From Streptomyces sp. NBC_00878 (GTDB lineage: Bacteria; Actinomycetota; Actinomycetes; Streptomycetales; Streptomycetaceae), in contig NZ_JAPEOK010000001.1 of assembly GCF_026341515.1 (NCBI RefSeq), positions 1,426,001-1,490,000 of the forward strand: a DNA stretch of 64,000 nt, read 5' to 3'. A program made the position numbers and the translations under genes. The notes under the pieces were generated by a model. That model did no database searches. It saw only the letters and a program-made list of their open reading frames with translations, and was not told where the DNA came from. Numbering within the stretch: position 1 is the first letter of the stretch; each line of letters opens with the position of its first letter. Below, piece by piece: positions 1-64,000 of this stretch.

Positions 1-72
1 TCGATCACGGCGGGCTTCACCGGCTGACGGCCGGTCACGAAAGGTCCCGACGGCCCTCAAGGGGGTGCCCGG

Positions 73-966
73 TCAGTCGACCGGGTACCCCCACGCCTTC
101 GCCAACTCGGCCAGGCGCGGCGGCAGTTCGGCCGTCGGGTCGGCCGGGCGGGCCTGCTGGATGCGGCCCGACCTGATCGTGGGGCTCCAGTCGCCGAGCT
201 GGGGGCGGAAGTCGCCGTGGTCCTTCTTGCCGTAGTCGAGCATCGCGCTCTCCCACGGGACGCCGAGGTACTCGCACACGCCACGGGTGGTCCGCTCCGG
301 GTGCGCGGTGAGGTCCTCGTACGTGATCACGTGGGCGTCGAGGGTGCGGCGGGCCTCGTCCAGCTTCTCGCTGTAGTCGAGGACCTCGGCGCGGATCTGT
401 GCGTGGTCCGGGTCGGTGCGGCGCTCGGTGAGCGAGGCGACGACCGCGCCGGGGTGGCGGAGCAGCAGGATGTAGCGGGCGTTCGGCCAACATCGGTGCA
501 GGCGCGGCCACATGAGGGTGTTCGGCGGAGTCTTGTCGACGATGATCTCCTTGCCGCTGCGGACGAGTTCCAGGTGCAGCACCCGGTCCCACAGCACGTG
601 CTCCAGCTCGTCCTTGTCGAGTTCGAGCGCCTTCATGGCGTCGGCGGTGAAGTCGCGCGACAGGTTGATGTGCAGGGTGCGCAGATGCATCTCGTGCGGG
701 GCGCGGATCCTGCTGTGGCTGTTCAGCAGGACCCTCAGGAGCGTCGAGCCGGAGCGCACGGAGGAGAGGACGAAGACCGGCGAGTCCACCAGCCGCGGGG
801 CACGCGGAGCGACGTACGAGTCCCCGTGGGTCCTGGGCGCGGGCATGGCGTCGAGGGTGCGGCGCGGCGGACTCACCGCCTGGGCCATCAGCCTTCCCCT
901 GCGCCTCAGTCCCTTGCCGATCGCGGACATTCGCGGGTCTCGCACGGTGACACCTTTCTCTCGCAC
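73..966 (-). CDS. Sulfotransferase family protein
   Basis: Predicted PAPS-dependent sulfotransferase of 297 residues, the usual single-domain length. Seen: a 5'-phosphosulfate loop SSVRSGSTLL at about residues 68-77, the motif VDKTPPN at 143-149, and a 3'-phosphate-binding segment RHPGAVVAS at 170-178, in the order expected for the family. The first ~58 residues are basic and precede the fold. The assigned start is GTG; in-frame GTG (residue 8) and ATG (residue 13) are equally possible, with no clear ribosome site to decide. The acceptor (carbohydrate, lipid or small molecule) cannot be read. It lies 130 bp downstream of the mannosidase on the same strand, so it could be the last gene of that operon. 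Confidence 0.85.
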   Translation of the reverse strand: MREKGVTVRDPRMSAIGKGLRRRGRLMAQAVSPPRRTLDAMPAPRTHGDSYVAPRAPRLVDSPVFVLSSVRSGSTLLRVLLNSHSRIRAPHEMHLRTLHINLSRDFTADAMKALELDKDELEHVLWDRVLHLELVRSGKEIIVDKTPPNTLMWPRLHRCWPNARYILLLRHPGAVVASLTERRTDPDHAQIRAEVLDYSEKLDEARRTLDAHVITYEDLTAHPERTTRGVCEYLGVPWESAMLDYGKKDHGDFRPQLGDWSPTIRSGRIQQARPADPTAELPPRLAELAKAWGYPVD

Positions 967-1096
967 TCGCCCACATCAGAGGGGCACCGGGCGAACTCCA
1001 GGTGTCGTACAGGCAACAAGCGCAGGTCACGGCGGGCCGTGAACCCACCGTGACCTGGCCTCTTACCGCTTCCTTAATTCTTCATGGGAACCGTGG

Positions 1097-4000
1097 TCAC
1101 TTCTTCTCCACGGCCAGCCGCAGCGTCTGGATCTCGAAGGGCCGCAGAGTGACGGACACGCTGTCGCCGTCCGTGTCCACCGTGCTCAGCGGGCGCTCCA
1201 GGAGATCGGTGAGCTGGGCGCCCGCGAGGGGGAAGCCCGTGCGCAGGGTGCCCTGTGCACGGCCGCCGAGAGACTCGTAGACGCGGACGACGACATCGCC
1301 CGAGTTGTCGTCGGCGAGCTTGACCGCCTCGACGGTCACGCCCCCGCCGCCGTCCACGGACACCACCGGCTCGGGCGTGCCCGCCGCGTCCGCCACCCGC
1401 AGCGGGAGGTTGAGCGCGTAGCCCTCGGCGACCGCGTCCTCGATGGTCGCGCCCGGCAGCAGCGCGTACGTGAAGCGGTGCCTGCCCTGGTCGGCCTCCG
1501 GGTCCGGGATGCGCGGGGCGCGGACCAGGCTGAGGCGGACCGTGGTGGTCGTGCCGCCGTCCTCGCGGACCGTGCGGGAGATGTCGTGGCCGTACGTGGA
1601 GTCGTTGATGACCGCGACGCCGTAGCCGGGTTCGCCGAGGTGGACCCAGCGGTGGCCGGAGACCTCGAAGCGGGCCGACTCCCAGCTGGTGTTGGTGTGC
1701 GTGGGCCGCTGGATGTGGCCGAACGCGATCTCGGCGGACGAGTGTGCCGCCCGGATGTCCACCGGGAAGCCCGCCTTGAGGAACTTCTCGGCCTCGTGCC
1801 AGTCGATGTCTGTCTCGAAGTCGATACGGGGGCTGCCGGCACGCAGGCTGATGGTCTGGGTGATGTGCGAGCCGTTGCCGAAGGAGCGCTCCACCCGGAT
1901 CGCCCCCAGCAGCGGGTCCTCCTCGACCACCGTCACGGACGACGCGTCCAGCAGGTCCGTGTAGCGGTTCTTGTAGTGCTTGTCGACGTCCCAGGCGTCC
2001 CAGTAGTTCGGCAGGTCCGTGTGCAGCCGGAGCAGGTTGCCCTTGTCGGCGAGGACCTCGCGGCCGCCGGCGCGCAGATCGCGTACGGAGGCCAGGGTGC
2101 CGTCCTCGGCCACCTCGACGCGGACCAGGCCGTTGTCGAGGACGCGACCGGTGACCGTCACCGGCTCGGGTACCTCGCCGGTGCCGAGGGGCGCGCTGCC
2201 GTTCGCCGGGACGACGGTGTGGGCCAGGGTGCCGTCGGAGGTGCGTACGACCTCCCGGCGCTCGACCGGGCTCGTGTTGAAGACGCGGGTGCCGCCCGTG
2301 CCGAGGGCGGTGATCGCCTCGGCGGTCAGCGCCTCGACCTCCTTCGCGACGCGGGCGTACTCGGCCTCCGCCTCGCGGTGCACCCAGGCGATGGAGGACC
2401 CGGGCAGGATGTCGTGGAACTGGTGGAGCAGGACCGTCTTCCAGAGCTGGTCGAGCCTGTCGTGCGGGTAGGCGTAGCCCGGTGCGTGCAGCGCGGCCGT
2501 GGTGGCCCACAACTCGGCCTCGCGGAGCTTGTGTTCGCTCCTGCGGTTGCCCTGCTTGGTGCGGGCCTGCGAGGTGTAGGTGGCGCGGTGCAGCTCCAGG
2601 TAGAGCTCGCCGACCCAGACCGGGGCGTCCTCGTACTCCTCGCGGGCCTTGGCGAAGAAGTCGTCGGGGTGCTCGATGACGACCTTCGGCGAGCCTTCCA
2701 GGTCGGCGAGCCTGCGCGCGCGTTCCATGATCTCTCGGGTGGGGCCGCCGCCGCCGTCGCCCCAGCCGAAGGGGGCCAGCGAGCGGGTGGCGGCGCCCTT
2801 CTCCTGGTAGTTGCGGGTGGCGCGGGCCATCTCCTCGCCGCTGAAGCGGGCGTTGTAGGTGTCGACCGGCGGGAAGTGCGTGAAGATCCGCGTGCCGTCG
2901 ATGCCCTCCCACCAGAAGGTGTGGTGCGGGAACTTGTTGGTCTGGTTCCAGGAGATCTTCTGGGTGAGGAACCACTCGTTGCCGGCCAGCTTGGCGAGCT
3001 GCGGGTAGGCCGCGGTGTAGCCGAAGGAGTCCGGCAGCCACACGCCCTTGGTCTCGACGCCGAAGTGCTCGATGAAGAACCGCTTGCCGTGGATGAGCTG
3101 GCGGGCGACGGCCTCGCCGCCGGGCAGGTTGCCGTCGGCCTCGACCCACATGCCGCCGACCGGCGCCCACTGGCCCTTCTTGACGGACTCCTGGATGCGG
3201 GCCCAGACCTTCGGGTAGTTGTCGCGCACCCACTCGTACTGCTGTGCCTGGGAGCAGGCGAAGATGAAGTCGTCGTACTCGTCGGCGAGCGAGGTGACGT
3301 TCGAGAAGGTACGGGACGTCTTGCGCTTGGTCTCGCGGATCGGCCAGAGCCAGGCGGAGTCGATGTGCGCGTGGCCGACGCCGGAGACGATGTGGGCGCT
3401 GGCGTTGGCGGGCTTGGACAGCGCGGGCTTCAGCGCGGCCCGTACGTCGGCTGCGGAACCGGAGATGTCGTCGAGGTCCAGCAGGTCCAGGGCCCGGTCC
3501 AGGGTGTGCATGATCTCGTGCCGGCGCGGGTCGTGCTCGCCCAGTTCCAGCATCAGCTCGCGCAGCACCTGGACGTCGAGGTCGAGGTGCCAGACCTCCT
3601 CGTCGAGGACGGCGATGTCGGCGCTCTGGAAGGTGTAGAGGGGCTTGTCGCCGGCGGTGAGCCTGTCACCGAGCGGCGTGGTCTTCGCGAAGTCGTCGGC
3701 GAGGATGTCCGGGTTGGAGGCCGCCTCGACCAGGTAGTCGATCCGCTCGCCGCCGGTGGCGGGGTTGCCGATCGCCACGTACTGGTTGAGCGGGTTGACG
3801 GCCTTGAGCGGGGTGCCGTCCGCGAGGTGGACGAGCGCCTCGGCCTGGTTGCCCGGCCAGTCGCCCACGAAGCCGAGGTCGATGACGGCCTCGACGCGCT
3901 TGCCCGCCCACTCCTCGGGAACCTGGCCACGCATCCGGAACCAGGTGGTGCCCCAGGGCGGACCCCACGGCGTGTTCATCGCGAAGGGCTTGTACGGGGC

Positions 4001-4150
4001 GGACGCGGCCTCGTCGAAGGGGACGGGCTCCCCCGGTGCCTGCCAGGCCTCGACCTCGAAGGGCACGGTCGCCGCGTAGATCGCGGTCTTGATGCGCTGG
4101 TCGTGAAGGCGCTGGACGCGCTCCTCGATTCGGCGGCGTTCGTCGTGCAT
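1097..4150 (-). CDS. Alpha-mannosidase, glycoside hydrolase family 38
   Basis: Zinc-dependent retaining alpha-mannosidase of 1017 residues, probably cytoplasmic (no signal peptide). Seen: an N-terminal accessory region, then the GH38 zinc motif GHAHIDSAWLWP near residue 259, the catalytic-nucleophile segment WLPDSFGYTAAYPQ near 370, and a further zinc site LLHQFHDILPGSSI near 575. GH38 middle and C-terminal beta domains follow. The open frame extends 31 codons further upstream, but the ATG at 4150 is preceded by GGAGA at good spacing and starts a typical bacterial GH38 N-terminus. It starts 28 bp after the GH4 stop, so the two are co-transcribed. An AAGCGCTT palindrome sits in that gap. Confidence 0.95.
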   Translation of the reverse strand: MHDERRRIEERVQRLHDQRIKTAIYAATVPFEVEAWQAPGEPVPFDEAASAPYKPFAMNTPWGPPWGTTWFRMRGQVPEEWAGKRVEAVIDLGFVGDWPGNQAEALVHLADGTPLKAVNPLNQYVAIGNPATGGERIDYLVEAASNPDILADDFAKTTPLGDRLTAGDKPLYTFQSADIAVLDEEVWHLDLDVQVLRELMLELGEHDPRRHEIMHTLDRALDLLDLDDISGSAADVRAALKPALSKPANASAHIVSGVGHAHIDSAWLWPIRETKRKTSRTFSNVTSLADEYDDFIFACSQAQQYEWVRDNYPKVWARIQESVKKGQWAPVGGMWVEADGNLPGGEAVARQLIHGKRFFIEHFGVETKGVWLPDSFGYTAAYPQLAKLAGNEWFLTQKISWNQTNKFPHHTFWWEGIDGTRIFTHFPPVDTYNARFSGEEMARATRNYQEKGAATRSLAPFGWGDGGGGPTREIMERARRLADLEGSPKVVIEHPDDFFAKAREEYEDAPVWVGELYLELHRATYTSQARTKQGNRRSEHKLREAELWATTAALHAPGYAYPHDRLDQLWKTVLLHQFHDILPGSSIAWVHREAEAEYARVAKEVEALTAEAITALGTGGTRVFNTSPVERREVVRTSDGTLAHTVVPANGSAPLGTGEVPEPVTVTGRVLDNGLVRVEVAEDGTLASVRDLRAGGREVLADKGNLLRLHTDLPNYWDAWDVDKHYKNRYTDLLDASSVTVVEEDPLLGAIRVERSFGNGSHITQTISLRAGSPRIDFETDIDWHEAEKFLKAGFPVDIRAAHSSAEIAFGHIQRPTHTNTSWESARFEVSGHRWVHLGEPGYGVAVINDSTYGHDISRTVREDGGTTTTVRLSLVRAPRIPDPEADQGRHRFTYALLPGATIEDAVAEGYALNLPLRVADAAGTPEPVVSVDGGGGVTVEAVKLADDNSGDVVVRVYESLGGRAQGTLRTGFPLAGAQLTDLLERPLSTVDTDGDSVSVTLRPFEIQTLRLAVEKK

Positions 4151-4170
4151 GAAAGTCTCCAGGTAGCGGG

Positions 4171-4181
4171 GAAAGCGCTTA
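4171..4181. promoter_or_regulatory. LacI-family-type core palindrome GAAAGCGCTT
   Basis: The perfect 8-bp palindrome AAGCGCTT is seen at 4173-4180, overlapping the GH4 stop codon and the 28-bp gap before the mannosidase start. This is the core of many LacI-family operators. No LacI gene lies nearby, and the same core occurs upstream of the second ABC sugar operon near 52252. It could be an internal operator or chance. Confidence 0.35.
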
Positions 4182-5516
4182 CTTAAGGTACGCCAGACCA
4201 TGATGGACCTCGGTGTAGCCGTCCACCAGCCTGCGCGCGACATTCACGGAGTCGACGAGCGGGTGCAGGGCGAAGGCCTTCACGGCCGTCGTTCGGGAGC
4301 TCGACTCGGCGGCGGCGAGCACCTCGCGCTCGACCGCCTTCACCGCGCAGACCAGGCCGGTCGCGTGGTCCGGGAGCGGGGCGACGGCGACCGGGTGGGC
4401 GCCGTTGGCGTCGACGAGGCAGGGCACCTCGATCACGGCGTCCGTGTCGAGCACCGAGAGGGTGCCCTGGTTGCGGACGTTGAGGATCAGCGTGGTGCGC
4501 TCGTCGCGGGCGATGGCCCGCATCAGGGCGAGCGCCACCTTCTCGTAGCCGCCGGAGAGGTCGTCGGCGTCGCGTTCGCCCGCGCCGGCCGTCTCCCGGT
4601 TCTCCGACATGTAGGTGGCCTCGCGCTCGGCGCGCGTGCGGTCCCAGGCGGTGAGCGCGGCGGCGTCCGGCCGCTTCATCTCCTCGTAGAAATGTTCCTG
4701 CTGGTCGCGGAGGAACGCGCCGCGGGTCTTCTCGGCCTCGCGGTAGGCGCGGACGGCTTCCCGGTTGAAGTAGTAGTAGTGCAGGTACTCGTTCGGGATC
4801 GCGCCGAGGGACTGGAGCCACTCGGTGCCGAAGAGCTTGCCCTCCTCGAAGGAGCCGAGGAGGTCCGGGTCGGCGAACAGCCGCGGCAGTTCGTCGCGTC
4901 CGGCGATGTGCAGGCCGCGGACCCAGCCGAGGTGGTTGAGGCCGACGTAGTCGATCCAGGCCTCGCGCGGATTGGCGCCGAGCACGCGGGCGATGCGGCG
5001 GCCGAGGCCGACCGGCGAGTCGCAGATGCCGATGACGCGGTCGCCGAGGTGGCGGGACATGGCCTCGGTGACCAGTCCCGCCGGGTTGGTGAAGTTGATG
5101 AGCCAGGCGTCGGGCGCGAGTTCGGCCACGCGGCGGGCGATGTCGACGGCGACGGGCACCGTGCGCAGTCCGTAGGCGATGCCTCCCGCGCCGACCGTCT
5201 CCTGACCGAGGACACCCTGGTCGAGGGCGACCCGCTCGTCGGCGGCGCGGCCTTCGAGGCCGCCGACGCGGATCGCGGAGAAGATGAAGTCGGCGCCGCG
5301 CAGTGCTTCGTCGAGGTCGGTGGTGGCGGTCACGGAGGGTGCGTCGGGGACGTCCGCGGCCTGCTCGGCGAGGACGCGGGCGACGGCGGAGAGCCGTCCC
5401 GCGTCCAGGTCGTGCAGCACGACGTCGGTGACGCGGCCTTCGCCGCGGTCCCCGAGGAGCGCCCCGTACACGAGCGGCACCCGGAATCCGCCGCCGCCCA
5501 GAATCGTCAGCTTCAC
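4179..5516 (-). CDS. Glycoside hydrolase family 4 (6-phospho-beta-glucosidase-like)
   Basis: NAD(H)- and metal-dependent glycosidase of 445 residues, full length for GH4. Seen: the N-terminal dinucleotide loop GGGGFRVP at 7-14, INFTNPAGLVTEA at 140-152 (substrate/cofactor site), the metal-binding cysteine in GICDSPVGL (Cys165) and histidine in GLNHLGW (His195). Family knowledge: many GH4 enzymes cleave 6-phospho-glycosides, but some act on unphosphorylated sugars. The position after the metal Cys is Asp here, where PTS-linked phospho-glucosidases usually have Asn. The locus has an ABC importer rather than a PTS, so an unphosphorylated or internally phosphorylated substrate is plausible (inference). 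Start ATG 5516; the DeoR stop is 85 bp upstream. Confidence 0.9.
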   Translation of the reverse strand: MKLTILGGGGFRVPLVYGALLGDRGEGRVTDVVLHDLDAGRLSAVARVLAEQAADVPDAPSVTATTDLDEALRGADFIFSAIRVGGLEGRAADERVALDQGVLGQETVGAGGIAYGLRTVPVAVDIARRVAELAPDAWLINFTNPAGLVTEAMSRHLGDRVIGICDSPVGLGRRIARVLGANPREAWIDYVGLNHLGWVRGLHIAGRDELPRLFADPDLLGSFEEGKLFGTEWLQSLGAIPNEYLHYYYFNREAVRAYREAEKTRGAFLRDQQEHFYEEMKRPDAAALTAWDRTRAEREATYMSENRETAGAGERDADDLSGGYEKVALALMRAIARDERTTLILNVRNQGTLSVLDTDAVIEVPCLVDANGAHPVAVAPLPDHATGLVCAVKAVEREVLAAAESSSRTTAVKAFALHPLVDSVNVARRLVDGYTEVHHGLAYLK

Positions 5517-5601
5517 GCAACTGCCCTTTCGATGTTCGTCGAGGTCCGCGGCCCTGTCGTCGAGTTCCCGTCTACAGGGCGACGCCTGGCGCGCACGCCG
5601 G

Positions 5602-6372
5602 TCAAGTCAGCACCACGCGCACGCCCGCCTCCTCCAGGGCGGACCTCGTTCCCGCGTCCGCCGGTCCGTTGGTCACCACCACGTCCAGTTCCTCGGGCCC
5701 GCAGACCCTCGCCATCCCCGTCCCCGGGAACTTGGCGCGGTCGGCGAGCAGGACGACCCGGTCGGCCGCCTTGATCATGGCGCGTTTCACCGGCACCTCG
5801 ACGACCGTGGTGTCCATCACCTGCCCGCCGGGGCGCACTCCACTGGTGCCGAGGAAGAGCCAGTCCGCGTGCAGCTGACGCAGGTTGTCCTCGGTGAGGA
5901 AGCCGACCAGTGAGCGGTACTCGCGGCGGACCATGCCGCCGAGCAGCACCAGCTCTATGCCCTCGTCGTCCACGAGCTCTTCGTAGACCACGAGGTTGCT
6001 GGTGATCACGGTGATGCGGCGGCCGTGCAGCTGCCGGGCCAGCCGGTAGGCCGTGGTGCCGATGTCGAGCAGGACCGACTGGCCGTCCTCGACCATCGCG
6101 GCGGCATGTTCGCCTATGGCGTCCTTCTCGGCCACGCGCACTTCGGCGACCTCGGCGAAGGGCTGGTCGCCCTCCTCGGCGACCGCACCGCCGTGCACGC
6201 GGGTGAGCAGACCCTCCTCCTCCAGCTTGAGCAGGTCGCGCCGGACCGTGGCGGGGCTCACGCCGAGCTGCTCCGAGAGATCGGTGACGGCCGCGGGGCC
6301 CCCGGAGCGCAGGGCCCGCAGGATGAGTTGATGTCGTCTCTCTGCCAGCACGCGGTGAACAGTACTCGTCAT
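5602..6372 (-). CDS. DeoR/GlpR family transcriptional repressor
   Basis: Sugar-phosphate-responsive repressor of 256 residues. Seen: an N-terminal winged helix-turn-helix with the family signature (VTDLSEQLGVSPATVRRDL, about 28-46, then LEEEGLLTRVHGGAV), followed by the DeoR sensor domain with VLLDIGTTA and an LLGGMVRREYRSLVG segment. ATG 6372 is preferred; a TTG two codons upstream is possible. It is divergent from the PfkB kinase and upstream of GH4/GH38, so it is the natural local regulator of the whole glycan locus. The effector is probably a phosphorylated sugar made by that kinase (inference). Confidence 0.92.
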   Translation of the reverse strand: MTSTVHRVLAERRHQLILRALRSGGPAAVTDLSEQLGVSPATVRRDLLKLEEEGLLTRVHGGAVAEEGDQPFAEVAEVRVAEKDAIGEHAAAMVEDGQSVLLDIGTTAYRLARQLHGRRITVITSNLVVYEELVDDEGIELVLLGGMVRREYRSLVGFLTEDNLRQLHADWLFLGTSGVRPGGQVMDTTVVEVPVKRAMIKAADRVVLLADRAKFPGTGMARVCGPEELDVVVTNGPADAGTRSALEEAGVRVVLT

Positions 6373-6452
6373 AGCCAATCATTTCCATGCTCAGTTCTGC
6401 TCGACTCTTGCCAAATCAGTCAGAGGCGCGCACGATCCTGTGCACCGAAATT

Positions 6453-6482
6453 GAAGAGTTTTGACGAGAAGAGTTTTGACGA
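6453..6482 (+). promoter_or_regulatory. 15-bp tandem direct repeat, candidate DeoR operator
   Basis: The 15-mer GAAGAGTTTTGACGA occurs twice without a gap (6453-6467 and 6468-6482) in the DeoR/kinase intergenic region, ending 12 bp before the kinase GTG. DeoR-family operators are often short direct repeats rich in T/A tracts, so this is a good candidate site. Its last copy also supplies the GAGAGG ribosome-site sequence. Regulation is inference; the repeat is directly visible. Confidence 0.5.
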
Positions 6483-6494
6483 GAGGATGCGCTC

Positions 6495-7622
6495 GTGGGT
6501 GACGAACGGCCCGACGTGCGGCCCGATGTGCTGCTGACCGGGCTGCTCTTCTACGACCTCGTCCTGACCGGTCTGGGCAAACCGCCGACTCCCGGCGAGG
6601 AGATCTGGACCGACGGGATGGGCACGAGCCCGGGCGGGATCGCGAACCTGGCCGTGGCCGCGGCCCGTTACGGCCTGCGGACGTCGCTGGCCACGGTGTT
6701 CGGCGACGACTACTACGGCACGTACTGCCGTGACGTCCTCGCCGGTCAGGAGCACGTCGACCTCTCCCTCTCGCGCACGGCGGACGGCTGGCACACCCCG
6801 GTCACCGTCTCGCTCGCGCTCCCCCACTCTCGGCTTCGCTCGAGCGGGGGGACCCCCATGAGCGGGGGGACCCCCACCCACGACCGGGCCCTGGTCACCC
6901 ACGGCCAGGAACCCCCGTACTCGCAGGACGCGCTGATGGGTGACCCGCCCGCCGCGCGCACGGCCCTCGTGCACATCGAGGCCGAACCCCGCGAGTGGCT
7001 CGCCAAGGCGGCGGCGAACGGTACGAAGATCTACGCGGACGTCGGCTGGGATCCCACCCAGCAGTGGTCCTCGGCCCTCCTCGACCAGCTCGCCCTCTGC
7101 CACGCCTTCGTCCCGAACGACACCGAGGCGATGGCGTACACCCGCACCGACACCGCGGCCGACGCGCTCAGCAAGCTCTCCGAGCTGGTGCCGGTGGCCG
7201 TGGTCACACGCGGCGGCGACGGCGCGCTCGCCGTCGACCAGACGACGGGCGAGTACGCGGACGTGCCCGCCCTCGCCACCGAGGTGCTGGATGCGACGGG
7301 TGCCGGAGACGTCTTCGGCGCGAGTTTCGTCGCGGCCTCACTCGGCGGCTGGCCCCTCGAAGAGCGGCTGCGCTTCGCGGTGCTCGCCGCCTCACTGTCC
7401 GTGCGGCGGCACGGCGGGGCGCTCGCCGCGCCCGGCTGGTACGGCGTCCACCAGTGGTGGCAGTCGGTCCAGAACACCGAGAACACCGCAAACCCCGAAA
7501 ACACGGCGCTGCGGCGGGCGTACGGCTTCCTGGCCGACCGCCTGCCCGCGGACCCCGGACCGCCGGTCCCCCACGCTCCGGTGACCCCACCCGCCCCCCA
7601 CGGCATTCCTGATCTCCCCTGA
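6495..7622 (+). CDS. PfkB-family carbohydrate kinase with an in-frame repeat insertion
   Basis: Ribokinase-like sugar kinase, 375 residues. Seen: the glycine-rich N-terminal substrate lobe (TSPGGIANLAVAAARYG) and the signature DATGAGDVFGASF with catalytic Asp272. Starts at GTG 6495 after GAGAGG; the ATG at 6487 is out of frame. Residues ~110-128 (PHSRLRSSGG... to ...SGGTPT) are encoded by an intergenic-type repeat found twice more in the window. They interrupt what looks like a continuous beta-strand region (VTVSLA ... HDRALVTHG). The C-terminus is a long Pro/Asn-rich tail. It heads the operon with the ABC importer and GH2 and probably phosphorylates the imported or released sugar. Activity with the insertion is untested. 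Confidence 0.88.
   Translation: MGDERPDVRPDVLLTGLLFYDLVLTGLGKPPTPGEEIWTDGMGTSPGGIANLAVAAARYGLRTSLATVFGDDYYGTYCRDVLAGQEHVDLSLSRTADGWHTPVTVSLALPHSRLRSSGGTPMSGGTPTHDRALVTHGQEPPYSQDALMGDPPAARTALVHIEAEPREWLAKAAANGTKIYADVGWDPTQQWSSALLDQLALCHAFVPNDTEAMAYTRTDTAADALSKLSELVPVAVVTRGGDGALAVDQTTGEYADVPALATEVLDATGAGDVFGASFVAASLGGWPLEERLRFAVLAASLSVRRHGGALAAPGWYGVHQWWQSVQNTENTANPENTALRRAYGFLADRLPADPGPPVPHAPVTPPAPHGIPDLP
6819..6878 (+). repeat. Copy A of a short GC-rich repeat, inside the kinase gene
   Basis: Contains TCTCGGCTTCGCTCGAG flanked by C5 and G6 runs, followed by ACCCCCAT. The final ~18 bp (AGCGGGGGGACCCCCATG) is duplicated once in tandem. The insert is 57 nt, so the frame is kept. The same core is at 43018-43057 and, inverted, at 56782-56821. 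Confidence 0.85.
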
Positions 7623-7650
7623 TGCGAAGACCGAACACATCCGAAAGGCG

Positions 7651-8949
7651 GTGGGAGCTGTGCGGCTCTCACGAAGGGGCCTGCTCCGCGCGGGTCTGGC
7701 CGGTACGGCCGCCACGGCGCTCGGCGGCCTGGCGTCCGGCTGCGCCGTTCCGACCGGCTCGACCGGCCGGAACATGGTCCTCTGGTACTGGAGCGGCGGG
7801 CTGAGCGACACCGTCGTCAAGAAGGCCAAGTCCCGTTACGACGACAGCACCGTCAGGCTGGAAGCGATCCAGATCGGCGGCTACTACCGCTCCAAGCTGA
7901 TAACCACCATGACCGGCCAGGCCCACGTCCCCGACATCGCGGGGCTCAAGGGCGAGGACATGGCGTCCTATCTGCCGAACGCCTCCCAGTTCATCGATCT
8001 CCGGACCCTCGGCGCGGAGAAGTTCAAGAGCCAGTACCTGGACTGGAAGTGGCAGCAGGGCGTGGCCCCGGACGGCAGCCTCGTCGGCTTCCCCATCGAC
8101 GTGGGTCCTGTCGTGCAGTTCTACCAGCCCGCCGTCTACGAGAAGGCCGGGCTGGCGTACGAACCGGACGACGTGTCCAAGGAGATGGGCACCTGGGACC
8201 AGTTCTTCACGGCGGGCGAGCAGCTCAAGAAGCGGATCCCCGGCTCGTTCATCCTGACCGACGTCGCCAGCGTCTTCGAGATGTCGATCGGCCAGGGCAC
8301 GAAGCGGTACGTGGACGAGGACCAGCACTTCATCGGCGACCAGGAGCATGTGCGCACCGCCTGGGACCGCGCCGTGGAGGCGAAGCGGCGCGGACTCGTG
8401 TCGAGCATCGTGAGCGGCACGCCCGACTGGAACTCCGCGTCCGAGAGGGGACTGCTGCCCAGCCAGATCAACGCCTCCTGGGCGGCCGGTGACATAAAGC
8501 TCGGGCTGCCGAAGACCAAGGGCAAGTGGCGGGTGGCGAACTGCCCGGGCGGACCGTCGAACGTCGGCGGCTCGTTCCTGGCGATCACCAAGGCGTGCCG
8601 GGAACCCGAGAAGGCCTTCGAGATCATCACCTGGCTGCTCAACGCGGACAACCAGGCGCAGGGCTTCGTCGACGCCGGACTCTTCCCGTCGACCCCCGCC
8701 TCGTACGAGATGAAGCAGCTGCGCGACCCCGACCCGTTCTTCGGCGGCCAGGCCACGATGGACGTCTACGGACCGGCGGCGGAGAAGATCCCGGTCGCCT
8801 TCAACAGCCCGTTCGACGTGGCGCTCGGGCAGCCGATCAAGGACGAGATCAAGAACGTCGGCGTCCTCGGCAAGGACCCGAAGAAGGCCTGGAGGGACGC
8901 CATGAGCAAGTGCCGGCGGATCGCGGACCACCTGGGGGTGAGCTTCTGA
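7651..8949 (+). CDS. Sugar ABC transporter substrate-binding lipoprotein
   Basis: Extracellular sugar-binding component of 432 residues. Seen: a twin-arginine-type leader (LSRRGLLRAG), a hydrophobic stretch and a lipobox LASGC with lipidated Cys31, then an SBP type-1 fold beginning VLWYWSGG. GTG 7651 and GTG 7660 are both possible starts; GAAAGG lies just upstream of the first. It follows the kinase by 28 bp and overlaps the first permease by one base. Together with the two permeases it forms an importer without a local ATPase. In Streptomyces such systems usually share an MsiK-type ATPase encoded elsewhere (family knowledge). Confidence 0.92.
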   Translation: MGAVRLSRRGLLRAGLAGTAATALGGLASGCAVPTGSTGRNMVLWYWSGGLSDTVVKKAKSRYDDSTVRLEAIQIGGYYRSKLITTMTGQAHVPDIAGLKGEDMASYLPNASQFIDLRTLGAEKFKSQYLDWKWQQGVAPDGSLVGFPIDVGPVVQFYQPAVYEKAGLAYEPDDVSKEMGTWDQFFTAGEQLKKRIPGSFILTDVASVFEMSIGQGTKRYVDEDQHFIGDQEHVRTAWDRAVEAKRRGLVSSIVSGTPDWNSASERGLLPSQINASWAAGDIKLGLPKTKGKWRVANCPGGPSNVGGSFLAITKACREPEKAFEIITWLLNADNQAQGFVDAGLFPSTPASYEMKQLRDPDPFFGGQATMDVYGPAAEKIPVAFNSPFDVALGQPIKDEIKNVGVLGKDPKKAWRDAMSKCRRIADHLGVSF

Positions 8950-9911
8950 TGGCTACCGTGCCCATGGTCGAGGAACCCCCGGCGCCCGTCGCCGAAGCGC
9001 CCTTCGTCCCGCCCAAGAAGAGCGTCCTGAGCTACTGGCGGCTGTACGCCGCGATCTCCCCCTTCTATCTGCTCTTCCTCGCCTTCGGTCTGATCCCGGT
9101 CGGTTTCTCGCTGTACCTGTCGTTCCACCGCTGGGACGGTCTGGGCTCGATGGAGTTCGCCGGGCTGTCGCAGTACAAGTACCTGCTGTCGGACACCGAC
9201 TTCTGGAGTTCGATCGGCAACACGCTCATCATCTGGGCGCTGGCCACCTTCCCCATGATCTTCCTGGCGATGGTGACGGCCGTGCTGCTCAACTCGGCGG
9301 TCCGCTTCAAGAACCTCTACCGCTTCGCGTACTTCCTGCCGAACGTCACCTCCGTGGTCGCCGTCGCGATCATCTTCGGCTCGGTCTTCTCCACCAACTT
9401 CGGCCTGGTCAACGCCCTGTTGCAGGCGGTCGGTATCGATCAGGTGGCCTGGCTGAACACGCCGTGGGGCATCAAGGTCGCCATCGCGACGCTGATGACC
9501 TGGCAGTGGACCGGCTACAACGCGATCATCTTCCTCGCCGGACTCCAGACGATCCCCGGTGAGCTGTACGAGGCCGCGCGCATGGACGGGGCCGGGCCCG
9601 TGCAGACCTTCTTCCGGATCACGCTGCCGATGATGCGGCCCGTGCTGCTCTTCGTCCTCGTGGTCTCGACGGTCACCGGTCTGCAGAGCTTCTCCGAACC
9701 CCAGGTGCTGCTGCAGACCACGGCCAACGAGTCGACGTTCTCGGGCGGTCCCGACCACGCCGGCCGGACGATGGTCCTCTACTTCTTCCAGCAGACCTTC
9801 GACAACAACGACTTCGGTTACGGCGCCGCCGTGGCCTGGGGCATCTTCCTCGTCGTCGTCATCTTCTCGATCATCAACTGGCGCTTGGTGCAGCGCCGGG
9901 GCGAAGACTAG
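8949..9911 (+). CDS. Sugar ABC transporter permease (MalF type)
   Basis: Integral membrane subunit, 320 residues, about six transmembrane helices. The ATG at 8949 overlaps the lipoprotein stop (TGATG), which fixes the start; the longer open frame upstream is only a shadow of the lipoprotein gene. Seen: the cytoplasmic EAA loop YEAARMDGAGPVQTFFRITLP, which docks the ATPase, and a Pro-rich cytoplasmic N-terminus. Pairs with the next permease 12 bp downstream. Confidence 0.93.
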   Translation: MATVPMVEEPPAPVAEAPFVPPKKSVLSYWRLYAAISPFYLLFLAFGLIPVGFSLYLSFHRWDGLGSMEFAGLSQYKYLLSDTDFWSSIGNTLIIWALATFPMIFLAMVTAVLLNSAVRFKNLYRFAYFLPNVTSVVAVAIIFGSVFSTNFGLVNALLQAVGIDQVAWLNTPWGIKVAIATLMTWQWTGYNAIIFLAGLQTIPGELYEAARMDGAGPVQTFFRITLPMMRPVLLFVLVVSTVTGLQSFSEPQVLLQTTANESTFSGGPDHAGRTMVLYFFQQTFDNNDFGYGAAVAWGIFLVVVIFSIINWRLVQRRGED

Positions 9912-9923
9912 GGAGGCGCCACC

Positions 9924-10820
9924 ATGACCATCACCGATGTCAAGCCCACCGAGTCCGAGCCCAGCGGGGCCAAGCACGGCAGGAACAGGCGCATCGAGGG
10001 CGCCACACGCAGAGGCATCGCCCTGCACGTGTCCCTGATCCTCGGCGTGCTGCTCTCCGCGTTCCCGTTCTACTGGGCCGTGATCATGTCGACGCACACG
10101 TCGACCGAGATCTTCTCCTACCCGCCGAAGCTGCTGCCCGGCTCGCACTTCGGCGACAACGTCAGCAAGCTCTTCGACAGCATCGACTTCTTCGGGTCGA
10201 TGTTCAACTCGCTGCTCGTCGCCACCACGGTGACGGTCCTCGTGCTCTTCTTCGACTCGCTGGCCGCCTTCGTCTTCGCGAAGTTCCGCTTCCCGGGCCG
10301 CCGGGTGCTGTTCGCCATGATGATGATGATCTTCATGGTGCCGGCCCAGCTGCAGGCCATCCCGCAGTTCGTGATCATGGCGAAGCTCGGCTGGATCGGC
10401 TCCATGACCTCGCTGGTCGTGCCGGCGGCCGCGAACGCGTTCGGCATCTTCTGGATGCGCCAGTACATGAAGAGCGCCATACACGATTCGCTGCTCGACG
10501 CCTCCAAGCTCGACGGGGCGAGCTTCATGCGCCAGTACTGGCACGTGGCCGTGCCGTTGGTGCGGCCCGGTCTCGCCTTCCTCGGCATCTTCACGTTCAT
10601 GAGCCAGTGGAACGACTACGCCTGGCCGTTGATCGCCCTCACCAACCCGGACAACGTGACCCTCCAGGTCGCGCTCTCCCAGCTCAACGGTGTCCACGGC
10701 ACCACGGACTACGGGATGGTCATGACGGGTGCGGTGCTGGCCCTCATCCCGCTGCTGATCGTCTTCGCGATCGGCGCCAAGCAGATCATCGCGGACCTCG
10801 GCAAGGGAGCCATTCGCTGA
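9924..10820 (+). CDS. Sugar ABC transporter permease (MalG type)
   Basis: Second membrane subunit, 298 residues, six predicted helices. Seen: GGAGG a few bases before ATG 9924, the EAA-loop segment LDASKLDGASFMRQYWHVAVP, and the conserved MalG-type C-terminus ending in a cytoplasmic basic tail. The stop overlaps the GH2 start by one base, so translation is probably coupled. Confidence 0.93.
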   Translation: MTITDVKPTESEPSGAKHGRNRRIEGATRRGIALHVSLILGVLLSAFPFYWAVIMSTHTSTEIFSYPPKLLPGSHFGDNVSKLFDSIDFFGSMFNSLLVATTVTVLVLFFDSLAAFVFAKFRFPGRRVLFAMMMMIFMVPAQLQAIPQFVIMAKLGWIGSMTSLVVPAAANAFGIFWMRQYMKSAIHDSLLDASKLDGASFMRQYWHVAVPLVRPGLAFLGIFTFMSQWNDYAWPLIALTNPDNVTLQVALSQLNGVHGTTDYGMVMTGAVLALIPLLIVFAIGAKQIIADLGKGAIR

Positions 10821-13735
10821 TGCGACGCGATCACCTGATCGCCCTGCGCCCCTGGGAGGCACCGGAGGTGACCTCCTGGGGGCGGCTGCCCATGAACGCC
10901 GTGGACCGGCGCTCCGGCGCGCTGTCCCTGGACGGCTCCTGGCACTTCCAGTGGCTGTGCTCGCCCATGGGCTGCTCGGGCGAGTGGACCCGGATCGAGG
11001 TGCCGGGCACCTGGACCACACAGAGCGGCGACGATCTGCCGCAGTACACCAACTTCCGTATGCCGTGGGGGGAGTTCCCGCCCGCGTCGCCCGCCACCAA
11101 CCCGACCGGCATATACGAGCGTTCCGTCGACATCCCCGCCGAGTGGGCGGGCCGCCGGATCGTGCTCCAGGTCGGCGCGGCCGAGAGCGTGCTCCTCGTC
11201 CATGTGAACGGCAAGCCGGTCGGCATCTCCAAGGACTCCCACCTCGCCGCCGAGTTCGACCTCTCCGACGTCGTACGCCCCGGGGACCCCGCCACCGTGC
11301 GGCTGACCGTCGTCAAGTGGTCCGACGCCTCGCACATCGAGGACCAGGACCAGTGGTGGCACGCCGGCGTCACCCGCTCGGTGCTGCTGTACGCGACCGA
11401 TCCGCTGCGGCTTTCGGACGTGACCGTGCGGGCGCGGCGGGACGGGCGGCTCCGGGTCGACTGCCAGGTGCGCGACGCGTCGGGACCGCTGCCGCAGGGG
11501 TGGTACGTCACCGGCGAACTGGACGGCCAACTCCTCGCCCAGGACGCCGAGTTCGACCGTTTCAACGCCGAGGACATGCGGGTGTCCGACTTCCTCGGCG
11601 AGGTCCGGCTGCGGGTCACCGTGGAGAACGTACGGCCGTGGACCGCCGAGACACCGGCGCTGTACGACCTGACCGTGCGCCTGCACCGGGCCGACGGCTC
11701 GGTCGCCGACACCTCGCACCACCGGGTCGGGTTCCGGGACGTCGAGATCCGCGGCCGGGACCTGCTCGTCAACGGCGAGCGCGTCTACATCCGGGGCGTC
11801 AACCGGCACGACTTCCACCCGCTGACCGGGCGCACGGTCACGGCGGACGACATGCGCGCGGACCTGGTCGTGCTCAAGCGCTTCGGCTTCAACGCGATCC
11901 GTACCGCCCACTACCCGAACGACCCGACGCTGTACGACCTCGCCGACGAGCTGGGCTTCTACGTCGTGGACGAGGCGAACATCGAGGCGCACGACCACGC
12001 CCACGAGATCGCCGACGACCCCCGCTATCTGGCCGCCTTCGTGGACCGGGTCTCACGCATGGTGCTGCGCGACAAGAACCATCCTTCGGTCATCATCTGG
12101 TCGCTGGGCAACGAGTCCGACTACGGCGCCAACCACGACGCGGCGGCGGGCTGGGTCCGGCGCCACGATCCGACCCGGCCGATCCAGTACGAGGGTGCGG
12201 CCAAGCTCGACTGGGCCGACCTCACGGTCGCCTCCGACATCGCCTGCCCGATGTACGCGCCGATCGAGGACTGTGTCGCGCACGCCCGGTCCGGGAAGCA
12301 GACCAAGCCGCTCATCCAGTGCGAGTACTCGCACGCGATGGGCAACAGCAACGGCACGCTCGCCGACACCTGGGCGGCCATCGAGTCCACCCCAGGTCTT
12401 CAGGGCGGCTTCATCTGGGAGTTCTGGGACCACGGCATTCTCCAGCGTGTGAACGACGGAAGACCTGCCGGGCGTGGGGGCGCCGGCTTGTACGAGCGCG
12501 GTGTCGCCGGTCCCGGCCTCCGCTGGGCCTACGGCGGCGACTTCGGCGAGACGATCCACGACGGGGCGTTCATCGCCGACGGCGTGGTGTTCCCGGACCG
12601 CACGCCCAAGCCCGTCATGTTCGAGCACCGGGAGATCGCGTCGCCGGTCCGCCTGACCTACGACGAGGGCGTGCTTCTGGTCCACAACCGTCAGCACTTC
12701 CGGGGCCTTCAATGGCTGGCCGCCGAGTGGCGCCTCGTGCGTGCCGACGGCACCACGCTGGTGGCACCCGCCGAGCTGCCCGCCGTACCGCCGGGCGAGT
12801 CGGCGGCGATGCCGCTGCCGTTCCCCGTTCCGGAGGGCGAGTCCTGGCTGACGCTGCGGGTCACGACGGCGGACGACGAGGCCTGGGCGCCGCTCGGCAC
12901 CGAAGTGTGTGTGCCGCAGGTGCGGCTGGGCTCGGCCGTCGCCGACCCGACTCCGGAGCCCGTGTCCGGTCCGGCCGTCACCCTGGACGCGGACGCGCTG
13001 CTGGTCCATCCGCTGCTGGCCGCCGCACCCGTGCTCTGCCTGTGGCGGGCGCCCACCGACAACGACGAACTGGGCGGCATGGCGGCCCGCTGGCGCGACC
13101 AGGGCCTCGACGAGCTCGAACGCAAGGTCGTGGACGTCCGCGACGAGGGCTCCCGGATCGTCGTGGCCGCCGAGTACGCGACCGGGGCCGGGCCCGTCCG
13201 CCACGAGCAGGTGTTCACTCCGGTCGCCGGTGGCCTCCGGGTCGAGGAGTCGGCCGAACTGCCGGACGGCCTCGACGACGTGGCCCGCGTCGGTACGGTC
13301 TTCGAGACGGTCCCCGGGCTCGATGTCCTGGACTGGTACGGGCAGGGCCCCTGGGAGTCCTACCCGGACCGGAGCACGGGCGCGCCCATGGGACACCACT
13401 CCCTCCCGGTGGACGAGCTGTTCACCCCTTATCTGCGGCCGCAGGAGAGCGGCGGCCGGCACGGTGTGCGCCGGTTCACGCTGTCGGCGCCGGACGCCAC
13501 GGGGCTGACCGTGGAGCTCGGGGCGCCGGGGCAGGTCTCCGTCAACCGCTACCGGGCCGAGGACCTGGCCGCCGCCACGCACCACGACGAGCTGGTGCCA
13601 CGGCCCGGCTGTGTCGTACACCTCGACGCCGCGCACCGGGGTCTGGGCACGGCGTCGTGCGGTCCCGACACCTCGGCCGACTATCTCGTCGCGTCGGGCA
13701 CCCACCGCTGGGCGTGGACTCTGCGCGTGCTCTGA
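10820..13735 (+). CDS. Beta-galactosidase, glycoside hydrolase family 2 (LacZ type)
   Basis: Retaining beta-galactosidase-like enzyme, 971 residues, probably cytoplasmic. Domains in order: sugar-binding jelly roll (~30-200), Ig-like domain, TIM barrel, and C-terminal Bgal small-chain domain. Seen: GVNRHDFHPLTGRTV, the acid/base glutamate in IIWSLGNESDYG (Glu432), and the nucleophile in QCEYSHAMGNSNG (Glu502). ATG 10820 overlaps the permease stop. It is the intracellular enzyme that would hydrolyse what the adjacent ABC importer brings in; the substrate could be a beta-galactoside or another GH2 substrate. Confidence 0.93.
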   Translation: MRRDHLIALRPWEAPEVTSWGRLPMNAVDRRSGALSLDGSWHFQWLCSPMGCSGEWTRIEVPGTWTTQSGDDLPQYTNFRMPWGEFPPASPATNPTGIYERSVDIPAEWAGRRIVLQVGAAESVLLVHVNGKPVGISKDSHLAAEFDLSDVVRPGDPATVRLTVVKWSDASHIEDQDQWWHAGVTRSVLLYATDPLRLSDVTVRARRDGRLRVDCQVRDASGPLPQGWYVTGELDGQLLAQDAEFDRFNAEDMRVSDFLGEVRLRVTVENVRPWTAETPALYDLTVRLHRADGSVADTSHHRVGFRDVEIRGRDLLVNGERVYIRGVNRHDFHPLTGRTVTADDMRADLVVLKRFGFNAIRTAHYPNDPTLYDLADELGFYVVDEANIEAHDHAHEIADDPRYLAAFVDRVSRMVLRDKNHPSVIIWSLGNESDYGANHDAAAGWVRRHDPTRPIQYEGAAKLDWADLTVASDIACPMYAPIEDCVAHARSGKQTKPLIQCEYSHAMGNSNGTLADTWAAIESTPGLQGGFIWEFWDHGILQRVNDGRPAGRGGAGLYERGVAGPGLRWAYGGDFGETIHDGAFIADGVVFPDRTPKPVMFEHREIASPVRLTYDEGVLLVHNRQHFRGLQWLAAEWRLVRADGTTLVAPAELPAVPPGESAAMPLPFPVPEGESWLTLRVTTADDEAWAPLGTEVCVPQVRLGSAVADPTPEPVSGPAVTLDADALLVHPLLAAAPVLCLWRAPTDNDELGGMAARWRDQGLDELERKVVDVRDEGSRIVVAAEYATGAGPVRHEQVFTPVAGGLRVEESAELPDGLDDVARVGTVFETVPGLDVLDWYGQGPWESYPDRSTGAPMGHHSLPVDELFTPYLRPQESGGRHGVRRFTLSAPDATGLTVELGAPGQVSVNRYRAEDLAAATHHDELVPRPGCVVHLDAAHRGLGTASCGPDTSADYLVASGTHRWAWTLRVL

Positions 13736-13840
13736 TCCCGGCTGCCGCCCCCTCCTGGCCGCCTCCTCCTCTCCCGGTCGCCACCCCCTCCCGAGTCACC
13801 ACCCCCCTCTCCCGAGCAGTCCCCTTCTCACGGAGCAGAC

Positions 13841-15691
13841 GTGTGCACTTCGCATGAGCACGACCCGGCCGAGGCCTGCCCGCAAGCCGGCGCCGGACGG
13901 CGGAACTTCCTGCGGGCGACCGCGCTGATCGGCGCGGCAACGGCGGCGGTCTCGCTGCCGACGGCCACCGCACAGGCGGCCCCCACTTCGGCGACCCGCT
14001 GGAGACCCGACCCCGACAGCCGCCGCTTCACGCTCGCCGTGATGCCCGACACCCAGTACCTCTTCGACGGGCCGAGCATCGACAAGGCGCCCGTCGAGGC
14101 GTCGCTGCGCTATCTGCTGGAGCACGGGCGGGACGAGAACATCGTGTTCCTGTCCCACCTGGGCGACCTCACGCAGAACGGCGCGAAGGAGGAGTGCGCG
14201 GCGATCGGCGACGCCTTCCGGCTACTCGACCGGCGGGGCGTCGGCTACAGCGTCCTGGCGGGCAACCACGACGTGAAGTCGTCGACCGACGACCAGCGCG
14301 GCTCGACGCCGTATCTGGACGCCTTCGGCCCGGACCGCTTCAAGGGCAAGTCCACGTACGGGGGCGCCTCACCGGACGGCTACAACACCTTCCACCTCTT
14401 CCGGGCCGCCGGGCGGGAGTGGATGGTGCTCGCGTTGGACTGGCGACTGTCCGCGAAGGGCTTCGCGTGGGCCAAGGACATCATCGCCGAGCACCCGAAG
14501 ACGCCGGTGATCCTGACGACGCACGAGCTGGTCGACGAGGACGACTCGCTCTCCTCGTACGGCCGGCAGCTGTGGGACCGGTTGATCGAGGACCACGATC
14601 AGATCTTCCTCACCCTCAACGGGCACTACTGGCCCGCGGCGCGCGCAACCCGCAAGAACGCGGCGGGACATGACGTCCATCTGCACCTGACGAACTATCA
14701 GAACCGTTACTTCGGCGGCGCTGCGATGATCCGCCTCTACCGCTTCGACCTCGACCGGAACACCGTGGACGTGGAGACGGTGTCCCCGTGGATCCTCGGC
14801 CGGGCCGCGAAGGGGCTCAACGAGCTGGAGCGCCAGGAGAGCGAACTCAGCGGTGACACCGACCGGTTCTCGGTCGAGATCGACTTCGAGGAGCGCTTCT
14901 CCGGCTTCGCCCCGGTGGCCGAGCGCCCGGCGCGTCCCGCGCCGAAGATGCTGATACCGGGCACGGTCGCGTACTGGCGCTTCGACGGGAAGGCCGACGG
15001 AGCCGCCGTGACCGGCACGGTCCGCGATGTGTCCGGGCGCGGCAACGACCTCTCCGTGGTCACGGTCGCGGGCGGCACACTCACCTGGTCGTCGGACCAC
15101 CACCCCGACCAGCCGGGCCACGGCAGCCTGGACTTCCACGGCGGCAAGCCTCCACTCAAGGGCGCCTATCTGCGGACCGTCGACGACGCGCCGCTCAACT
15201 CGGCCACCTTCAAGGCGGGTTACACCATCGAGGCCTTCTACCGGCTGCCCGCCGACTGGGACCCCTCGCGCGACGCGTGGGCCGGACTGCTCGGCCGCAC
15301 CGGTACGGGCGGCGCCGCGGGGAAGTCCGCCGACGACCCGGACGAGCCCATCGCCACGCTGTCGCTGTCGAACGACCGCGAGCCCCAGTGGGCCATGCGC
15401 CCCCTCAACCAGCAGGGAATCGCGACCAACTGGGGCCAGGAGACACCGCTGGAGACGTGGTGGCACCTCGCCGTCGTCAACGACGGACGGCACACCACCC
15501 TGTACGTCCAGGGCTGCCCGGTGGTGCGCAACCCGAAGGCGTCGTCCGTGGGGATCACCTCGGTCGGCCTGCCCTGGCTCCTCGGCGGCTACGAGTACGC
15601 CGGGAAGATCGACCAGATCCTGCACGGGCGGCTCGGTGACGTACGGATCGTCGAACGCGCCCTGCCCGTCACGTCGTTCATGAACCACTGA
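13841..15691 (+). CDS. Tat-secreted calcineurin-like phosphoesterase with LamG-like tail
   Basis: Secreted metallophosphoesterase, 616 residues. Seen: Tat leader GRRNFLRATALIGAA (~19-33). Metal-binding blocks are MPDTQY (Asp70), SHLGDLTQNG (~106-115), LAGNHD (~138-143), TTHE (~226) and LNGHYW (~258-263), the order of the calcineurin superfamily. Residues ~370-610 look like a concanavalin/LamG carbohydrate-binding domain. GTG 13841 has GGAG upstream. It follows the GH2 gene by 105 bp and precedes another secreted hydrolase by 29 bp. This suggests extracellular removal of phosphate from a glycan or other polymer (inference). Confidence 0.88.
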   Translation: MCTSHEHDPAEACPQAGAGRRNFLRATALIGAATAAVSLPTATAQAAPTSATRWRPDPDSRRFTLAVMPDTQYLFDGPSIDKAPVEASLRYLLEHGRDENIVFLSHLGDLTQNGAKEECAAIGDAFRLLDRRGVGYSVLAGNHDVKSSTDDQRGSTPYLDAFGPDRFKGKSTYGGASPDGYNTFHLFRAAGREWMVLALDWRLSAKGFAWAKDIIAEHPKTPVILTTHELVDEDDSLSSYGRQLWDRLIEDHDQIFLTLNGHYWPAARATRKNAAGHDVHLHLTNYQNRYFGGAAMIRLYRFDLDRNTVDVETVSPWILGRAAKGLNELERQESELSGDTDRFSVEIDFEERFSGFAPVAERPARPAPKMLIPGTVAYWRFDGKADGAAVTGTVRDVSGRGNDLSVVTVAGGTLTWSSDHHPDQPGHGSLDFHGGKPPLKGAYLRTVDDAPLNSATFKAGYTIEAFYRLPADWDPSRDAWAGLLGRTGTGGAAGKSADDPDEPIATLSLSNDREPQWAMRPLNQQGIATNWGQETPLETWWHLAVVNDGRHTTLYVQGCPVVRNPKASSVGITSVGLPWLLGGYEYAGKIDQILHGRLGDVRIVERALPVTSFMNH

Positions 15692-15720
15692 TCCATCGAG
15701 CTCCGAGGGACTCCCCAACC

Positions 15721-17391
15721 ATGACCGAGCAGCAGCTGCCCGCCTGGGCCGATCCGTCCGTCTCCGCCGCCGACCTCGACCCGCAGGGCGTCTCCAGACG
15801 CCAACTCCTGCGCCGGGCGGGCCTGTTCGGCGCCGCCTTCGCGGCCGGGTCACTGGCGACGCCCGCCGCCGCGAGCACCCAGGGCTTCGGCGGCAACGAC
15901 CCGCGCCTCGCCTACCTCGTCGGCGACCACCACGTCCACTCCGTCTACAGCCACGACGCGAAGTACACGTTCTCCCAACTCGCGCAGGCGAGCGCCAAGT
16001 ACGGCCTCGACTGGATGGTGTTCAACGAGCACTCCAACTTCGGGCACGCCCAGTACGGGGCGAAGCTGGAACACGAGGAGATCCTCAAGGCCCGTGCTGC
16101 CAACCCACGTCAGCTGATCTTCCAGGGCCTGGAGTGGTACATCCCGGGCGCCGAGCACTGCACGATCTTCGCGGCGCCCGGCCGCCACGAGGTGGACCTG
16201 CTCACGAAGTTCGAGCTGGCCTACGACGGCAAGCTGCTCGGCTACACGGCGGGCGGCCCCACCCACCCCGACACCCCCCGCAACGAGGCGCACGCCGTCA
16301 AGGCCATCAAGTGGCTGGCCGCACAACGCCGTTCGGGGTACGTGGACGACGTGCTGGTCTTCGCCAACCACCCGATGCGCCTGGGCATCGACTCCCCGCA
16401 CGAGATGCGGAACTGGCGGGACGCGGCCCCGGAAATCATGATCGGCATGGAGGGCGCGCCCGGTGCTCAGGGCGGTGCCATCCCCGGCTGGCGCGGTCCG
16501 ACGTCGATACGCGGCGAGTACGAGAACAAGCCCTCGGCGGACTCCTGGCCCGGCTATCCGACGGACGCGTATGTCACCTACGGCGGCTTCGACTGGATGA
16601 CGGCGACCGTCGGCGGTATGTGGGACGCCATGCTCTCCGAGGGCAAGCTGTTCACCATCACCACCAACTCCGATGTGCACCGGGTGGTGTTCGACACCTG
16701 GAAGAACGGCGACTGGCTGCCGGGGCAGAACTTCGACAACACGGGCCGGCTGCCCGACCCGGTGAACACCACCGAACCGCAGCCGGGCGGCGACTTCTGG
16801 CCCGGCCAGTTCAGCCGCACGCACGTCGGCGTGACCCGCCACGGCTACCGCGCGGTGATGTCGGGCCTGCGCGCGGGCCGGGTCTGGCTCGACCACGGCC
16901 ATCTGCTCGACGGTCTCGACGTACGGCTGAAGCGGGACTGCGACCACGGCCGGGGCGTCACGCTCGGCGGGCGGCTGCGCGTCCGCAAGGGCGAGAAGCT
17001 CACCCTGAACGTGACCGTGACGACGACCTCGCGGCCCAACCCGCACGGCATCCTGCCCGAGCTCGCCCATGTGGACGTGATCCGCGGCGCGGTGCGCGGT
17101 CCGGCGGCCGACCGGGACACCTGGCGGGCGCCCGACGCGAAGGTTGTGCACACGGCGGACGTGTCCGGCCGCGAGGGGACGTACACCCTGCGCATCCCGC
17201 TGACCGCGGGGGACGAGTCCTTCTACGTGCGGCTGCGCGGCAGCGACGGCAACCGGCACGGCGCCGGGTACCTGGGCGCCTCGGTCGACCCGCACGGGCC
17301 GATCCCGCACGAGCCCGGCAACGGTGACCCGTGGGCCGACACGTGGTTCTACTCGAACCCCGTCTTCGTGGAGGTGGCCGGACACCGCTGA
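15721..17391 (+). CDS. Tat-secreted PHP-domain (CehA/McbA-like) metallohydrolase
   Basis: 556 residues. Seen: a twin-arginine leader SRRQLLRRAGLFGAAFAAG near residues 25-43, then the PHP signature GDHHVHSVYSHD at 69-80 and FNEHSNF, with further His/Asp metal ligands (AEHCTIF, FANHPM, TNSDVHR). PHP proteins cleave phosphoesters. The C-terminal ~150 residues look like a beta-rich domain. Follows the phosphatase by 29 bp, probably the same transcript. The substrate is unknown; coupling with the phosphatase suggests stepwise extracellular phosphoester hydrolysis. Confidence 0.82.
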   Translation: MTEQQLPAWADPSVSAADLDPQGVSRRQLLRRAGLFGAAFAAGSLATPAAASTQGFGGNDPRLAYLVGDHHVHSVYSHDAKYTFSQLAQASAKYGLDWMVFNEHSNFGHAQYGAKLEHEEILKARAANPRQLIFQGLEWYIPGAEHCTIFAAPGRHEVDLLTKFELAYDGKLLGYTAGGPTHPDTPRNEAHAVKAIKWLAAQRRSGYVDDVLVFANHPMRLGIDSPHEMRNWRDAAPEIMIGMEGAPGAQGGAIPGWRGPTSIRGEYENKPSADSWPGYPTDAYVTYGGFDWMTATVGGMWDAMLSEGKLFTITTNSDVHRVVFDTWKNGDWLPGQNFDNTGRLPDPVNTTEPQPGGDFWPGQFSRTHVGVTRHGYRAVMSGLRAGRVWLDHGHLLDGLDVRLKRDCDHGRGVTLGGRLRVRKGEKLTLNVTVTTTSRPNPHGILPELAHVDVIRGAVRGPAADRDTWRAPDAKVVHTADVSGREGTYTLRIPLTAGDESFYVRLRGSDGNRHGAGYLGASVDPHGPIPHEPGNGDPWADTWFYSNPVFVEVAGHR

Positions 17392-17464
17392 GAGCGGTAA
17401 CGAGAGCGTCCCGTGAGCCAGTACAGCCTGGTCACCGGCTGATCGACGGGCGTACCGTGGACCG

Positions 17465-18289
17465 GTGACCACTGACGAGGCCCTGCGGCCCCAGTCCCTC
17501 ATGCTGTCGTTCCTGGGCGACCAGGTGCTCGGCCGTGACGTCTGCGTGTACTCGGGGAGCGTCATCGACGTCTTCGGGCGCGCGGGCGTCGGCGAGCACG
17601 CGACCCGCTCGACGCTGACGCGCATGGTGGGCCGCGATCTGCTGAGGCGGCAGCGCGAGGGGCGCCGCATGTACTTCGGGCTCACCGAGCGCTCAGAGGC
17701 CGTGCTGCGGGACGGCGAACAGCGGATCTGGGAGTCGGGGGCCGTCAACCGGCAGTGGGACGGCTCCTGGACGCTGCTCGGCTTCTCGCTGCCGGAGTCC
17801 TGGCAGCGTCAACGCCACGATCTGCGCGCGCAGTTGACCTGGAACGGCTTCGGTCCGCTGTTCGGCGGGCTGTGGATCGCGCCGGGCGGGGCCGATGTCT
17901 CCGCGATCGTCGCCGAGCTCGGCCTGACCGCCCATGTGAAGATCTTCCGGGCCCACGCGGACTCGGGCATGGACATCGGCGCGATGATCGAGGAGACCTG
18001 GGCGCTGGGCGAACTGGCCACGCGCTACAAGGCGTTCCTACGGCGCTGGGAGCGCTGGGAGACGGCGGAGCCCGAGGCCGACGAGGCGCTCGGGCTGCGG
18101 CTGCGCCTGTCGACGGAGTGGCTGCAGATCATCCGGGGGGATCCGCGCCTGCCCGTCAAGCATCTGCCGGACGACTGGCCGGCCGAGCAGGCCGAGAAGA
18201 CGTTTCACGCGGTGTACGCCCATCTGACCCCGCTGGCACGGGAGTCGGCGGAACGGCTTCTCGACCTGGTGCCGGTTCGCGCCGCATAG
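17465..18289 (+). CDS. PaaX family transcriptional regulator
   Basis: 274 residues. Seen: an N-terminal winged helix (ATRSTLTRMVGRDLLRRQREGRRMYF split over ~48-75) and the PaaX central and C-terminal regions (WTLLGFSLPE, LWIAPGG, a Trp-rich helix FLRRWERWE). PaaX-type repressors respond to aryl- or acyl-CoA thioesters, which fits the convergent acyl-CoA ligase/hydratase cluster. GTG start; no strong alternative. A REP-like repeat starts right at its stop codon. Confidence 0.9.
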   Translation: MTTDEALRPQSLMLSFLGDQVLGRDVCVYSGSVIDVFGRAGVGEHATRSTLTRMVGRDLLRRQREGRRMYFGLTERSEAVLRDGEQRIWESGAVNRQWDGSWTLLGFSLPESWQRQRHDLRAQLTWNGFGPLFGGLWIAPGGADVSAIVAELGLTAHVKIFRAHADSGMDIGAMIEETWALGELATRYKAFLRRWERWETAEPEADEALGLRLRLSTEWLQIIRGDPRLPVKHLPDDWPAEQAEKTFHAVYAHLTPLARESAERLLDLVPVRAA

Positions 18290-18311
18290 GGGCGCGGGGA
18301 ACTGCGCGACC
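18289..18311 (+). repeat. Streptomyces-type intergenic repeat (GCGCGGGGAACTGCGCG)
   Basis: Contains GCGCGGGGAACTGCGCG directly abutting the PaaX stop. Further copies are at 25925-25998 (both orientations, as a hairpin) and 50631-50650. Such 3'-flanking elements are common in Streptomyces. Confidence 0.75.
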
Positions 18312-18356
18312 AGCCACGACGAACCCGCAGACGAAATGGCGCTCACAGCGGAGCGC

Positions 18357-18812
18357 TCACGCGTAGAAGCGGGACAGGCTCTGGAGCACGGCCGCGGGCT
18401 TGGGCGCGCCCTCGATCTCGATCGTGCCGTCGACCGTGATCTGCACACCGCCCGCCACGTCCTCGACGTCCGTCAGCTTCGCGACCAGGCGGATGCGGGA
18501 GCCGACCTTCACCGGTGAGGGGAAACGCACCTTGTTGAGGCCGTAGTTGACCTTCGTGGTGACGCCCTGGACGTCCAGCAGCTCGGTGAAGAGCGGGATG
18601 AAGAGGGAGAGCGTGAGATAGCCGTGCGCGATGGGCGCGCCGAACGGACCCTCCTTGGCCTTCTCCTCGTCGACGTGGATCCACTGGTGGTCGCCGGTGG
18701 CGTCGGCGAACGTGTTGACGCGCTCCTGGGTGACCTCGATCCACTCGCTGGCGCCGAGGTCGCTGCCGGCGAGCTTCTTGAGTTCGTCGATGCCGTTCGC
18801 GGTGATGCTCAT
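18357..18812 (-). CDS. MaoC-like enoyl-CoA hydratase
   Basis: 151 residues, single hot-dog domain. Seen: the hydratase signature [14 protein letters not shown] (~35-48; Asp and His catalytic) and [11 protein letters not shown], as in R-specific enoyl-CoA hydratases and actinobacterial MaoC proteins. Cytoplasmic. It starts 15 bp after the ligase stop on the same strand, so it is co-transcribed with FadD, amidohydrolase and SDR. Likely hydrates a CoA thioester intermediate of that pathway; the actual substrate is not evident. Confidence 0.9.
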
Positions 18813-18827
18813 GTGTCGTTCCTTCGA

Positions 18828-20333
18828 CTAGGAGTTGGTGCCGTACCGCTTGCGGACACGGGACTTGAGGAGCTTGCCGGAGGCCGTCCGCGGCAGTTCG
18901 TCCGCGAGCACCACCGACTTCGGGATCTTGTACTTGGCGAGGCGTCCGGCCAGGGACGCGAGGACCTCGTCGGGGTCGAGCGCGACGTCCTCGCGGGGCA
19001 CGACGACCGCGCGCGGCACCTCGCCCCACTTCTCGTCGGGCACGCCGATGACCGCGCACTCGACGATGTCGGGGTGGGCGAGGAGCTGGTCCTCGATCTC
19101 GGCCGGGTAGATGTTCTCGCCGCCCGAGATGATCATGTCCTTGAGGCGGTCGACGATGGTGACATAGCCGTCCTCGTCGATCCGGGCGGCGTCCCCGCTG
19201 CGGAACCAGCCGTCGTGGAACACGGCCGCGGTCTCGTCGGGCAGCCCCCAGTAGCCGGGCATGACGTGCGGTCCGCGTACGACCACTTCCCCGGTCTCGC
19301 CGATATCGGCGGGGGCGAGGTCGGGCCGTACGACGCGGACGTCGCTGAAGAAGTGCGGCACGCCCGCCGAACCGGCCTTGCTCACCGCGTGCTCGGCGTC
19401 CAGGAAGAGCACGCCGGGCGAGGCCTCGGTCATGCCGTAGCCCTGGAGGAAGGTGAGGCCCCGCTCCTGGTAGGCGGCGATGAGCGGGGTCGGCACGGGT
19501 GAGCCGCCGCAGCTGAGCATGCGCAGGGAGGACAGGTCGGCGTCGGCCCAGCGCGGGTGGCGGGCCACGTGCTCGAACATGGTGGGCACGCCGAACATGA
19601 AGGTGATCCGGTGCCGTTCGATCAGGTCGAGGGTGGCTGCCGGGTCGAAGGCCTCGACCAGGACGCAGGTGCCGCCCTTGAGGAGGACCGGCAGGGTGAG
19701 CATGTTCAGCCCGGCCGTGTGGAACAACGGGGCGGAGACCAGGGCGCGTTCGTCGGTGATCAGGTCCTGGTCGACCAGGACGTTGACCGCGTTCCACGTC
19801 AGATTGCCATGGGTGAGCATCGCGCCCTTGGGCCGGCCGGTCGTGCCCGAGGTGTACATGATGATGCAGGTGTCGTCGGCGGTGACGGGTTCGTCGATCG
19901 CCTCGTCGGGGGCCGCGCCGAGCAACTGGTCGTATTCTGCGCCCACTTCGATGTACGTACGTACGTCGCTGTTGCCCGGCAGTCCCGCGATCATGCCGCC
20001 GAACGACGGCCCGTACACGAGGGCCTTGGCCCCGGAGTCGGTGAGCTGGTAGGCGATCTCGGGCCCGGCGAGCCGGGTGTTGAGCGGGACGAAGACCGCC
20101 CCGAGGGTGCCCGCCGCGAACAGCGTGTCCAGGTACGAGGGGTGGTTCGGGCCGAGGTAGGCGATCCGGTCGCCGCGGCGCACCCCAAAGGCGCGCAGGG
20201 CGTGCGCGAGGCGGGTGACCCGCTCGTACAGCTCGGCGTACGTGACCGTCGTGTCGCCGTGGATCAGGGCGGTGCGGTGCGGGGTCTTGCGGGCCCGGCG
20301 TGCGGGCCACGACCCCAGTCCTTCATTGCGCAT
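18828..20333 (-). CDS. Acyl-CoA synthetase (AMP-forming ligase)
   Basis: Adenylate-forming CoA ligase, 501 residues from the preferred start. Seen: the ATP-binding P-loop [11 protein letters not shown] (~161-171), [10 protein letters not shown], the hinge and aspartate region [22 protein letters not shown], and the C-terminal catalytic lysine segment [12 protein letters not shown]. The ATG at 20333 has AGGGG seven bases upstream. ATG 20354 (7 residues longer) is the alternative; both sit in a tandem repeat that duplicates the start region. Activates a carboxylic acid for the MaoC/SDR steps; the short N-terminus and context suggest a medium or aromatic acid rather than a long-chain fatty acid (inference). 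Confidence 0.92.
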
Positions 20334-20396
20334 GTCCGTGCCCCTGTCCTTCATTGCACATGGGGTGCCCCTGTCCTTCCTTGCGCATGGCTGCCC
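20318..20396 (-). repeat. Three imperfect 27-28-bp repeats spanning the ligase start codon
   Basis: Read on the minus strand, three consecutive units each begin with ATG followed by YGCAAKGAAGGA (ATGs at 20388, 20361 and 20333), with AGGGGCAC after the second and third G-runs. The last unit is the true coding start. Upstream units look like duplicated 5' ends of the gene, carrying their own AAGGA/AGGGG and ATG. Confidence 0.8.
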
Positions 20397-20397
20397 G

Positions 20398-21282
20398 TTA
20401 TGGCTTTGTCAGCCCGAGCAGCCGGGCCGCGTTCTCCTTGAGGATCTTCGGCCTGACCTCGTCCTTGATGGCGAGCTTCGCGAAGTCGGCCAGCCAGCGG
20501 TCCGGGGTGAGGACCGGGTAGTCGGAACCGAACAGCACCTTGTCCTTGAGGAGCGTGTTCGCGTACTGCACGAGCTGCGGCGGGAAGTACTTCGGCGACC
20601 AGCCGGACAGGTCGATGTGGACGCCCGGCTTGTGCGTGGCCACCGCCAGTGCCTCGTCCTGCCAGGGGAAGGACGGGTGCGCCAGGATGATCTTCAGCTG
20701 CGGGAAGTCGGCGGCGACGTCGTCCACGTGGAGGGGGTTGGAGTACTTCAGCCGGATCCCGCCCCCGCCGGGCACGCCCGCGCCGATGCCGGTCTGGCCC
20801 GTGTGGAAGAGGGCGATCGTGCCGGTCTCCTCGATCACCTCGTACAGGTCGTACGCCACCGACCTGTCGTTGGGGAAGAAGCCCTGGATGCTCGGGTGGA
20901 ACTTGAAGCCCTTCACCCCGTACTCCTCGACCAGGCGGCGGGCCCGCTTCACGCCCGCCTTGCCGCGGAAGGGGTCGATGGAGGCGAAGGGGATCAGCAC
21001 GTCCGGGTTGGCGGCGGCCGCCTCGGCGACCTCCTCGTTCGGGACGGGCTCGGTGCCGGTGGCGGACTCGGCGTCGACCGTGAAGATCACGGCGGCCATC
21101 TTCCGCTCGCGGTAGTAGGCGGCCGTCTCCTCAAGCGTCGGCTTCCGCTTGCCCTCGACCTTGAAGTAGGCACTGGAGGCCTCGTGCAGGTCGTCGTCGA
21201 GGGAAGAGGTGCCCTTGGAGGAGACCTCGGCGTGGGTGTGGACGTCGATCGCGACGAGTTCCTCGACGTCGATGGTCGTCAT
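20398..21282 (-). CDS. Amidohydrolase family 2 (metal-dependent hydrolase/decarboxylase)
   Basis: 294 residues, TIM-barrel amidohydrolase of the ACMSD-related family. Seen: the N-terminal metal motif DVHTHAEV (His15, His17), a third ligand region ALFHTGQTG, ILAHPSFPW, and the catalytic aspartate FGSDYPVL. Members decarboxylate or hydrolyse aromatic and related acids. It lies between the ligase and the SDR, 3 bp after the SDR stop, so it is a pathway enzyme of the same operon. The reaction here is not determinable from sequence. Confidence 0.9.
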   Translation of the reverse strand: MTTIDVEELVAIDVHTHAEVSSKGTSSLDDDLHEASSAYFKVEGKRKPTLEETAAYYRERKMAAVIFTVDAESATGTEPVPNEEVAEAAAANPDVLIPFASIDPFRGKAGVKRARRLVEEYGVKGFKFHPSIQGFFPNDRSVAYDLYEVIEETGTIALFHTGQTGIGAGVPGGGGIRLKYSNPLHVDDVAADFPQLKIILAHPSFPWQDEALAVATHKPGVHIDLSGWSPKYFPPQLVQYANTLLKDKVLFGSDYPVLTPDRWLADFAKLAIKDEVRPKILKENAARLLGLTKP

Positions 21283-21285
21283 GGG

Positions 21286-22203
21286 TCACGCCTCCGGGAA
21301 CTTCGGGGCGGGGATGCCGACCGACTGCGGCTCGGCACCCAGCGAGGCCGGCCAGACGTCGGCGAGGGTGTCGGGGGTCCAGCCACCGTCAGCGTACGCC
21401 GCCTTGATCTCCTGAGGGTGGGACCACAGTGCGACCTTGTCGCCGCCGATGCCGATGGCCTGGCCGGTCACGCCGCGGGCGGCCTCGGAGGCCAGGAACG
21501 GGACGAGGGCGGCGCAGTCCTCGGGGGTGCCGAAGCCCTCGCCCTTGCGGAGGAAGTCCGGCAGCGGCTCGCCGCCGCGCATGGCCTCGATGTAGGGCGC
21601 GAAGGCCGGGATGGTCTCGGTCATCGCGGTAGCGGCGACCGGCACGATCGCGTTGACGGTGATGCCCGCGCGGCCCAGCTCCATCGACCACGTACGGGCC
21701 ATGGCGGCGATGCCGGCCTTGGCGGCGGAGTAGTTGGTCTGGCCGAAGTTGCCGCGCTGGCCGGCCGGGGAGCCGACCAGGATCAGCGTGCCGCCCTCGC
21801 CCTGCTCGCGCATGCGTACGGCGGCGGCGCGGGCGCAGGTGAAGGTGCCCTTGAGGTGGGTGGTGATCACCGCGTCGAAGTCCTCGTCGGTCATCTTCCA
21901 CAGCACCTTGTCGCGGAGGATGCCCGCGTTGGTGACCAGGACGTCGAGGCGGCCGAACTCCGCCACCGCGCGGCCCACCAGACGGTCGGCGGCCTCGCTG
22001 GTACCGACCGGGACCACCTCGGCCACGGCGGTGCCGCCCTCCTCGGTGATCGCCTTGACGGCCTGCTCGGCGACGGACTCGTCCACGTCGTTGACGACCA
22101 CGGAGGCGCCGGCTGCGGCGAGGGCGTGCGCGTAGGCCAGGCCGAGGCCACGGCCGGAGCCCGTGACGACGGCGACCTTGCCGGTGAGATCGATGCTGGG
22201 CAC
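21286..22203 (-). CDS. SDR family NAD(P)-dependent oxidoreductase
   Basis: Short-chain dehydrogenase, 305 residues. Seen: TGSGRGLG cofactor loop (~14-21), acidic end of beta-2 (VVVNDVDE) that hints at NAD(H), NAG motif (VTNAGIL), catalytic Ser/Tyr/Lys with TNYSAAKAG. The C-terminal ~40-residue extension is longer than a basic SDR and resembles the dehydrogenase part of MFE-2-type enzymes. The GTG at 22203 has GAAGGGA upstream; the open frame runs further but without signals. First gene of the minus-strand operon; probably oxidises the MaoC hydration product. Confidence 0.9.
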   Translation of the reverse strand: MPSIDLTGKVAVVTGSGRGLGLAYAHALAAAGASVVVNDVDESVAEQAVKAITEEGGTAVAEVVPVGTSEAADRLVGRAVAEFGRLDVLVTNAGILRDKVLWKMTDEDFDAVITTHLKGTFTCARAAAVRMREQGEGGTLILVGSPAGQRGNFGQTNYSAAKAGIAAMARTWSMELGRAGITVNAIVPVAATAMTETIPAFAPYIEAMRGGEPLPDFLRKGEGFGTPEDCAALVPFLASEAARGVTGQAIGIGGDKVALWSHPQEIKAAYADGGWTPDTLADVWPASLGAEPQSVGIPAPKFPEA

Positions 22204-22248
22204 GACGGTCCCTTCGAGAAACGGATTACCTGCGGAAGGCAGGACGGC

Positions 22249-22278
22249 TACGAGATCGGAGCTTACGAGATCGAAGCT
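22249..22278. repeat. 15-bp tandem duplication in the SDR leader
   Basis: TACGAGATCGGAGCT (22249-22263) is followed directly by TACGAGATCGAAGCT (22264-22278), one mismatch. The second copy contains the predicted -10 box of the SDR promoter. Confidence 0.75.
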
Positions 22279-22302
22279 AAAGACAATCATTGTTGTCGTC
22301 AA
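22274..22302 (-). promoter_or_regulatory. SDR-operon promoter with nested MarR-type palindrome
   Basis: Minus strand: -35 TTGACG (22302-22297), 17-bp spacer, -10 TAGCTT (22279-22274). The spacer contains the perfect palindrome ACAAT-C-ATTGT (22283-22293). A MarR regulator is encoded divergently 150 bp away, so repression by occlusion of this promoter is likely (inference). Confidence 0.6.
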
Positions 22303-22444
22303 TAGTTGTTGCCGACTCGTCTGTGCGGCATGCTGTGAGAAACATGTACGCACCGCCCCAACAGGGGCCCGGCCCAGGGAGCCCGCCATCGCCGGTCAGC
22401 AGCACGCCACGCCCCCCGCCTCCATCGACGCCCAGGAGCCGTGG

Positions 22445-22873
22445 ATGCGCGGACTGCACGCGGACACCGGCTACCTCCTCTACCGGCTCGGCCTGCGTTC
22501 GGGGCAGCTGTTCAACACGTTTCTCCAGGAGTCGGGGCTGCGGCTGCGGCACTACGCGCTGCTGCGGTTCCTCGCCACCTCCGAGGGCGCGCTCCAGCGG
22601 GAGCTGAGCGCACGGCTCGGCTACGACCCGAGCGCGATCGTCGGTCTGGTCGACGACCTGGAGAAGCTGGGCTTCGCCGAGCGCCGCCCCTCGCCCGACG
22701 ACCGCCGCAGCCGCATCGTCGTACTGACCGAGGACGGCCGCTCCTTCCTGCGCGACACCGACGAGGCGGGTCTGCGGGTGACGAACGACCTGCTCCAGCC
22801 TCTCGACCCCGCCGAGCGGGACACCCTGCACACCCTGCTGCGACGGGTCGCCGAAACCGAGCTCGACGCATGA
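22445..22873 (+). CDS. MarR family transcriptional regulator
   Basis: 142 residues, typical MarR length. The open frame extends upstream, but ATG 22445 is the only start codon near the domain and has CAGGAG six bases before it. Seen: dimerisation helix, recognition helix in YDPSAIVGLVDDLEKLGFAERR and the wing motif SPDDRRSRIVVLTEDG. Divergent from the SDR operon, whose promoter holds a MarR-like palindrome. Ligand probably an aromatic or acyl substrate of the pathway (inference). Confidence 0.92.
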   Translation: MRGLHADTGYLLYRLGLRSGQLFNTFLQESGLRLRHYALLRFLATSEGALQRELSARLGYDPSAIVGLVDDLEKLGFAERRPSPDDRRSRIVVLTEDGRSFLRDTDEAGLRVTNDLLQPLDPAERDTLHTLLRRVAETELDA

Positions 22874-22954
22874 CCGGCTTCGGCGCATGACCGGCCTCAG
22901 CTCATGACTGGCCTCGGCGCATGACCTGTCCCGGCCGATGACCGCGTCGTCCGC
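22870..22954 (+). repeat. 17-bp tandem repeat, five units, ending at the IclR start codon
   Basis: ATGs occur at 22870, 22887, 22904, 22921 and 22938, exactly 17 bp apart, each followed by a variant of ACCGGCCTCGGCGC. The first ATG overlaps the MarR stop (ATGA); the fifth is the IclR start. The unit length is not a multiple of 3, so the extra ATGs lie in different frames; the in-frame one (22887) meets a stop quickly. Confidence 0.85.
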
Positions 22955-23687
22955 ACCCGACCGCCTCCTGGCCGTGCTCGCCGCCTTCGATCACGAGCAT
23001 CCGGCGCTCTCCCTCACGGACATCAGCCGCCGGGCCGGGCTCTCCCTCACCACCGCCCACCGCCTGGTGGGCGCGCTCAGTGACTGGGGCGCCCTGGAGC
23101 GCGACGCATCCGGTATCTACCACGTGGGCCTGCGCCTCTGGGAGATCGCGGCGCTCTCCCCGCGCGGTCTCGCGCTGCGGCAGATCGCGCTGCCGTACCT
23201 GGAGGACCTGTACGAAGCGACCCACGAGAACGTGCAGTTGGCGGTCCGGGACGGCTCCGAGGTCGTCTACATCGAGTGGATCTCCGGCCGTTCGGCCGTG
23301 GACGTGAAGATCCAGGTGGGCGCCCGCTGGCCGCTGCACGCGACCGGCGTGGGCCTCGCGCTGCTCGCCCACTGCGAGGCCGCCTTCCAGGAGACGTACT
23401 GCGGCGGACCGCTCGCCGCGTTCACCCCGCACACGATCACGGACGGGGCCACGCTGCGCCGCGTACTCGCCGAAGTCCGGCGCGCGGGAGTGGCGGTGAG
23501 CAGCCGTCAGATCACCGACGACGCGCTGTCGGTGGCCGCACCGGTCCGCGCGGCGGACGGCTCGACGGCCGCGGCCGTCTCGGTCGTGGTGCCCGAACGA
23601 GACGCACACACACCGGCGTTGATCCCGGCGGTACGACTCGCGGCGCTCGGCATCTCACGGGGGCTGGGGTGGCAGCCGGAGCGGTAG
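22938..23687 (+). CDS. IclR family transcriptional regulator
   Basis: 249 residues. Seen: N-terminal winged helix (LTDISRRAGLSLTTAHRLVG, ~27-46; wing DASGIYHVGLRLWE) and the IclR effector domain (ENVQLAVRDGSEVVYIEW, ATGVGLALLA, VAAPVRAADG). IclR proteins often control aromatic-acid or acyl-CoA catabolism. It is the third regulator next to the FadD/MaoC/SDR cluster. The start codon is the last unit of a 17-bp repeat; no strong ribosome site precedes it, so it may be translationally coupled to MarR. Confidence 0.92.
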   Translation: MTASSAPDRLLAVLAAFDHEHPALSLTDISRRAGLSLTTAHRLVGALSDWGALERDASGIYHVGLRLWEIAALSPRGLALRQIALPYLEDLYEATHENVQLAVRDGSEVVYIEWISGRSAVDVKIQVGARWPLHATGVGLALLAHCEAAFQETYCGGPLAAFTPHTITDGATLRRVLAEVRRAGVAVSSRQITDDALSVAAPVRAADGSTAAAVSVVVPERDAHTPALIPAVRLAALGISRGLGWQPER

Positions 23688-23705
23688 TTACGCCGCGCGC
23701 GAGTC

Positions 23706-23915
23706 CCTGTCCGGGAGGGCCGGCCCCGTCCGGGAGGGCGGACCCCGTCCGGGAAGGCGGACCCCGTCCGGGAAGGCGGACCCCGTCCGGGAAGGCGGAC
23801 CCCGTCCGGGAAGGCGGACCCCGTCCGGAGAGGCGGGTCGTCGTCGAAAAAGGCAGGCAGTCGTCGGGAAAGGCGAGCCGTCGTCCGGAAAGGCGAGCCG
23901 TCGGATATCCCTCTC
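23706..23915. repeat. 19-bp direct tandem array
   Basis: Units of CCCCGTCCGGGAAGGCGGA begin at 23724, 23743, 23762, 23781, 23800 and 23819, exactly 19 bp apart. A degenerate unit precedes them, and three or four decayed 20-bp units (GTCGTCGGGAAAGGCGAGCC type) follow to ~23915. It fills most of the 294-bp gap between iclR and the histidine kinase. Open frames through it are repeat artefacts. Confidence 0.9.
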
Positions 23916-23981
23916 ACCGGTGAGGACGCCGCCCGCCGACCCACCCGATACTGAGACGGCCCTTGCCCCGAGGAGCCGCGT

Positions 23982-25214
23982 ATGTCCGTGTCCGCCCAGT
24001 CCTGGATCACACCGGCCGTCGCACGCCTGCGCGCGGCCAACCCGTACGTCGTCGACGCCGCGCTCGCCGCGCTGGTGCTGTTCGCCGCGTCTTTGCAGTG
24101 GATGTTCCCCGACGACGGCGACGACCGCCTCACGTGGCAGGGTTTCCTGCTGGGCGCCGGTACGGCGGTGCCGCTGGTGTGGCGGCGGCGGGCGCCGTTC
24201 CTGGCGGCCTGCGGCGTCTCGGTGTTCACCCCCGCCATGGCGGTCTATCACGCGCCGCCGCCCGACGTGATGTACGGCGGCCTGGTCGTGCTCTACACGA
24301 TGGCCGCGATCGCCCCTCCCTGGCAGCGGCGCTTCATGCTGGTGGGGTGGCTGGCCGGGGTGTCGCTGACCATGATGCACAAGGAGGTCACCCAACCCTT
24401 CGAGTACGCCTTCCAGTTGCTGAGCGGCGTCAGCGCGTACGGTTTCGGGGTGCTGGCCCGTCTCCAGCGGGCGTACACGGCTGCGCTGGAGGACCGGGCC
24501 CGCCGGCTGGAGCGGGAGCGGGCCGCCGACACCGCGCGGGCCGTTGCACAGGAACGGGCCAGGATCGCCCGGGACATGCACGACATCCTGGCTCACGCGG
24601 TGAGCCTCATGGTGGTGCAGGCGGAGGCGGGGCCCGTGGTGGTGCGCAGCGATCCCGAGCGCGCGGAGTCGGCGTTCGACGCCATCGCCACCGCCGGGCG
24701 CGACGCGATGAACCAGCTGCGGCGGATCCTCGGGGTACTCAAGGACGAGCCGGTGAACGGCACTTCCGCCCGCTTGCCGCAGCCTGGCGTGGCGGCCCTG
24801 ACCGACCTGGTCCGGCAGGTCGCCGAGTCCGCCGGTCTGCGCGTCGAACTCCACGCCACCGGCGAGCCGCGTCCGCTGCACCCGGACACCGAGGTCGCCG
24901 CGTACCGCGTGGTCCAGGAGGCCCTGACCAACACCGTGAAGCACGCGTACGCTTCCCAGGCGCGGGTCGAACTCGACTGGACGGAGGACGAGTTGACACT
25001 CACGGTGACGGACGACGGGCGAGGCCCCGCGGACCACGGCGGAAGCGGGAGCGGGAGCGCGCGTGAGAGCGGGGCAGGCCACGGCCTGATCGGGATCCGC
25101 GAGCGGGCCGCCGCCTGCGGGGGCACGGCCCGTACGGGACCCGGCCCCGACGGCGGGTTCCGGGTCGCCGTACGCCTTCCGGTGGCCGTCGACCGGCAGG
25201 CGGCCCTGGGGTGA
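23982..25214 (+). CDS. Two-component sensor histidine kinase (NarL-type partner)
   Basis: 410 residues, membrane-bound. Seen: about five hydrophobic segments (~25-150), a coiled-coil linker rich in Arg/Glu (~165-195), HisKA_3 motif ARDMHDILAHAVS with phospho-acceptor His200, and an HATPase domain with VQEALTNTVKHA and TDDGRGPADHGG. A low-complexity Gly/Ser insert lies between the N and G boxes. Its stop overlaps the regulator start (GTGA), so they form an operon. No sensory domain outside the membrane is evident; the signal is unknown. Confidence 0.93.
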   Translation: MSVSAQSWITPAVARLRAANPYVVDAALAALVLFAASLQWMFPDDGDDRLTWQGFLLGAGTAVPLVWRRRAPFLAACGVSVFTPAMAVYHAPPPDVMYGGLVVLYTMAAIAPPWQRRFMLVGWLAGVSLTMMHKEVTQPFEYAFQLLSGVSAYGFGVLARLQRAYTAALEDRARRLERERAADTARAVAQERARIARDMHDILAHAVSLMVVQAEAGPVVVRSDPERAESAFDAIATAGRDAMNQLRRILGVLKDEPVNGTSARLPQPGVAALTDLVRQVAESAGLRVELHATGEPRPLHPDTEVAAYRVVQEALTNTVKHAYASQARVELDWTEDELTLTVTDDGRGPADHGGSGSGSARESGAGHGLIGIRERAAACGGTARTGPGPDGGFRVAVRLPVAVDRQAALG

Positions 25215-25882
25215 GCATCCGCGTGGTGGTCGCCGACGACCAGGAGCTGGTCCGCAGCGGGTTCAGCATGATCCTTGAGGCACAGCCCGACATCGAGGTG
25301 GTCGCGGAGGCCGGGGACGGCGTCGAGGCGGTGGCCGCGGTGCAGCGGCACACGCCCGACGTGCTGCTGCTCGACATCCGCATGCCCCGGATGGACGGCC
25401 TGGAGGCGGCCCGGCTGGTCTGCGCGCAGTCCGGGTGCCGGGTGGTCATGCTGACGACGTTCGACCTCGACGAGTACGTGTACGAGGCGCTGTACGCGGG
25501 CGCCAGCGGCTTCCTGCTCAAGGATGTGCGCCGGGACGACCTGGTGCACGCGGTGCGCGTGGTCGCGGCGGGCGACTCGCTGCTCGCGCCGTCGGTGACG
25601 CGGCGGCTGGTGGCCGACATCATCCAGCGGCGACGGGCCGAGGCGTCGGCGCCGCCGCCCTCGACGGTACGGCTCGATGTCCTCACGGCTCGCGAGGAGG
25701 AGACCCTGCGGCTGCTGGCCCGCGGCCTGTCCAACGCGGAGATCGCGACGACGCTGTTCGTCAGCGAGCACACCGTGAAGACTCACGTCAGCAACGTCCT
25801 GGGCAAGCTGGGCTTGCGGGACCGGGTCCAGGCGGTGATCCGGGCGTACGAATCGGGGTTGGTGACCCCGGGTTCGAACTGA
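25211..25882 (+). CDS. LuxR/NarL-type response regulator
   Basis: 223 residues. Seen: receiver acidic pair VADDQELV (Asp9/Asp10), phospho-acceptor Asp55 in VLLLDIRMPRMDG, and a C-terminal LuxR helix-turn-helix (LTAREEETLRLLARGLSNAE... VSEHTVKTHVSNVLGKLGL). GTG start overlaps the kinase stop by four bases. The MMPL exporter 290 bp downstream on the same strand is a plausible target. Confidence 0.95.
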   Translation: MSIRVVVADDQELVRSGFSMILEAQPDIEVVAEAGDGVEAVAAVQRHTPDVLLLDIRMPRMDGLEAARLVCAQSGCRVVMLTTFDLDEYVYEALYAGASGFLLKDVRRDDLVHAVRVVAAGDSLLAPSVTRRLVADIIQRRRAEASAPPPSTVRLDVLTAREEETLRLLARGLSNAEIATTLFVSEHTVKTHVSNVLGKLGLRDRVQAVIRAYESGLVTPGSN

Positions 25883-25924
25883 CCTTTCGGGGTGGTTCGT
25901 TGGGTGCGGGTGCGTGGGGGTTGC

Positions 25925-25998
25925 TCGCGCAGTTCCCCGCGCCCCCGAGGTAACTGGGGCGGAGCCCCTGCTTTTGAGGGGCGCGGGGAACTGCGCGA
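25925..25998. terminator. Long REP hairpin downstream of the response regulator
   Basis: A 21-bp perfect stem is made by two inverted copies of the GCGCGGGGAACTGCGCG repeat (25925-25945 and 25978-25998). The ~32-nt loop contains a smaller GGGGC-GG-AGCCCC hairpin. Likely transcription terminator and a genome-wide repeat. The rest of the 287-bp gap to the exporter shows nothing else I can identify. Confidence 0.7.
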
Positions 25999-26169
25999 CA
26001 AACCCCCACCGGCCTGCAGCCGCGCATCCCCCGTACGGCGGAGCCGCCCCACCCACTCACCCGTGCGAGGGATCCAGGGAAACCGCTCCCTTCGGCGATC
26101 CGGTGGCGGGCCCGGCCACGCGAGTCTGGGGACGACCCCGAGACCCGCCAACCCGCCGGGAGGCGCCCC

Positions 26170-28275
26170 GTGCTCGCCACCATCGCCAGGGCATCAACTC
26201 GCCGCCCCCTGACCGTGATCGCCCTCTGGCTGCTCTTCCTGCTGCTCGGCTTCGGGCTCGGGACGGGCGTCTTCGGACGGCTCAGCGACTCCGTGCCGGA
26301 CGTGCCGGGCACCGAGTCGGACCGGGCCGCCGTGCACCTCGACGGCATCGACCCCGTAGGCGAGTCGATCACCGCGGTGGTCGGCGGCACCGCGGTGTCC
26401 GACCTCGGGCTGCGCGCGCAGGTCGAGGCCGCCGTCGCCGACCTGCGCAACGCGGCCGGCCTCACGGCCGTGCCCGACCCGTACGACACACCCGGTCTCC
26501 TCGCGGAGGACGGGCAGGCCCTCGTCATCCCGGTGACGCTGAAGGGCGGCCTCGACGACGAGGCGGAGGAGAAGGCCCTGGACACGGCCAGTGACCGCAT
26601 CCATGAGATCAAGGCGCCCGAAGTCCACGTCAGCGGCGGCCCGTTGCTGGGGCAGCAACTCGGCGAGCGGGCCCAACAGGACGTGGCGCGCGCCGAGATC
26701 ATCTCGCTGCCGGTCGTTCTCGTCCTGCTGCTCGTCATCTTCGGCGGACTGCGGGCCGCCGGACTGCCCCTGCTGGTCGCGGTCAGCGGCATCGCGGGCG
26801 CGTTCCTGGCGCTGTTCGGCTTCAGCCAGTTCACCGACATCTCCGTGTACGCGATCCAGGTGACAACCATGCTCGGCCTCGGACTGGCCGTGGACTACGC
26901 GCTGTTGATGGTGGTCCGCTTCCGCGAGGAACGCCGTACCACCGACGACGTGGTGGAGGCCGTGCACCGCACGGTGGCCCGCGCCGGACGCACGGTCCTG
27001 TTCTCCGGCCTGACCGTGGCCGTCAGTCTCACCGGTCTGCTGGTGTTCCCCAGTACGTTCCTGCGCAGCATGGGCCTCGCCGTGGCCGCCGTGGTGGTCG
27101 TCGACATGCTGGCCGCGCTCACCCTGCTGCCCGCGCTGCTGGCCCGGTTCGGCGGAAAGATCGCCCCGGCACGCACCAAGCCGGCCGGTGAGGAGGGCCG
27201 TGTCTTCGCCCTCCTCGCCCGGTTCGCCACGGGCCGCCCGGTCGTCGTGACAGCGGCCTCCGCCCTCACCCTGCTCGTCCTCGCCCTGCCCGTCACCGGC
27301 ATGAAGATCAACATCGGGGATGCCCAGCAGCTGCCGTCGAACACGGAGGCACGCCGGTTGGACGACACGGTGGAGGCCCATTTCCCGCCGGGCACCGGAG
27401 TCTCCCCGGTGACCGTGGTCCTGAAGCCGGACACCGACCCCGCGACGGCCGACCGGATCCGGGCCCTCTCGCCGGGCGCCGAGTCCCGTGACCTGCCGGG
27501 CGGCACGACGGTCCTGAACCTGCGACCGGGCGGCAGCGCCGACGGCAAGGCGGCGACCGAACTGGTCCAGCGCGTACGGGACATACGAGGCGACGAGCCC
27601 GTCGAGGTCACCGGTGTCGCGGCCCGCCTCGTCGACTTCCGCGCGATGCTCGGCGACCGTGCGCCCTGGGCCGCCGTCACCGTCCTGGGCGGTATCTTCC
27701 TCCTGCTCTTCGCGTTCACCGGCTCGGTCCTGATCCCGCTGCGCACCATCGTCACCACGCTGCTCAGCCTGGGCGCCGCGCTCGGTGTGGTGGTCTGGGT
27801 GTTCCAGGACGGGCATCTGGCCTCAGTGCTGGGCTCCCAGGAACTCGGCGCGCTGAGCCTCACCGCACCTCCGCTGATCATCGCGATCGCCTTCGGACTC
27901 GCCATGGACTACGAGCTGTTCATCCTCGCCCGGATGCGCGAGGCCTGGCTGCGCACGGGCGACGAACGGGAGGCGGTCGTCACCGGCCTGCGCCGCTCGG
28001 GACGCGTCGTGAGCTGTGCCGCGCTGCTGCTCGCCGTCGTCTTCGGCGCCTTCATGACGGGCGGCTTCGCACCGATCCTGCAGATCGGCCTCGGCCTGAC
28101 CCTCGCGGTACTGATCGACGCGACCCTCGTACGCATGCTCCTCGTCCCGGCGACCATGGCGCTGCTAGGACGACGCGCCTGGTGGGCGCCCCAGCGGCTG
28201 CGACGGGCCCACGACCGGTTCGGGCTGCACGAGGAGGCACAGCCTGCCGAACCCGAACTCACCAAGCAGGGCTGA
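26170..28275 (+). CDS. MMPL/RND family transporter
   Basis: Membrane exporter, 701 residues, about 12 transmembrane helices as two repeats (TM1 / extracytoplasmic loop / five TMs, twice). Seen: the paired MMPL motifs VDYALLMVVRFREER and MDYELFILARMREAW in TM-adjacent positions. Actinobacterial MMPL proteins export lipids, antibiotics or siderophores. GTG start 26170; ATG alternatives lie well inside TM1. It follows the two-component system. The stop lies in a short imperfect duplication. Confidence 0.93.
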   Translation: MLATIARASTRRPLTVIALWLLFLLLGFGLGTGVFGRLSDSVPDVPGTESDRAAVHLDGIDPVGESITAVVGGTAVSDLGLRAQVEAAVADLRNAAGLTAVPDPYDTPGLLAEDGQALVIPVTLKGGLDDEAEEKALDTASDRIHEIKAPEVHVSGGPLLGQQLGERAQQDVARAEIISLPVVLVLLLVIFGGLRAAGLPLLVAVSGIAGAFLALFGFSQFTDISVYAIQVTTMLGLGLAVDYALLMVVRFREERRTTDDVVEAVHRTVARAGRTVLFSGLTVAVSLTGLLVFPSTFLRSMGLAVAAVVVVDMLAALTLLPALLARFGGKIAPARTKPAGEEGRVFALLARFATGRPVVVTAASALTLLVLALPVTGMKINIGDAQQLPSNTEARRLDDTVEAHFPPGTGVSPVTVVLKPDTDPATADRIRALSPGAESRDLPGGTTVLNLRPGGSADGKAATELVQRVRDIRGDEPVEVTGVAARLVDFRAMLGDRAPWAAVTVLGGIFLLLFAFTGSVLIPLRTIVTTLLSLGAALGVVVWVFQDGHLASVLGSQELGALSLTAPPLIIAIAFGLAMDYELFILARMREAWLRTGDEREAVVTGLRRSGRVVSCAALLLAVVFGAFMTGGFAPILQIGLGLTLAVLIDATLVRMLLVPATMALLGRRAWWAPQRLRRAHDRFGLHEEAQPAEPELTKQG

Positions 28276-28331
28276 AGTCACCAAGCAGCACTGAAGCAAC
28301 GGCGCGGCACTGAACTCATCGCGCGGCACTG
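28258..28331 (+). repeat. Degenerate repeats around the exporter stop codon
   Basis: CACCAAGCAGGGCTGAAG (contains the stop) is followed by CACCAAGCAGCACTGAAG, then two GCGCGGCACTGA units. Each unit contains an ACTGA/GCTGA, so the stop context is duplicated several times downstream. Confidence 0.6.
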
Positions 28332-28337
28332 AGCGTT

Positions 28338-28498
28338 GGCCCCGGTCCCTCCGGATGCTGTTGGCGAATCCCGTCAGACCTCCAGCAAGTGGGCCGTGAG
28401 TCCCAGCGACACGCCGTAAACCCGGCGTGTCGCTGGGACTCACGCGACAATTGCTTCGCCCCGCGGATTCGCCAACAGCATCCCTCCGGACCGGGGCC
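28338..28498. repeat. 161-bp nested inverted repeat (MITE-like)
   Basis: Outer arms 28338-28371 and 28465-28498 match in 28 of 34 positions (identical blocks GGCCCCGGTCC and ATGCTGTTGGCGAATCC). Inside lies a perfect 22-bp stem (28395-28416 / 28423-28444) with loop TAAACC. It sits between the convergent exporter and oxidoreductase genes, so it can also terminate both. No transposase is present; a clear target-site duplication was not found. Confidence 0.8.
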
Positions 28499-28558
28499 CT
28501 CGTCGTGCCGGAAGGCACGGTTGGAGTCCTGGCTCGGGACGGGACCAGGGCCGGTGGC

Positions 28559-29482
28559 TCAGCCGATTTCGAGGACGACCTTGCCGGTGATGTTCCCGGT
28601 GGCGAAGGCGCGCTGTGCCTCGGCGGCCTTCTCCAGGGGGAAGACCGCGCCGACTCGTACGGTGAGCAGGCCGACCTCGGCCAGTGCCGTGACCGCGGTG
28701 AGGTCGGCGCGGTCCATGCGGGCGAAGACGTCAGTGGAGCCGGGGGCGCCGGGTTCGGCGATGGACGCCGACCTGCCTCCGGACCGTACGGCCCCCGCCG
28801 ACGCGGCGAGGGTACCGCCGCCGACCGTGTCGAACACCGAGTCCACACCCTTCGGGACCAGGCTGAGCACCTCGCCGGTCAGGCCCTCGCCGTACGCGAC
28901 CGCTCGGGCGCCGAGCGCACGCAGGTAGTCGAGATCGTCGGCCGAGCCCACGCCGATGACACGGGCGCCCCGGGCCAGGGCGATCTGCACGGCGACGGAA
29001 CCCACGCCGCCGGCAGCCCCGTGCACGAGGACGCTCTCGCCCCGCCGCACCGCGAGTGCGTGCACCACGCCCTGGTAGGCGGTGAGCGCGGCCAGCGGCA
29101 GGCCCGCGGCCTCGGTGAAGGACATCGTGCTCGGCTTGCGCGCCACGGCGCGCACGTCCGCGGAGACCAGTTCGGCGAAGCCGCCGTGCGCGCGCTGCAC
29201 GTCGCCGCGGACGTACGCGATCACCTCGTCGCCCGTCGCGAACTCGGGTGCGCCGGGCCCGGAGCGCTCCACCACACCGGCGACGTCCCAGCCGGGCACC
29301 ACCGGGAAGAACGTCTCCACGGCGCTGTCCAGCACCCCAGCCTGGAGAGCGGCGTCCGCGCGGTTCAGCCCGGCGGCCCTGACCCGGATCAGCACCGAGT
29401 CCACGTGCGTCTTCGGCTCGGGCAGCTCGGTGAGCTCAAGGACTTCCGGTCCGCCGTAGCGGCGGTACACGACGGCCTTCAA
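28559..29482 (-). CDS. Zinc-less MDR oxidoreductase (quinone oxidoreductase-like)
   Basis: 307 residues, medium-chain dehydrogenase/reductase. Seen: N-terminal GroES-like domain (MKAVVYRRYGGPEVLEL, AAGLNRADA) and a Rossmann fold with GAAGGVGSVAVQIA. Zinc ligands are absent, as in NADPH:quinone reductases. It follows the NTF2-like gene by 3 bp on the same strand, so the pair forms an operon divergent from the LysR gene that probably regulates it. Confidence 0.92.
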   Translation of the reverse strand: MKAVVYRRYGGPEVLELTELPEPKTHVDSVLIRVRAAGLNRADAALQAGVLDSAVETFFPVVPGWDVAGVVERSGPGAPEFATGDEVIAYVRGDVQRAHGGFAELVSADVRAVARKPSTMSFTEAAGLPLAALTAYQGVVHALAVRRGESVLVHGAAGGVGSVAVQIALARGARVIGVGSADDLDYLRALGARAVAYGEGLTGEVLSLVPKGVDSVFDTVGGGTLAASAGAVRSGGRSASIAEPGAPGSTDVFARMDRADLTAVTALAEVGLLTVRVGAVFPLEKAAEAQRAFATGNITGKVVLEIG

Positions 29483-29485
29483 CGC

Positions 29486-29974
29486 TCAGGCCTCCAGGAC
29501 CGCGTACGGCATGTCGTGCAGGACGCGGTGCCGGACGATCTTCCACTCGCCGTCGATGCGGCGCAGGTCGGAGTCGTAGTAGCCGGACTCGATGGGCCGG
29601 ATGGTGCCCTGGGCGCCGAAGGCGTCCGCGGGCCAGCCGCCCGCCGGGCGGGAGAGGGCGCGGACCTCGAAGACCACGAAGTGGGCGTTCATGTGCGCCT
29701 CGTCGCCGTCGACCTCGATGAGGTGGTCCGCCGTGACGTGGTGGCTGGAGCCGCCCTCGGGGTGCGGCGCCATGAAGTTGTCGACCGCGTACGCCACACC
29801 CGAACTGCCGATGATCGGCTCGCCGATCTGCTCGTAGGCGTCGGGGCCGGTCTTGACGAAGACGTCCACGATCGCGTCCTCGGTGAAGAGGGCGCCCTGG
29901 CTCTTGCCGTCGCGTCGGTCGGCGGCGCGGACATAGTGGGCCAGGATCTCCTGGACCTTGCGCTCGTCGCTCAT
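29486..29974 (-). CDS. NTF2-like / SnoaL-like protein
   Basis: 162 residues, alpha+beta cone fold of the SnoaL/scytalone-dehydratase type. Seen: an N-terminal helix pair (ILAHYVRAADRRDG), ALFTEDAIVDVF, then beta strands with HHVTADHLIEVDGDEAHMNAH. Members include isomerases, dehydratases and non-enzymatic partners. ATG 29974 is preferred over GTG 29983, because AGAGGA lies too close to the GTG. First gene of the operon with the oxidoreductase; possible His/Asp catalytic residues present but activity unknown. Confidence 0.85.
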   Translation of the reverse strand: MSDERKVQEILAHYVRAADRRDGKSQGALFTEDAIVDVFVKTGPDAYEQIGEPIIGSSGVAYAVDNFMAPHPEGGSSHHVTADHLIEVDGDEAHMNAHFVVFEVRALSRPAGGWPADAFGAQGTIRPIESGYYDSDLRRIDGEWKIVRHRVLHDMPYAVLEA

Positions 29975-30008
29975 GGTTCGCACGTTCCTCTCGTGTTATT
30001 GATGCGAG

Positions 30009-30059
30009 TTCTGTTGCTGTTGCTGTTCCTGCTGCTGTTCCTGTTCCTGTTCCTGTTCC
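30009..30059. repeat. CTGTTC/CTGTTG hexanucleotide microsatellite
   Basis: Eight or so consecutive hexamers of the CTGTTG/CTGTTC/CTGCTG type lie in the divergent gap between the NTF2-like gene and lysR, ending about 65 bp before lysR. It occupies the region where both promoters should be. Confidence 0.85.
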
Positions 30060-30123
30060 GAGTGGACCATCGGGAACGGGCGAGAGCTATGAGGGTTCCG
30101 GCAAGGGTCGATACCCTGAAGGT

Positions 30124-30957
30124 ATGGATCGTCTGGAGACCCGCGAACTCGACTATTTCGTCGCGGTCGCTGAGGAGCTGCACTTCGGAAGGGCCGCGGA
30201 GCGCCTGGGCATGGCCCAGCCGCCGCTGTCGCGCGCGATCAGCCGTCTGGAGCGCCGCATGGGGGTGCTGCTGCTGGAGCGCAGTAGCCGCCGTGTCGCG
30301 CTCACCGACGCGGGTGCCGTATTCCTGGACGAAAGCCGACGGCTGCTCGACTCGCTGGACGCGGCCGTGCGGCGGGCCCAGCGCGTGCAGCAGCCCGGTC
30401 GGCTGGTGATGGCGGTACGTCCCGGCACCGCGTCCGGGCTGATCGCCGATCTGCTCCGCTCCTCCGAGGTCGGCGGCCACGACGTCGTCTTCACTCATGA
30501 CCGCCCGGCCGCCCTCAGAGACGGCAGGGCCGATATCGCGCTGCTGTGCGTCGGCACCGACGACCTCACCGGGCTGCGCACCGCCGACCTGACCGAGGAG
30601 GCGCCCTTCGCGCTGGTCCCGCGTGGCCATCCGCTGGCCCGGCGCCCCGCGGTGACGGTCGCCGAACTCGGCCAGGACGCGAACTTCGCGCCCGAGTGCC
30701 CACCGCTCGGGCTCGACGAGATCGTCGACCGGGTCGCACTCGGGCGCCTAATCACCGTCGTGGGCTCGGGTGCCGCCGAACGGATCTCCCCCGAGGTGGC
30801 CGCGGTACCGGTGTCGGACCTGCCGCCCACGCGTCTCGCCCTGGCATGGCCCGAGGGGGCGTCCCGTCCGGCCGTCACCGCTTTCGTGCACTCCGCCCGC
30901 GCGGCCGAGGCGCGGCGGGCACTCGACGCGAAGGACAGGGACGCGGCCGGGGCTTGA
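30124..30957 (+). CDS. LysR family transcriptional regulator
   Basis: 277 residues. Seen: N-terminal winged helix (ELDYFVAVAEELHFGRAAER, MAQPPLSRAISRLERR) and a periplasmic-binding-like effector domain (LPHR-type strands, VPRGHPLARR). Divergent from the NTF2/oxidoreductase operon, the usual LysR layout. Ends at TGA 30955-30957; the reading frame continues into an L,D-transpeptidase fragment without a gap. It is at the short end for LysR (usual 290-310), so the C-terminus may have been trimmed by the same event. Confidence 0.92.
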   Translation: MDRLETRELDYFVAVAEELHFGRAAERLGMAQPPLSRAISRLERRMGVLLLERSSRRVALTDAGAVFLDESRRLLDSLDAAVRRAQRVQQPGRLVMAVRPGTASGLIADLLRSSEVGGHDVVFTHDRPAALRDGRADIALLCVGTDDLTGLRTADLTEEAPFALVPRGHPLARRPAVTVAELGQDANFAPECPPLGLDEIVDRVALGRLITVVGSGAAERISPEVAAVPVSDLPPTRLALAWPEGASRPAVTAFVHSARAAEARRALDAKDRDAAGA

Positions 30958-31272
30958 GACTGCGACGAGTACGACATCGACGACGTGCCGCACGCGCAGC
31001 GCCTCACCACGTCGGGCACGTTCGTCCACGGCAACTACTGGGCTTCGCCGTCGATCTTCGGCACCAGCAACACGAGCCACGGATGCGTCGGGCTGCTCGG
31101 CGCGAAGGGCGCGGACAACACGTCCACGCCGGACTACGCGTTCTACAAGAGCTCCATGCTCGGCGACGTGGTCGTGGGCGAGAACTCGGGCGAGCACACG
31201 GTCGATCCGGCCAACGCCCTCAATGGCTGGAACCTCTCGTGGACGGACTGGCAGGCAGGGAGCGCTCTCTGA
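30958..31272 (+). pseudogene. C-terminal remnant of an L,D-transpeptidase
   Basis: About 104 codons with YkuD catalytic hallmarks: FVHGNYW (His) and NTSHGCVGL (nucleophile Cys), then YAFYKSSMLGDVVVG and a WNLSWTDWQAGSAL end typical of Streptomyces Ldt enzymes. The N-terminal Ig-like domains and first half of the YkuD fold are missing. It starts exactly after the LysR stop, in the same frame, with no ribosome site; GTG 30985 is the only candidate start. Best read as a deletion scar. Confidence 0.75.
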
Positions 31273-31400
31273 CGCCGCGTCCGGTCCGTCCCATCCTTCC
31301 CCTCCTTCAGGGTGTGAACTCTCCTGCCCGCTGAGGGCTTTCTCTGCTTTACCTCTTGACGACCGGAGTGCCGAAGAGCACATTGGCCGCGCAGCTGCGA

Positions 31401-31414
31401 TGAGAGCGCTCTCA
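31401..31414. promoter_or_regulatory. Perfect 14-bp LacI/CebR-type operator TGAGAGCGCTCTCA
   Basis: A perfect palindrome TGAGAGCGCTCTCA 46 bp before the GH16 start. It matches the form of the CebR site (TGGGAGCGCTCCCA) in all but two symmetrical positions. The regulator gene is not in the window. Confidence 0.75.
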
Positions 31415-31459
31415 ACCCCAACCGCGCACCGTCCCCACTCCGTACCCGAAGAGGCACCC

Positions 31460-32842
31460 ATGAGGGAAACTTCAGGCACACCCGTCAGACGCGGCTCATT
31501 CCGACGCACACTCATCGCGCTGCTCAGCGTGCTGAGCCTCGCCGCGGCCGGCGCCTCGGCCGCGCGGGCGGACGCGCCCGCGCCGCCCAGCGGCTGGACC
31601 CAGGTCTTCGTCGACGACTTCAACGGATCGGCCGGCACCGGCGTCAACACCTCGAACTGGCAGTACGCGACCGGCCACGGCTACCCGGGCGGGCCCGCCA
31701 ACTGGGGCACGGGCGAGATCGAGAACATGACCTCCAGCACCAACAACGTGGCGCTGGACGGCGCCGGGAACCTCCGGATCACCCCGCGCCGCGACGCCGC
31801 GGGCAACTGGACCTCGGGCCGTATCGAGACCAACCGCACCGACTTCCAGCCCCCCGCCGGAGGCACGCTGCGCGTCCAGTCCCGGATCCAGATGCCGAAC
31901 GTGACGGGTACCGCCGCCCGCGGCTACTGGCCGGCCTTCTGGATGCTGGGCGCGCCCTACCGCGGCAACTACCAGAACTGGCCGAGCGTAGGCGAGTTGG
32001 ACATCCTGGAGAACGTCCAGGGTCTCAACACCGTGTGGGCCACGATGCACTGCGGCACCAACCCGGGCGGCCCCTGCAACGAGACGACCGGCCTCGGCGG
32101 CTCCACCGCCTGCCCGGGCGCGACCTGCCAGGCCGGCTTCCACACGTACGGCATGGAGTGGGACCGGTCGACGAGCCCGGAGCAGATCCGCTTCTACGTC
32201 GACGGCATCAATTACCACACCGTACGGGCGAACCAGGTCGACGCGACCACCTGGTCGAACGCCACGAACCACGGCTTCTTCATCATCCTGAACGTGGCGA
32301 TGGGCGGCGGTTTCGTGGACGCCTTCGGCGGCGGTCCCGACGCCGCCACCGTGCCGGGCAACCCGCTCGTCGTCGACTACGTCCAGGTGTTGCAGTCCGC
32401 CGGCGGCACCACACCTCCGCCGACCGGCAACCGTGACGCGTACAGCGCCATCCAGGCCGAGTCGCTCGACAGCCAGAGCGGCACGATCACCGAGACCACC
32501 ACCGACTCGGGCGGCGGCCAGAACATCGGCGCCATCGCCAACGGCGACTGGACCCTCTACCGGGGCGTCAACTTCGGCTCCACGGCGGCCAGACAGTTCA
32601 GCGCCCGGGTCGCGAGCGGTGTGGGGGGCGGCGCCAGTGGCCTGGTCGAAGTCCGCCTCGACAGCCGTACGAGCGCCCCGATCGGCACCTTCGCGCTCGC
32701 CAACACGGGCGGGTGGCAGAGCTGGCGGACCGTCCCGACGAACACCAGCAACGTCACCGGAACGCACGACGTGTATCTGACCTTCACTAGCGGCCAGTCG
32801 GCGGACTTCGTGAACGTGAACTGGTTCAGCTTCGCCCACTGA
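31460..32842 (+). CDS. Secreted GH16 endo-beta-1,3-glucanase with CBM6
   Basis: 460 residues. Seen: N-terminal signal peptide (RRTLIALLSVLSLAAAGASA, cleavage near ~37), GH16 domain with catalytic ELDILE (Glu179, Asp181, Glu184), and a C-terminal CBM6-like module (~325-460; AIQAESLDSQSG, ANGDWTLYRGVNFG). A short TTPPPTG linker joins them. Family: laminarin-type beta-1,3-glucan hydrolysis outside the cell. ATG 31460 preceded by AGAGG. Single-gene unit with its own palindromic operator and a strong terminator, so probably induced by glucan oligosaccharides. Confidence 0.95.
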   Translation: MRETSGTPVRRGSFRRTLIALLSVLSLAAAGASAARADAPAPPSGWTQVFVDDFNGSAGTGVNTSNWQYATGHGYPGGPANWGTGEIENMTSSTNNVALDGAGNLRITPRRDAAGNWTSGRIETNRTDFQPPAGGTLRVQSRIQMPNVTGTAARGYWPAFWMLGAPYRGNYQNWPSVGELDILENVQGLNTVWATMHCGTNPGGPCNETTGLGGSTACPGATCQAGFHTYGMEWDRSTSPEQIRFYVDGINYHTVRANQVDATTWSNATNHGFFIILNVAMGGGFVDAFGGGPDAATVPGNPLVVDYVQVLQSAGGTTPPPTGNRDAYSAIQAESLDSQSGTITETTTDSGGGQNIGAIANGDWTLYRGVNFGSTAARQFSARVASGVGGGASGLVEVRLDSRTSAPIGTFALANTGGWQSWRTVPTNTSNVTGTHDVYLTFTSGQSADFVNVNWFSFAH

Positions 32843-32870
32843 CACGTGAGTTGAGGTAGCGAGTCACGGA

Positions 32871-32905
32871 GGAGGGGGCGGGCCGCCGGGCCCGCCCCCT
32901 CCTTT
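32871..32905 (+). terminator. Rho-independent terminator after GH16
   Basis: Perfect 14-bp GC stem GGAGGGGGCGGGCC (32871-32884) with loop GCCG, complementary arm 32889-32902, then TTT. Lies between convergent GH16 and AraC genes. Confidence 0.85.
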
Positions 32906-32942
32906 GGTCCTCAGCCCTCAAATTCCCCAACCCTTTTGTTCC

Positions 32943-33923
32943 TCAGCGCAGTTCCGCCCGGAACGCCACCGGCGCCACCCCGGTGTGCTGATGGAAGAAC
33001 TTGGTGAAGTTGGCCGCGTCGGGGAATCCCACGGAGACCCCGATGCGACCTATCGGCATGTCCGTGTGGGCGAGGAGCCGCTTGGCCTCCAGGACGACCC
33101 GCTTGTCGATGAAGCCCTTCGGGGTCTCGCCGGTCGCGGCGCGGACCGCCCGGACGAGGGTGCGGCGGGAGTAGCCGAGGGCGTCGGCGTACGCGCTGAC
33201 GCTGTGGTTGGTGGCGAAGCCCTTCTCGACCGCCTCGCGGAAGCGGGTGAAGGTGGTGTCCGCCGGGTCCTGGTCGCGTGCCGCGTCGGCGGAGTCGGCT
33301 GAATCGGCGGCGAGATGCGCGAGGCGCAGCAGGAACGCGGTCAGCGAGTGCCGCAGCACGGAGGTGTGCAGGCTGAGCGGCAGCGTGGTCGAGTCGACGT
33401 ACTCGCGCTCCAGTTGGGCGAGCGAGGCCGTCAGCCCGGCGAGTTGGGCCGCATCGGGCCTCAGCAGGGGCGGCAGGTCGTAACGGTAGAGGCCCGTCGC
33501 CTCGACCGTGGCGCGGGGCAGGAAGCCCGGCTGCATGATCAGGACCGTTCCGCGATAGGCCTCCGTCCTGGAGAAACGGTGGACCTGGCCGGGGCGGATC
33601 CACAGCAGCTCACCGGCCAAGACCTCGTACTCGGTGAAGTCGACCATGTGCCGTACCGGGCCGTCCCCGAAGAGCATGACCACGTGGAAGTCGATGCGGT
33701 GGACGCGCTCGATCGGCCCGTCCGCGTGCCAGGTCCGGCCGGGCTCCATCGGACCGACCTGCATACCGACGCCGCAGACGCTCAGATCGACGGGAAAGGG
33801 AAAGGTTCTGATCCCGTCGCCACCATCACCGTCGCGGCCGCCACCATCCCGGCCGCCACCATCACCGTCGCGACGGCCGTCCCCGCCTCTGCCGTCACCG
33901 CCTTGGGTGCTTCTGTCCGCCAT
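32943..33923 (-). CDS. AraC family transcriptional regulator
   Basis: 326 residues from ATG 33923. Seen: residues ~8-37 are a Gly/Asp/Arg repeat (GGDGRGGDGRRDGDGG type), then an AraC-like cupin sensor domain (FHVVMLFGDGPVRHMVDF, ELLWIRPGQVHRF) and a C-terminal double helix-turn-helix (VSAYADALGYSRRTLVRAV; VSVGFPDAANFTKFFHQHTG). The open frame extends upstream without a ribosome site. Divergent from the transketolase operon, which it may control through a palindrome at 34002-34016; the effector is unknown. Confidence 0.9.
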   Translation of the reverse strand: MADRSTQGGDGRGGDGRRDGDGGGRDGGGRDGDGGDGIRTFPFPVDLSVCGVGMQVGPMEPGRTWHADGPIERVHRIDFHVVMLFGDGPVRHMVDFTEYEVLAGELLWIRPGQVHRFSRTEAYRGTVLIMQPGFLPRATVEATGLYRYDLPPLLRPDAAQLAGLTASLAQLEREYVDSTTLPLSLHTSVLRHSLTAFLLRLAHLAADSADSADAARDQDPADTTFTRFREAVEKGFATNHSVSAYADALGYSRRTLVRAVRAATGETPKGFIDKRVVLEAKRLLAHTDMPIGRIGVSVGFPDAANFTKFFHQHTGVAPVAFRAELR

Positions 33924-34001
33924 GTCCCTCTCGCGTCGGCTCGGTCCCGCGGGCGTTGTCCCACTTTCACCAAAGGCTGACACAGGGGCACCTTCCCCAG
34001 C

Positions 34002-34016
34002 AAAAGTCAGACTTTT
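34002..34016. promoter_or_regulatory. Perfect palindrome upstream of the pentose-phosphate operon
   Basis: AAAAGTC-A-GACTTTT, 7-bp arms around one base, 53 bp before tkt and 79 bp before araC. Sits where a promoter for either gene is expected; the AT-rich sequence stands out from its surroundings. Confidence 0.55.
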
Positions 34017-34068
34017 AAGTTTGAACGCAACCGAGCAGTACCGGGCTTCTACCGAGGACTTCTTGAAG

Positions 34069-36144
34069 ATGAGTACGCAGACACCTGACAGCTTTGAGTG
34101 GACCGAACTGGACCGGCGAGCCGTCGACACGGCCCGTCTGCTGGCGGCGGACGCCGTACAGAAGGTCGGCAACGGCCACCCCGGCACCGCGATGAGCCTG
34201 GCCCCGGCCGCGTACACCCTCTTTCAGAAGGTGATGCGACACGATCCCGCGGACCCCGAGTGGACCGGCCGTGACCGCTTCGTCCTCTCCCCCGGCCACA
34301 CCTCGCTGACCCTCTACACCCAGCTCTTCCTCTCCGGGTACGAGCTGGAGCTGGACGACCTCAAGGCGTTCCGTACGCACGGCTCGAAGACGCCCGGCCA
34401 CCCCGAGTACGGGCACACGGCCGGGGTCGAGACGACCACCGGCCCGCTCGGCCAGGGCGTCGCCAACGCGGTGGGCATGGCGATGGCCGCCCGCTTCGAG
34501 CGCGGCCTGTTCGACCCGGACGCCCCCGAGGGCGAGTCCCCCTTCGACCACACCGTCTGGGCGATCGTCTCCGACGGCGACCTGGAGGAGGGCATCTCCG
34601 CCGAGGCGTCCTCGCTCGCCGGCCACCAGCAGCTCGGCAACCTCGTCTTCGTCTACGACGACAACCACATCTCCATCGAGGGCGACACCGCGACCGCCTT
34701 CTCCGAGGACGTACTGAAGCGGTACGAGGCCTACGGCTGGCACGTGCAGCGGATCGAGCCCGCCCTCGGCGGCGACATCGACCCGCAGGCGCTCCACGAG
34801 GCCCTCGTCGCCGCCAAGGCCGAGACCGGGCGCCCCTCGATCATCGCGATGCGCACGATCATCGCCTGGCCCGCGCCCAACGCCCAGAACACCGAGGCCT
34901 CGCACGGCTCGGCGCTCGGCGCCGAGGAGATCGCGGCCACCAAGCGTCTCCTTGGCTTCGACCCGGAGAAGACCTTCGACGTCGCCGACGAGGTCCTGGA
35001 CCACGCCCGGAGGGCCCTCGACCGGGGCGCCGAGGCGCACGCCGCCTGGAACAAGCAGCTGGCCGAGTGGCGCACCGCGCAGCCCGAACGCGCGAAGCTC
35101 TTCGACCGGATCGTGGCCGGTCAGCTCCCCGACGGCTGGGAGTCCGCGCTGCCGGTGTTCGAGGCGGGCACCTCCGTCGCGACCCGTGCCGCGTCCGGCA
35201 AGGTCCTCCAGGCGCTCGGCGGTGTGCTCCCCGAACTGTGGGGCGGCTCCGCCGACCTGGCCGGCTCGAACAACACCACCATCGACAAGACGTCGTCCTT
35301 CCTGCCGAAGGGCAATCCGCTGCCGGAGGCCGACCCGTACGGCCGAACCGTCCACTTCGGGATCCGTGAGCACTCGATGGCCGCGGAGATGAACGGCATC
35401 GCGCTGCACGGCAACACCCGGATCTACGGCGGCACGTTCCTCGTCTTCTCCGACTACATGCGCAACGCCGTCCGCCTGTCGGCCCTCATGCAGCTGCCGG
35501 TGACGTACGTCTGGACGCACGACTCGATCGGCCTCGGCGAGGACGGCCCCACCCACCAGCCGGTCGAACACCTCGCCTCATTGCGTGCCATCCCCGGTCT
35601 GAACATCGTGCGCCCGGCCGACGCCAACGAGACGTCGATCGCCTGGGCCGAGATCCTCAAGCGGCACGCCACCAACCCGGCCCCGCACGGCCTCGCCCTC
35701 ACCCGCCAGGGCGTGCCGACGTACGAGGCCAACCCCGAGGCGGCGAAGGGTGGTTACGTCCTGCGCGACTCCTCCACCGCGACCCCGGACGTGGTCCTCA
35801 TCGCCACCGGCTCAGAAGTGCAACTCGCCGTCACCGCGCGCGAGCGGCTCGAAGCCGAGGGCGTCGGCACGCGCGTGGTGTCGATGCCGTCCGTCGAGTG
35901 GTTCGAGGAGCAGTCGCCGGAGTACCGCGCGAGCGTACTTCCACCGTCCGTGAAGGCGCGCGTGGCGGTCGAGGCGGGCATCGGTCTGACCTGGTACCGG
36001 TACGTCGGTGACCACGGACGCATCGTCTCCCTCGAACACTTCGGCGCCTCCGCCGACGCCAAGACCCTGTTCGCCGAGTTCGGTTTCACCCCCGAGAACG
36101 TGGCCTCCGCCGCCCGGGAATCCCTCGCCGCCGCGCGCGGTTGA
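34069..36144 (+). CDS. tkt: Transketolase
   Basis: 691 residues, full length. Transfers two-carbon units between ketoses and aldoses in the non-oxidative pentose-phosphate branch, thiamine-diphosphate dependent, cytoplasmic. Seen: [11 protein letters not shown] (~35-45), the ThDP motif [15 protein letters not shown] (~169), and the transketolase signature [23 protein letters not shown] 34069; the upstream frame is not coding. First gene of the tkt-tal-zwf-opcA-pgi-gnd operon. Confidence 0.97.
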
Positions 36145-36163
36145 TCCGTTCGCACGAAGGAAG

Positions 36164-37306
36164 ATGATCACTGTGACCGAAGCAACCGCAACCGCGGACA
36201 CCCTCAAGAACCTCTCCGCCGAAGGCGTCTCCATCTGGCTGGACGACCTCTCGCGCAACCGGATCGAGTCCGGCAACCTCGCCGAACTCATCAAGACCAG
36301 GCACGTGGTGGGCGTCACCACCAACCCCTCCATCTTCCAGGCCGCGATCGGCTCGGGCGAGGGTTACGAGGAGCAGCTGGCCGACCTCGCGACGCGCGGC
36401 GTGACGGTCGACGAGGCCGTAAGGATGATGACCACCGCCGACGTCCGCGCCGCTGCCGACATCCTGCGTCCGGTGTACGACGCGACCGGCGGCCGGGACG
36501 GCCGGGTCTCCATCGAGGTCGACCCGCGCCTCGCCCACGACACGACGGCGACCGTCGCCGAGGCCAAGCAGCTCGCCTGGCTGGTCGACCGCCCGAACGT
36601 GATGATCAAGATCCCTGCGACGAAGGCCGGCCTCCCCGCGATCACCGAGGTCATCGGCCGCGGGATCAGCGTCAACGTCACGCTGATCTTCTCGCTGGAG
36701 CGCTACCGCGAGGTGATGGACGCCTACCTGGCCGGTCTGGAGAAGGCGCGGGCCGCGGGCCTCGACCTCTCCGCCATCCACTCCGTCGCCTCCTTCTTCG
36801 TCTCCCGCGTCGACAGCGAGATCGACAAGCGGCTGGCGAAGGCCGGCACGGACGAGGCCCTCGCGCTGAAGGGCCGGTCCGCACTCGCCAACGCGCGGCT
36901 CGCGTACGAGGCGTACGAGGATGTCTTCGCCTCGGACCGCTGGACCGCCCTCGGCGCGAGCGCCAACAAGCAGCGTCCGCTGTGGGCCTCGACCGGCGTC
37001 AAGGACCCGGCCTACAAGGACACGCTGTACGTCGACGAGTTGGTCGCGCCCGGCACGGTCAACACCATGCCGGAGGCCACGCTGAACGCCACCGCCGACC
37101 ACGGCGAGATCCGCGGTGACACGGTGACCGGCGGCTATGCCCAGGCCCGCGCCGACCTGGCGGCCGTCGAGCAGCAGGGCATCTCGTACGACGAGGTCGT
37201 CCGGCAGTTGGAGGACGAGGGCGTAGCCAAGTTCGAGGCCGCCTGGGGCGAACTGCTGGCCGCGGTCGCCGTCTCACTGAGCCGCAAGGGAGTTGACGGG
37301 GAATGA
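36164..37306 (+). CDS. tal: Transaldolase
   Basis: 380 residues, the long actinobacterial form. Transfers the dihydroxyacetone unit from sedoheptulose-7-phosphate. Seen: [11 protein letters not shown] near the N-terminus and the Schiff-base lysine segment [10 protein letters not shown] (Lys149), followed by [15 protein letters not shown] 36164 has GAAGGA very close; GTG 36173 is an alternative with longer spacing. 19 bp after tkt and overlapping zwf by 4 bp. Confidence 0.97.
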
Positions 37307-38862
37307 GCGAGAACCTTACCGACGGCCCTGACCTCGCGTCCGACTGGGACAACCCCCTGCGCCACCCCGGCGACCGCCGTCTGCCGAAGATCGCCGGTCC
37401 GTCCGGTCTGGTCATCTTCGGCGTCACCGGCGATCTGTCCCGCAAGAAGCTGATGCCGGCCGTCTACGACCTGGCCAACCGCGGGCTGCTCCCGCCGGGC
37501 TTCTCCCTCGTCGGCTTCGCGCGGCGCGACTGGGAGGACGAGGACTTCGCACAGATCGTCCACGACTCGGTGCGCGAGCACGCGCGTACGGAGTTCCGCG
37601 AGGAGGTCTGGCAGCAGCTCGCCGAGGGCATGCGGTTCATCCCCGGCGACTTCGACGACGACCAGGCCTTCAAGCAACTGCGTTCCGCCGTCGAGGAGTT
37701 GGACGCTTCCCGGGGCACCAGCGGCAACTACGCCTTCTACCTCTCCGTACCGCCGAAGTTCTTCCCGAAGGTCGTCAGGCAGCTCAAGAAGCACGGGCTG
37801 GCCGACGCCCCGGCGGGTTCCTGGCGGCGCGCGGTGATCGAGAAGCCGTTCGGCCACAACCTCAAGAGCGCTCGTGAGCTGAACAAGGTCCTGCACGACG
37901 TGTTCGACCCGGAGCAGGTCTTCCGGATCGACCACTACCTCGGCAAGGAGACCGTCCAGAACATCCTGGCGCTCCGCTTCGCCAACCAGATGTACGAGCC
38001 CGTCTGGAACCGGTCGTACGTGGACCACGTACAGATCACCATGGCCGAGGACATCGGCATCGGCGGCCGGGCCGGGTACTACGACGGCATCGGCTCGGCC
38101 CGTGACGTCATCCAGAACCACCTGCTCCAGCTCATGGCGCTGACCGCGATGGAGGAGCCCATCGCCTTCGACGCCGACTCGCTGCTCACCGAGAAGCTCA
38201 AGGTCCTCAAGTCGGTGCGGCTGCCGGAGGAGTTGGGCGAGCACACCGTGCGCGGGCAGTACGCGGAGGGCTGGCAGGGCGGCGCCAAGGTGCCCGGCTA
38301 CCTCGAAGAGGAGGGCATCGACCCCGCGTCGAAGACCGACACGTACGCGGCCGTCAAGCTGGAGGTCGACAACCGCCGCTGGGCGGGCGTCCCCTTCTAT
38401 CTGCGTACCGGCAAGCGGCTCGGCCGCCGCGTCACCGAGATCGCCGTCGTCTTCCAGCGGGCCCCGCACTCCCCGTTCGACTCGACCGCCACGGAGGAGC
38501 TCGGCGCCAACGCCATCGTCTTCCGTGTCCAGCCCGACGAGGGCATGACGGTGCGCTTCGGATCGAAGGTGCCGGGTACGTCGATGGAGATCCGGGACGT
38601 GTCCATGGACTTCGCCTACGGCGAGTCGTTCACGGAGTCCAGCCCGGAGGCGTACGAACGGCTGATCCTGGATGTCCTGCTCGGCGACGCCAATCTCTTC
38701 CCCCGTCACCAGGAGGTGGAAGAGTCCTGGAAGATCCTCGATCCGATCGAGGAGTACTGGGACAAGAACGGCAGGCCCGCGCAGTACGCCTCGGGCAGCT
38801 GGGGTCCCGGGGAAGCCGACGAGATGCTCGCACGAGACGGACGGAGCTGGCGCAGGCCATGA
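37303..38862 (+). CDS. zwf: Glucose-6-phosphate 1-dehydrogenase
   Basis: 519 residues. Oxidises glucose-6-phosphate to 6-phosphogluconolactone, giving NADPH. Seen: nucleotide-binding [14 protein letters not shown] (~45), active-site signature [12 protein letters not shown] (209-220; His211 substrate, Lys215). ATGA overlap with tal and ATGA overlap with opcA, so all are translated together. Confidence 0.97.
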
Positions 38863-39794
38863 AGATCGATCTGACCGACACCACGGCAAGCAAGATCAAC
38901 AAGGCTCTCGTGGAGGGCCGCCGCGCCATCGGCACACCAGCCGTGGGCATGGTCCTGACGATGGTCATCGTGACGGACGAGGAGAACGCGTACGACGCGA
39001 TCAAGGCGGCCGAGGAGGCCTCGCACGAGCACCCCTCGCGCACCCTGGTCGTCATCAAGCGGCACGCCCGCACCCCGCGCGACCGCACGAACTCGCACCT
39101 GGACGCCGAAGTCCGCGTGGGTGCCGACGCCGGCACCGGCGAGACGGTCGTGCTGCGGATGTACGGCGACGTGTCCGAGCACGCCGACTCGGTGGTCCTG
39201 CCGCTGCTGCTGCCGGACGCGCCGGTCGTCGTGTGGTGGCCGGTGGACGCGCCCGACGTCCCGGCCAAGGACCCGCTGGGCGCGCTCGCACAGCGCCGGA
39301 TCACCGACATGTACGCGGTCGAGGCGCCGCTCGCGGCCCTGGAGGCACGCGCCGCCTCGTACGCGCCGGGCGACACCGACCTGGCCTGGACCCGGCTGAC
39401 TCCGTGGCGCTCCATGCTCGCGGCCGCCCTGGACCAGTCCCGTACGAAGGTCACCTCGGCCGCCGTGGAGAGCGAGGCCGAGAACCCGAGCGCCGAACTG
39501 CTGGCCCGCTGGCTGGAGGCCCGCCTCCAGGTCCCGGTCGAGCGCGTCGTGACCGCGGGACCCGTCGTCACCGCCGTCCGGCTCGGCACCAAGGGCGGCG
39601 AGATCATCATCGACCGCCCCGAGGGCCCGCTCGCGACCCTGTCGCTGCCGGGCCAGCCCTCGCGCACCCTCGCGCTGAAGGTCCGCAGCACCTCCGAGCT
39701 GATCGCCGAGGAACTGCGCCGCCTCGACGCGGACGAGATGTACGCCATCGCCCTGCGCGGCGACGAGGCCGGAAGGAAGGAGAGCCGTGCCTGA
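38859..39794 (+). CDS. opcA: Glucose-6-phosphate dehydrogenase assembly protein OpcA
   Basis: 311 residues. OpcA binds and activates G6PDH in cyanobacteria and actinobacteria. Seen: the conserved N-terminal segment [17 protein letters not shown] and central AEVRVGAD...VVWWPVDAP. No catalytic motif. Overlaps zwf by 4 bp and pgi by 8 bp, the usual zwf-opcA order. Confidence 0.95.
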
Positions 39795-41499
39795 CACAAC
39801 CGGGTCCGTGCCCGTCGAAACCGGGTCTGCGGCTGACACAGTCGGGGCCCTGCCTGGCACACCCAAGCTCACCCGCCGCCCCGAGTGGACGGCCCTGGAG
39901 GACCACCGCGCCGGGCCGCTCCTGCATCCGCGGCTGCGCGAACTGTTCGCCGCCGACCCGGAGCGCGCCGAGCGCTACACCGTGCGGGTCGGTGACCTGC
40001 GCATCGACTACTCCAAGCACCTGATCAACGACGAGACTCTCGCGCTGCTCCAGGAACTCGCCACCGCCACCGACGTGTTCGGGCTACGGGACGCGATGTT
40101 CCGCGGCGAGCGGATCAACGTCACGGAGCAACGGGCGGTCCTGCACACGGCGTTGCGCGCCCCGCGCGACGCGGTCGTCGAGGTCGACGGCGAGAACGTC
40201 GTGCCGAAGGTGCACGCCGTGCTCGACAAGATGGCCGCCTTCGCCGAACAGGTCCGCTCCGGCAAGTGGACCGGCCACACCGGCAGGCGCATCCGCACGG
40301 TCGTCAACATCGGCATCGGCGGCTCGGACCTGGGCCCGGCGATGGCGTACGAGGCGCTGCGCGCCTTCACCGACCGCGAACTGACGGTCCGTTACGTCTC
40401 GAACGTCGACGGGGCCGACCTGCACGAGGCGGTGCGGGACCTGGATCCGGCTGAGACGCTGTTCATCGTCGCCTCGAAGACCTTCACCACCATCGAGACG
40501 ATCACCAACGCGACCTCGGCGCGCTCCTGGCTGCTCGCCGGTCTCGGCGGCGACTCCGCCGCCGTGGCCAGGCACTTCGTCGCACTGTCCACGAACGTCG
40601 AGAAGGTCGCGGACTTCGGTATCGACACGGCCAACATGTTCGAGTTCTGGGACTGGGTCGGCGGCCGGTACTCGTACGACTCGGCCATCGGCCTCTCGCT
40701 GATGATCGCGATCGGCCCGGACCGCTTCCGGGAGATGCTCGACGGCTTCAGGACTGTCGACGAGCACTTCCGAACCGCCCCCGCCGAGGCCAACGCACCT
40801 TTGCTGCTGGGCCTGTTGGGGGTCTGGTACGGCGAGTTCTTCGGCGCCCAGTCGCACGCGGTGCTGCCGTACTCGCACTACCTGTCCAAGTTCACCGCGT
40901 ACTTGCAGCAGCTCGACATGGAGTCCAACGGCAAGTCCGTGGACCGCGAGGGACACCCCGTCGAGTGGCAGACCGGCCCGGTCGTGTGGGGCACGCCGGG
41001 CACCAACGGCCAGCACGCGTACTACCAGTTGCTCCACCAGGGCACGAAGACGATCCCGGCCGATCTGATCGGCTTCGTCAACCCGGTCGGCGAACTGGGC
41101 GCCGAACTCGCCGCCCAGCACGACCTGTTGATGGCGAACCTCTTCGCCCAGGGCCAGGCCCTCGCGTTCGGCAGGACCGCCGACGAGGTACGCGCCGAGG
41201 GGGTGCCCGAGGAGCAGGTCCCGCACCGGACCTTCCGCGGCAACCACCCCACGACCACGATCCTGGCCGCCGAGCTGACTCCGTCCGTCCTCGGCCAGCT
41301 GATCGCCCTCTACGAGCACAAGGTGTTCGTCCAGGGCGCGATCTGGAACATCGACTCCTTCGACCAGTGGGGCGTCGAGCTCGGCAAGGTCCTCGCCAAA
41401 CGCGTCGAACCCGCTCTGACCGAGGGCGCCGACGTCCCCGGTCTCGATCCCTCCACCGCCGCCCTCGTGGCCACGTACCGCACTCTCCGGAAGAAGTGA
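39787..41499 (+). CDS. pgi: Glucose-6-phosphate isomerase
   Basis: 570 residues, full-length bacterial PGI. Interconverts glucose-6-phosphate and fructose-6-phosphate. Seen: GIGGSDLGP (~176-184), [12 protein letters not shown], and [18 protein letters not shown] plus [20 protein letters not shown] start with GGAG just upstream and an 8-bp overlap with opcA. Its place is where 6-phosphogluconolactonase often sits in actinobacterial operons, so this operon recycles fructose-6-phosphate into the oxidative branch. Confidence 0.96.
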
Positions 41500-41505
41500 A
41501 CTGAC

Positions 41506-42393
41506 ATGACTGCGATGCAGCTCGGCCTCATCGGCCTCGGCAAGATGGGCGGCAACATGCGCGAGCGGATCCGCCGCGCGGGCCACACCGTGATCGGCTA
41601 CGACCGCAATCCGGACCTCGCCGACGTCAGCGGCCTGACCGAACTCGTCGGCAAGCTCGAAGGTCCGCGCGTGGTCTGGGTGATGGTCCCGGCCGGGGCC
41701 CCCACCCAGGGCGTCATCGACGAGCTCGCGGAGCTGTTGGAGCCCGGCGACACCGTCGTCGACGGCGGCAACTCCCGCTGGACGGACGACGAGAAGCACG
41801 CCGAGGAGCTGGCGGCCAAGGGCATCGGCTTCGTGGACGCCGGCGTCTCGGGCGGCGTCTGGGGCCTCCAGAACGGCTACGCCCTCATGGTCGGCGGCGA
41901 CGCCGAGCACATCGCCAAGGTCCAGCCGATCTTCGACGCGCTCAAGCCGGAGGGCGACGCCGGATTCGTCCACGCGGGCAAGGTGGGCGCGGGCCACTTC
42001 TCGAAGATGGTCCACAACGGCATCGAGTACGCCATGATGCAGGCCTACGCCGAGGGCTGGGAGCTCCTCGAAGCCGTCGACTCGGTCACGGATGTGCGCG
42101 AGGTCTTCCGCTCCTGGCAGGAGGGCACCGTCATCCGCTCCTGGCTGCTCGACCTGGCGGTCAACGCACTGGACAAGGACGAGCACCTCGGGCAGCTGCG
42201 CGGGTACGCGGAGGACTCCGGCGAAGGCCGGTGGACCGTCGAGGCGGCCATCGACAACTCCGTGCCGCTGCCCGCCATCACGGCCTCCCTCTTCGCGCGG
42301 TTCGCGTCCCGGCAGGACGACTCGCCGCAGATGAAGATGGTCGCGGCGCTGCGCAACCAGTTCGGCGGTCACGCCGTCGAGTCCACGAAGTAG
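41506..42393 (+). CDS. gnd: 6-phosphogluconate dehydrogenase, short (GndA) type
   Basis: 295 residues versus ~470 for the common form; the extra C-terminal helical lobe is absent, as in short bacterial enzymes. Seen: Rossmann GLGKMGGNM (11-18), GGNSRWTDD, catalytic GHFSKMVHNGIEY. Beta-2 ends YDRNPD with Asp33 where NADP-dependent enzymes have NRS/NRT, which suggests NAD+ use (inference). Starts 6 bp after pgi. Converts 6-phosphogluconate to ribulose-5-phosphate and CO2. Confidence 0.93.
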   Translation: MTAMQLGLIGLGKMGGNMRERIRRAGHTVIGYDRNPDLADVSGLTELVGKLEGPRVVWVMVPAGAPTQGVIDELAELLEPGDTVVDGGNSRWTDDEKHAEELAAKGIGFVDAGVSGGVWGLQNGYALMVGGDAEHIAKVQPIFDALKPEGDAGFVHAGKVGAGHFSKMVHNGIEYAMMQAYAEGWELLEAVDSVTDVREVFRSWQEGTVIRSWLLDLAVNALDKDEHLGQLRGYAEDSGEGRWTVEAAIDNSVPLPAITASLFARFASRQDDSPQMKMVAALRNQFGGHAVESTK

Positions 42394-42398
42394 GAGTC

Positions 42399-42992
42399 AT
42401 GGGCGATCTCCTTCTCGTCCGGCACGGCGAGACCGAGTGGAGTCTGTCGGGACAGCACACCAGCTGGACCGACCTGCCCCTCACCCCGCGTGGCGAGGAA
42501 CAGGCCAAGTCCCTCGTCCCGCTGTTCGCCGGGCGGCACTTCGCGCTCGTGCTCACGAGTCCGCTCGGCCGTGCGATACGGACCGCGGAGCTGGCGGGGC
42601 TGTCCGGGGCGGTGTCCGATCCGGACATGCATGAGTGGGACTACGGGGCGTACGAGGGCGTCACCACCGTGGACATCCACCGCGGGCGGCCTGACTGGTA
42701 CCTGTGGAATGACGGGGTGCCGCCGGGTCCGGACGGACAGCCCGGGGAATCGCCGGAGGACGTGGGCGAGCGGGCGGACCGGGTGCTGGGGCGGGCGGAG
42801 AAGTCGCTCGGGGACGGTGACGTGGTGCTTGTCGCGCACGGTCACTTCCTACGTGTCCTGACCGCGCGGTGGCTCGGCCTCCCCGCCGCGGACGGACGCC
42901 TGTTCCAGCTCGGTACGGGGACGGTGAGCCGCCTCTCGACGGAGCACGGCCGCCCGGTGATCACGGAGTGGAACAGCCGTCCGCCTGGGTAG
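42399..42992 (+). CDS. Histidine phosphatase family protein
   Basis: 197 residues, phosphoglycerate-mutase-like fold. Seen: LLVRHGETEW with phospho-accepting His9, the second catalytic His in VLVAHGHFLRVL, and LTPRGEEQAKSL. ATG 42399 follows gnd by 5 bp with TAGGAG overlapping the gnd stop. Last gene of the operon. Probably a sugar-phosphate phosphatase rather than a true mutase; substrate unknown. Confidence 0.9.
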   Translation: MGDLLLVRHGETEWSLSGQHTSWTDLPLTPRGEEQAKSLVPLFAGRHFALVLTSPLGRAIRTAELAGLSGAVSDPDMHEWDYGAYEGVTTVDIHRGRPDWYLWNDGVPPGPDGQPGESPEDVGERADRVLGRAEKSLGDGDVVLVAHGHFLRVLTARWLGLPAADGRLFQLGTGTVSRLSTEHGRPVITEWNSRPPG

Positions 42993-43017
42993 TTTCCTCG
43001 CCCCCGCCGCCCCTACC

Positions 43018-43057
43018 CTCCCCCACTCTCGGCTTCGCTCGAGCGGGGGACCCCCAT
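43018..43057 (+). repeat. Copy B of the GC-rich repeat
   Basis: Same core TCTCGGCTTCGCTCGAG with C- and G-runs and ACCCCCAT as in copies A and C, here in the gap after the phosphatase gene. Confidence 0.85.
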
Positions 43058-43093
43058 CGTCACTACTCGGGGGCCAGCCCCCGAACCCCCGCT

Positions 43094-43147
43094 CCTCAAA
43101 CGCCGGAGGGGCTGATCTTCAGCCCGTCCGGCGTTTGAGGACGAGCG
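43094..43147. terminator. Intergenic hairpin with CGCCGG/CCGGCG arms
   Basis: Arms CCTCAAACGCCGG (43094-43106) and CCGGCGTTTGAGG (43128-43140) enclose an inner GGGGCTGATCTTCAGCCC hairpin. Common Streptomyces form of a bidirectional terminator; here between the operon end and a convergent gene. Confidence 0.8.
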
Positions 43148-43237
43148 CGTTCAGCGCGACACGGGGGCCTGGGAGCGGAGCCCCCAGAAAGGGACGGGAA
43201 GGGCAGGGGCGGCGGGGGCGAACCCCCCTCGGCCCCC

Positions 43238-44200
43238 TCACGCACGGTGCTTCGGGTTGCCATGCCACTTCGTGATCTGCCTCTCCGGATCACCCGTGTA
43301 GGACCACGGCGTCCGCGTCGCACGTCGGCCGAGGAGACGGAACAGCGAGGCGGTGATGTCCTGGACCTCCGCGAGACACGCGGCATGCGTCAGGTAGTTG
43401 AGGTGGTGGACCTCTCCGGGAACGACGGGCACGTCGGGGCGCGCGGTGATCCAGCGCTGCCAGGTGCGCCGTACGTCATTGACGGCTCCGTCGTTGTTCC
43501 AGTGCTGGCTGGTCCCCGTCAGGGCACCGGGCTGGCCCTTCACCCCCTCCAGGATGTACCGGTACTCCTCCACCCGGGCGACCTGCACAAGAACCGGCAG
43601 CGCACACCCCGGCGGCGCCACACCGGCCGCGTCCCGCGCGAAGTCGTACATCAGGCCGTGCGTCCCGTGCCAGCGGGCGGAGTAGTAGTGCAGCACCTGG
43701 AGGTGGCCCTCCACGCTGTACGGGTCGCGCGCGTGCAACGCGTCCCACCAGCGGCCCAGTTCCTGGCGGCGCACCCCGGCGGGATAGAGCCGTGCGACGG
43801 CGATGAGCGAGATCCACGGCGTGGGGTCGTCGACGTACGCGTCGGCGGCCTGGAGGCAGGCCATCACCGCGCCGTCGATGCGGTTCTGGTCGATGGGAAC
43901 GCCCCGGCCCGCGGCGATGGCCAGATTGAAGGCGCGCGCCGTCTCGGTCGCGGCCCGCAGCACCAGCGCGTCGGCGCTGCGGGGCTCGGCGGCCAGCCAG
44001 GACTCGGCCGTCGAGGTGCTCGCGCAGGCCTGTGCGAGCAGCCGCATCCGGTGGCCCCGTGCGAGCCACGCGGGCCCGGTGGTCCGCAGCAGCTCCCGCA
44101 GGCCCTGCCAACGGCCGATGACGATGTCCTGTTTGGCGGAGGTGAGGGGCGCGTCCCCGCAGTCGGGATCGAATTCGGGGGTGAAACGGGCTCGCGCCAT
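43238..44200 (-). CDS. Conserved protein of unknown function, helical-repeat-like
   Basis: 320 residues, no signal peptide or membrane segment. Predicted almost all-helical, with repeated Ala/Leu-rich pairs (AESWLAAEPRSADALVLRAA; AVMACLQAADAYVDD) reminiscent of TPR or SEL1 units, and a Trp/His-rich C-terminus. I do not recognise a catalytic motif. ATG 44200 has AGAGGGA upstream; the longer frame is a shadow of the permease. It starts 11 bp after the APC permease stop, so they are co-transcribed and it may modulate that transporter (inference). Confidence 0.8.
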   Translation of the reverse strand: MARARFTPEFDPDCGDAPLTSAKQDIVIGRWQGLRELLRTTGPAWLARGHRMRLLAQACASTSTAESWLAAEPRSADALVLRAATETARAFNLAIAAGRGVPIDQNRIDGAVMACLQAADAYVDDPTPWISLIAVARLYPAGVRRQELGRWWDALHARDPYSVEGHLQVLHYYSARWHGTHGLMYDFARDAAGVAPPGCALPVLVQVARVEEYRYILEGVKGQPGALTGTSQHWNNDGAVNDVRRTWQRWITARPDVPVVPGEVHHLNYLTHAACLAEVQDITASLFRLLGRRATRTPWSYTGDPERQITKWHGNPKHRA

Positions 44201-44211
44201 CGGGGTCCCTC

Positions 44212-45693
44212 TCAGAAGTCGGTGGGGAGACCCTCGTGGACGCGGGAACGTTCCGCCTCCGCGGCGGTGTAGCCGTCGGGGACGTAGTCCGTCTCGACGA
44301 CGTCGCTGGCGTCCAGGTGCGCCGGCCGGTAGTAGTCGCTGCCCTGCCGCCAGTACCAGAGCATGGGGACGATTCCGACGGCCAGGCCGCCGATGCCGAT
44401 CGCGATCGAGGCGTCGCTCAGGTCGCCCAGTGACTCGATGAAGATCCAGAACATGAACAGGGCGCCGAGGAACGGCCACAGCCCGCCGAAGAAGAAGTTG
44501 GACGGGGACTTCAGCAGCATCTTGCGGTACGCGACGACCACCGCCAGACCCGCCAGGCCGTAGTACACGGCGATCTGGAGGCCGATCGCGGCGATGGCGT
44601 TCTCCAGGATGTCGCCGACGCTGCCGAGGGCGTTGGACGCCACGAGCATCAGCAGGGCCACCGTGCCGACCACGGTGATGGCGACGTACGGCGTGTTCCA
44701 CGTGCGGTGGACCTTGCCCAGGGCGCTGGGCATCGTGTGGTCGCGGCCCATGGCGAAGAGGGAGCGCGTGACCTGGATGAGCGTGGTCTCCAGCGTGGCG
44801 ATCGTGGACAGCATCACGGAGACGATCAGCAGTTTGCCGCCCCAGCCCGGCCAGATCTCCTCACCGAGCACCGCGAGGACGTTGGCGTCGTTGTCCTGGA
44901 TCTGCTGCGAGGTGAGGATGACGTTCACCGCGATGGTGAAGGCCTCGAAGAGGAGGAAGACGATGCCCACGCCGATCAGGCCCGCGAGGCCCGTGGTGCG
45001 GCGGCTGTCCTTGGTCTCCTCGCTGAGGTTGCAGGTGACGTCCCAGCCCCAGTAGTAGAAGGCGGCGATGAGGGCCCCGGAGGCGAAGCCGCTCACCCCG
45101 TCGAAGTGGCTGAACCCGAGCCAGGACCAGTCGAAGGGCCGGGCGTTGTCGGTGTGGAGCACGGCCCCGACGGCGAAGAGGGCCAGGATGGCGAGCTCGA
45201 CACCGGACATGATCAGCTGCGCGCGGACGGTGAGCCGGGCGCCGCCCAGCACGACGAGCAGCATGGCGAGGAACCAGGCCGCGCCGACCAGGGTGGCCAG
45301 CGCCGTGTTGTCCGCGAGCCCCTCGTCGAAGAGGGACAGCGTCAGCGCACCGGCGGGCAGCGATCCGGCGACCATGAAGATGGTGGCCGAGACGACCAGC
45401 GCCCAGCCGCTGATGAAGCCGAGGAAGGGGTGGAGCGTGCGGCCGACCCAGGAGTAGCTGGCGCCCGCGTTGGTGTCGATCCGGCTGAGATAGCTGAAGG
45501 CCAACGCGATGCCCAGCATGGGTATCGCGCAGTACAGCAGCGCCGCGGGGCTGGCGAGGCCCACGGCGCCGACGAGGACCGCGGTGGTGGCAGCGAGCGA
45601 GTACGCCGGGGCGCTGCCCGCGACGGCCATCACGACCGTGTCGAACGTACCGAGGGCGTTGGCCTGGAGCCCTCTGCCCCTGTTGCTGTTCAT
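44212..45693 (-). CDS. APC superfamily amino-acid permease
   Basis: 493 residues, 12-14 predicted transmembrane helices. Seen: N-terminal APC signature VVMAVAGSAPAYSL, GASYSWVGRTL in TM3 and the conserved YWGWDVTCNLSEETKDS loop. Transports amino acids or amines by proton symport. ATG 45693 (MNSNRGRGLQAN) is the most likely start; ATG 45735 is 14 residues longer. The 363-bp region upstream is shared with a divergent TetR gene that may regulate it. Confidence 0.92.
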   Translation of the reverse strand: MNSNRGRGLQANALGTFDTVVMAVAGSAPAYSLAATTAVLVGAVGLASPAALLYCAIPMLGIALAFSYLSRIDTNAGASYSWVGRTLHPFLGFISGWALVVSATIFMVAGSLPAGALTLSLFDEGLADNTALATLVGAAWFLAMLLVVLGGARLTVRAQLIMSGVELAILALFAVGAVLHTDNARPFDWSWLGFSHFDGVSGFASGALIAAFYYWGWDVTCNLSEETKDSRRTTGLAGLIGVGIVFLLFEAFTIAVNVILTSQQIQDNDANVLAVLGEEIWPGWGGKLLIVSVMLSTIATLETTLIQVTRSLFAMGRDHTMPSALGKVHRTWNTPYVAITVVGTVALLMLVASNALGSVGDILENAIAAIGLQIAVYYGLAGLAVVVAYRKMLLKSPSNFFFGGLWPFLGALFMFWIFIESLGDLSDASIAIGIGGLAVGIVPMLWYWRQGSDYYRPAHLDASDVVETDYVPDGYTAAEAERSRVHEGLPTDF

Positions 45694-46056
45694 GGATGCG
45701 CTGCTTTCCGTCCTGCACGAAGTGCGTGTGGGCATGCCCGGCCGCGCCAGGTGTAAGTGGGCGGTGTGACGATTCCGTGCAGCCGTGGTGGTGGTCGGCG
45801 GACGGTCGCTCCGTAGTGCAGTGATGATAGCGGCGGCTCTTGAGGTTTCAATGTCAACTCATGGGTAATGTCCACCTCCTTGCGTCCCACCGACCACAGT
45901 GCTAGAGCAGGCCACGGTCCGGTTCCGCACAATCGGGCCCGGCCTGGCGGAAGTTGGGAATCCGGACGCACCGGAGCACGGGACACGAACCCGGAAACGT
46001 GCACAGAAGCCTGCTTCTAGAATCCCGGGCACACACCCCTCGCCCGAAGGAACCCG
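45694..46056. other. 363-bp intergenic region between permease and TetR genes
   Basis: Divergent control region. A consensus -35 TTGACA (minus strand, 45856-45851) is seen, but no -10 at the right spacing. No clear palindrome, terminator or small gene found. Confidence 0.4.
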
Positions 46057-46722
46057 ATGCCCAGCGCCGAAGAGCCGGCACGACCGAACGGGCGGATCCG
46101 TGACGCCGCCCGCACCAGGGCCGAGATCATCGACGTCGCGACCCAGGAGTTCGCCCGGACCGGCTACGACGGGGCCAGGGTCGACGAGATCGCCGCCCGC
46201 ACCCGGACCACGAAGCGGATGATCTACTACTACTTCGGCGGCAAGGAACAGCTGTTCACCGCCGTACTGGAGCGGGCGTACGGCGGCATCCGCGAGGCCG
46301 AGCAGGGGCTCGACGTGGAGCACCTGGACCCGGTCGCGGCGATCCGGCGGCTGGCCGAGCTGACCTTCGACCACCACGAGGCGCACCCCGACTTCATCCG
46401 TCTGGTCACCATCGAGAACTTCCACGGGGCCGAGCACATCGCCGCCTCCGAGAAGCTCGGCAGGATCGGCTCGCCCGCTCTGGACGTGATCCGCCGCATC
46501 CTGGCGTCGGGGCGGGAGTCCGGCCTGTTCACGGCCGATGTCGACGCCGTCGACCTGCACGCGATGATCAGTTCGTTCTGCTTCTTCCGGGTCGCCAACC
46601 GGCACACCTTCGGGACCCTGTTCGGCCGTGACCTGGTCGCCCCCGGCCGGCGCGAGCACTACCGGAACATGCTGGGCGACATGGTCATCGCCTATCTGAC
46701 GGCGGACCGCTCGGCGGACTGA
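46057..46722 (+). CDS. TetR family transcriptional regulator
   Basis: 221 residues. Seen: N-terminal helix-turn-helix (AEIIDVATQEFARTGYDGARVDEIAARTRTTKRMIYYYF region, ~22-62) and an all-helical ligand domain with a TetR_C-like end. Divergent from the APC permease and followed by a terminator; that permease is the likeliest target (inference). Confidence 0.93.
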   Translation: MPSAEEPARPNGRIRDAARTRAEIIDVATQEFARTGYDGARVDEIAARTRTTKRMIYYYFGGKEQLFTAVLERAYGGIREAEQGLDVEHLDPVAAIRRLAELTFDHHEAHPDFIRLVTIENFHGAEHIAASEKLGRIGSPALDVIRRILASGRESGLFTADVDAVDLHAMISSFCFFRVANRHTFGTLFGRDLVAPGRREHYRNMLGDMVIAYLTADRSAD

Positions 46723-46750
46723 GGGCACGGCGCGGGCACAGCGCCGCTTT

Positions 46751-46797
46751 GTGCCTGAGCCCCCGGCGGCGAAGGCCGTCCGGGGGCTCGGGCACAT
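46751..46797. terminator. Bidirectional terminator between TetR and the 613-residue protein
   Basis: GTGCCTGAGCCCCCGG (46751-46766) pairs with CCGGGGGCTCGGGCAC (46780-46795), one mismatch, 13-nt loop. Lies between convergent genes. Confidence 0.85.
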
Positions 46798-46812
46798 GGC
46801 GGCATCACGGGC

Positions 46813-48654
46813 TCAGCGGGTCGCGGAGTCCAGCGTGAGCTGTGGTTCGCCGTGGGCGTCCGGTCCGCCGAGCACCGCGGTGAAGGCGTCCGTGCGCAGA
46901 ACCAGCCCTTCCCCCGCCCGCTCGCAGACCAGGTCGAGCGGCACGGCGGCCGTCTCCCCGTACCGCACCGCGAAGACGTCGAGCCCCTCCGGTGCGTCCG
47001 GTGCGGGCCCGACCTCCAGCGCGGTCGTTGTCCGTACGTGCCGCCACCCGGCGTCCGGGTCGCCGTACCCGCGCGGGTCGGCGGCCAGTGCGAACGCGGC
47101 CTGCTGCTGGGTGAGTTCACTGCGCGCGTCGAAGGAGTCCGCACTGCCTTCCTGAGGGTGCGTCAGACGCAGGTCACCGGCCGACGCGACGAGCGCGTAG
47201 TCGCCGACCCGGCGGAACCGGTCGCCGTCCGCGGCGACATACGGCATCCCGGCGAGCAAGTACCGCTCCCCTTCGAGCCGTTCGAGGACCACGGTCATCC
47301 ACAGGCGCGTGCCGTCCGTGACGTACAGCGACTGGAGATGGCGCAGGACGTGGTCGCGGCCGACGACGGGCTTGCTCACGAGCTTGGCCGCGAGTCCGCC
47401 GGCGCGCACGTCCGCCACCCGCACCGCGCCCATCGGGCGGCACAGCAGGAAGTCGTCGGTCACGGGCCCGAATCCGTGCTGCCGGTTGACGGCGGCGGCC
47501 ACCAGCGCCGTGCCGCCCGCCTCGATCACCGCGGGCGTCATCCGGTCGTCGAACGACACCGTGACCGTGCCGGATCGCAGGTGGTGGCGGGCGGGTGCCG
47601 TGCTCGGGGTGCGGTGCCAGCTCGTGGTGTCCTGGATCTGCCAGACGAGCATGAACGCGAAGTGCCCGTCCACGCCTCCGTCGGCTCCTACCGCGTGCCG
47701 GGCCCAGCGCGTGTCACCGGCGTAGCGGCCGATGTCGGCGCCGATGCGGTGGCCGAAGTACCGCAGTCCCAGGACGGATTCGAAGGCTGAGTGCTGCTCG
47801 CTGTAGCGCGGCCCGCCGATGTCGAAGCCGCTCGCGCAGACCCGCGCGTCGAGGTAGCGGGCGAGCGTCTCGCCGTCCTCCGCGAAGACCTCCTCGCCGC
47901 TGGCCTTGTGGGCCTGGGCGAGGAAAGAGAGGGAGATCGGGCCGTAGTTGTTGTCGTAGGCGCCGCCGTGCTCGGGAGGCAGGGGCGCGCCCCGGTCCCG
48001 TACCCGCCGGGCGCGGATCTCGTCGGCGTACAGGCCCAGGGCGCGCTGCCGGACCGACTCGCCTTCCTCGGGCGGGAGATGGCGGGCGAGCATCAGCCCG
48101 CCGACCACGCATCCGATGGCCTGGTTCGACGCGTCCTGCGGGTTGAAGACGGTGGCCTCGGTGAGCCAGCGCCAGTAACCGCCCGCGACGCCCAGGAGTT
48201 CGCGGTACTGGTCATCGTCGACGAGGCCGTCCGCCGCGTCCAGGGTGTTCACGGCTTGGAGCAGTGCCCACACCGTGCTCGGCCAGTCGCCGATGGGGTG
48301 CGCGCCCGCTTCCAGTACGTAACGGGCGTACGGGAGACCGGAGTTGCGTACCGTCAGGTTCGGGTAGCCGGGGTTGTCGTCGGTGTAGACGCGCTCGCTC
48401 AGGTGGAAGGCGAGGCTGCGGCGGACGGCCTCGGGCAGTCGCGGGTCCTTGGTGCGGTGCCAGGCGAGCGCGAGCAGGGACGTGATGCCGAGCGAGGTGT
48501 CGCCGATGTCGTCGCGGGCGGCCGGGTTTTCGAGGTTGCCCTCGGGGGTCAGGCGGGTCAGGGCCGCCTCGGTGACGGCGGCCAGGACGGCGTCGTACGC
48601 GGCCGGGTCGTCGGGGAGGTGGTGCAACTTACCGCGCTGGTGGGGAAGATGCAC
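46813..48654 (-). CDS. Predicted carbohydrate-active protein of unknown family
   Basis: 613 residues, no signal peptide. The N-terminal ~330 residues have the spacing of an (alpha/alpha)-toroid enzyme (repeated helical pairs, ASNQAIGCVVGGLMLARH, GAYDNNYGPISLSFLAQAH, QHSAFESVLGLRYFGHR). The C-terminal half is beta-rich like polysaccharide lyases or GH127/heparinase-type proteins. No catalytic motif recognised with certainty. GTG 48654 has GAAGGG eight bases upstream and starts 4 bp after the permease stop, so it is the enzyme of this ABC operon. Confidence 0.7.
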   Translation of the reverse strand: MHLPHQRGKLHHLPDDPAAYDAVLAAVTEAALTRLTPEGNLENPAARDDIGDTSLGITSLLALAWHRTKDPRLPEAVRRSLAFHLSERVYTDDNPGYPNLTVRNSGLPYARYVLEAGAHPIGDWPSTVWALLQAVNTLDAADGLVDDDQYRELLGVAGGYWRWLTEATVFNPQDASNQAIGCVVGGLMLARHLPPEEGESVRQRALGLYADEIRARRVRDRGAPLPPEHGGAYDNNYGPISLSFLAQAHKASGEEVFAEDGETLARYLDARVCASGFDIGGPRYSEQHSAFESVLGLRYFGHRIGADIGRYAGDTRWARHAVGADGGVDGHFAFMLVWQIQDTTSWHRTPSTAPARHHLRSGTVTVSFDDRMTPAVIEAGGTALVAAAVNRQHGFGPVTDDFLLCRPMGAVRVADVRAGGLAAKLVSKPVVGRDHVLRHLQSLYVTDGTRLWMTVVLERLEGERYLLAGMPYVAADGDRFRRVGDYALVASAGDLRLTHPQEGSADSFDARSELTQQQAAFALAADPRGYGDPDAGWRHVRTTTALEVGPAPDAPEGLDVFAVRYGETAAVPLDLVCERAGEGLVLRTDAFTAVLGGPDAHGEPQLTLDSATR

Positions 48655-48658
48655 GAAA

Positions 48659-49546
48659 TCAGCCCTTCATACCCGAGGTCGCCAGGCCTTCCACAAGCCT
48701 CTTCTGGAAGATGAGGAAGCAGATGAGCGTGGGCAGGAGGGCGAGTGTCGACATGGCGAACATCGCACCGTACGAGGAGCCGCTGGTCTGGTCGAGGAAC
48801 AGGGTCAGACCGAGGGGGACGGTGAACTTGTCGTTCTGCTGGAGGTAGACGAGCTGGTGCAGGAAGTCGTCGTACGTCCAGATGAAGGTGAAGATCGTGG
48901 TGGTGATCAGGGCCGGCTTCATCAGCGGCAGGATGATCTTCCAGTAGATCTGGAAGGGGTTGGCGCCGTCCATCATGGCCGCCTGGTCCAGCTCGCGCGG
49001 GATGGAGCGGATGAACTGGACCATCAGGAAGATGAAGAAGGCGTCCACCGCGAGGAACTTCGGCACGATCAGCGGCAGGAACGTGTTGATCCAGGTCAGG
49101 TTGTAGAAGATCGTGTACTGCGGGATCAGCACGGCCTGGGTGGGCAGCATCAGCGTGCCGAGCATCAGGCCGAACCAGATCTTCTTGCCGCGGAACTCGA
49201 AGCGCGCGAAGGCGTAGGCGGCCAGCGAGCAGGAGATCACGTTTCCGATCACCGCGCCGATCGTGACGATCAGCGAGTTGGTGATGTAGAGGGAGAAGGA
49301 GTTGCCTGAGCCGCTCCAGCCCTCGGAGTAGTTCTCCGGGCGCAGCGAGCTCGGGATGAGCCCCGGCTGGGTGAAGATCTCGGTGTCGGGCTTGAGCGAG
49401 CTGCTCAGCATCCACAGCAGCGGATAGAGCATGACGATCGCCACGCCGATGAGCGCGGTGTGGATGAGGACGCGGCGCGAGCCGGTGGCGGAGCGCAGCT
49501 TCTGGAACGGCGACTTCGTGGACTGGGCCGGGGTGATGGCGGACAT
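48659..49546 (-). CDS. Sugar ABC transporter permease (MalG type)
   Basis: 295 residues, six predicted helices. Seen: EAA loop LDQAAMMDGANPFQIYWKII and the MalG-type C-terminus ending VEGLATSGMKG. Follows the MalF-type permease by 33 bp. No ATPase gene in the operon. Confidence 0.94.
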   Translation of the reverse strand: MSAITPAQSTKSPFQKLRSATGSRRVLIHTALIGVAIVMLYPLLWMLSSSLKPDTEIFTQPGLIPSSLRPENYSEGWSGSGNSFSLYITNSLIVTIGAVIGNVISCSLAAYAFARFEFRGKKIWFGLMLGTLMLPTQAVLIPQYTIFYNLTWINTFLPLIVPKFLAVDAFFIFLMVQFIRSIPRELDQAAMMDGANPFQIYWKIILPLMKPALITTTIFTFIWTYDDFLHQLVYLQQNDKFTVPLGLTLFLDQTSGSSYGAMFAMSTLALLPTLICFLIFQKRLVEGLATSGMKG

Positions 49547-49579
49547 GGGTGGAAGGACTCCTCGCTCGGACGTCAGTCG

Positions 49580-50557
49580 TCAGTCGTCGTAATGGACCCA
49601 GTAGCGGCTGGCGATGAAGTTGACCGCCGTGAAGCCTGCGATGACCAGGAACAGCACCCAGGCGAGCGCCGAGGCGTATCCCATTTCGAGGTCGGTGAAG
49701 CCCTTCTTGTACAGGTAGAGGGAGTACAGCATGGTCGAGTTGAGCGGTCCGCCGGAGCCGTTGCTGATGACGAAGGCGGGCGTGAACGTCTTGAACGCGT
49801 CGATGATCTGCAGGACCACGTTGAAGAAGACGATCGGGGTCAGCAGCGGCAGCGTGATCCTGAAGAACCGGGTGACGGGCGTGGCGCCGTCGATCGCGGC
49901 CGCCTCGAACACGTCCTTCGGCAGCTGCTTCAGACCGGCGAGGAAGATGACCATCGGGGTGCCGAACTGCCAGACGGCCAGCAGGATCAGCGTGTAGAGC
50001 GCGGTGTCGGGGCTGGAGATCCAGTCCTGGCCCTTGATGCCGAACCAGGCGAGGAAGTCGTTGAACAGGCCGTCGCCGCCGAAGACCTGCCGCCAGACGA
50101 TGGCGATGGCCACCGCTCCGCCGAGCAGCGACGGCAGATAGAAGGCGGCCCGGTACAGGCCGATGCCCCGCAGATCGCGGTTGAGCAGCATCGCCACACC
50201 GAGCGCGAGCGCCAGCTTCAGCGGTACGGAGACGACGACGTACAGCAGCGTGGCGTGCACCGAGTCCCAGAAGACCGGGTCGTCGGCGAACATCTTGCTG
50301 TAGTTGTCCATGCCGACCCACTGCGCCGGCGTCAGCAGGTCGAAGTTGGTGAAGGACAGATACAGCGAGTCCAGCATCGGGTAGATCGTCAGGCCGAACA
50401 GGCCGACGAACCAGGGGGCCAGGAAGGCGTAGGGCCACCAGCCGCCGCCCCGCCGTCTGGCGAGGCGGCGGCGCATACGGTCGCGCTCCCGCTGGTCGGA
50501 CGGGGTCGCGGGAGCAGCCTGCTCCTTGACGACCTCGTCTGTCTTCGCGGTGGTCAT
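49580..50557 (-). CDS. Sugar ABC transporter permease (MalF type)
   Basis: 325 residues, basic N-terminus (DRMRRRLARRRGGG) and six predicted helices. Seen: EAA loop FEAAAIDGATPVTRFFRITLP. ATG 50557 has GGGAG at six bases; ATG 50563 would leave no spacing, so the shorter start is preferred. Pairs with the permease downstream and the lipoprotein upstream. Confidence 0.93.
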   Translation of the reverse strand: MTTAKTDEVVKEQAAPATPSDQRERDRMRRRLARRRGGGWWPYAFLAPWFVGLFGLTIYPMLDSLYLSFTNFDLLTPAQWVGMDNYSKMFADDPVFWDSVHATLLYVVVSVPLKLALALGVAMLLNRDLRGIGLYRAAFYLPSLLGGAVAIAIVWRQVFGGDGLFNDFLAWFGIKGQDWISSPDTALYTLILLAVWQFGTPMVIFLAGLKQLPKDVFEAAAIDGATPVTRFFRITLPLLTPIVFFNVVLQIIDAFKTFTPAFVISNGSGGPLNSTMLYSLYLYKKGFTDLEMGYASALAWVLFLVIAGFTAVNFIASRYWVHYDD

Positions 50558-50630
50558 ACTCATCTCCCTGACCCTCTCCCGGTCTTTCGGTCGTGCTGCT
50601 CAACTCGGCGGCGTGCCCGCGCCCCCTGGG

Positions 50631-50650
50631 GGGCGCGGGGAACTGCGCGC
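50631..50650 (+). repeat. Streptomyces-type intergenic repeat, third copy
   Basis: GCGCGGGGAACTGCGCG in the 138-bp gap between lipoprotein and MalF-type permease, preceded by GCCCCCTGGGGGG. Confidence 0.75.
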
Positions 50651-50695
50651 TCAGCCGCATACGGCCCGCGGCCGAACATCGCGCCCCCGGCGGAG

Positions 50696-52027
50696 CTAAC
50701 CCCCCAGCGCGCCTTCCGCCTGGTCGAAGAACTCGCCGAGCTGCGCCTTGATCGACTTCTTGCCGAAGGCCACGGCGAGGTTCGACTGGAACAGCAGGTC
50801 CCAGATCTGGTCGGCGCCCTGCGGCGGGGGCACCGGCGCGGGCAGGGCGTTGGTCGCCTTCCCGACGCGCTGGGCGATGTAGTCGGCGTTCTCCACGTTC
50901 AGCTTGTCCGTCGGGGTCAGGCCCGAGGCGATCAGGTTGCGGGCCTTCTCCGTCGGCGGGATGCCGCGCAGCAGCTGCATGTCCTTGATCGCCGTCTCGT
51001 CCTGCGCGAAGAACGACATGATCTTGACGGAGTCGGCGACCTTCTTGCTGGCCTTGGTGGCGCTCAGCAGGACACCGCCGTTGACGAAGTTGCCTTCGCG
51101 GGCGCCGGACCAGTCGCCCTGCGGGGTGGGCAGGAAGTCCAGCTGCGCGTCGGTGATGGAGCCGCCCGCACCGTAGATGCCGGAGTCGAAGCTGAAGAGT
51201 GCCTTGCCTATGACGACCGCGTTCTTGGTGAGGTCGTTGTGCGCGGCGGAGGTGATGGCCGGCGGCGGGGAGGCGTTGGCCTTGCGCATGTCGGCCCAGA
51301 ACTCCCACCACTCCTGAAGCGTGGCGGGGGTGAAGCCGAGCTTCTTGCCGTCGTCGGAGAAGAACGTCTCGCCCTTCTCGCGGGCGAAGACCTCGAAGCA
51401 CTGGAGGGTGGAGCCGCCGCCGTCGTCGACGCCGTAGATCTTGCCGCCGCTCTTCTTGTAGACGTCCTGGGCGATCTTCTTCAGGTCGGCCCAGGTCCAC
51501 TCGCGGTCGGGCAGCTTCAGGCCCAGCTTCTCCAGGCCGGAGCGGTTGACCGTGAGCTGGTTGACGCCGATACCGGAAGGGACGCCGTAGAGCTTGCCGT
51601 CGACGGTGCCGGCGGCGAGGAGCGTCTTGGAGAAGCCGGTGAGGTCCAGGGTCTTGCCGACATAGGAGTCGATCGGAGCGAGGACGCCCTTGCGGGCGTA
51701 CTGCGCGACCAGGGCGGTGTCCATCTGCAGCAGGTCCGGGGCACTGCCGCCGGCGATGTTGGTGTTGAACTTGTCGAAGTACCCGTCGTAGCCGGAGTAG
51801 GTCTCCCGGATCTTGATCTTCGAGTTCTTCTTCTGGAAGGTGGCCAGTGCCTTCTTGTAGGCCGCGTGCCGGTCGTCGCTGCCCCACCAAATCATGGTCA
51901 GGTCGCTGCTGGTGCTGCCGGCTCCGGTTCCTCCGCTGCAGGCGCTGAGTGCGCTGCCGAGCGCGCCGGCGACGGCGATACCGCCCGTGGTCCGGAGCAG
52001 AGTTCTGCGCGAGATCTGGTGACCCAC
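50696..52027 (-). CDS. Sugar ABC transporter substrate-binding lipoprotein
   Basis: 443 residues. Seen: twin-arginine-type leader (ISRRTLLRTTGG), lipobox LSAC with Cys30, and an SBP type-1 domain starting LTMIWWGSDD. First gene of the second sugar importer. Upstream lie an AAGCGCTT operator and the ROK repressor gene. Confidence 0.93.
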   Translation of the reverse strand: MGHQISRRTLLRTTGGIAVAGALGSALSACSGGTGAGSTSSDLTMIWWGSDDRHAAYKKALATFQKKNSKIKIRETYSGYDGYFDKFNTNIAGGSAPDLLQMDTALVAQYARKGVLAPIDSYVGKTLDLTGFSKTLLAAGTVDGKLYGVPSGIGVNQLTVNRSGLEKLGLKLPDREWTWADLKKIAQDVYKKSGGKIYGVDDGGGSTLQCFEVFAREKGETFFSDDGKKLGFTPATLQEWWEFWADMRKANASPPPAITSAAHNDLTKNAVVIGKALFSFDSGIYGAGGSITDAQLDFLPTPQGDWSGAREGNFVNGGVLLSATKASKKVADSVKIMSFFAQDETAIKDMQLLRGIPPTEKARNLIASGLTPTDKLNVENADYIAQRVGKATNALPAPVPPPQGADQIWDLLFQSNLAVAFGKKSIKAQLGEFFDQAEGALGG

Positions 52028-52247
52028 CGGGTCCTCCTGGATGTGCGTGACGAATCCCCTGGCCGCCGAGCGGCTCGGGTCTCTTCCCTGGGGTATGCCT
52101 TCCGGCGCGCGGCCTCACCCGGCCGCATCGCCTGACGGGTAGGGATCCCCGGCCCTTGGGGCCGCAGTCGTACGAACGCGCCCTCGCACGGCTGCCGTAC
52201 GTCGCGTACGGCGGGACGCCTCACCCAGGGCCGGGTCCCGCCGGCCA

Positions 52248-52263
52248 TGGAAAGCGCTTGTCC
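52248..52263. promoter_or_regulatory. LacI-type operator upstream of the second sugar operon
   Basis: AAGCGCTT palindrome at 52252-52259 in GGAAAGCGCTTGTCC. Just upstream on the minus strand are TTGACG (52295-52290) and CCAATG (52272-52267) with a 17-bp spacer, a weak promoter that overlaps the end of the ROK gene. The operator would then lie downstream of the -10, a repressing position. Confidence 0.5.
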
Positions 52264-52291
52264 GGACATTGGCAGACCTACACGCAGGCCG

Positions 52292-53452
52292 TCAATGCTT
52301 GACCCGCATACCACCGGTCACGGTTTGACGTCCACGGGCCACGGCGAGACGGCTCGCGCCCACCACGGTGCCGCTGTCGCCGACCGTGCTGCTGACCACT
52401 TCCGTGGGCCAGCTCAGCCGGGCCAGCTCGGCCCGTACACCGGGCAGGAGCTGCGGATACGCTCCGGTGCCGCCACCCAGCACGATCAGTCCGGGGTCCA
52501 GTACGGCGGCCACGGCGGCGGCGAGCCGGCCCACGTCGGCCGCGTGCCGGCCGACCACGGCGCGGGCCGTGACATGGCCCTCCTCGGCGAGCGCGAAGAG
52601 GCGCTCGGCGGTACGCGGGCACGGGCCGTCGGCGGCCTGCCAGGCCTCCTCGGCCCGGCGCAGGAGGGAGGGCGAGCCGATGCGCTCCTCCAGGGCCTCC
52701 TGGCGCGGTTCGCGGCCGTCGTCCCAGGGGTAGGGCAGCCGGGCCACCTCTCCCGCGGCGCCGTTCGCGCCGCGCAGCACCTGGCCGCCGATGACGACGC
52801 CGAGGCCGATGCCCACGCCGATCCGCAGATAGCCGAAGGTGTCTCGGCCTCTGGCGGCGCCCTCGTGCAGTTCGGCGAGCGCGGCGCAGTTGACGTTGTT
52901 CTCCAGGTGGACGGGCACGCCCGGCGGCAGCGCGACGGCCACGGCATCGAAGACCGGTCCCGCCTTGGCGGTCGCGGGGCGCATTCCGGCGCCCTCCCGG
53001 TCCTGGGCGGTGACGTCGCCGACGGCGACGACGATGGCGCGCAGCGGGGCACCCACCGGCAGCGCGTCCAGCGCCTTGCGTACGGTGTCGGCGGCCTCCG
53101 CCCGGGAGCCGGTGCCCTGGGCGAGCAGGGTGCCGTCCAGGGCGCAGCCGCGCACCCGGGTCTGGCTGGGCCCGAGGTCGACGGCGAGCACGGCACCGGC
53201 GGCGGGCCCGAGCCCGTAGACCGCGGCGGACCGGCCGGTGCCGCCGGAGACGGTGCCGGAGTGGGTGGCGAGCTCGGCGGTCTCCAGCTCGGCCACGGCC
53301 GAGGAGACGGTCGGCTTGGACAGACGTGCGCCGGCCGCCAGTTGGGGGCGGGTGGCCGTGCCCGCCTCGGCCAGTACGGCGAACACCGCGCTGGCGCTCT
53401 CGCTCAGGTTCATGCGCTCCCTCAGGTCATGCCGCGGCGGTCCGGTCACCAT
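52292..53452 (-). CDS. ROK family transcriptional repressor
   Basis: 386 residues. Seen: N-terminal winged helix (RPQLAAGARLSKPTVSSAVAELE, ~34-56) and a ROK sugar-kinase-like domain (VLAVDLGPSQTRV; LENNVNCAALAE; GIGLGVVIGG). The zinc CxCGxxGC motif is not obvious, as in some repressor members. ATG 53452 keeps the family-like HDLRERM start; ATG 53413 with GAGGGAG upstream is the alternative. Upstream of the ABC operon and divergent from a BadF-type kinase; likely regulator of both. Confidence 0.88.
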   Translation of the reverse strand: MVTGPPRHDLRERMNLSESASAVFAVLAEAGTATRPQLAAGARLSKPTVSSAVAELETAELATHSGTVSGGTGRSAAVYGLGPAAGAVLAVDLGPSQTRVRGCALDGTLLAQGTGSRAEAADTVRKALDALPVGAPLRAIVVAVGDVTAQDREGAGMRPATAKAGPVFDAVAVALPPGVPVHLENNVNCAALAELHEGAARGRDTFGYLRIGVGIGLGVVIGGQVLRGANGAAGEVARLPYPWDDGREPRQEALEERIGSPSLLRRAEEAWQAADGPCPRTAERLFALAEEGHVTARAVVGRHAADVGRLAAAVAAVLDPGLIVLGGGTGAYPQLLPGVRAELARLSWPTEVVSSTVGDSGTVVGASRLAVARGRQTVTGGMRVKH

Positions 53453-53495
53453 GGTGGTACGGCACCGGAATTCCGTACCCCTTGACGCACCCTAC

Positions 53496-53519
53496 TTCGT
53501 TAGTTAACTTCCTAACGAA
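53496..53519. promoter_or_regulatory. Palindromic operator TTCGTTAG-N8-CTAACGAA
   Basis: Perfect 8-bp arms separated by 8 bp (TTAACTTC) in the ROK/BadF divergent gap. Its TTAGTTAAC look resembles ROK-type operators such as xylose repressor sites. TTGACG lies 8 bp upstream on the plus strand. Candidate autoregulatory site. Confidence 0.65.
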
Positions 53520-53673
53520 CTCGCGCGGTACACGCCTGCCGCGTTCATCAGAGGCCCGTCCCGGGGCTTCCCGAGAACTCGTCCGAAGACACCATCGCTC
53601 GCCCCGCCCGATCCACGGTTCGCCCGCCGTTCGCTCCGCATGCGCGGTACCGCGCAACGACGAAAGAGGCTGC

Positions 53674-54612
53674 GTGCAGGACCCCACGCCCATCGCCGTC
53701 GGCATCGACGTGGGCGGCACGAAGACGCATCTCCGCGCCGAGGCCGGGGGAAACCCCGGCCCCGGGCAGAGTCCGGTCGCCGATCAGGTGCGTACGAGCG
53801 CCGATCACGTGCGTTCGAGCAGTGGCTGGCGGCCCCACGATCCCGCGTCCGCCGCCGCGTGGCTGGCCGCGCTGATCGGCGACGCGTTGCCCCAGCACAC
53901 CCGCCCGGCCGCGGTGGCCGTCGGCGGGCACGCCTGTGAGACGCCTCGCCAGTGCGAGGAGATCCGCTCCGCACTCCATACTCTTCTCGGTGTCCCCTGC
54001 CTCGTCGTGGGCGACGCCGAACTCCTCGTGCCCGCCGCGGGCCTGGACAAGGGTGTCGGTCTCGTCGCCGGCACCGGTTCGGTCGCGGTGGGACGACGGC
54101 CCGACGGAGGCCCGATCCAGGTCGGCGGCTGGGGCGCGGTACTCGGCGACGAGGGCGGCTCGGCCGGTCTCGTACGCGAGGCCGCGCGGGCCGTCTGGGC
54201 GGCACATGACCGCGGCGATCCGCCGGATGCCCTCGCGGCCCGGCTGATCGCCGCCTTGGACGTTCCCGAAGTCCCCGCGCTGGGCGCGGCGTTGGAGAGC
54301 GCGGCCCAGCCGTCCGCCGAGTGGGGGCGGCACGCGCCCAGTGTGTTCGCGGCGGCCGAGGACGGTTCGCCGCTCGCCCGCCGGGTGATCGCCGACGGCG
54401 GCCGCGCGCTGGCGTCGCTCGTCGTACGGCTCGCCCGGCGCGGTGTTCCCGTGGACGACGTGGTGGTGGCGGGCAGCACGGTGCTCGTCCAGCCCGCGCT
54501 GTACGGGGCGTTCACCGACGCGCTCGCCGAAGCGCTGCCGTCGGCGCGGCCCCGGCCGCTGCGCGTACCGCCGGTGGCGGGCGCCGTGGCGCTGGCGCGG
54601 TCGCTGCTGTGA
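53674..54612 (+). CDS. BadF/BadG/BcrA/BcrD-type ATPase, GlcNAc-kinase-like
   Basis: 312 residues. Seen: N-terminal ATPase phosphate motif GIDVGGTKTHL, AVGGHA, VVGDAELLV, GLVAGTGSVA and a C-terminal adenosine motif VVVAGSTVLVQPAL, matching the N-acetylglucosamine-kinase branch of the family. GTG 53674 has AGAGG four bases upstream. Probably phosphorylates an amino sugar or sugar taken up by the adjacent ABC importer and sensed by ROK (inference). Confidence 0.88.
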   Translation: MQDPTPIAVGIDVGGTKTHLRAEAGGNPGPGQSPVADQVRTSADHVRSSSGWRPHDPASAAAWLAALIGDALPQHTRPAAVAVGGHACETPRQCEEIRSALHTLLGVPCLVVGDAELLVPAAGLDKGVGLVAGTGSVAVGRRPDGGPIQVGGWGAVLGDEGGSAGLVREAARAVWAAHDRGDPPDALAARLIAALDVPEVPALGAALESAAQPSAEWGRHAPSVFAAAEDGSPLARRVIADGGRALASLVVRLARRGVPVDDVVVAGSTVLVQPALYGAFTDALAEALPSARPRPLRVPPVAGAVALARSLL

Positions 54613-54756
54613 GTTCCGTGCGTGCCCGCCCGAGGGCCCGATCCGGTTCCAGGACCGCCGAGTTGACCACTCCAGGGTGAGTCAACGGGTTCAAGTCGCG
54701 TTCGCCGCTTTCGCGTTCATCCCTTCCGTCGCAACTCCAGAAGGAGAGGCACCTTC

Positions 54757-56694
54757 ATGCCCGGTGCGCAATCCCGTCCCCCTCGTGACAGATCCGGTGT
54801 CGACCGGCGGGTGTTCCTGCGGACGTCCGTGGGTGTCTCGGCCGGACTGGTCGCGGGCCCCGCGGTGGTGGCCTGGCCAGCGCCCACGGCCTCGGCCTCC
54901 GTGAACGCGTCGGCCGCCTCGACCGTCTCGACCGCCTTCGTGGACTCGTACACCACGAACGTCATCGGGAACCTCACGTCCGAGACCAACGCGGCCGTGC
55001 ACATCCTCGACGGCTTCGCGCGGATCTGGAAGACGGGCACGGCCTGGAACACCGGCACCCCGCTCATGCCCGAGACCCTGCGCGCCAACATGCGGTACTG
55101 CGCGCGCGTCACCCGGCGCCGCACGGAGGCCGAGGCGCGGACGGCCTTCATCCAGGACCGCCAGCACCAGAGTTACGCGGTGATCGCCGGCCTCGGGCCG
55201 CTCGCCGACCTGTACCGGAGCGGGGCCAAGGCCGTCACCGGCATCACCTCGGCGCCGGACGGCATCCCGGCGGGCAAGATCAACGACACGCTCCCGGCCG
55301 ACGCGCCCGCGGGCTCCGCGCTGGGCGCCGGTTCCTACACCTCGGACCTGGGCAAGGTCGCCGAGCTGGTCGACACGGTGCGCGGCCCGTTCGCGTCGAG
55401 CAACCCCTCCAAGCTCGCCTACCAGTACCCGCGTCCGTGGCGCATGAACGAGGACAGCGAGGTCGTCGACACGGGGAGGACCGACGAACTGGGCTTCCCC
55501 GTCTACGAGTCGGACGTCGTGGTCGTCCCGCAGCTGCTGCGGCAGCGGGGCTCCGACCCGGCCGACGACGGCGGCTTCAGCAGCGGCCACACGAACGCCT
55601 TCTATCTGGCGGCGCTGGCCATGGCGTACGCGGTCCCCGAGCGGTTCCAGGAACTGGTGGCCCGCGCCTCCGAGCTGGCCCACACCCGCATCGTGGCGGG
55701 CATGCACAACACCGTGGACGTGGTCGGCGGCCGGGTCCTCGCCACGGCCCTCGCGGCGGCGGCGCTCGCCGACCCGAAGAACGCCGACCTCAAGTCGGCG
55801 GCCCGCGCCCAGGCCTCCGCGTACTTCCAGGAGCGGACCGGCACGACCGCGGACACCCTGTACGCGTACGCGCACTCGGCGGGCCGCGACACCGACCCGT
55901 ACGCGGACCGGTCCGCCAACTGGGCAGCGGTGCGGCCCAGGTTGACGTACGTCCTGCCCAAGGGGCACGCGCACGATCACCGCATGACCGTGCCGAAGGG
56001 TGCCGAGGTCCTGCTGGAGACACGTCTGCCGTACCTCACGGCGGCCCAGCGGCGCGAGGTGCTGCGGACGACCGCACTGCCCGCCGGTTACGTCCTGCTG
56101 GACGGCTTCGAGCAGTGGGGGCGGCTGAACCTCTTCGCCGCCGTCGACGGGTACGGGGCCTTCGACACGGATGTGCGCGTCGCACTGGATGCCGCGGCCG
56201 GTGGTTTCGGCGCCGCGGACATCTGGCGCAACGACATCGGTGGCCGGGGCGCGCTCGTCAAGCTCGGCACCGGCGCGCTGACGCTCACCGGCGACAACGC
56301 TTACTCCGGCGGCAGCACGGTGGAGGAGGGGGTCCTCGCGACCGGTTCGGCGGACGCGCTCGGCTGTGGTGATGTGTGGGTGAACGGCGGTGCGCTGCGG
56401 GTTGCTTCGCCGCTGCGGGTGGGGGGCTCGTACGTCCAGGCGTCCGGTACGACGCTCGACGTCACGCTCGGCGGGGGTCGCGTACCCGCCCTGAAGGTGA
56501 GCCGACGGGTGCTGCTCGACCGGGGCGCCGAGCTCGTCGTACGGCTCGACGACTCCCTCCGTCCGAGGCGGGGTGCCGTCCTGCCCGTGATCGAGAACCG
56601 GGCTCTGCGGGGGCGGTTCGGAAGCGTCACTGTGGACGGGTTTCATGCCGAGCCGGTGTTCACGGCGCGGGGGCTGTCCGTGCGGCTCGCGTAA
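54757..56694 (+). CDS. Secreted PAP2 phosphatase fused to autotransporter-type beta-strand repeat
   Basis: 645 residues. Seen: Tat leader DRRVFLRTSVGVSAG (~16-30). PAP2 motifs are in order: KLAYQYPRP (Lys222...Arg-Pro ~230), SSGH (~275-278) and TRIVAGMHNTVD (Arg311, His317, Asp321). Residues ~500-535 (LVKLGTGALTLTGDNAYSGG and continuation) match the autotransporter-associated beta-strand repeat. The rest of the C-terminus is beta-rich. It acts outside the cell as an acid phosphatase or related hydrolase. Such repeats are typical of Gram-negative type V passengers; in an actinomycete they probably form a short beta-helix stalk. Confidence 0.85.
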   Translation: MPGAQSRPPRDRSGVDRRVFLRTSVGVSAGLVAGPAVVAWPAPTASASVNASAASTVSTAFVDSYTTNVIGNLTSETNAAVHILDGFARIWKTGTAWNTGTPLMPETLRANMRYCARVTRRRTEAEARTAFIQDRQHQSYAVIAGLGPLADLYRSGAKAVTGITSAPDGIPAGKINDTLPADAPAGSALGAGSYTSDLGKVAELVDTVRGPFASSNPSKLAYQYPRPWRMNEDSEVVDTGRTDELGFPVYESDVVVVPQLLRQRGSDPADDGGFSSGHTNAFYLAALAMAYAVPERFQELVARASELAHTRIVAGMHNTVDVVGGRVLATALAAAALADPKNADLKSAARAQASAYFQERTGTTADTLYAYAHSAGRDTDPYADRSANWAAVRPRLTYVLPKGHAHDHRMTVPKGAEVLLETRLPYLTAAQRREVLRTTALPAGYVLLDGFEQWGRLNLFAAVDGYGAFDTDVRVALDAAAGGFGAADIWRNDIGGRGALVKLGTGALTLTGDNAYSGGSTVEEGVLATGSADALGCGDVWVNGGALRVASPLRVGGSYVQASGTTLDVTLGGGRVPALKVSRRVLLDRGAELVVRLDDSLRPRRGAVLPVIENRALRGRFGSVTVDGFHAEPVFTARGLSVRLA

Positions 56695-56703
56695 CCGCTG
56701 CCG

Positions 56704-56745
56704 GCGGAGCGCTCCGCGATCACGCTCCGCTGGGAGCGCGGTGAT
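56704..56745. terminator. GC-rich hairpins after the PAP2 gene
   Basis: The palindrome GCGGAGCGCTCCGC (56704-56717) is followed by a stem ATCACGCTCC / GGGAGCG-GGTGAT. Lies between convergent genes, so more likely terminator than operator. Confidence 0.55.
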
Positions 56746-56781
56746 GTGTCTGCCGGTCAGTGGGGGCTGGTCGCGCCCACG

Positions 56782-56821
56782 ATGGGGGTCCCCCCGCTCG
56801 AGCGAAGCCGAGAGTGGGGGG
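56782..56821 (-). repeat. Copy C of the GC-rich repeat (inverted)
   Basis: Reverse complement of copies A and B (CTCGAGCGAAGCCGAGA core) between the PAP2 gene and the ATP-grasp ligase. Confidence 0.85.
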
Positions 56822-56898
56822 AGGAGCCGCAAAACGTCACAGCCCCGCGCCCCTGAAGGGCGCGTCGGCGCCGGGGCCCGACCCGGCGCCGACGTGCG

Positions 56899-57888
56899 TC
56901 AGTGGCCCTCCACCAACCACGCCCTTTCCCCGTTGGACGGTGTGGTCCTCGGGACCGGGGCCGCCAGCCAGTCGGCGACCGTGCGTGCGATGGGCTGGCC
57001 CGAATCGATCTGGACGAATCCGAACTGGCCGGACTGGTTGCACTCCAGGAACCACCACATGCCGTCGGCGTCCTCGGCGAAGTCGAAAGCGCCGTAGGCC
57101 AGTTCGGCCTCCCGGAGATAGGTGACCACGCCGGCGGCGACGCACGACGGTACGTCGGCGGGGCGCCACGGCGCGTCGGAGGTGGCGAACCGTACGTCCA
57201 CCTCGTCGGGGTCGGCGACCGGGTCGACCGCCTTGCGGGCGGCGTGGATCCGGTCGCCGACACAGGTCAGTCTGATGTCGGCCCGCTTGGCCACCCGCCG
57301 TTGGAGCAGGGTCGGGCCGTAGGCGACGGCCGCGAAGTCCGTGTCGGGCGCGACCCGGCTGGTGGGCACCGCTCTGGGCGGCTCCTGCGGGTGCGCGCCC
57401 GACACGGGCTTGACCACCAGATCCGGGAAGCGCTCCGCGAAGTCGCGGGCGGCCTGCGGGAACGTGGTGATCAGGGTGGCGGGTACGGGAAGGCGGCTGC
57501 GCTGGGCGAGGTGGAGCTGCCAGGGCTTGTGGCGGGCCCGGCGAGCCGCGTCGGGGTGGTTCATCCAGCGCGCGCCGGTGGAACGCAGCATGCCGTAGAG
57601 CGCCTGCGCGGACTCCTCGCTCAGCCAGTCCGAGGGCTCGGCGACCCGGCTCGCGGGCACGCCGGGCCTGCGGACCCAGACCGACCGCAGCCCGTTCATG
57701 CTCACCAGCCGGCCGCCGACGGACAGGTGTCCGCGGAAGGCGCCGTGCACGTACTCCCCCGACAGGGCCACCGGGCCCGGCAGGTCCGCGGGGTCGAGGC
57801 GGACGACCGGGACGCCACTCCCGTCCAGCTCCGCCACCACCATGTCCGCGGTCACATCCTGTTCGCACGTCAGGATCAGAACCGTCAT
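56899..57888 (-). CDS. ATP-grasp ligase for RiPP (graspetide) maturation
   Basis: 329 residues, ATP-grasp fold, cytoplasmic. Seen: an N-terminal pre-ATP-grasp domain (MTVLILTCEQDVTADMVV), the ATP-binding lysine strand LVVKPVSGA, and the C-terminal metal-binding WWFLECNQSGQFGFVQ with E-x-N. This matches the MvdD/TgmB-type peptide maturases, which form ester or amide links between Asp/Glu and Ser/Thr/Lys side chains of a precursor. It follows the precursor gene by 15 bp. No methyltransferase or transporter is adjacent; the next gene is the convergent PAP2 phosphatase. Confidence 0.88.
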   Translation of the reverse strand: MTVLILTCEQDVTADMVVAELDGSGVPVVRLDPADLPGPVALSGEYVHGAFRGHLSVGGRLVSMNGLRSVWVRRPGVPASRVAEPSDWLSEESAQALYGMLRSTGARWMNHPDAARRARHKPWQLHLAQRSRLPVPATLITTFPQAARDFAERFPDLVVKPVSGAHPQEPPRAVPTSRVAPDTDFAAVAYGPTLLQRRVAKRADIRLTCVGDRIHAARKAVDPVADPDEVDVRFATSDAPWRPADVPSCVAAGVVTYLREAELAYGAFDFAEDADGMWWFLECNQSGQFGFVQIDSGQPIARTVADWLAAPVPRTTPSNGERAWLVEGH

Positions 57889-57903
57889 CGTCGCGGTCCG
57901 GCC

Positions 57904-58095
57904 TCAGTCGTCGAAGTGGGTCTTCGAGCCCGCCGTGGAGGTAGTGGCCCCCAACTCCCGCAACACGGCGTAGTCATGAGCGGCGAGCCGCCCGTCAGGG
58001 AGCACGTTCAACTGCAGTCTGGAGTCATAGGCATACGGAACGCTGACCTCCAACTGCTGGGCCGGACGGGCGTAGTTGAGCGCGAACGGTCGCAT
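57904..58095 (-). CDS. Putative ATP-grasp-modified RiPP precursor
   Basis: 63 residues. ATG 58095 is preceded by AAGGAGA at 4-5 bases and opens the family-type leader MRPFALNYARP. The open frame continues upstream but has no such signal. The C-terminal tail TTSTAGSKTHFDD (51-63) offers hydroxyl donors Thr51, Thr52, Ser53, Thr54, Ser57, Thr59, amine Lys58 and acceptors Asp62, Asp63. It belongs with the TgmA-type precursor class of graspetides. The 12-bp gap and shared strand make the ligase its dedicated partner. Confidence 0.88.
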   Translation of the reverse strand: MRPFALNYARPAQQLEVSVPYAYDSRLQLNVLPDGRLAAHDYAVLRELGATTSTAGSKTHFDD

Positions 58096-58133
58096 CGGTT
58101 CTCCTTGCTCGGTGCGAACCCGGTGAAGCGGAT

Positions 58134-58153
58134 CGTGACGCTCCGGCGTCACG
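58134..58153 (-). promoter_or_regulatory. Hairpin in the RiPP precursor leader
   Basis: 8-bp perfect stem with TCCG loop, 38 bp before the precursor start. Could be an operator or an RNA hairpin. Confidence 0.55.
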
Positions 58154-58232
58154 TCGCCTGACAGGTTTGCAGGGCTTCCACGGAGATATACGAATCGAAC
58201 AGGCGAATGGTTGCCTCACGCAGCGTAGTCAT

Positions 58233-58249
58233 CGGACCAATACGGTCCG
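58233..58249. promoter_or_regulatory. Palindrome CGGACC-N5-GGTCCG
   Basis: 6-bp perfect arms, 138 bp before the precursor start, near where its promoter would lie. Confidence 0.45.
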
Positions 58250-58280
58250 TGACGTGATCCGGCTGGGCCGATCCTCCGTG

Positions 58281-58306
58281 CATAGGACACCCATTCGCCT
58301 CCTATG
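58281..58306. promoter_or_regulatory. Palindrome CATAGGA-N12-TCCTATG
   Basis: 7-bp perfect arms separated by 12 bp; AT-richer than the surroundings. Candidate operator for either divergent gene. Confidence 0.45.
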
Positions 58307-58683
58307 ACGCACACCCCGGGGTTATGGATCCGGGGTCGAGCCGCAGTTCAGCGCACTGGCGCACACCTTCGTCCATCGAACGCCCCGCACGCCCTTGACG
58401 TGCCCGGGAGCCGGCAGCGCTTGAACTCGCCGGTCCACGGGTCGTCGTACATGTCCGGCCGGGGCCGTAAATTTCATTCGGAGGACACCCCCCTCACAGC
58501 TACTCTCGTAGCGCTTCCCGATCTCCCCGCCCCGTCGCCGACACATCGCCGGCACACCGCGGAGCCCTTGCCGACCCCTCACGGAGCCCTCACCGAGCCC
58601 CTGCCGGCCTCATACTGAAGTCCCGCTCCGGCCTGTTTTCAACCCATTTTTGTCCCGTTCCGACCGTCAACCGGAGGCAGCCC

Positions 58684-59904
58684 ATGGATCAGTTGCAGCA
58701 AGAAGTGGATCCGGCCGAGGTCGGTCTGGACCCGGTGGCGCTGGACCGTCTCGACCGGTTCTTCGCCCGCCGCGTGGACGACGGTCTGCTCCCCGGGTAC
58801 CTCATTTCCGTGGCTCGTCACGGCCGAGTCGCGCATCTCACGTCGTACGGCCTGCGCGACCGGGAGGCCGGCATTCCGGTCACGGCGGACACGGTGTGGC
58901 GGCTCTACTCGATGACCAAGCCGGTGGTGTCCGTCGCCGCGCTGATGCTGCACGAGGAGGGCCTGCTCGACCTCGACACCCCCGTCTCCCGCCATCTTCC
59001 GGCCTTCGCCGACCCCCAGGTCTACGAGAGCGGCACGGGCGACGACATCAGGACCCGCCCGGCCGAGGGCCCCATCCTGGTCCGGCACCTCCTGACCCAC
59101 ACCGCGGGTCTGACCCTCGGCGCGTACCGCACCCACCCCGTGGACGGCCTCTACCTGGCCGCGGGCGTCGAGATCCAGGCGCCGAAGGACGCGGACCTCG
59201 CCGAGGCCTGCGAGGTGTACGCGAGTCTGCCGCTCCAGTTCGAGCCGGGTACCGAGTGGAACTACTCGGTCGCGACCAATGTGATCGGACGGCTCATCGA
59301 GGTGGTGACGGGCCGTCCGCTGGACGCGTTCCTCACCGAGCGGATCTTCGCGCCGCTCGGGATGACGGACACCGGCTTCTGGGTCTCCGGAGAGCGGGCG
59401 GACCGGCTGGCCGTCCTCTACGAGGAGGGCCAGGACGGCAGGATCGCCCCGATCCCGGGCCCGCCGGTGCGCGAGCGCCCGCGCCTGCTCTCCGGCACCG
59501 GCGGGCTGGTGGGGACGGCCCGCGACTACCACCGCTTCATGGAGTTCCTCCGCCGGCGCGGCGAACTCGACGGCGCCCGGCTGCTGTCCCCCAAGGCCGT
59601 GGACACCATGGCCGCCAACCACCTCCCCGCCGACCTCCACGTCTTCGGCAGCAAGCCCATCCACGGACAGCCGGGCAACGCGGGCCTCGGCTTCGGCCTC
59701 GGCGTCTCGGTCGTGGTGGACGCGGACCGCACTCAGTCCCCGGAGAGCGAGGGGTCGTACGGCTGGAGCGGCGCGGGCGGTACGACGTTCTGGGTCGACC
59801 CTCGCAACGATCTGACCGTGCAGTTCATGGCGCAGCTGCGGCCTGCGGGGATGCTGTCCTTCCACGAGCTGAAGGGGTTCGTGCACGAGCCGCTCGGCGG
59901 CTGA
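58684..59904 (+). CDS. Serine hydrolase, beta-lactamase class C / esterase EstB-like
   Basis: 406 residues, no signal peptide. Seen: nucleophile motif SMTK (Ser-x-x-Lys) near 77, Tyr motif NYSVATNVIG near 196, and LLTHTAGLT. A C-terminal WSGAGGTTFWVDP segment takes the place of the KTG box. This family includes esterases and D-aminopeptidases. Preceded by GGAGGCAGCCC. Acts on a small ester or amide in the cytoplasm; role with the divergent RiPP unclear. Confidence 0.9.
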   Translation: MDQLQQEVDPAEVGLDPVALDRLDRFFARRVDDGLLPGYLISVARHGRVAHLTSYGLRDREAGIPVTADTVWRLYSMTKPVVSVAALMLHEEGLLDLDTPVSRHLPAFADPQVYESGTGDDIRTRPAEGPILVRHLLTHTAGLTLGAYRTHPVDGLYLAAGVEIQAPKDADLAEACEVYASLPLQFEPGTEWNYSVATNVIGRLIEVVTGRPLDAFLTERIFAPLGMTDTGFWVSGERADRLAVLYEEGQDGRIAPIPGPPVRERPRLLSGTGGLVGTARDYHRFMEFLRRRGELDGARLLSPKAVDTMAANHLPADLHVFGSKPIHGQPGNAGLGFGLGVSVVVDADRTQSPESEGSYGWSGAGGTTFWVDPRNDLTVQFMAQLRPAGMLSFHELKGFVHEPLGG

Positions 59905-60039
59905 GCCGGTCGCTCACAGGACAGCCCCCGCTCCCGGACCTCGAAAGCAAGGAATCTGCAAGCGCCCGGCAAGGACACCGTCCAGCCGGGCGGGAAGGAC
60001 GTCCCCCGACGAAATCGGCTGTACGACACGGGGGATGTC

Positions 60040-61266
60040 ATGTCGGCATTCAGTACGTCCACGGGGTCCGGGAGGCCCCCTGTCCGTCAGTGGCTGACGC
60101 TGACCGGACGCAAGACCGTCCTGGTGGTCGCGCACACCGTGACCTACGGGAAGAGGCTCCTCGACGTGGTCTCGTTGCTGGAGTCGGACCTGCGGGTCCA
60201 GGTGGTGTTCACGGTTCCGCCGCACGAACTCGGCGACGGGGCCGCTCGGTTCCTGCGCCGGTCGGGCAGCGCAGTGCTGCCTTGGGAGGAGGCCGTGCGC
60301 ATGGACTTCGACCTGGCCCTCGCGGCGGGGCCACGCGCCATGGAGGAGGTACGCGCCCAGGTGGTGCTCCTGCCGCACGGGGCGAACTTCCTGAAGCGCC
60401 TCGTCGGAGCCGCGGACTGCCAGGTTCTGGGACTCAGGCGGGAGGACGTGCTGCTCGGCGGGAGAGTGCCCGCCGCGGTGGTCCTCGCGCACGAGGACGA
60501 CCTCGGTGAGCTGGCGCGGACCTGCCCGGAGGCGCTCGGGGCAGCCCGTATGGTGGGTGATCCCGTACGCGACCGCATCGCGGCCAGCCTTCCCGTGCGG
60601 GACGTCTACCGCCGGGCGCTCGGGCTCGACGAGGGACGAGAACTCATCGCCGTGACCTCCACCTGGGGCCCGGATTCGGTGTTCGCCCGGTTCGAGATGC
60701 TGCTGCCCCGTCTGATGGACGAGGCACGCGGTACCGCGCAGAGACTCGTCGTACTCGTCCATCCCAATGTGTGGTCGGGGCACGGTTCCCGGCAGGTCCG
60801 GGCGTGGCTCGCCTCGTGGGCGGAACGGGGCCTCGGGGTCGTACCGCCGGACATGGACTGGCGGTCGGTGCTGTGCGCGGCGGACCTGATCATCGGCGAC
60901 CACGGTTCGGTGACCTTGTACGGGACGCTGACCCGGGCTCCGATTCTGCTCGCGGCGACCGCGGACCAGGAGATCAACCCCGCCTCGCCCGCTGCGGAAC
61001 TGGCGATGCTGGCCCCGGCACTCTCGCCGTTCCACACCCTGTCCGAGCAGTTCGCGTACGCGGCCGCCGAGTACCGCAGGCCCGCGTACGAGGCCATCGC
61101 GGCGCGGATCACGTCCGAACCGGGGCGGTTCAACCGGAACATGAGGGCACTGCTCTACCGGCTGCTCGGTCTGGGGCAGCCCGCACACGATCCGGTGACG
61201 TCCCTCCTCCCAGTGCCGGATCCGCGCCAGGTCTGGTCCGGCGCCGGGAGGGGGGTGTCGGCGTGA
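60040..61266 (+). CDS. GT-B-like protein, possibly CDP-glycerol/nucleotide-sugar enzyme
   Basis: 408 residues. Seen: beta-alpha repeats of a two-lobed Rossmann (GT-B) fold; VVLLPHGANFLKR; AVTSTWGPDSVF; and a C-terminal nucleotide-binding segment DLIIGDHGSVTLYGTL that resembles UDP-GlcNAc epimerase and CDP-glycerol glycerophosphotransferase active sites. No signal peptide. I cannot name the reaction. GTGA overlap with the next small gene implies a functional pair. Confidence 0.65.
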   Translation: MSAFSTSTGSGRPPVRQWLTLTGRKTVLVVAHTVTYGKRLLDVVSLLESDLRVQVVFTVPPHELGDGAARFLRRSGSAVLPWEEAVRMDFDLALAAGPRAMEEVRAQVVLLPHGANFLKRLVGAADCQVLGLRREDVLLGGRVPAAVVLAHEDDLGELARTCPEALGAARMVGDPVRDRIAASLPVRDVYRRALGLDEGRELIAVTSTWGPDSVFARFEMLLPRLMDEARGTAQRLVVLVHPNVWSGHGSRQVRAWLASWAERGLGVVPPDMDWRSVLCAADLIIGDHGSVTLYGTLTRAPILLAATADQEINPASPAAELAMLAPALSPFHTLSEQFAYAAAEYRRPAYEAIAARITSEPGRFNRNMRALLYRLLGLGQPAHDPVTSLLPVPDPRQVWSGAGRGVSA

Positions 61267-61775
61267 GGGCTCGGCCGGGTCACGTCTGGTCCGGGGCCTG
61301 TCTGGCCGCCGACGTCGACCGTGCCGAGAGTCGCACGGATCTCGCGGACGTCCTCCATGGCCATCGCCCGCGACGGGATGTCGGGGACGCGACGGTGGAG
61401 GCGTTGGAGCTGCTGGTCTCCCACCCGGGTTGCGCACTGGTCCTGCTGCCACTCGTCGACGGTGGCTGGGTGGCGGTCGCGCGGAGGGCCGGCTCGCCCC
61501 TGGATCTGCCCGGTTCGGTTTCCGCGGCCGTCCGGTACGCCCGGTGCACCCGGTACGCATCGGGCCGGTTCCTGTGTTCACCCGGCGGGCAGGCTGTCGA
61601 GGCGTTCCCTGAGCCGGCCGGCGTCCTCGACACTGATCGGCGCGCACAGGGCGAGGGAGCGCAGGTAGTAGTCGCGCGCGGTATCCGCGCGGCCGCTGTC
61701 CTGTGCTGTCTGCCCGAGCATTTCAAGGGTGCGGGCCCGCCAGTGGACCGACCCGGAGTGCTCGAACGTCCCTAA
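61263..61775 (+). CDS. Small unknown protein paired with the GT-B-like gene
   Basis: 170 residues if the frame is read to its stop. Starts with GTG inside the stop of the upstream gene (GTGA). The first ~100 residues (TVEALELLVSHPGCALVLLPLVDGGWVAV and around) look coding, alpha/beta. The last ~65 residues overlap the 3' end of the convergent NB-ARC gene on the other strand and may be a read-through tail. Family not recognised. Confidence 0.5.
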   Translation: MRARPGHVWSGACLAADVDRAESRTDLADVLHGHRPRRDVGDATVEALELLVSHPGCALVLLPLVDGGWVAVARRAGSPLDLPGSVSAAVRYARCTRYASGRFLCSPGGQAVEAFPEPAGVLDTDRRAQGEGAQVVVARGIRAAAVLCCLPEHFKGAGPPVDRPGVLERP

Positions 61776-63707
61776 CGCGCTGAGAAGTTGAGCCGTACCG
61801 GACGCGTGCTCTCCCGCAGCGGCGCGTGCGCGGCCCAGGAAGGCCAGCGCACGGGCCGTGTCGTGCGGATCCGGTACTGCCGCGAGTGTGGCGTGGGCGC
61901 GGTCGAAGTGCCGTACGGCGAGCGGGGGATCGCCCGCGGCGAGGGCGATCTCGCCGAGCACGATGCGGGCCAGGCCGGTGCCGCGGGAGTAGCCCGTCTC
62001 CTTCCACGCGGTGATGGCCCGGTCCAGGTACGGGACCGCCTCCGTGAGCCGTCCGGCCTCGTAGTGGGCCGCGCCGATGCCGAGCAGGGCCTGGCCCTCG
62101 TCCCTGCGGTCACCGGCCAGCCGGGCGGCCTCGCGTGACGCGCCGTACCAGGCGATCGCCTGGTCGATGCGGCGGGCGGCACTCAGGCCGATGGCACCGG
62201 AGTTGAGCATCTGGCGTTCCGCCGCGGCATGGCCGGCGAGCCGGGCGGCGGTGAGCCCTCGCTCGTGCGCCTCGATCCACAGGTCGTAGTAGCGGAGCTT
62301 GAGGAACAACGGCCACATGGCGTCGGCCAGTTGCCACACGAGGGTGTGCCAGCGGCGGTCCTCGGCCGTGCGCAGCACGGTCATGAGGTTCACCCGGTGC
62401 CGGTCCAGCCAGCTCAGCGCGCCGGTCTCGTCCGTGAACGGCACCGCCAGGTACGGCTGATGGACGTGGTCCCGGTCCAGCGTGAACTGGGCGGGAGTGA
62501 TCAGCTTCTCGGCCTCCGTCGCCGTGGCGAGATACCAGTCGGCCACCCGGCGGACGGTGTCGTCCGCCTCGTCCTCGGTACCGCGTTGCCGGGCATGGAG
62601 GCGGATCAGATCGTGGAATCTGTAGCTGTCCGGGCCCGGGTCCTGGAGCAGATTGGCCTCCACGAGGACGTTGAGCAGTTCGTCCGCCTCGTGGAGCGTG
62701 TGTCCGCCGGCCGAGGCGGCGATCCTGCCGTCCAGTTCGGGCAGGGGCAGGTGCCCCAGTCGCCGGTAGAGCCGGGCCGCCGGGGCCGGCAGGGCTTCGT
62801 AGGAGTCGTCGAGCGCTCCGCGCACCGCTGTTTCTCCGTCCACCGTGAGCAGGGCCAGTCGGTCTCCGGGCCGAGCCAGCGCGTCGGCCATGGCGCGCAG
62901 AGACTGCCGGGGCCGCGCGGCCAGACGGGCCGACGCCACGCAGACGGCCAGGGGCAAGCCCGCACACAGGGACACCACGCGGCGCGCGGCCGCCGGGTCG
63001 CCCTCCACCCTGTCCCTGCCGATGCCCCGGATCAGCAGTTCCTCCGCGGCATGCGGCGGCAGCACGTCGAGCGAGTGGAAGACCGCCCCGTCGATGCGCA
63101 GGCCGGTCAGCCGTCGGCGACTGGTGACCACGACGAGGCTGTGCTCCGAACCGGGCAGCAGAGGGCGCGCCTGCGCCGCGGTACAGACGTTGTCGAGCAT
63201 GACGGCGAGCCGCAGGCCCGAGGTGAGCGAGCGCCACAGCGCGGCCTGTTCGGCGAGGTCGGCGGGTACCGGACCGGGATACAGGGCGCGCAGGAACCGG
63301 CCGAGTACCTCGCTCGGCGATGCCGCGTCCTCAAGTGTGTGACCGCGCAGGTCCGCGTAGAACTGCCCGTCGGGAAAGTCGGCGCCGGACGTGCGGAGCC
63401 ATCTGGTGGCCAGCGAGGTCTTGCCGACTCCGGCGGCGCCCGTCACCACGACCAGGCCGGTGCGGTGCGCGGAGAGCTCCCGCAGTGCCGCGAGATCGCT
63501 CTCACGGTCGGTGAAGTGCGGTGGCGCGGGCAGCAGTTGACGGGGCACGGGTACGTCCGGCGTCGGCTGATGGACATGGATCCCACCATGCACATCACCT
63601 GCCTGGACGGTGACTCCGGTCAGTCGTGCCGAGCCGCTGATCCTGTTGGTGTGACCGCTCACGCTCGCCCCCGTAGTCGAATCCGAGCAGACACGCGGCA
63701 CGGGCAT
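61578..63707 (-). CDS. NB-ARC (STAND) ATPase with TPR repeats and RHIM-like N-terminus
   Basis: 709 residues. Seen: N-terminal motif NRISGSARL followed by GVTVQAGDVHGGIHVH (~31-46). The NB-ARC domain has P-loop TGAAGVGKTS (~89-98), Walker B LAVMLDNV and GLPLA. TPR-like helical pairs fill ~430-690 (AHYEAGRLTEAVPYLDRAI, LGEIALAAGDPPLAVRHFD). There is no SARP DNA-binding domain as in AfsR. GTG 63659 with GGGGGCGA upstream fits shorter family starts; ATG 63707 is the longest. Divergent from a SARP gene, which may be its output partner. Confidence 0.88.
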   Translation of the reverse strand: MPVPRVCSDSTTGASVSGHTNRISGSARLTGVTVQAGDVHGGIHVHQPTPDVPVPRQLLPAPPHFTDRESDLAALRELSAHRTGLVVVTGAAGVGKTSLATRWLRTSGADFPDGQFYADLRGHTLEDAASPSEVLGRFLRALYPGPVPADLAEQAALWRSLTSGLRLAVMLDNVCTAAQARPLLPGSEHSLVVVTSRRRLTGLRIDGAVFHSLDVLPPHAAEELLIRGIGRDRVEGDPAAARRVVSLCAGLPLAVCVASARLAARPRQSLRAMADALARPGDRLALLTVDGETAVRGALDDSYEALPAPAARLYRRLGHLPLPELDGRIAASAGGHTLHEADELLNVLVEANLLQDPGPDSYRFHDLIRLHARQRGTEDEADDTVRRVADWYLATATEAEKLITPAQFTLDRDHVHQPYLAVPFTDETGALSWLDRHRVNLMTVLRTAEDRRWHTLVWQLADAMWPLFLKLRYYDLWIEAHERGLTAARLAGHAAAERQMLNSGAIGLSAARRIDQAIAWYGASREAARLAGDRRDEGQALLGIGAAHYEAGRLTEAVPYLDRAITAWKETGYSRGTGLARIVLGEIALAAGDPPLAVRHFDRAHATLAAVPDPHDTARALAFLGRARAAAGEHASGTAQLLSALGTFEHSGSVHWRARTLEMLGQTAQDSGRADTARDYYLRSLALCAPISVEDAGRLRERLDSLPAG

Positions 63708-63861
63708 GTGTCGCTTACACGGATCGAAGAGTGACCTACCCGCCAGAGGGACGCGATAAGGACAAGGATTCGGCCGACAGTTCGAGAGATGTCTGGTGTC
63801 CCTGGTACCCCGGTGTCATTCTGTGCAGTCCAGGAACGGGTGCCGGCGAGAGGAAACGCTG

Positions 63862-64000
63862 GTGGAGATCCATGTGCTCGGCCCCGTCGGCCTCGTATTC
63901 CAGGAGGGCCGGCTCGGTCTCGGGTCCGACAAGCAGCGGCTGATCATGGCCTCTCTCGCTCTGGAGGTCGGTCGCCCCATCGCGCTGGACACGCTGGTCG
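63862..64000 (+). CDS. SARP-type (AfsR/BTAD) regulator, 5' part, cut by window end
   Basis: 46 codons seen. GTG 63862 has GAGAGGA seven bases upstream. The translation VEIHVLGPVGLVF...LGSDKQRLIMASLALE is the start of the OmpR-like winged-helix domain of SARP activators (usual LGSAKQRALLALLALH form). It runs off the window. Divergent from the NB-ARC gene, so it could be a separately encoded version of the AfsR architecture. SARPs activate secondary-metabolite clusters. Confidence 0.85.
   Translation, partial: MEIHVLGPVGLVFQEGRLGLGSDKQRLIMASLALEVGRPIALDTLV

Follow-up and report, generated by a model that had tools for sequence, protein, structure and literature searches.

The window, i.e., the whole 64,000-nucleotide stretch of Streptomyces DNA that was analysed, carries on its reverse strand a gene for a 63-residue peptide which is followed, after a gap of 15 bp (57889-57903), by a gene for an ATP-grasp ligase (Table 1). 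The open reading frames thereby agree with an earlier note made from the sequence alone, which had described this arrangement and assigned the pair to the ATP-grasp RiPPs of the TgmA/TgmB-like kind. The precursor begins with MRPFALNYARP and terminates in TTSTAGSKTHFDD, and the comparison with graspetide family models proposed in that note bears its assignment out: the precursor matches PF14404 ("Strep_pep") with 123.2 bits (cut-off 25) over residues 1-63 of 63 and TIGR04186 with 40.5 bits (cut-off 25), and the adjacent ligase reaches 380.2 bits against TIGR04187 (cut-off 350). Since both proteins exceed curated family cut-offs, their pairing is not due to chance. The ligase falls far short of the microviridin ligase models, with 124.8 versus 425 bits for TIGR04185 and 106.7 versus 475 bits for TIGR04184. 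Homologues of the precursor number 274 at E <= 0.001, many of the best 120 of them bearing the public name "putative ATP-grasp-modified RiPP". In these best 120 of 274, the leader residues F4, L6, and Y8 are present without exception and N7 is present in 117, and this leader motif presumably serves in ligase recognition, as known for the family. A sequence search of the PDB gave no solved structure for the precursor (best match at E 0.053, unrelated), and the predicted AlphaFold model of the ligase is poor (mean pLDDT 49).

Table 1. Features of the gene pair and of the PF00144 genes near it (window coordinates unless a locus is named).
Feature	Position	Strand	Basis
Precursor peptide, PruA-type, Strep_pep, 63 aa	57904..58095	-	ATG at 58095; PF14404 and TIGR04186
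ATP-grasp ligase, PruB ortholog, 329 aa	56899..57888	-	TIGR04187; identity to PDB 9BOU
Leader motif MRPFALNYARPA, residues 1-12	58060..58095	-	Residue conservation among homologues
Core TTSTAGSKTHFDD, residues 51-63	57907..57945	-	Most residues unchanged in 151 of 152 distinct precursors
Ribosome-binding site AAGGAG	58101..58106	-	Sequence
Promoter-like element GCAACCATTCGCCTGTTCGATTCGTATA	58187..58214	-	91 bp ahead of the start codon; conservation
PF00144 serine hydrolase, beta-lactamase superfamily	58684-59904	+	Pfam match
PF00144 serine hydrolase of S. prunicolor	L279:3739-4896	-	

The closest solved relative of the ligase found by sequence search is PDB 9BOU (528 bits, residues 1-313), entitled "Crystal structure of ATP-grasp ligase PruB from Streptomyces coelicolor A3(2)", with which it shares 239 of 313 aligned residues (76%) without gaps. 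As regards the precursor, a scan across genomes in which TAGSKTHF was one of two patterns gave 377 confirmed matches, the best 80 of which were retained (hereafter the 80-locus set); all 80 end in TTSTAGSKTHFDD, in part by construction since TAGSKTHF was itself a scan pattern. Among them is Streptomyces prunicolor NBRC 13075, the source of prunipeptin, whose precursor (locus L279, positions 2501-2692, 83% identity over 63 residues) ends in TTSTAGSKTHFDD, the same 13-residue core as in the window, and is preceded by the same kind of upstream element. The S. prunicolor genome contains three TIGR04187 ligases. Behind two of them lies a TIGR04188 methyltransferase (462.2 and 393.1 bits against a cut-off of 380); behind the ligase of the pair L279/L340 there is none. 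The prunipeptin cluster is reported to comprise just two genes, PruA and PruB, and the product is reportedly bicyclic, with one ester and one Lys isopeptide. By exclusion of the two methyltransferase-bearing loci, and from this reported two-gene cluster, we take the pair L279/L340 to be pruA/pruB, and the window pair is therefore its ortholog. The window thus holds an ortholog of PruB, a core equal to that of the S. prunicolor precursor (itself probably PruA, by the exclusion given above), and two genes without a methyltransferase or a transporter, as is reported for the prunipeptin cluster. Taken together, these data identify the pair as a prunipeptin-type (PruA/PruB) graspetide operon with a probability of about 93%; the product, which the earlier note had held not to be evident, is of an already known type for which a relative of the synthetase has been crystallised.

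The same note had pointed out that the usual methyltransferase and transporter are missing. Their absence was confirmed, as neither was found among the six proteins scanned around the pair (52292-63707), but it is no oddity: the methyltransferase-free and transporter-free state is normal for the prunipeptin type, and the S. prunicolor pair also has no methyltransferase. A context set was built from the window and 20 stretches of 19 kb, which amounts to 20 loci once L046, devoid of a Strep_pep precursor, is set aside. The ligase adjoins the precursor in 20 of 20 loci and is the sole gene adjacent throughout. Homologous pairs do occur in many genomes, as the note had required. A synthetase and a precursor alone also make up groups 27, 28, and 35 in the accessible part of a recent survey (PMC13097080).

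Could the missing enzyme act from elsewhere, the peptide being cross-linked and then aspartimidylated in trans by the methyltransferase of another graspetide locus, as a graspimiditide of group 13? Besides two Strep_pep loci, the window's genome has a third, methyltransferase-bearing graspetide locus (L046), next to which lies the only TIGR04188 match of the genome above cut-off (C1:4338482), about 2.9 Mb from the pair. This methyltransferase, however, is accompanied by a precursor of a different type, and the S. prunicolor pair likewise stands apart from methyltransferases. Moreover, the Asp residues of the core are confined to positions 62 and 63, both needed as acceptors, so that no Asp is left in the macrocycle loop for aspartimide formation and a methyltransferase would not be needed, which makes this reading very improbable. 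As a side observation, the ligase of the third locus (G000:C1:4337503-4338431) aligns with TIGR04187 as two segments that overlap (model positions 1-156 and 150-312), and its frame therefore looks broken or misassembled; in L057, the second Strep_pep locus of one genome, the ligase is called as pieces of 141 and 122 residues and may be broken too.

The earlier note had also suggested that the product may be unusual, intracellular or PAP2-processed. Maturation of such a peptide by the adjacent protein of the PAP2 family is not supported by the comparison. The PAP2 gene lies some 200 bp past the ligase, and its place is kept in near relatives, namely in one of the 19 other loci of the context set (L064) and in 9 of the best 80 of 377; these nine are confined to L259-L271, the 13 closest entries. 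Nevertheless, it is encoded on the opposite strand, convergent with the pair and outside the operon, and it is missing from the other 18 of the 20 loci and from 71 of the best 80 of 377 (flanks of at most 2.5 kb), including S. prunicolor. Enzymes of the PAP2 family act as phosphatases or haloperoxidases and are not known as peptidases. The gene is thus kept by near relatives and not by the family; PAP2 as a part of the system was rejected on this ground, and maturation by it is scarcely credible. The PAP2-family protein (54757-56694, + strand) also contains a passenger-associated transport repeat (PF12951), an autotransporter motif that is odd in a Gram-positive.

Within the context set, the window, L064, and L045 contain a PF00144 serine hydrolase (in the last about 8 kb from the precursor). 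So do 16 of the best 80 of 377: in 8 near relatives it lies upstream of the pair, while S. prunicolor and 7 further loci have it on the opposite side. Most of the loci compared have none. The window's genome contains only 20 PF00144 matches in 11.1 Mb, and a PF00144 protein is also mentioned for the corallotide (group 15) cluster in the accessible part of the above survey (PMC13097080). This hydrolase could be a maturation enzyme, a self-protection enzyme, or a chance neighbour, and its occurrence next to the pair in certain sub-lineages leaves some doubt about a limit of two genes. In addition, a small gene without a Pfam family, c6, lies upstream in 6 of the 20 loci; it neighbours pairs of the main class, and tblastn did not detect it in the window. 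Further out, the window encodes a 408-residue protein (60040-61266, + strand) for which neither Pfam nor NCBIfam gave a match at E <= 0.1, a homologue of which is near the pair in L064 only among the 20 loci, and a protein with NB-ARC and tetratricopeptide repeats (61578-63707, - strand) that is related to AfsR and scores under the AfsR cut-off.

PF14404 is found above cut-off in 215 of 392 Streptomyces genomes, and more than half of the sampled genomes of the genus thus keep the peptide with a nearly frozen core. In a sample of the order, it is above cut-off in 194 of 391 genomes, the rows listed being nearly all Streptomyces, with matches at E <= 0.001 in 3 of 10 genera. The looser tallies at E <= 0.001 amount to 219 in the genus sample and 200 in the order sample; the cut-off counts are preferred because these tallies take in weak matches inside open frames of more than 600 residues. 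Such a spread resembles that of the prunipeptin gene-cluster family, for which the accessible part of a preprint (PMC11888242) gives 3,589 members, 99.53% of them from Streptomyces.

Precursors were read from 203 of 212 loci, some of which are the same place, to give 152 distinct sequences; the nine loci without a precursor include L179 and L187, both above the family cut-off. The sample was drawn by similarity searches, and its proportions are therefore not population frequencies. The core offers T51, T52, S53, T54, S57, K58, and T59 as possible donors and D62 and D63 as possible acceptors. Whereas T51, S53, A55, G56, S57, T59, H60, D62, and D63 are unchanged in 151 of the 152 distinct precursors, Lys58 is variable: position 58 is Lys in 99 (plus a shifted Lys in an outlier, L178), Gln in 33, and Ala in 19, i.e., Gln or Ala in 52, and Lys54 occurs in seven. 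The window's genome, too, encodes a Gln58 precursor (C1:5747401-5747586) with its ligase. The 13-residue ends are distributed accordingly, with TTSTAGSKTHFDD in 90, TTSTAGSQTHFDD in 31, TTSTAGSATHFDD in 13, TASTAGSKTHFDD in eight, TTSKAGSATHFDD in six, and TASTAGSQTHFDD, TASTAGSKTHWDD, TTSKAGSQTHFDD, and the outlier once each. This outlier (L178/L186, G303), for which the family search gives two neighbouring matches about 40 bp apart, has a divergent precursor ending in TQSSAGSKTHDDDTD, with extra acceptors in the tail and possibly a further ring. When the 80-locus set is added, 184 precursors are distinct, and the main core, found in 122 of them, is written in 93 DNA spellings, which argues that it is kept by selection and not by recent copying. 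On a ligase tree of 150 rows built by a quick method, which takes in one row with a very long branch and probably a wrong frame (L042), the Lys58 label needs five changes, at least three of which are forced by well supported branches. The accessible literature on prunipeptin and PruB contained no discussion of this variability.

Upstream of the precursor gene, the promoter-like element GCAACCATTCGCCTGTTCGATTCGTATA has a single match in the 11.1 Mb genome even when up to three mismatches are allowed. A motif, GMAACCAWTCANYCGTTCGATTCGTATAA, is recovered in 67 of the 78 distinct upstream regions at 0-3 mismatches (three for the window copy, 58187-58214), while the best of 50 single-base shuffles per region has at least nine; the 11 other regions have at least 11 mismatches and belong to the Gln58/Ala58 classes, except for one with Lys58 (L125). 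As the motif was built from the same regions, this fit is not independent, and counting across the genus provides a better test: among 392 Streptomyces genomes, 133 contain the pattern GTTCGATTCGTNTA, with 136 sites in total, and none contains it when it is read backwards. At least 122 of these 136 sites lie 30-130 bp upstream of precursors, among the 150 listed, 28 of which have no exact copy. Of the 14 sites unmatched to listed precursors, three were read, two of them preceding a precursor and one (L235) not. In the best 80 of 377, GTTCGATTCGT is found within 200 bp upstream in 61 loci. The other precursor classes, at least several Lys58 precursors outside the main class included, have related, different elements, e.g., GTGATGAATTCCTTACG...CGTA or CGTACTGTTACGTG. 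In precursors of the VRPFTL type, mostly with Gln58 or Ala58 (e.g., L127-L155), a second conserved block, TGTGATGACCTTCACC, precedes GTGATGAATTCCTTACG and shows a GTGA-N6-TCAC symmetry reminiscent of an operator pair.

The element therefore hardly varies within the main class and is seldom found anywhere but at the precursor gene. Membership in a larger regulon was considered and rejected, there being one site in the window's genome and, genus-wide, sites nearly always at the precursor gene; a search of Rfam for a known RNA element returned nothing relevant (one match at E 0.71, far below the gathering score). The skeleton, GCAACC-N16-CGTATA, is similar to the sigma-E target CGCAACC...CGTCTT of the cwg operon (PMC6767563), the ECF-type match being judged by eye. 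In the accessible part of that article, the listed sigma-E sites have no common spacer sequence; for this reason, a dedicated regulator would be as likely behind the element as an ECF-type promoter. Regulation of PruB-type pairs found no treatment in the accessible literature on prunipeptin, PruB, and the family names.

As to ring number, donors, trimming, and export, the following scheme is what we infer. The ligase would bind the leader motif MRPFALNYARP, use ATP to phosphorylate the Asp62 and Asp63 side chains, and join these to side chains within the same tail. Two links are expected because the core has two acceptors, both invariant, and the product would thus be a small bicyclic C-terminal peptide characterised by two losses of 18 Da. 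Since prunipeptin reportedly has one ester and one Lys isopeptide, the amide would likely be formed by Lys58, and the ester donor would be one of Thr51, Ser53, Ser57, and Thr59. If so, the ring pattern must differ in the Gln58 and Ala58 relatives. Removal of the leader, near Gly49, is probably left to a general host protease; for the graspimiditides, the accessible part of one report (PMC12291112) describes the native proteases as not known. That the pair might be a relic, retained and making nothing, could be imagined from the 177 of 392 sampled Streptomyces genomes without a match above the family cut-off; nonetheless, neither frame is interrupted, the core remains invariant despite variable codons, and the upstream element has been retained, so that hardly any weight is left for it.

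Under the preferred reading, a working prunipeptin-type operon, the pair might provide one conserved product serving Streptomyces itself, e.g., by inhibiting proteases of the producer or of its neighbours or by acting as a signal, with expression from a dedicated and perhaps stress-type promoter. More tentatively, at somewhat below even odds, the cross-link chemistry of the prunipeptin family may have changed several times through gain, loss, and movement of Lys (at position 58, at position 54, or absent) while the rest of the core stayed frozen, the Lys-free members being all-ester or having fewer rings, and a dedicated genus-wide promoter with a sigma-E-like -35/-10 skeleton would speak for a conserved role in Streptomyces physiology and against a niche weapon. 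The finding closes a question rather than opening one, as the "unknown" product is of a known and ordinary graspetide type. Two leads are worth keeping, namely the conserved upstream switch, nearly frozen in the main class alongside the core, and the shifting lysine, whose Lys58/Gln58/Ala58/Lys54 series is a natural experiment on the choice between ester and amide by one ligase family.

Among known systems, prunipeptin of S. prunicolor (PruA/PruB; Unno and Kodani, 2021) is like the window pair in its two genes, 13-residue core, ligase family, and kind of upstream element. It differs in the leader and linker of the precursor (83% identity over 63 residues), in residue 50, which is Thr in S. prunicolor and Ala in the window, and in the PF00144 gene, downstream of the pair in the former and upstream in the latter. 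The departure of the window ligase from PruB of Streptomyces coelicolor A3(2) (PDB 9BOU) is ordinary divergence between orthologs. With respect to Strep_pep (PF14404), which, in the accessible part of one article (PMC8939145), goes back to families in an ATP-grasp survey from 2009, the window precursor matches over its full length and shows no difference that matters. Finally, the graspimiditides of group 13 (fuscimiditide, amycolimiditide, and albusimiditide) have the precursor and ligase models TIGR04186 and TIGR04187 in common with the window pair, as judged from the methyltransferase-bearing loci described above, but they possess an adjacent TIGR04188 methyltransferase and a loop Asp, neither of which the window pair has.
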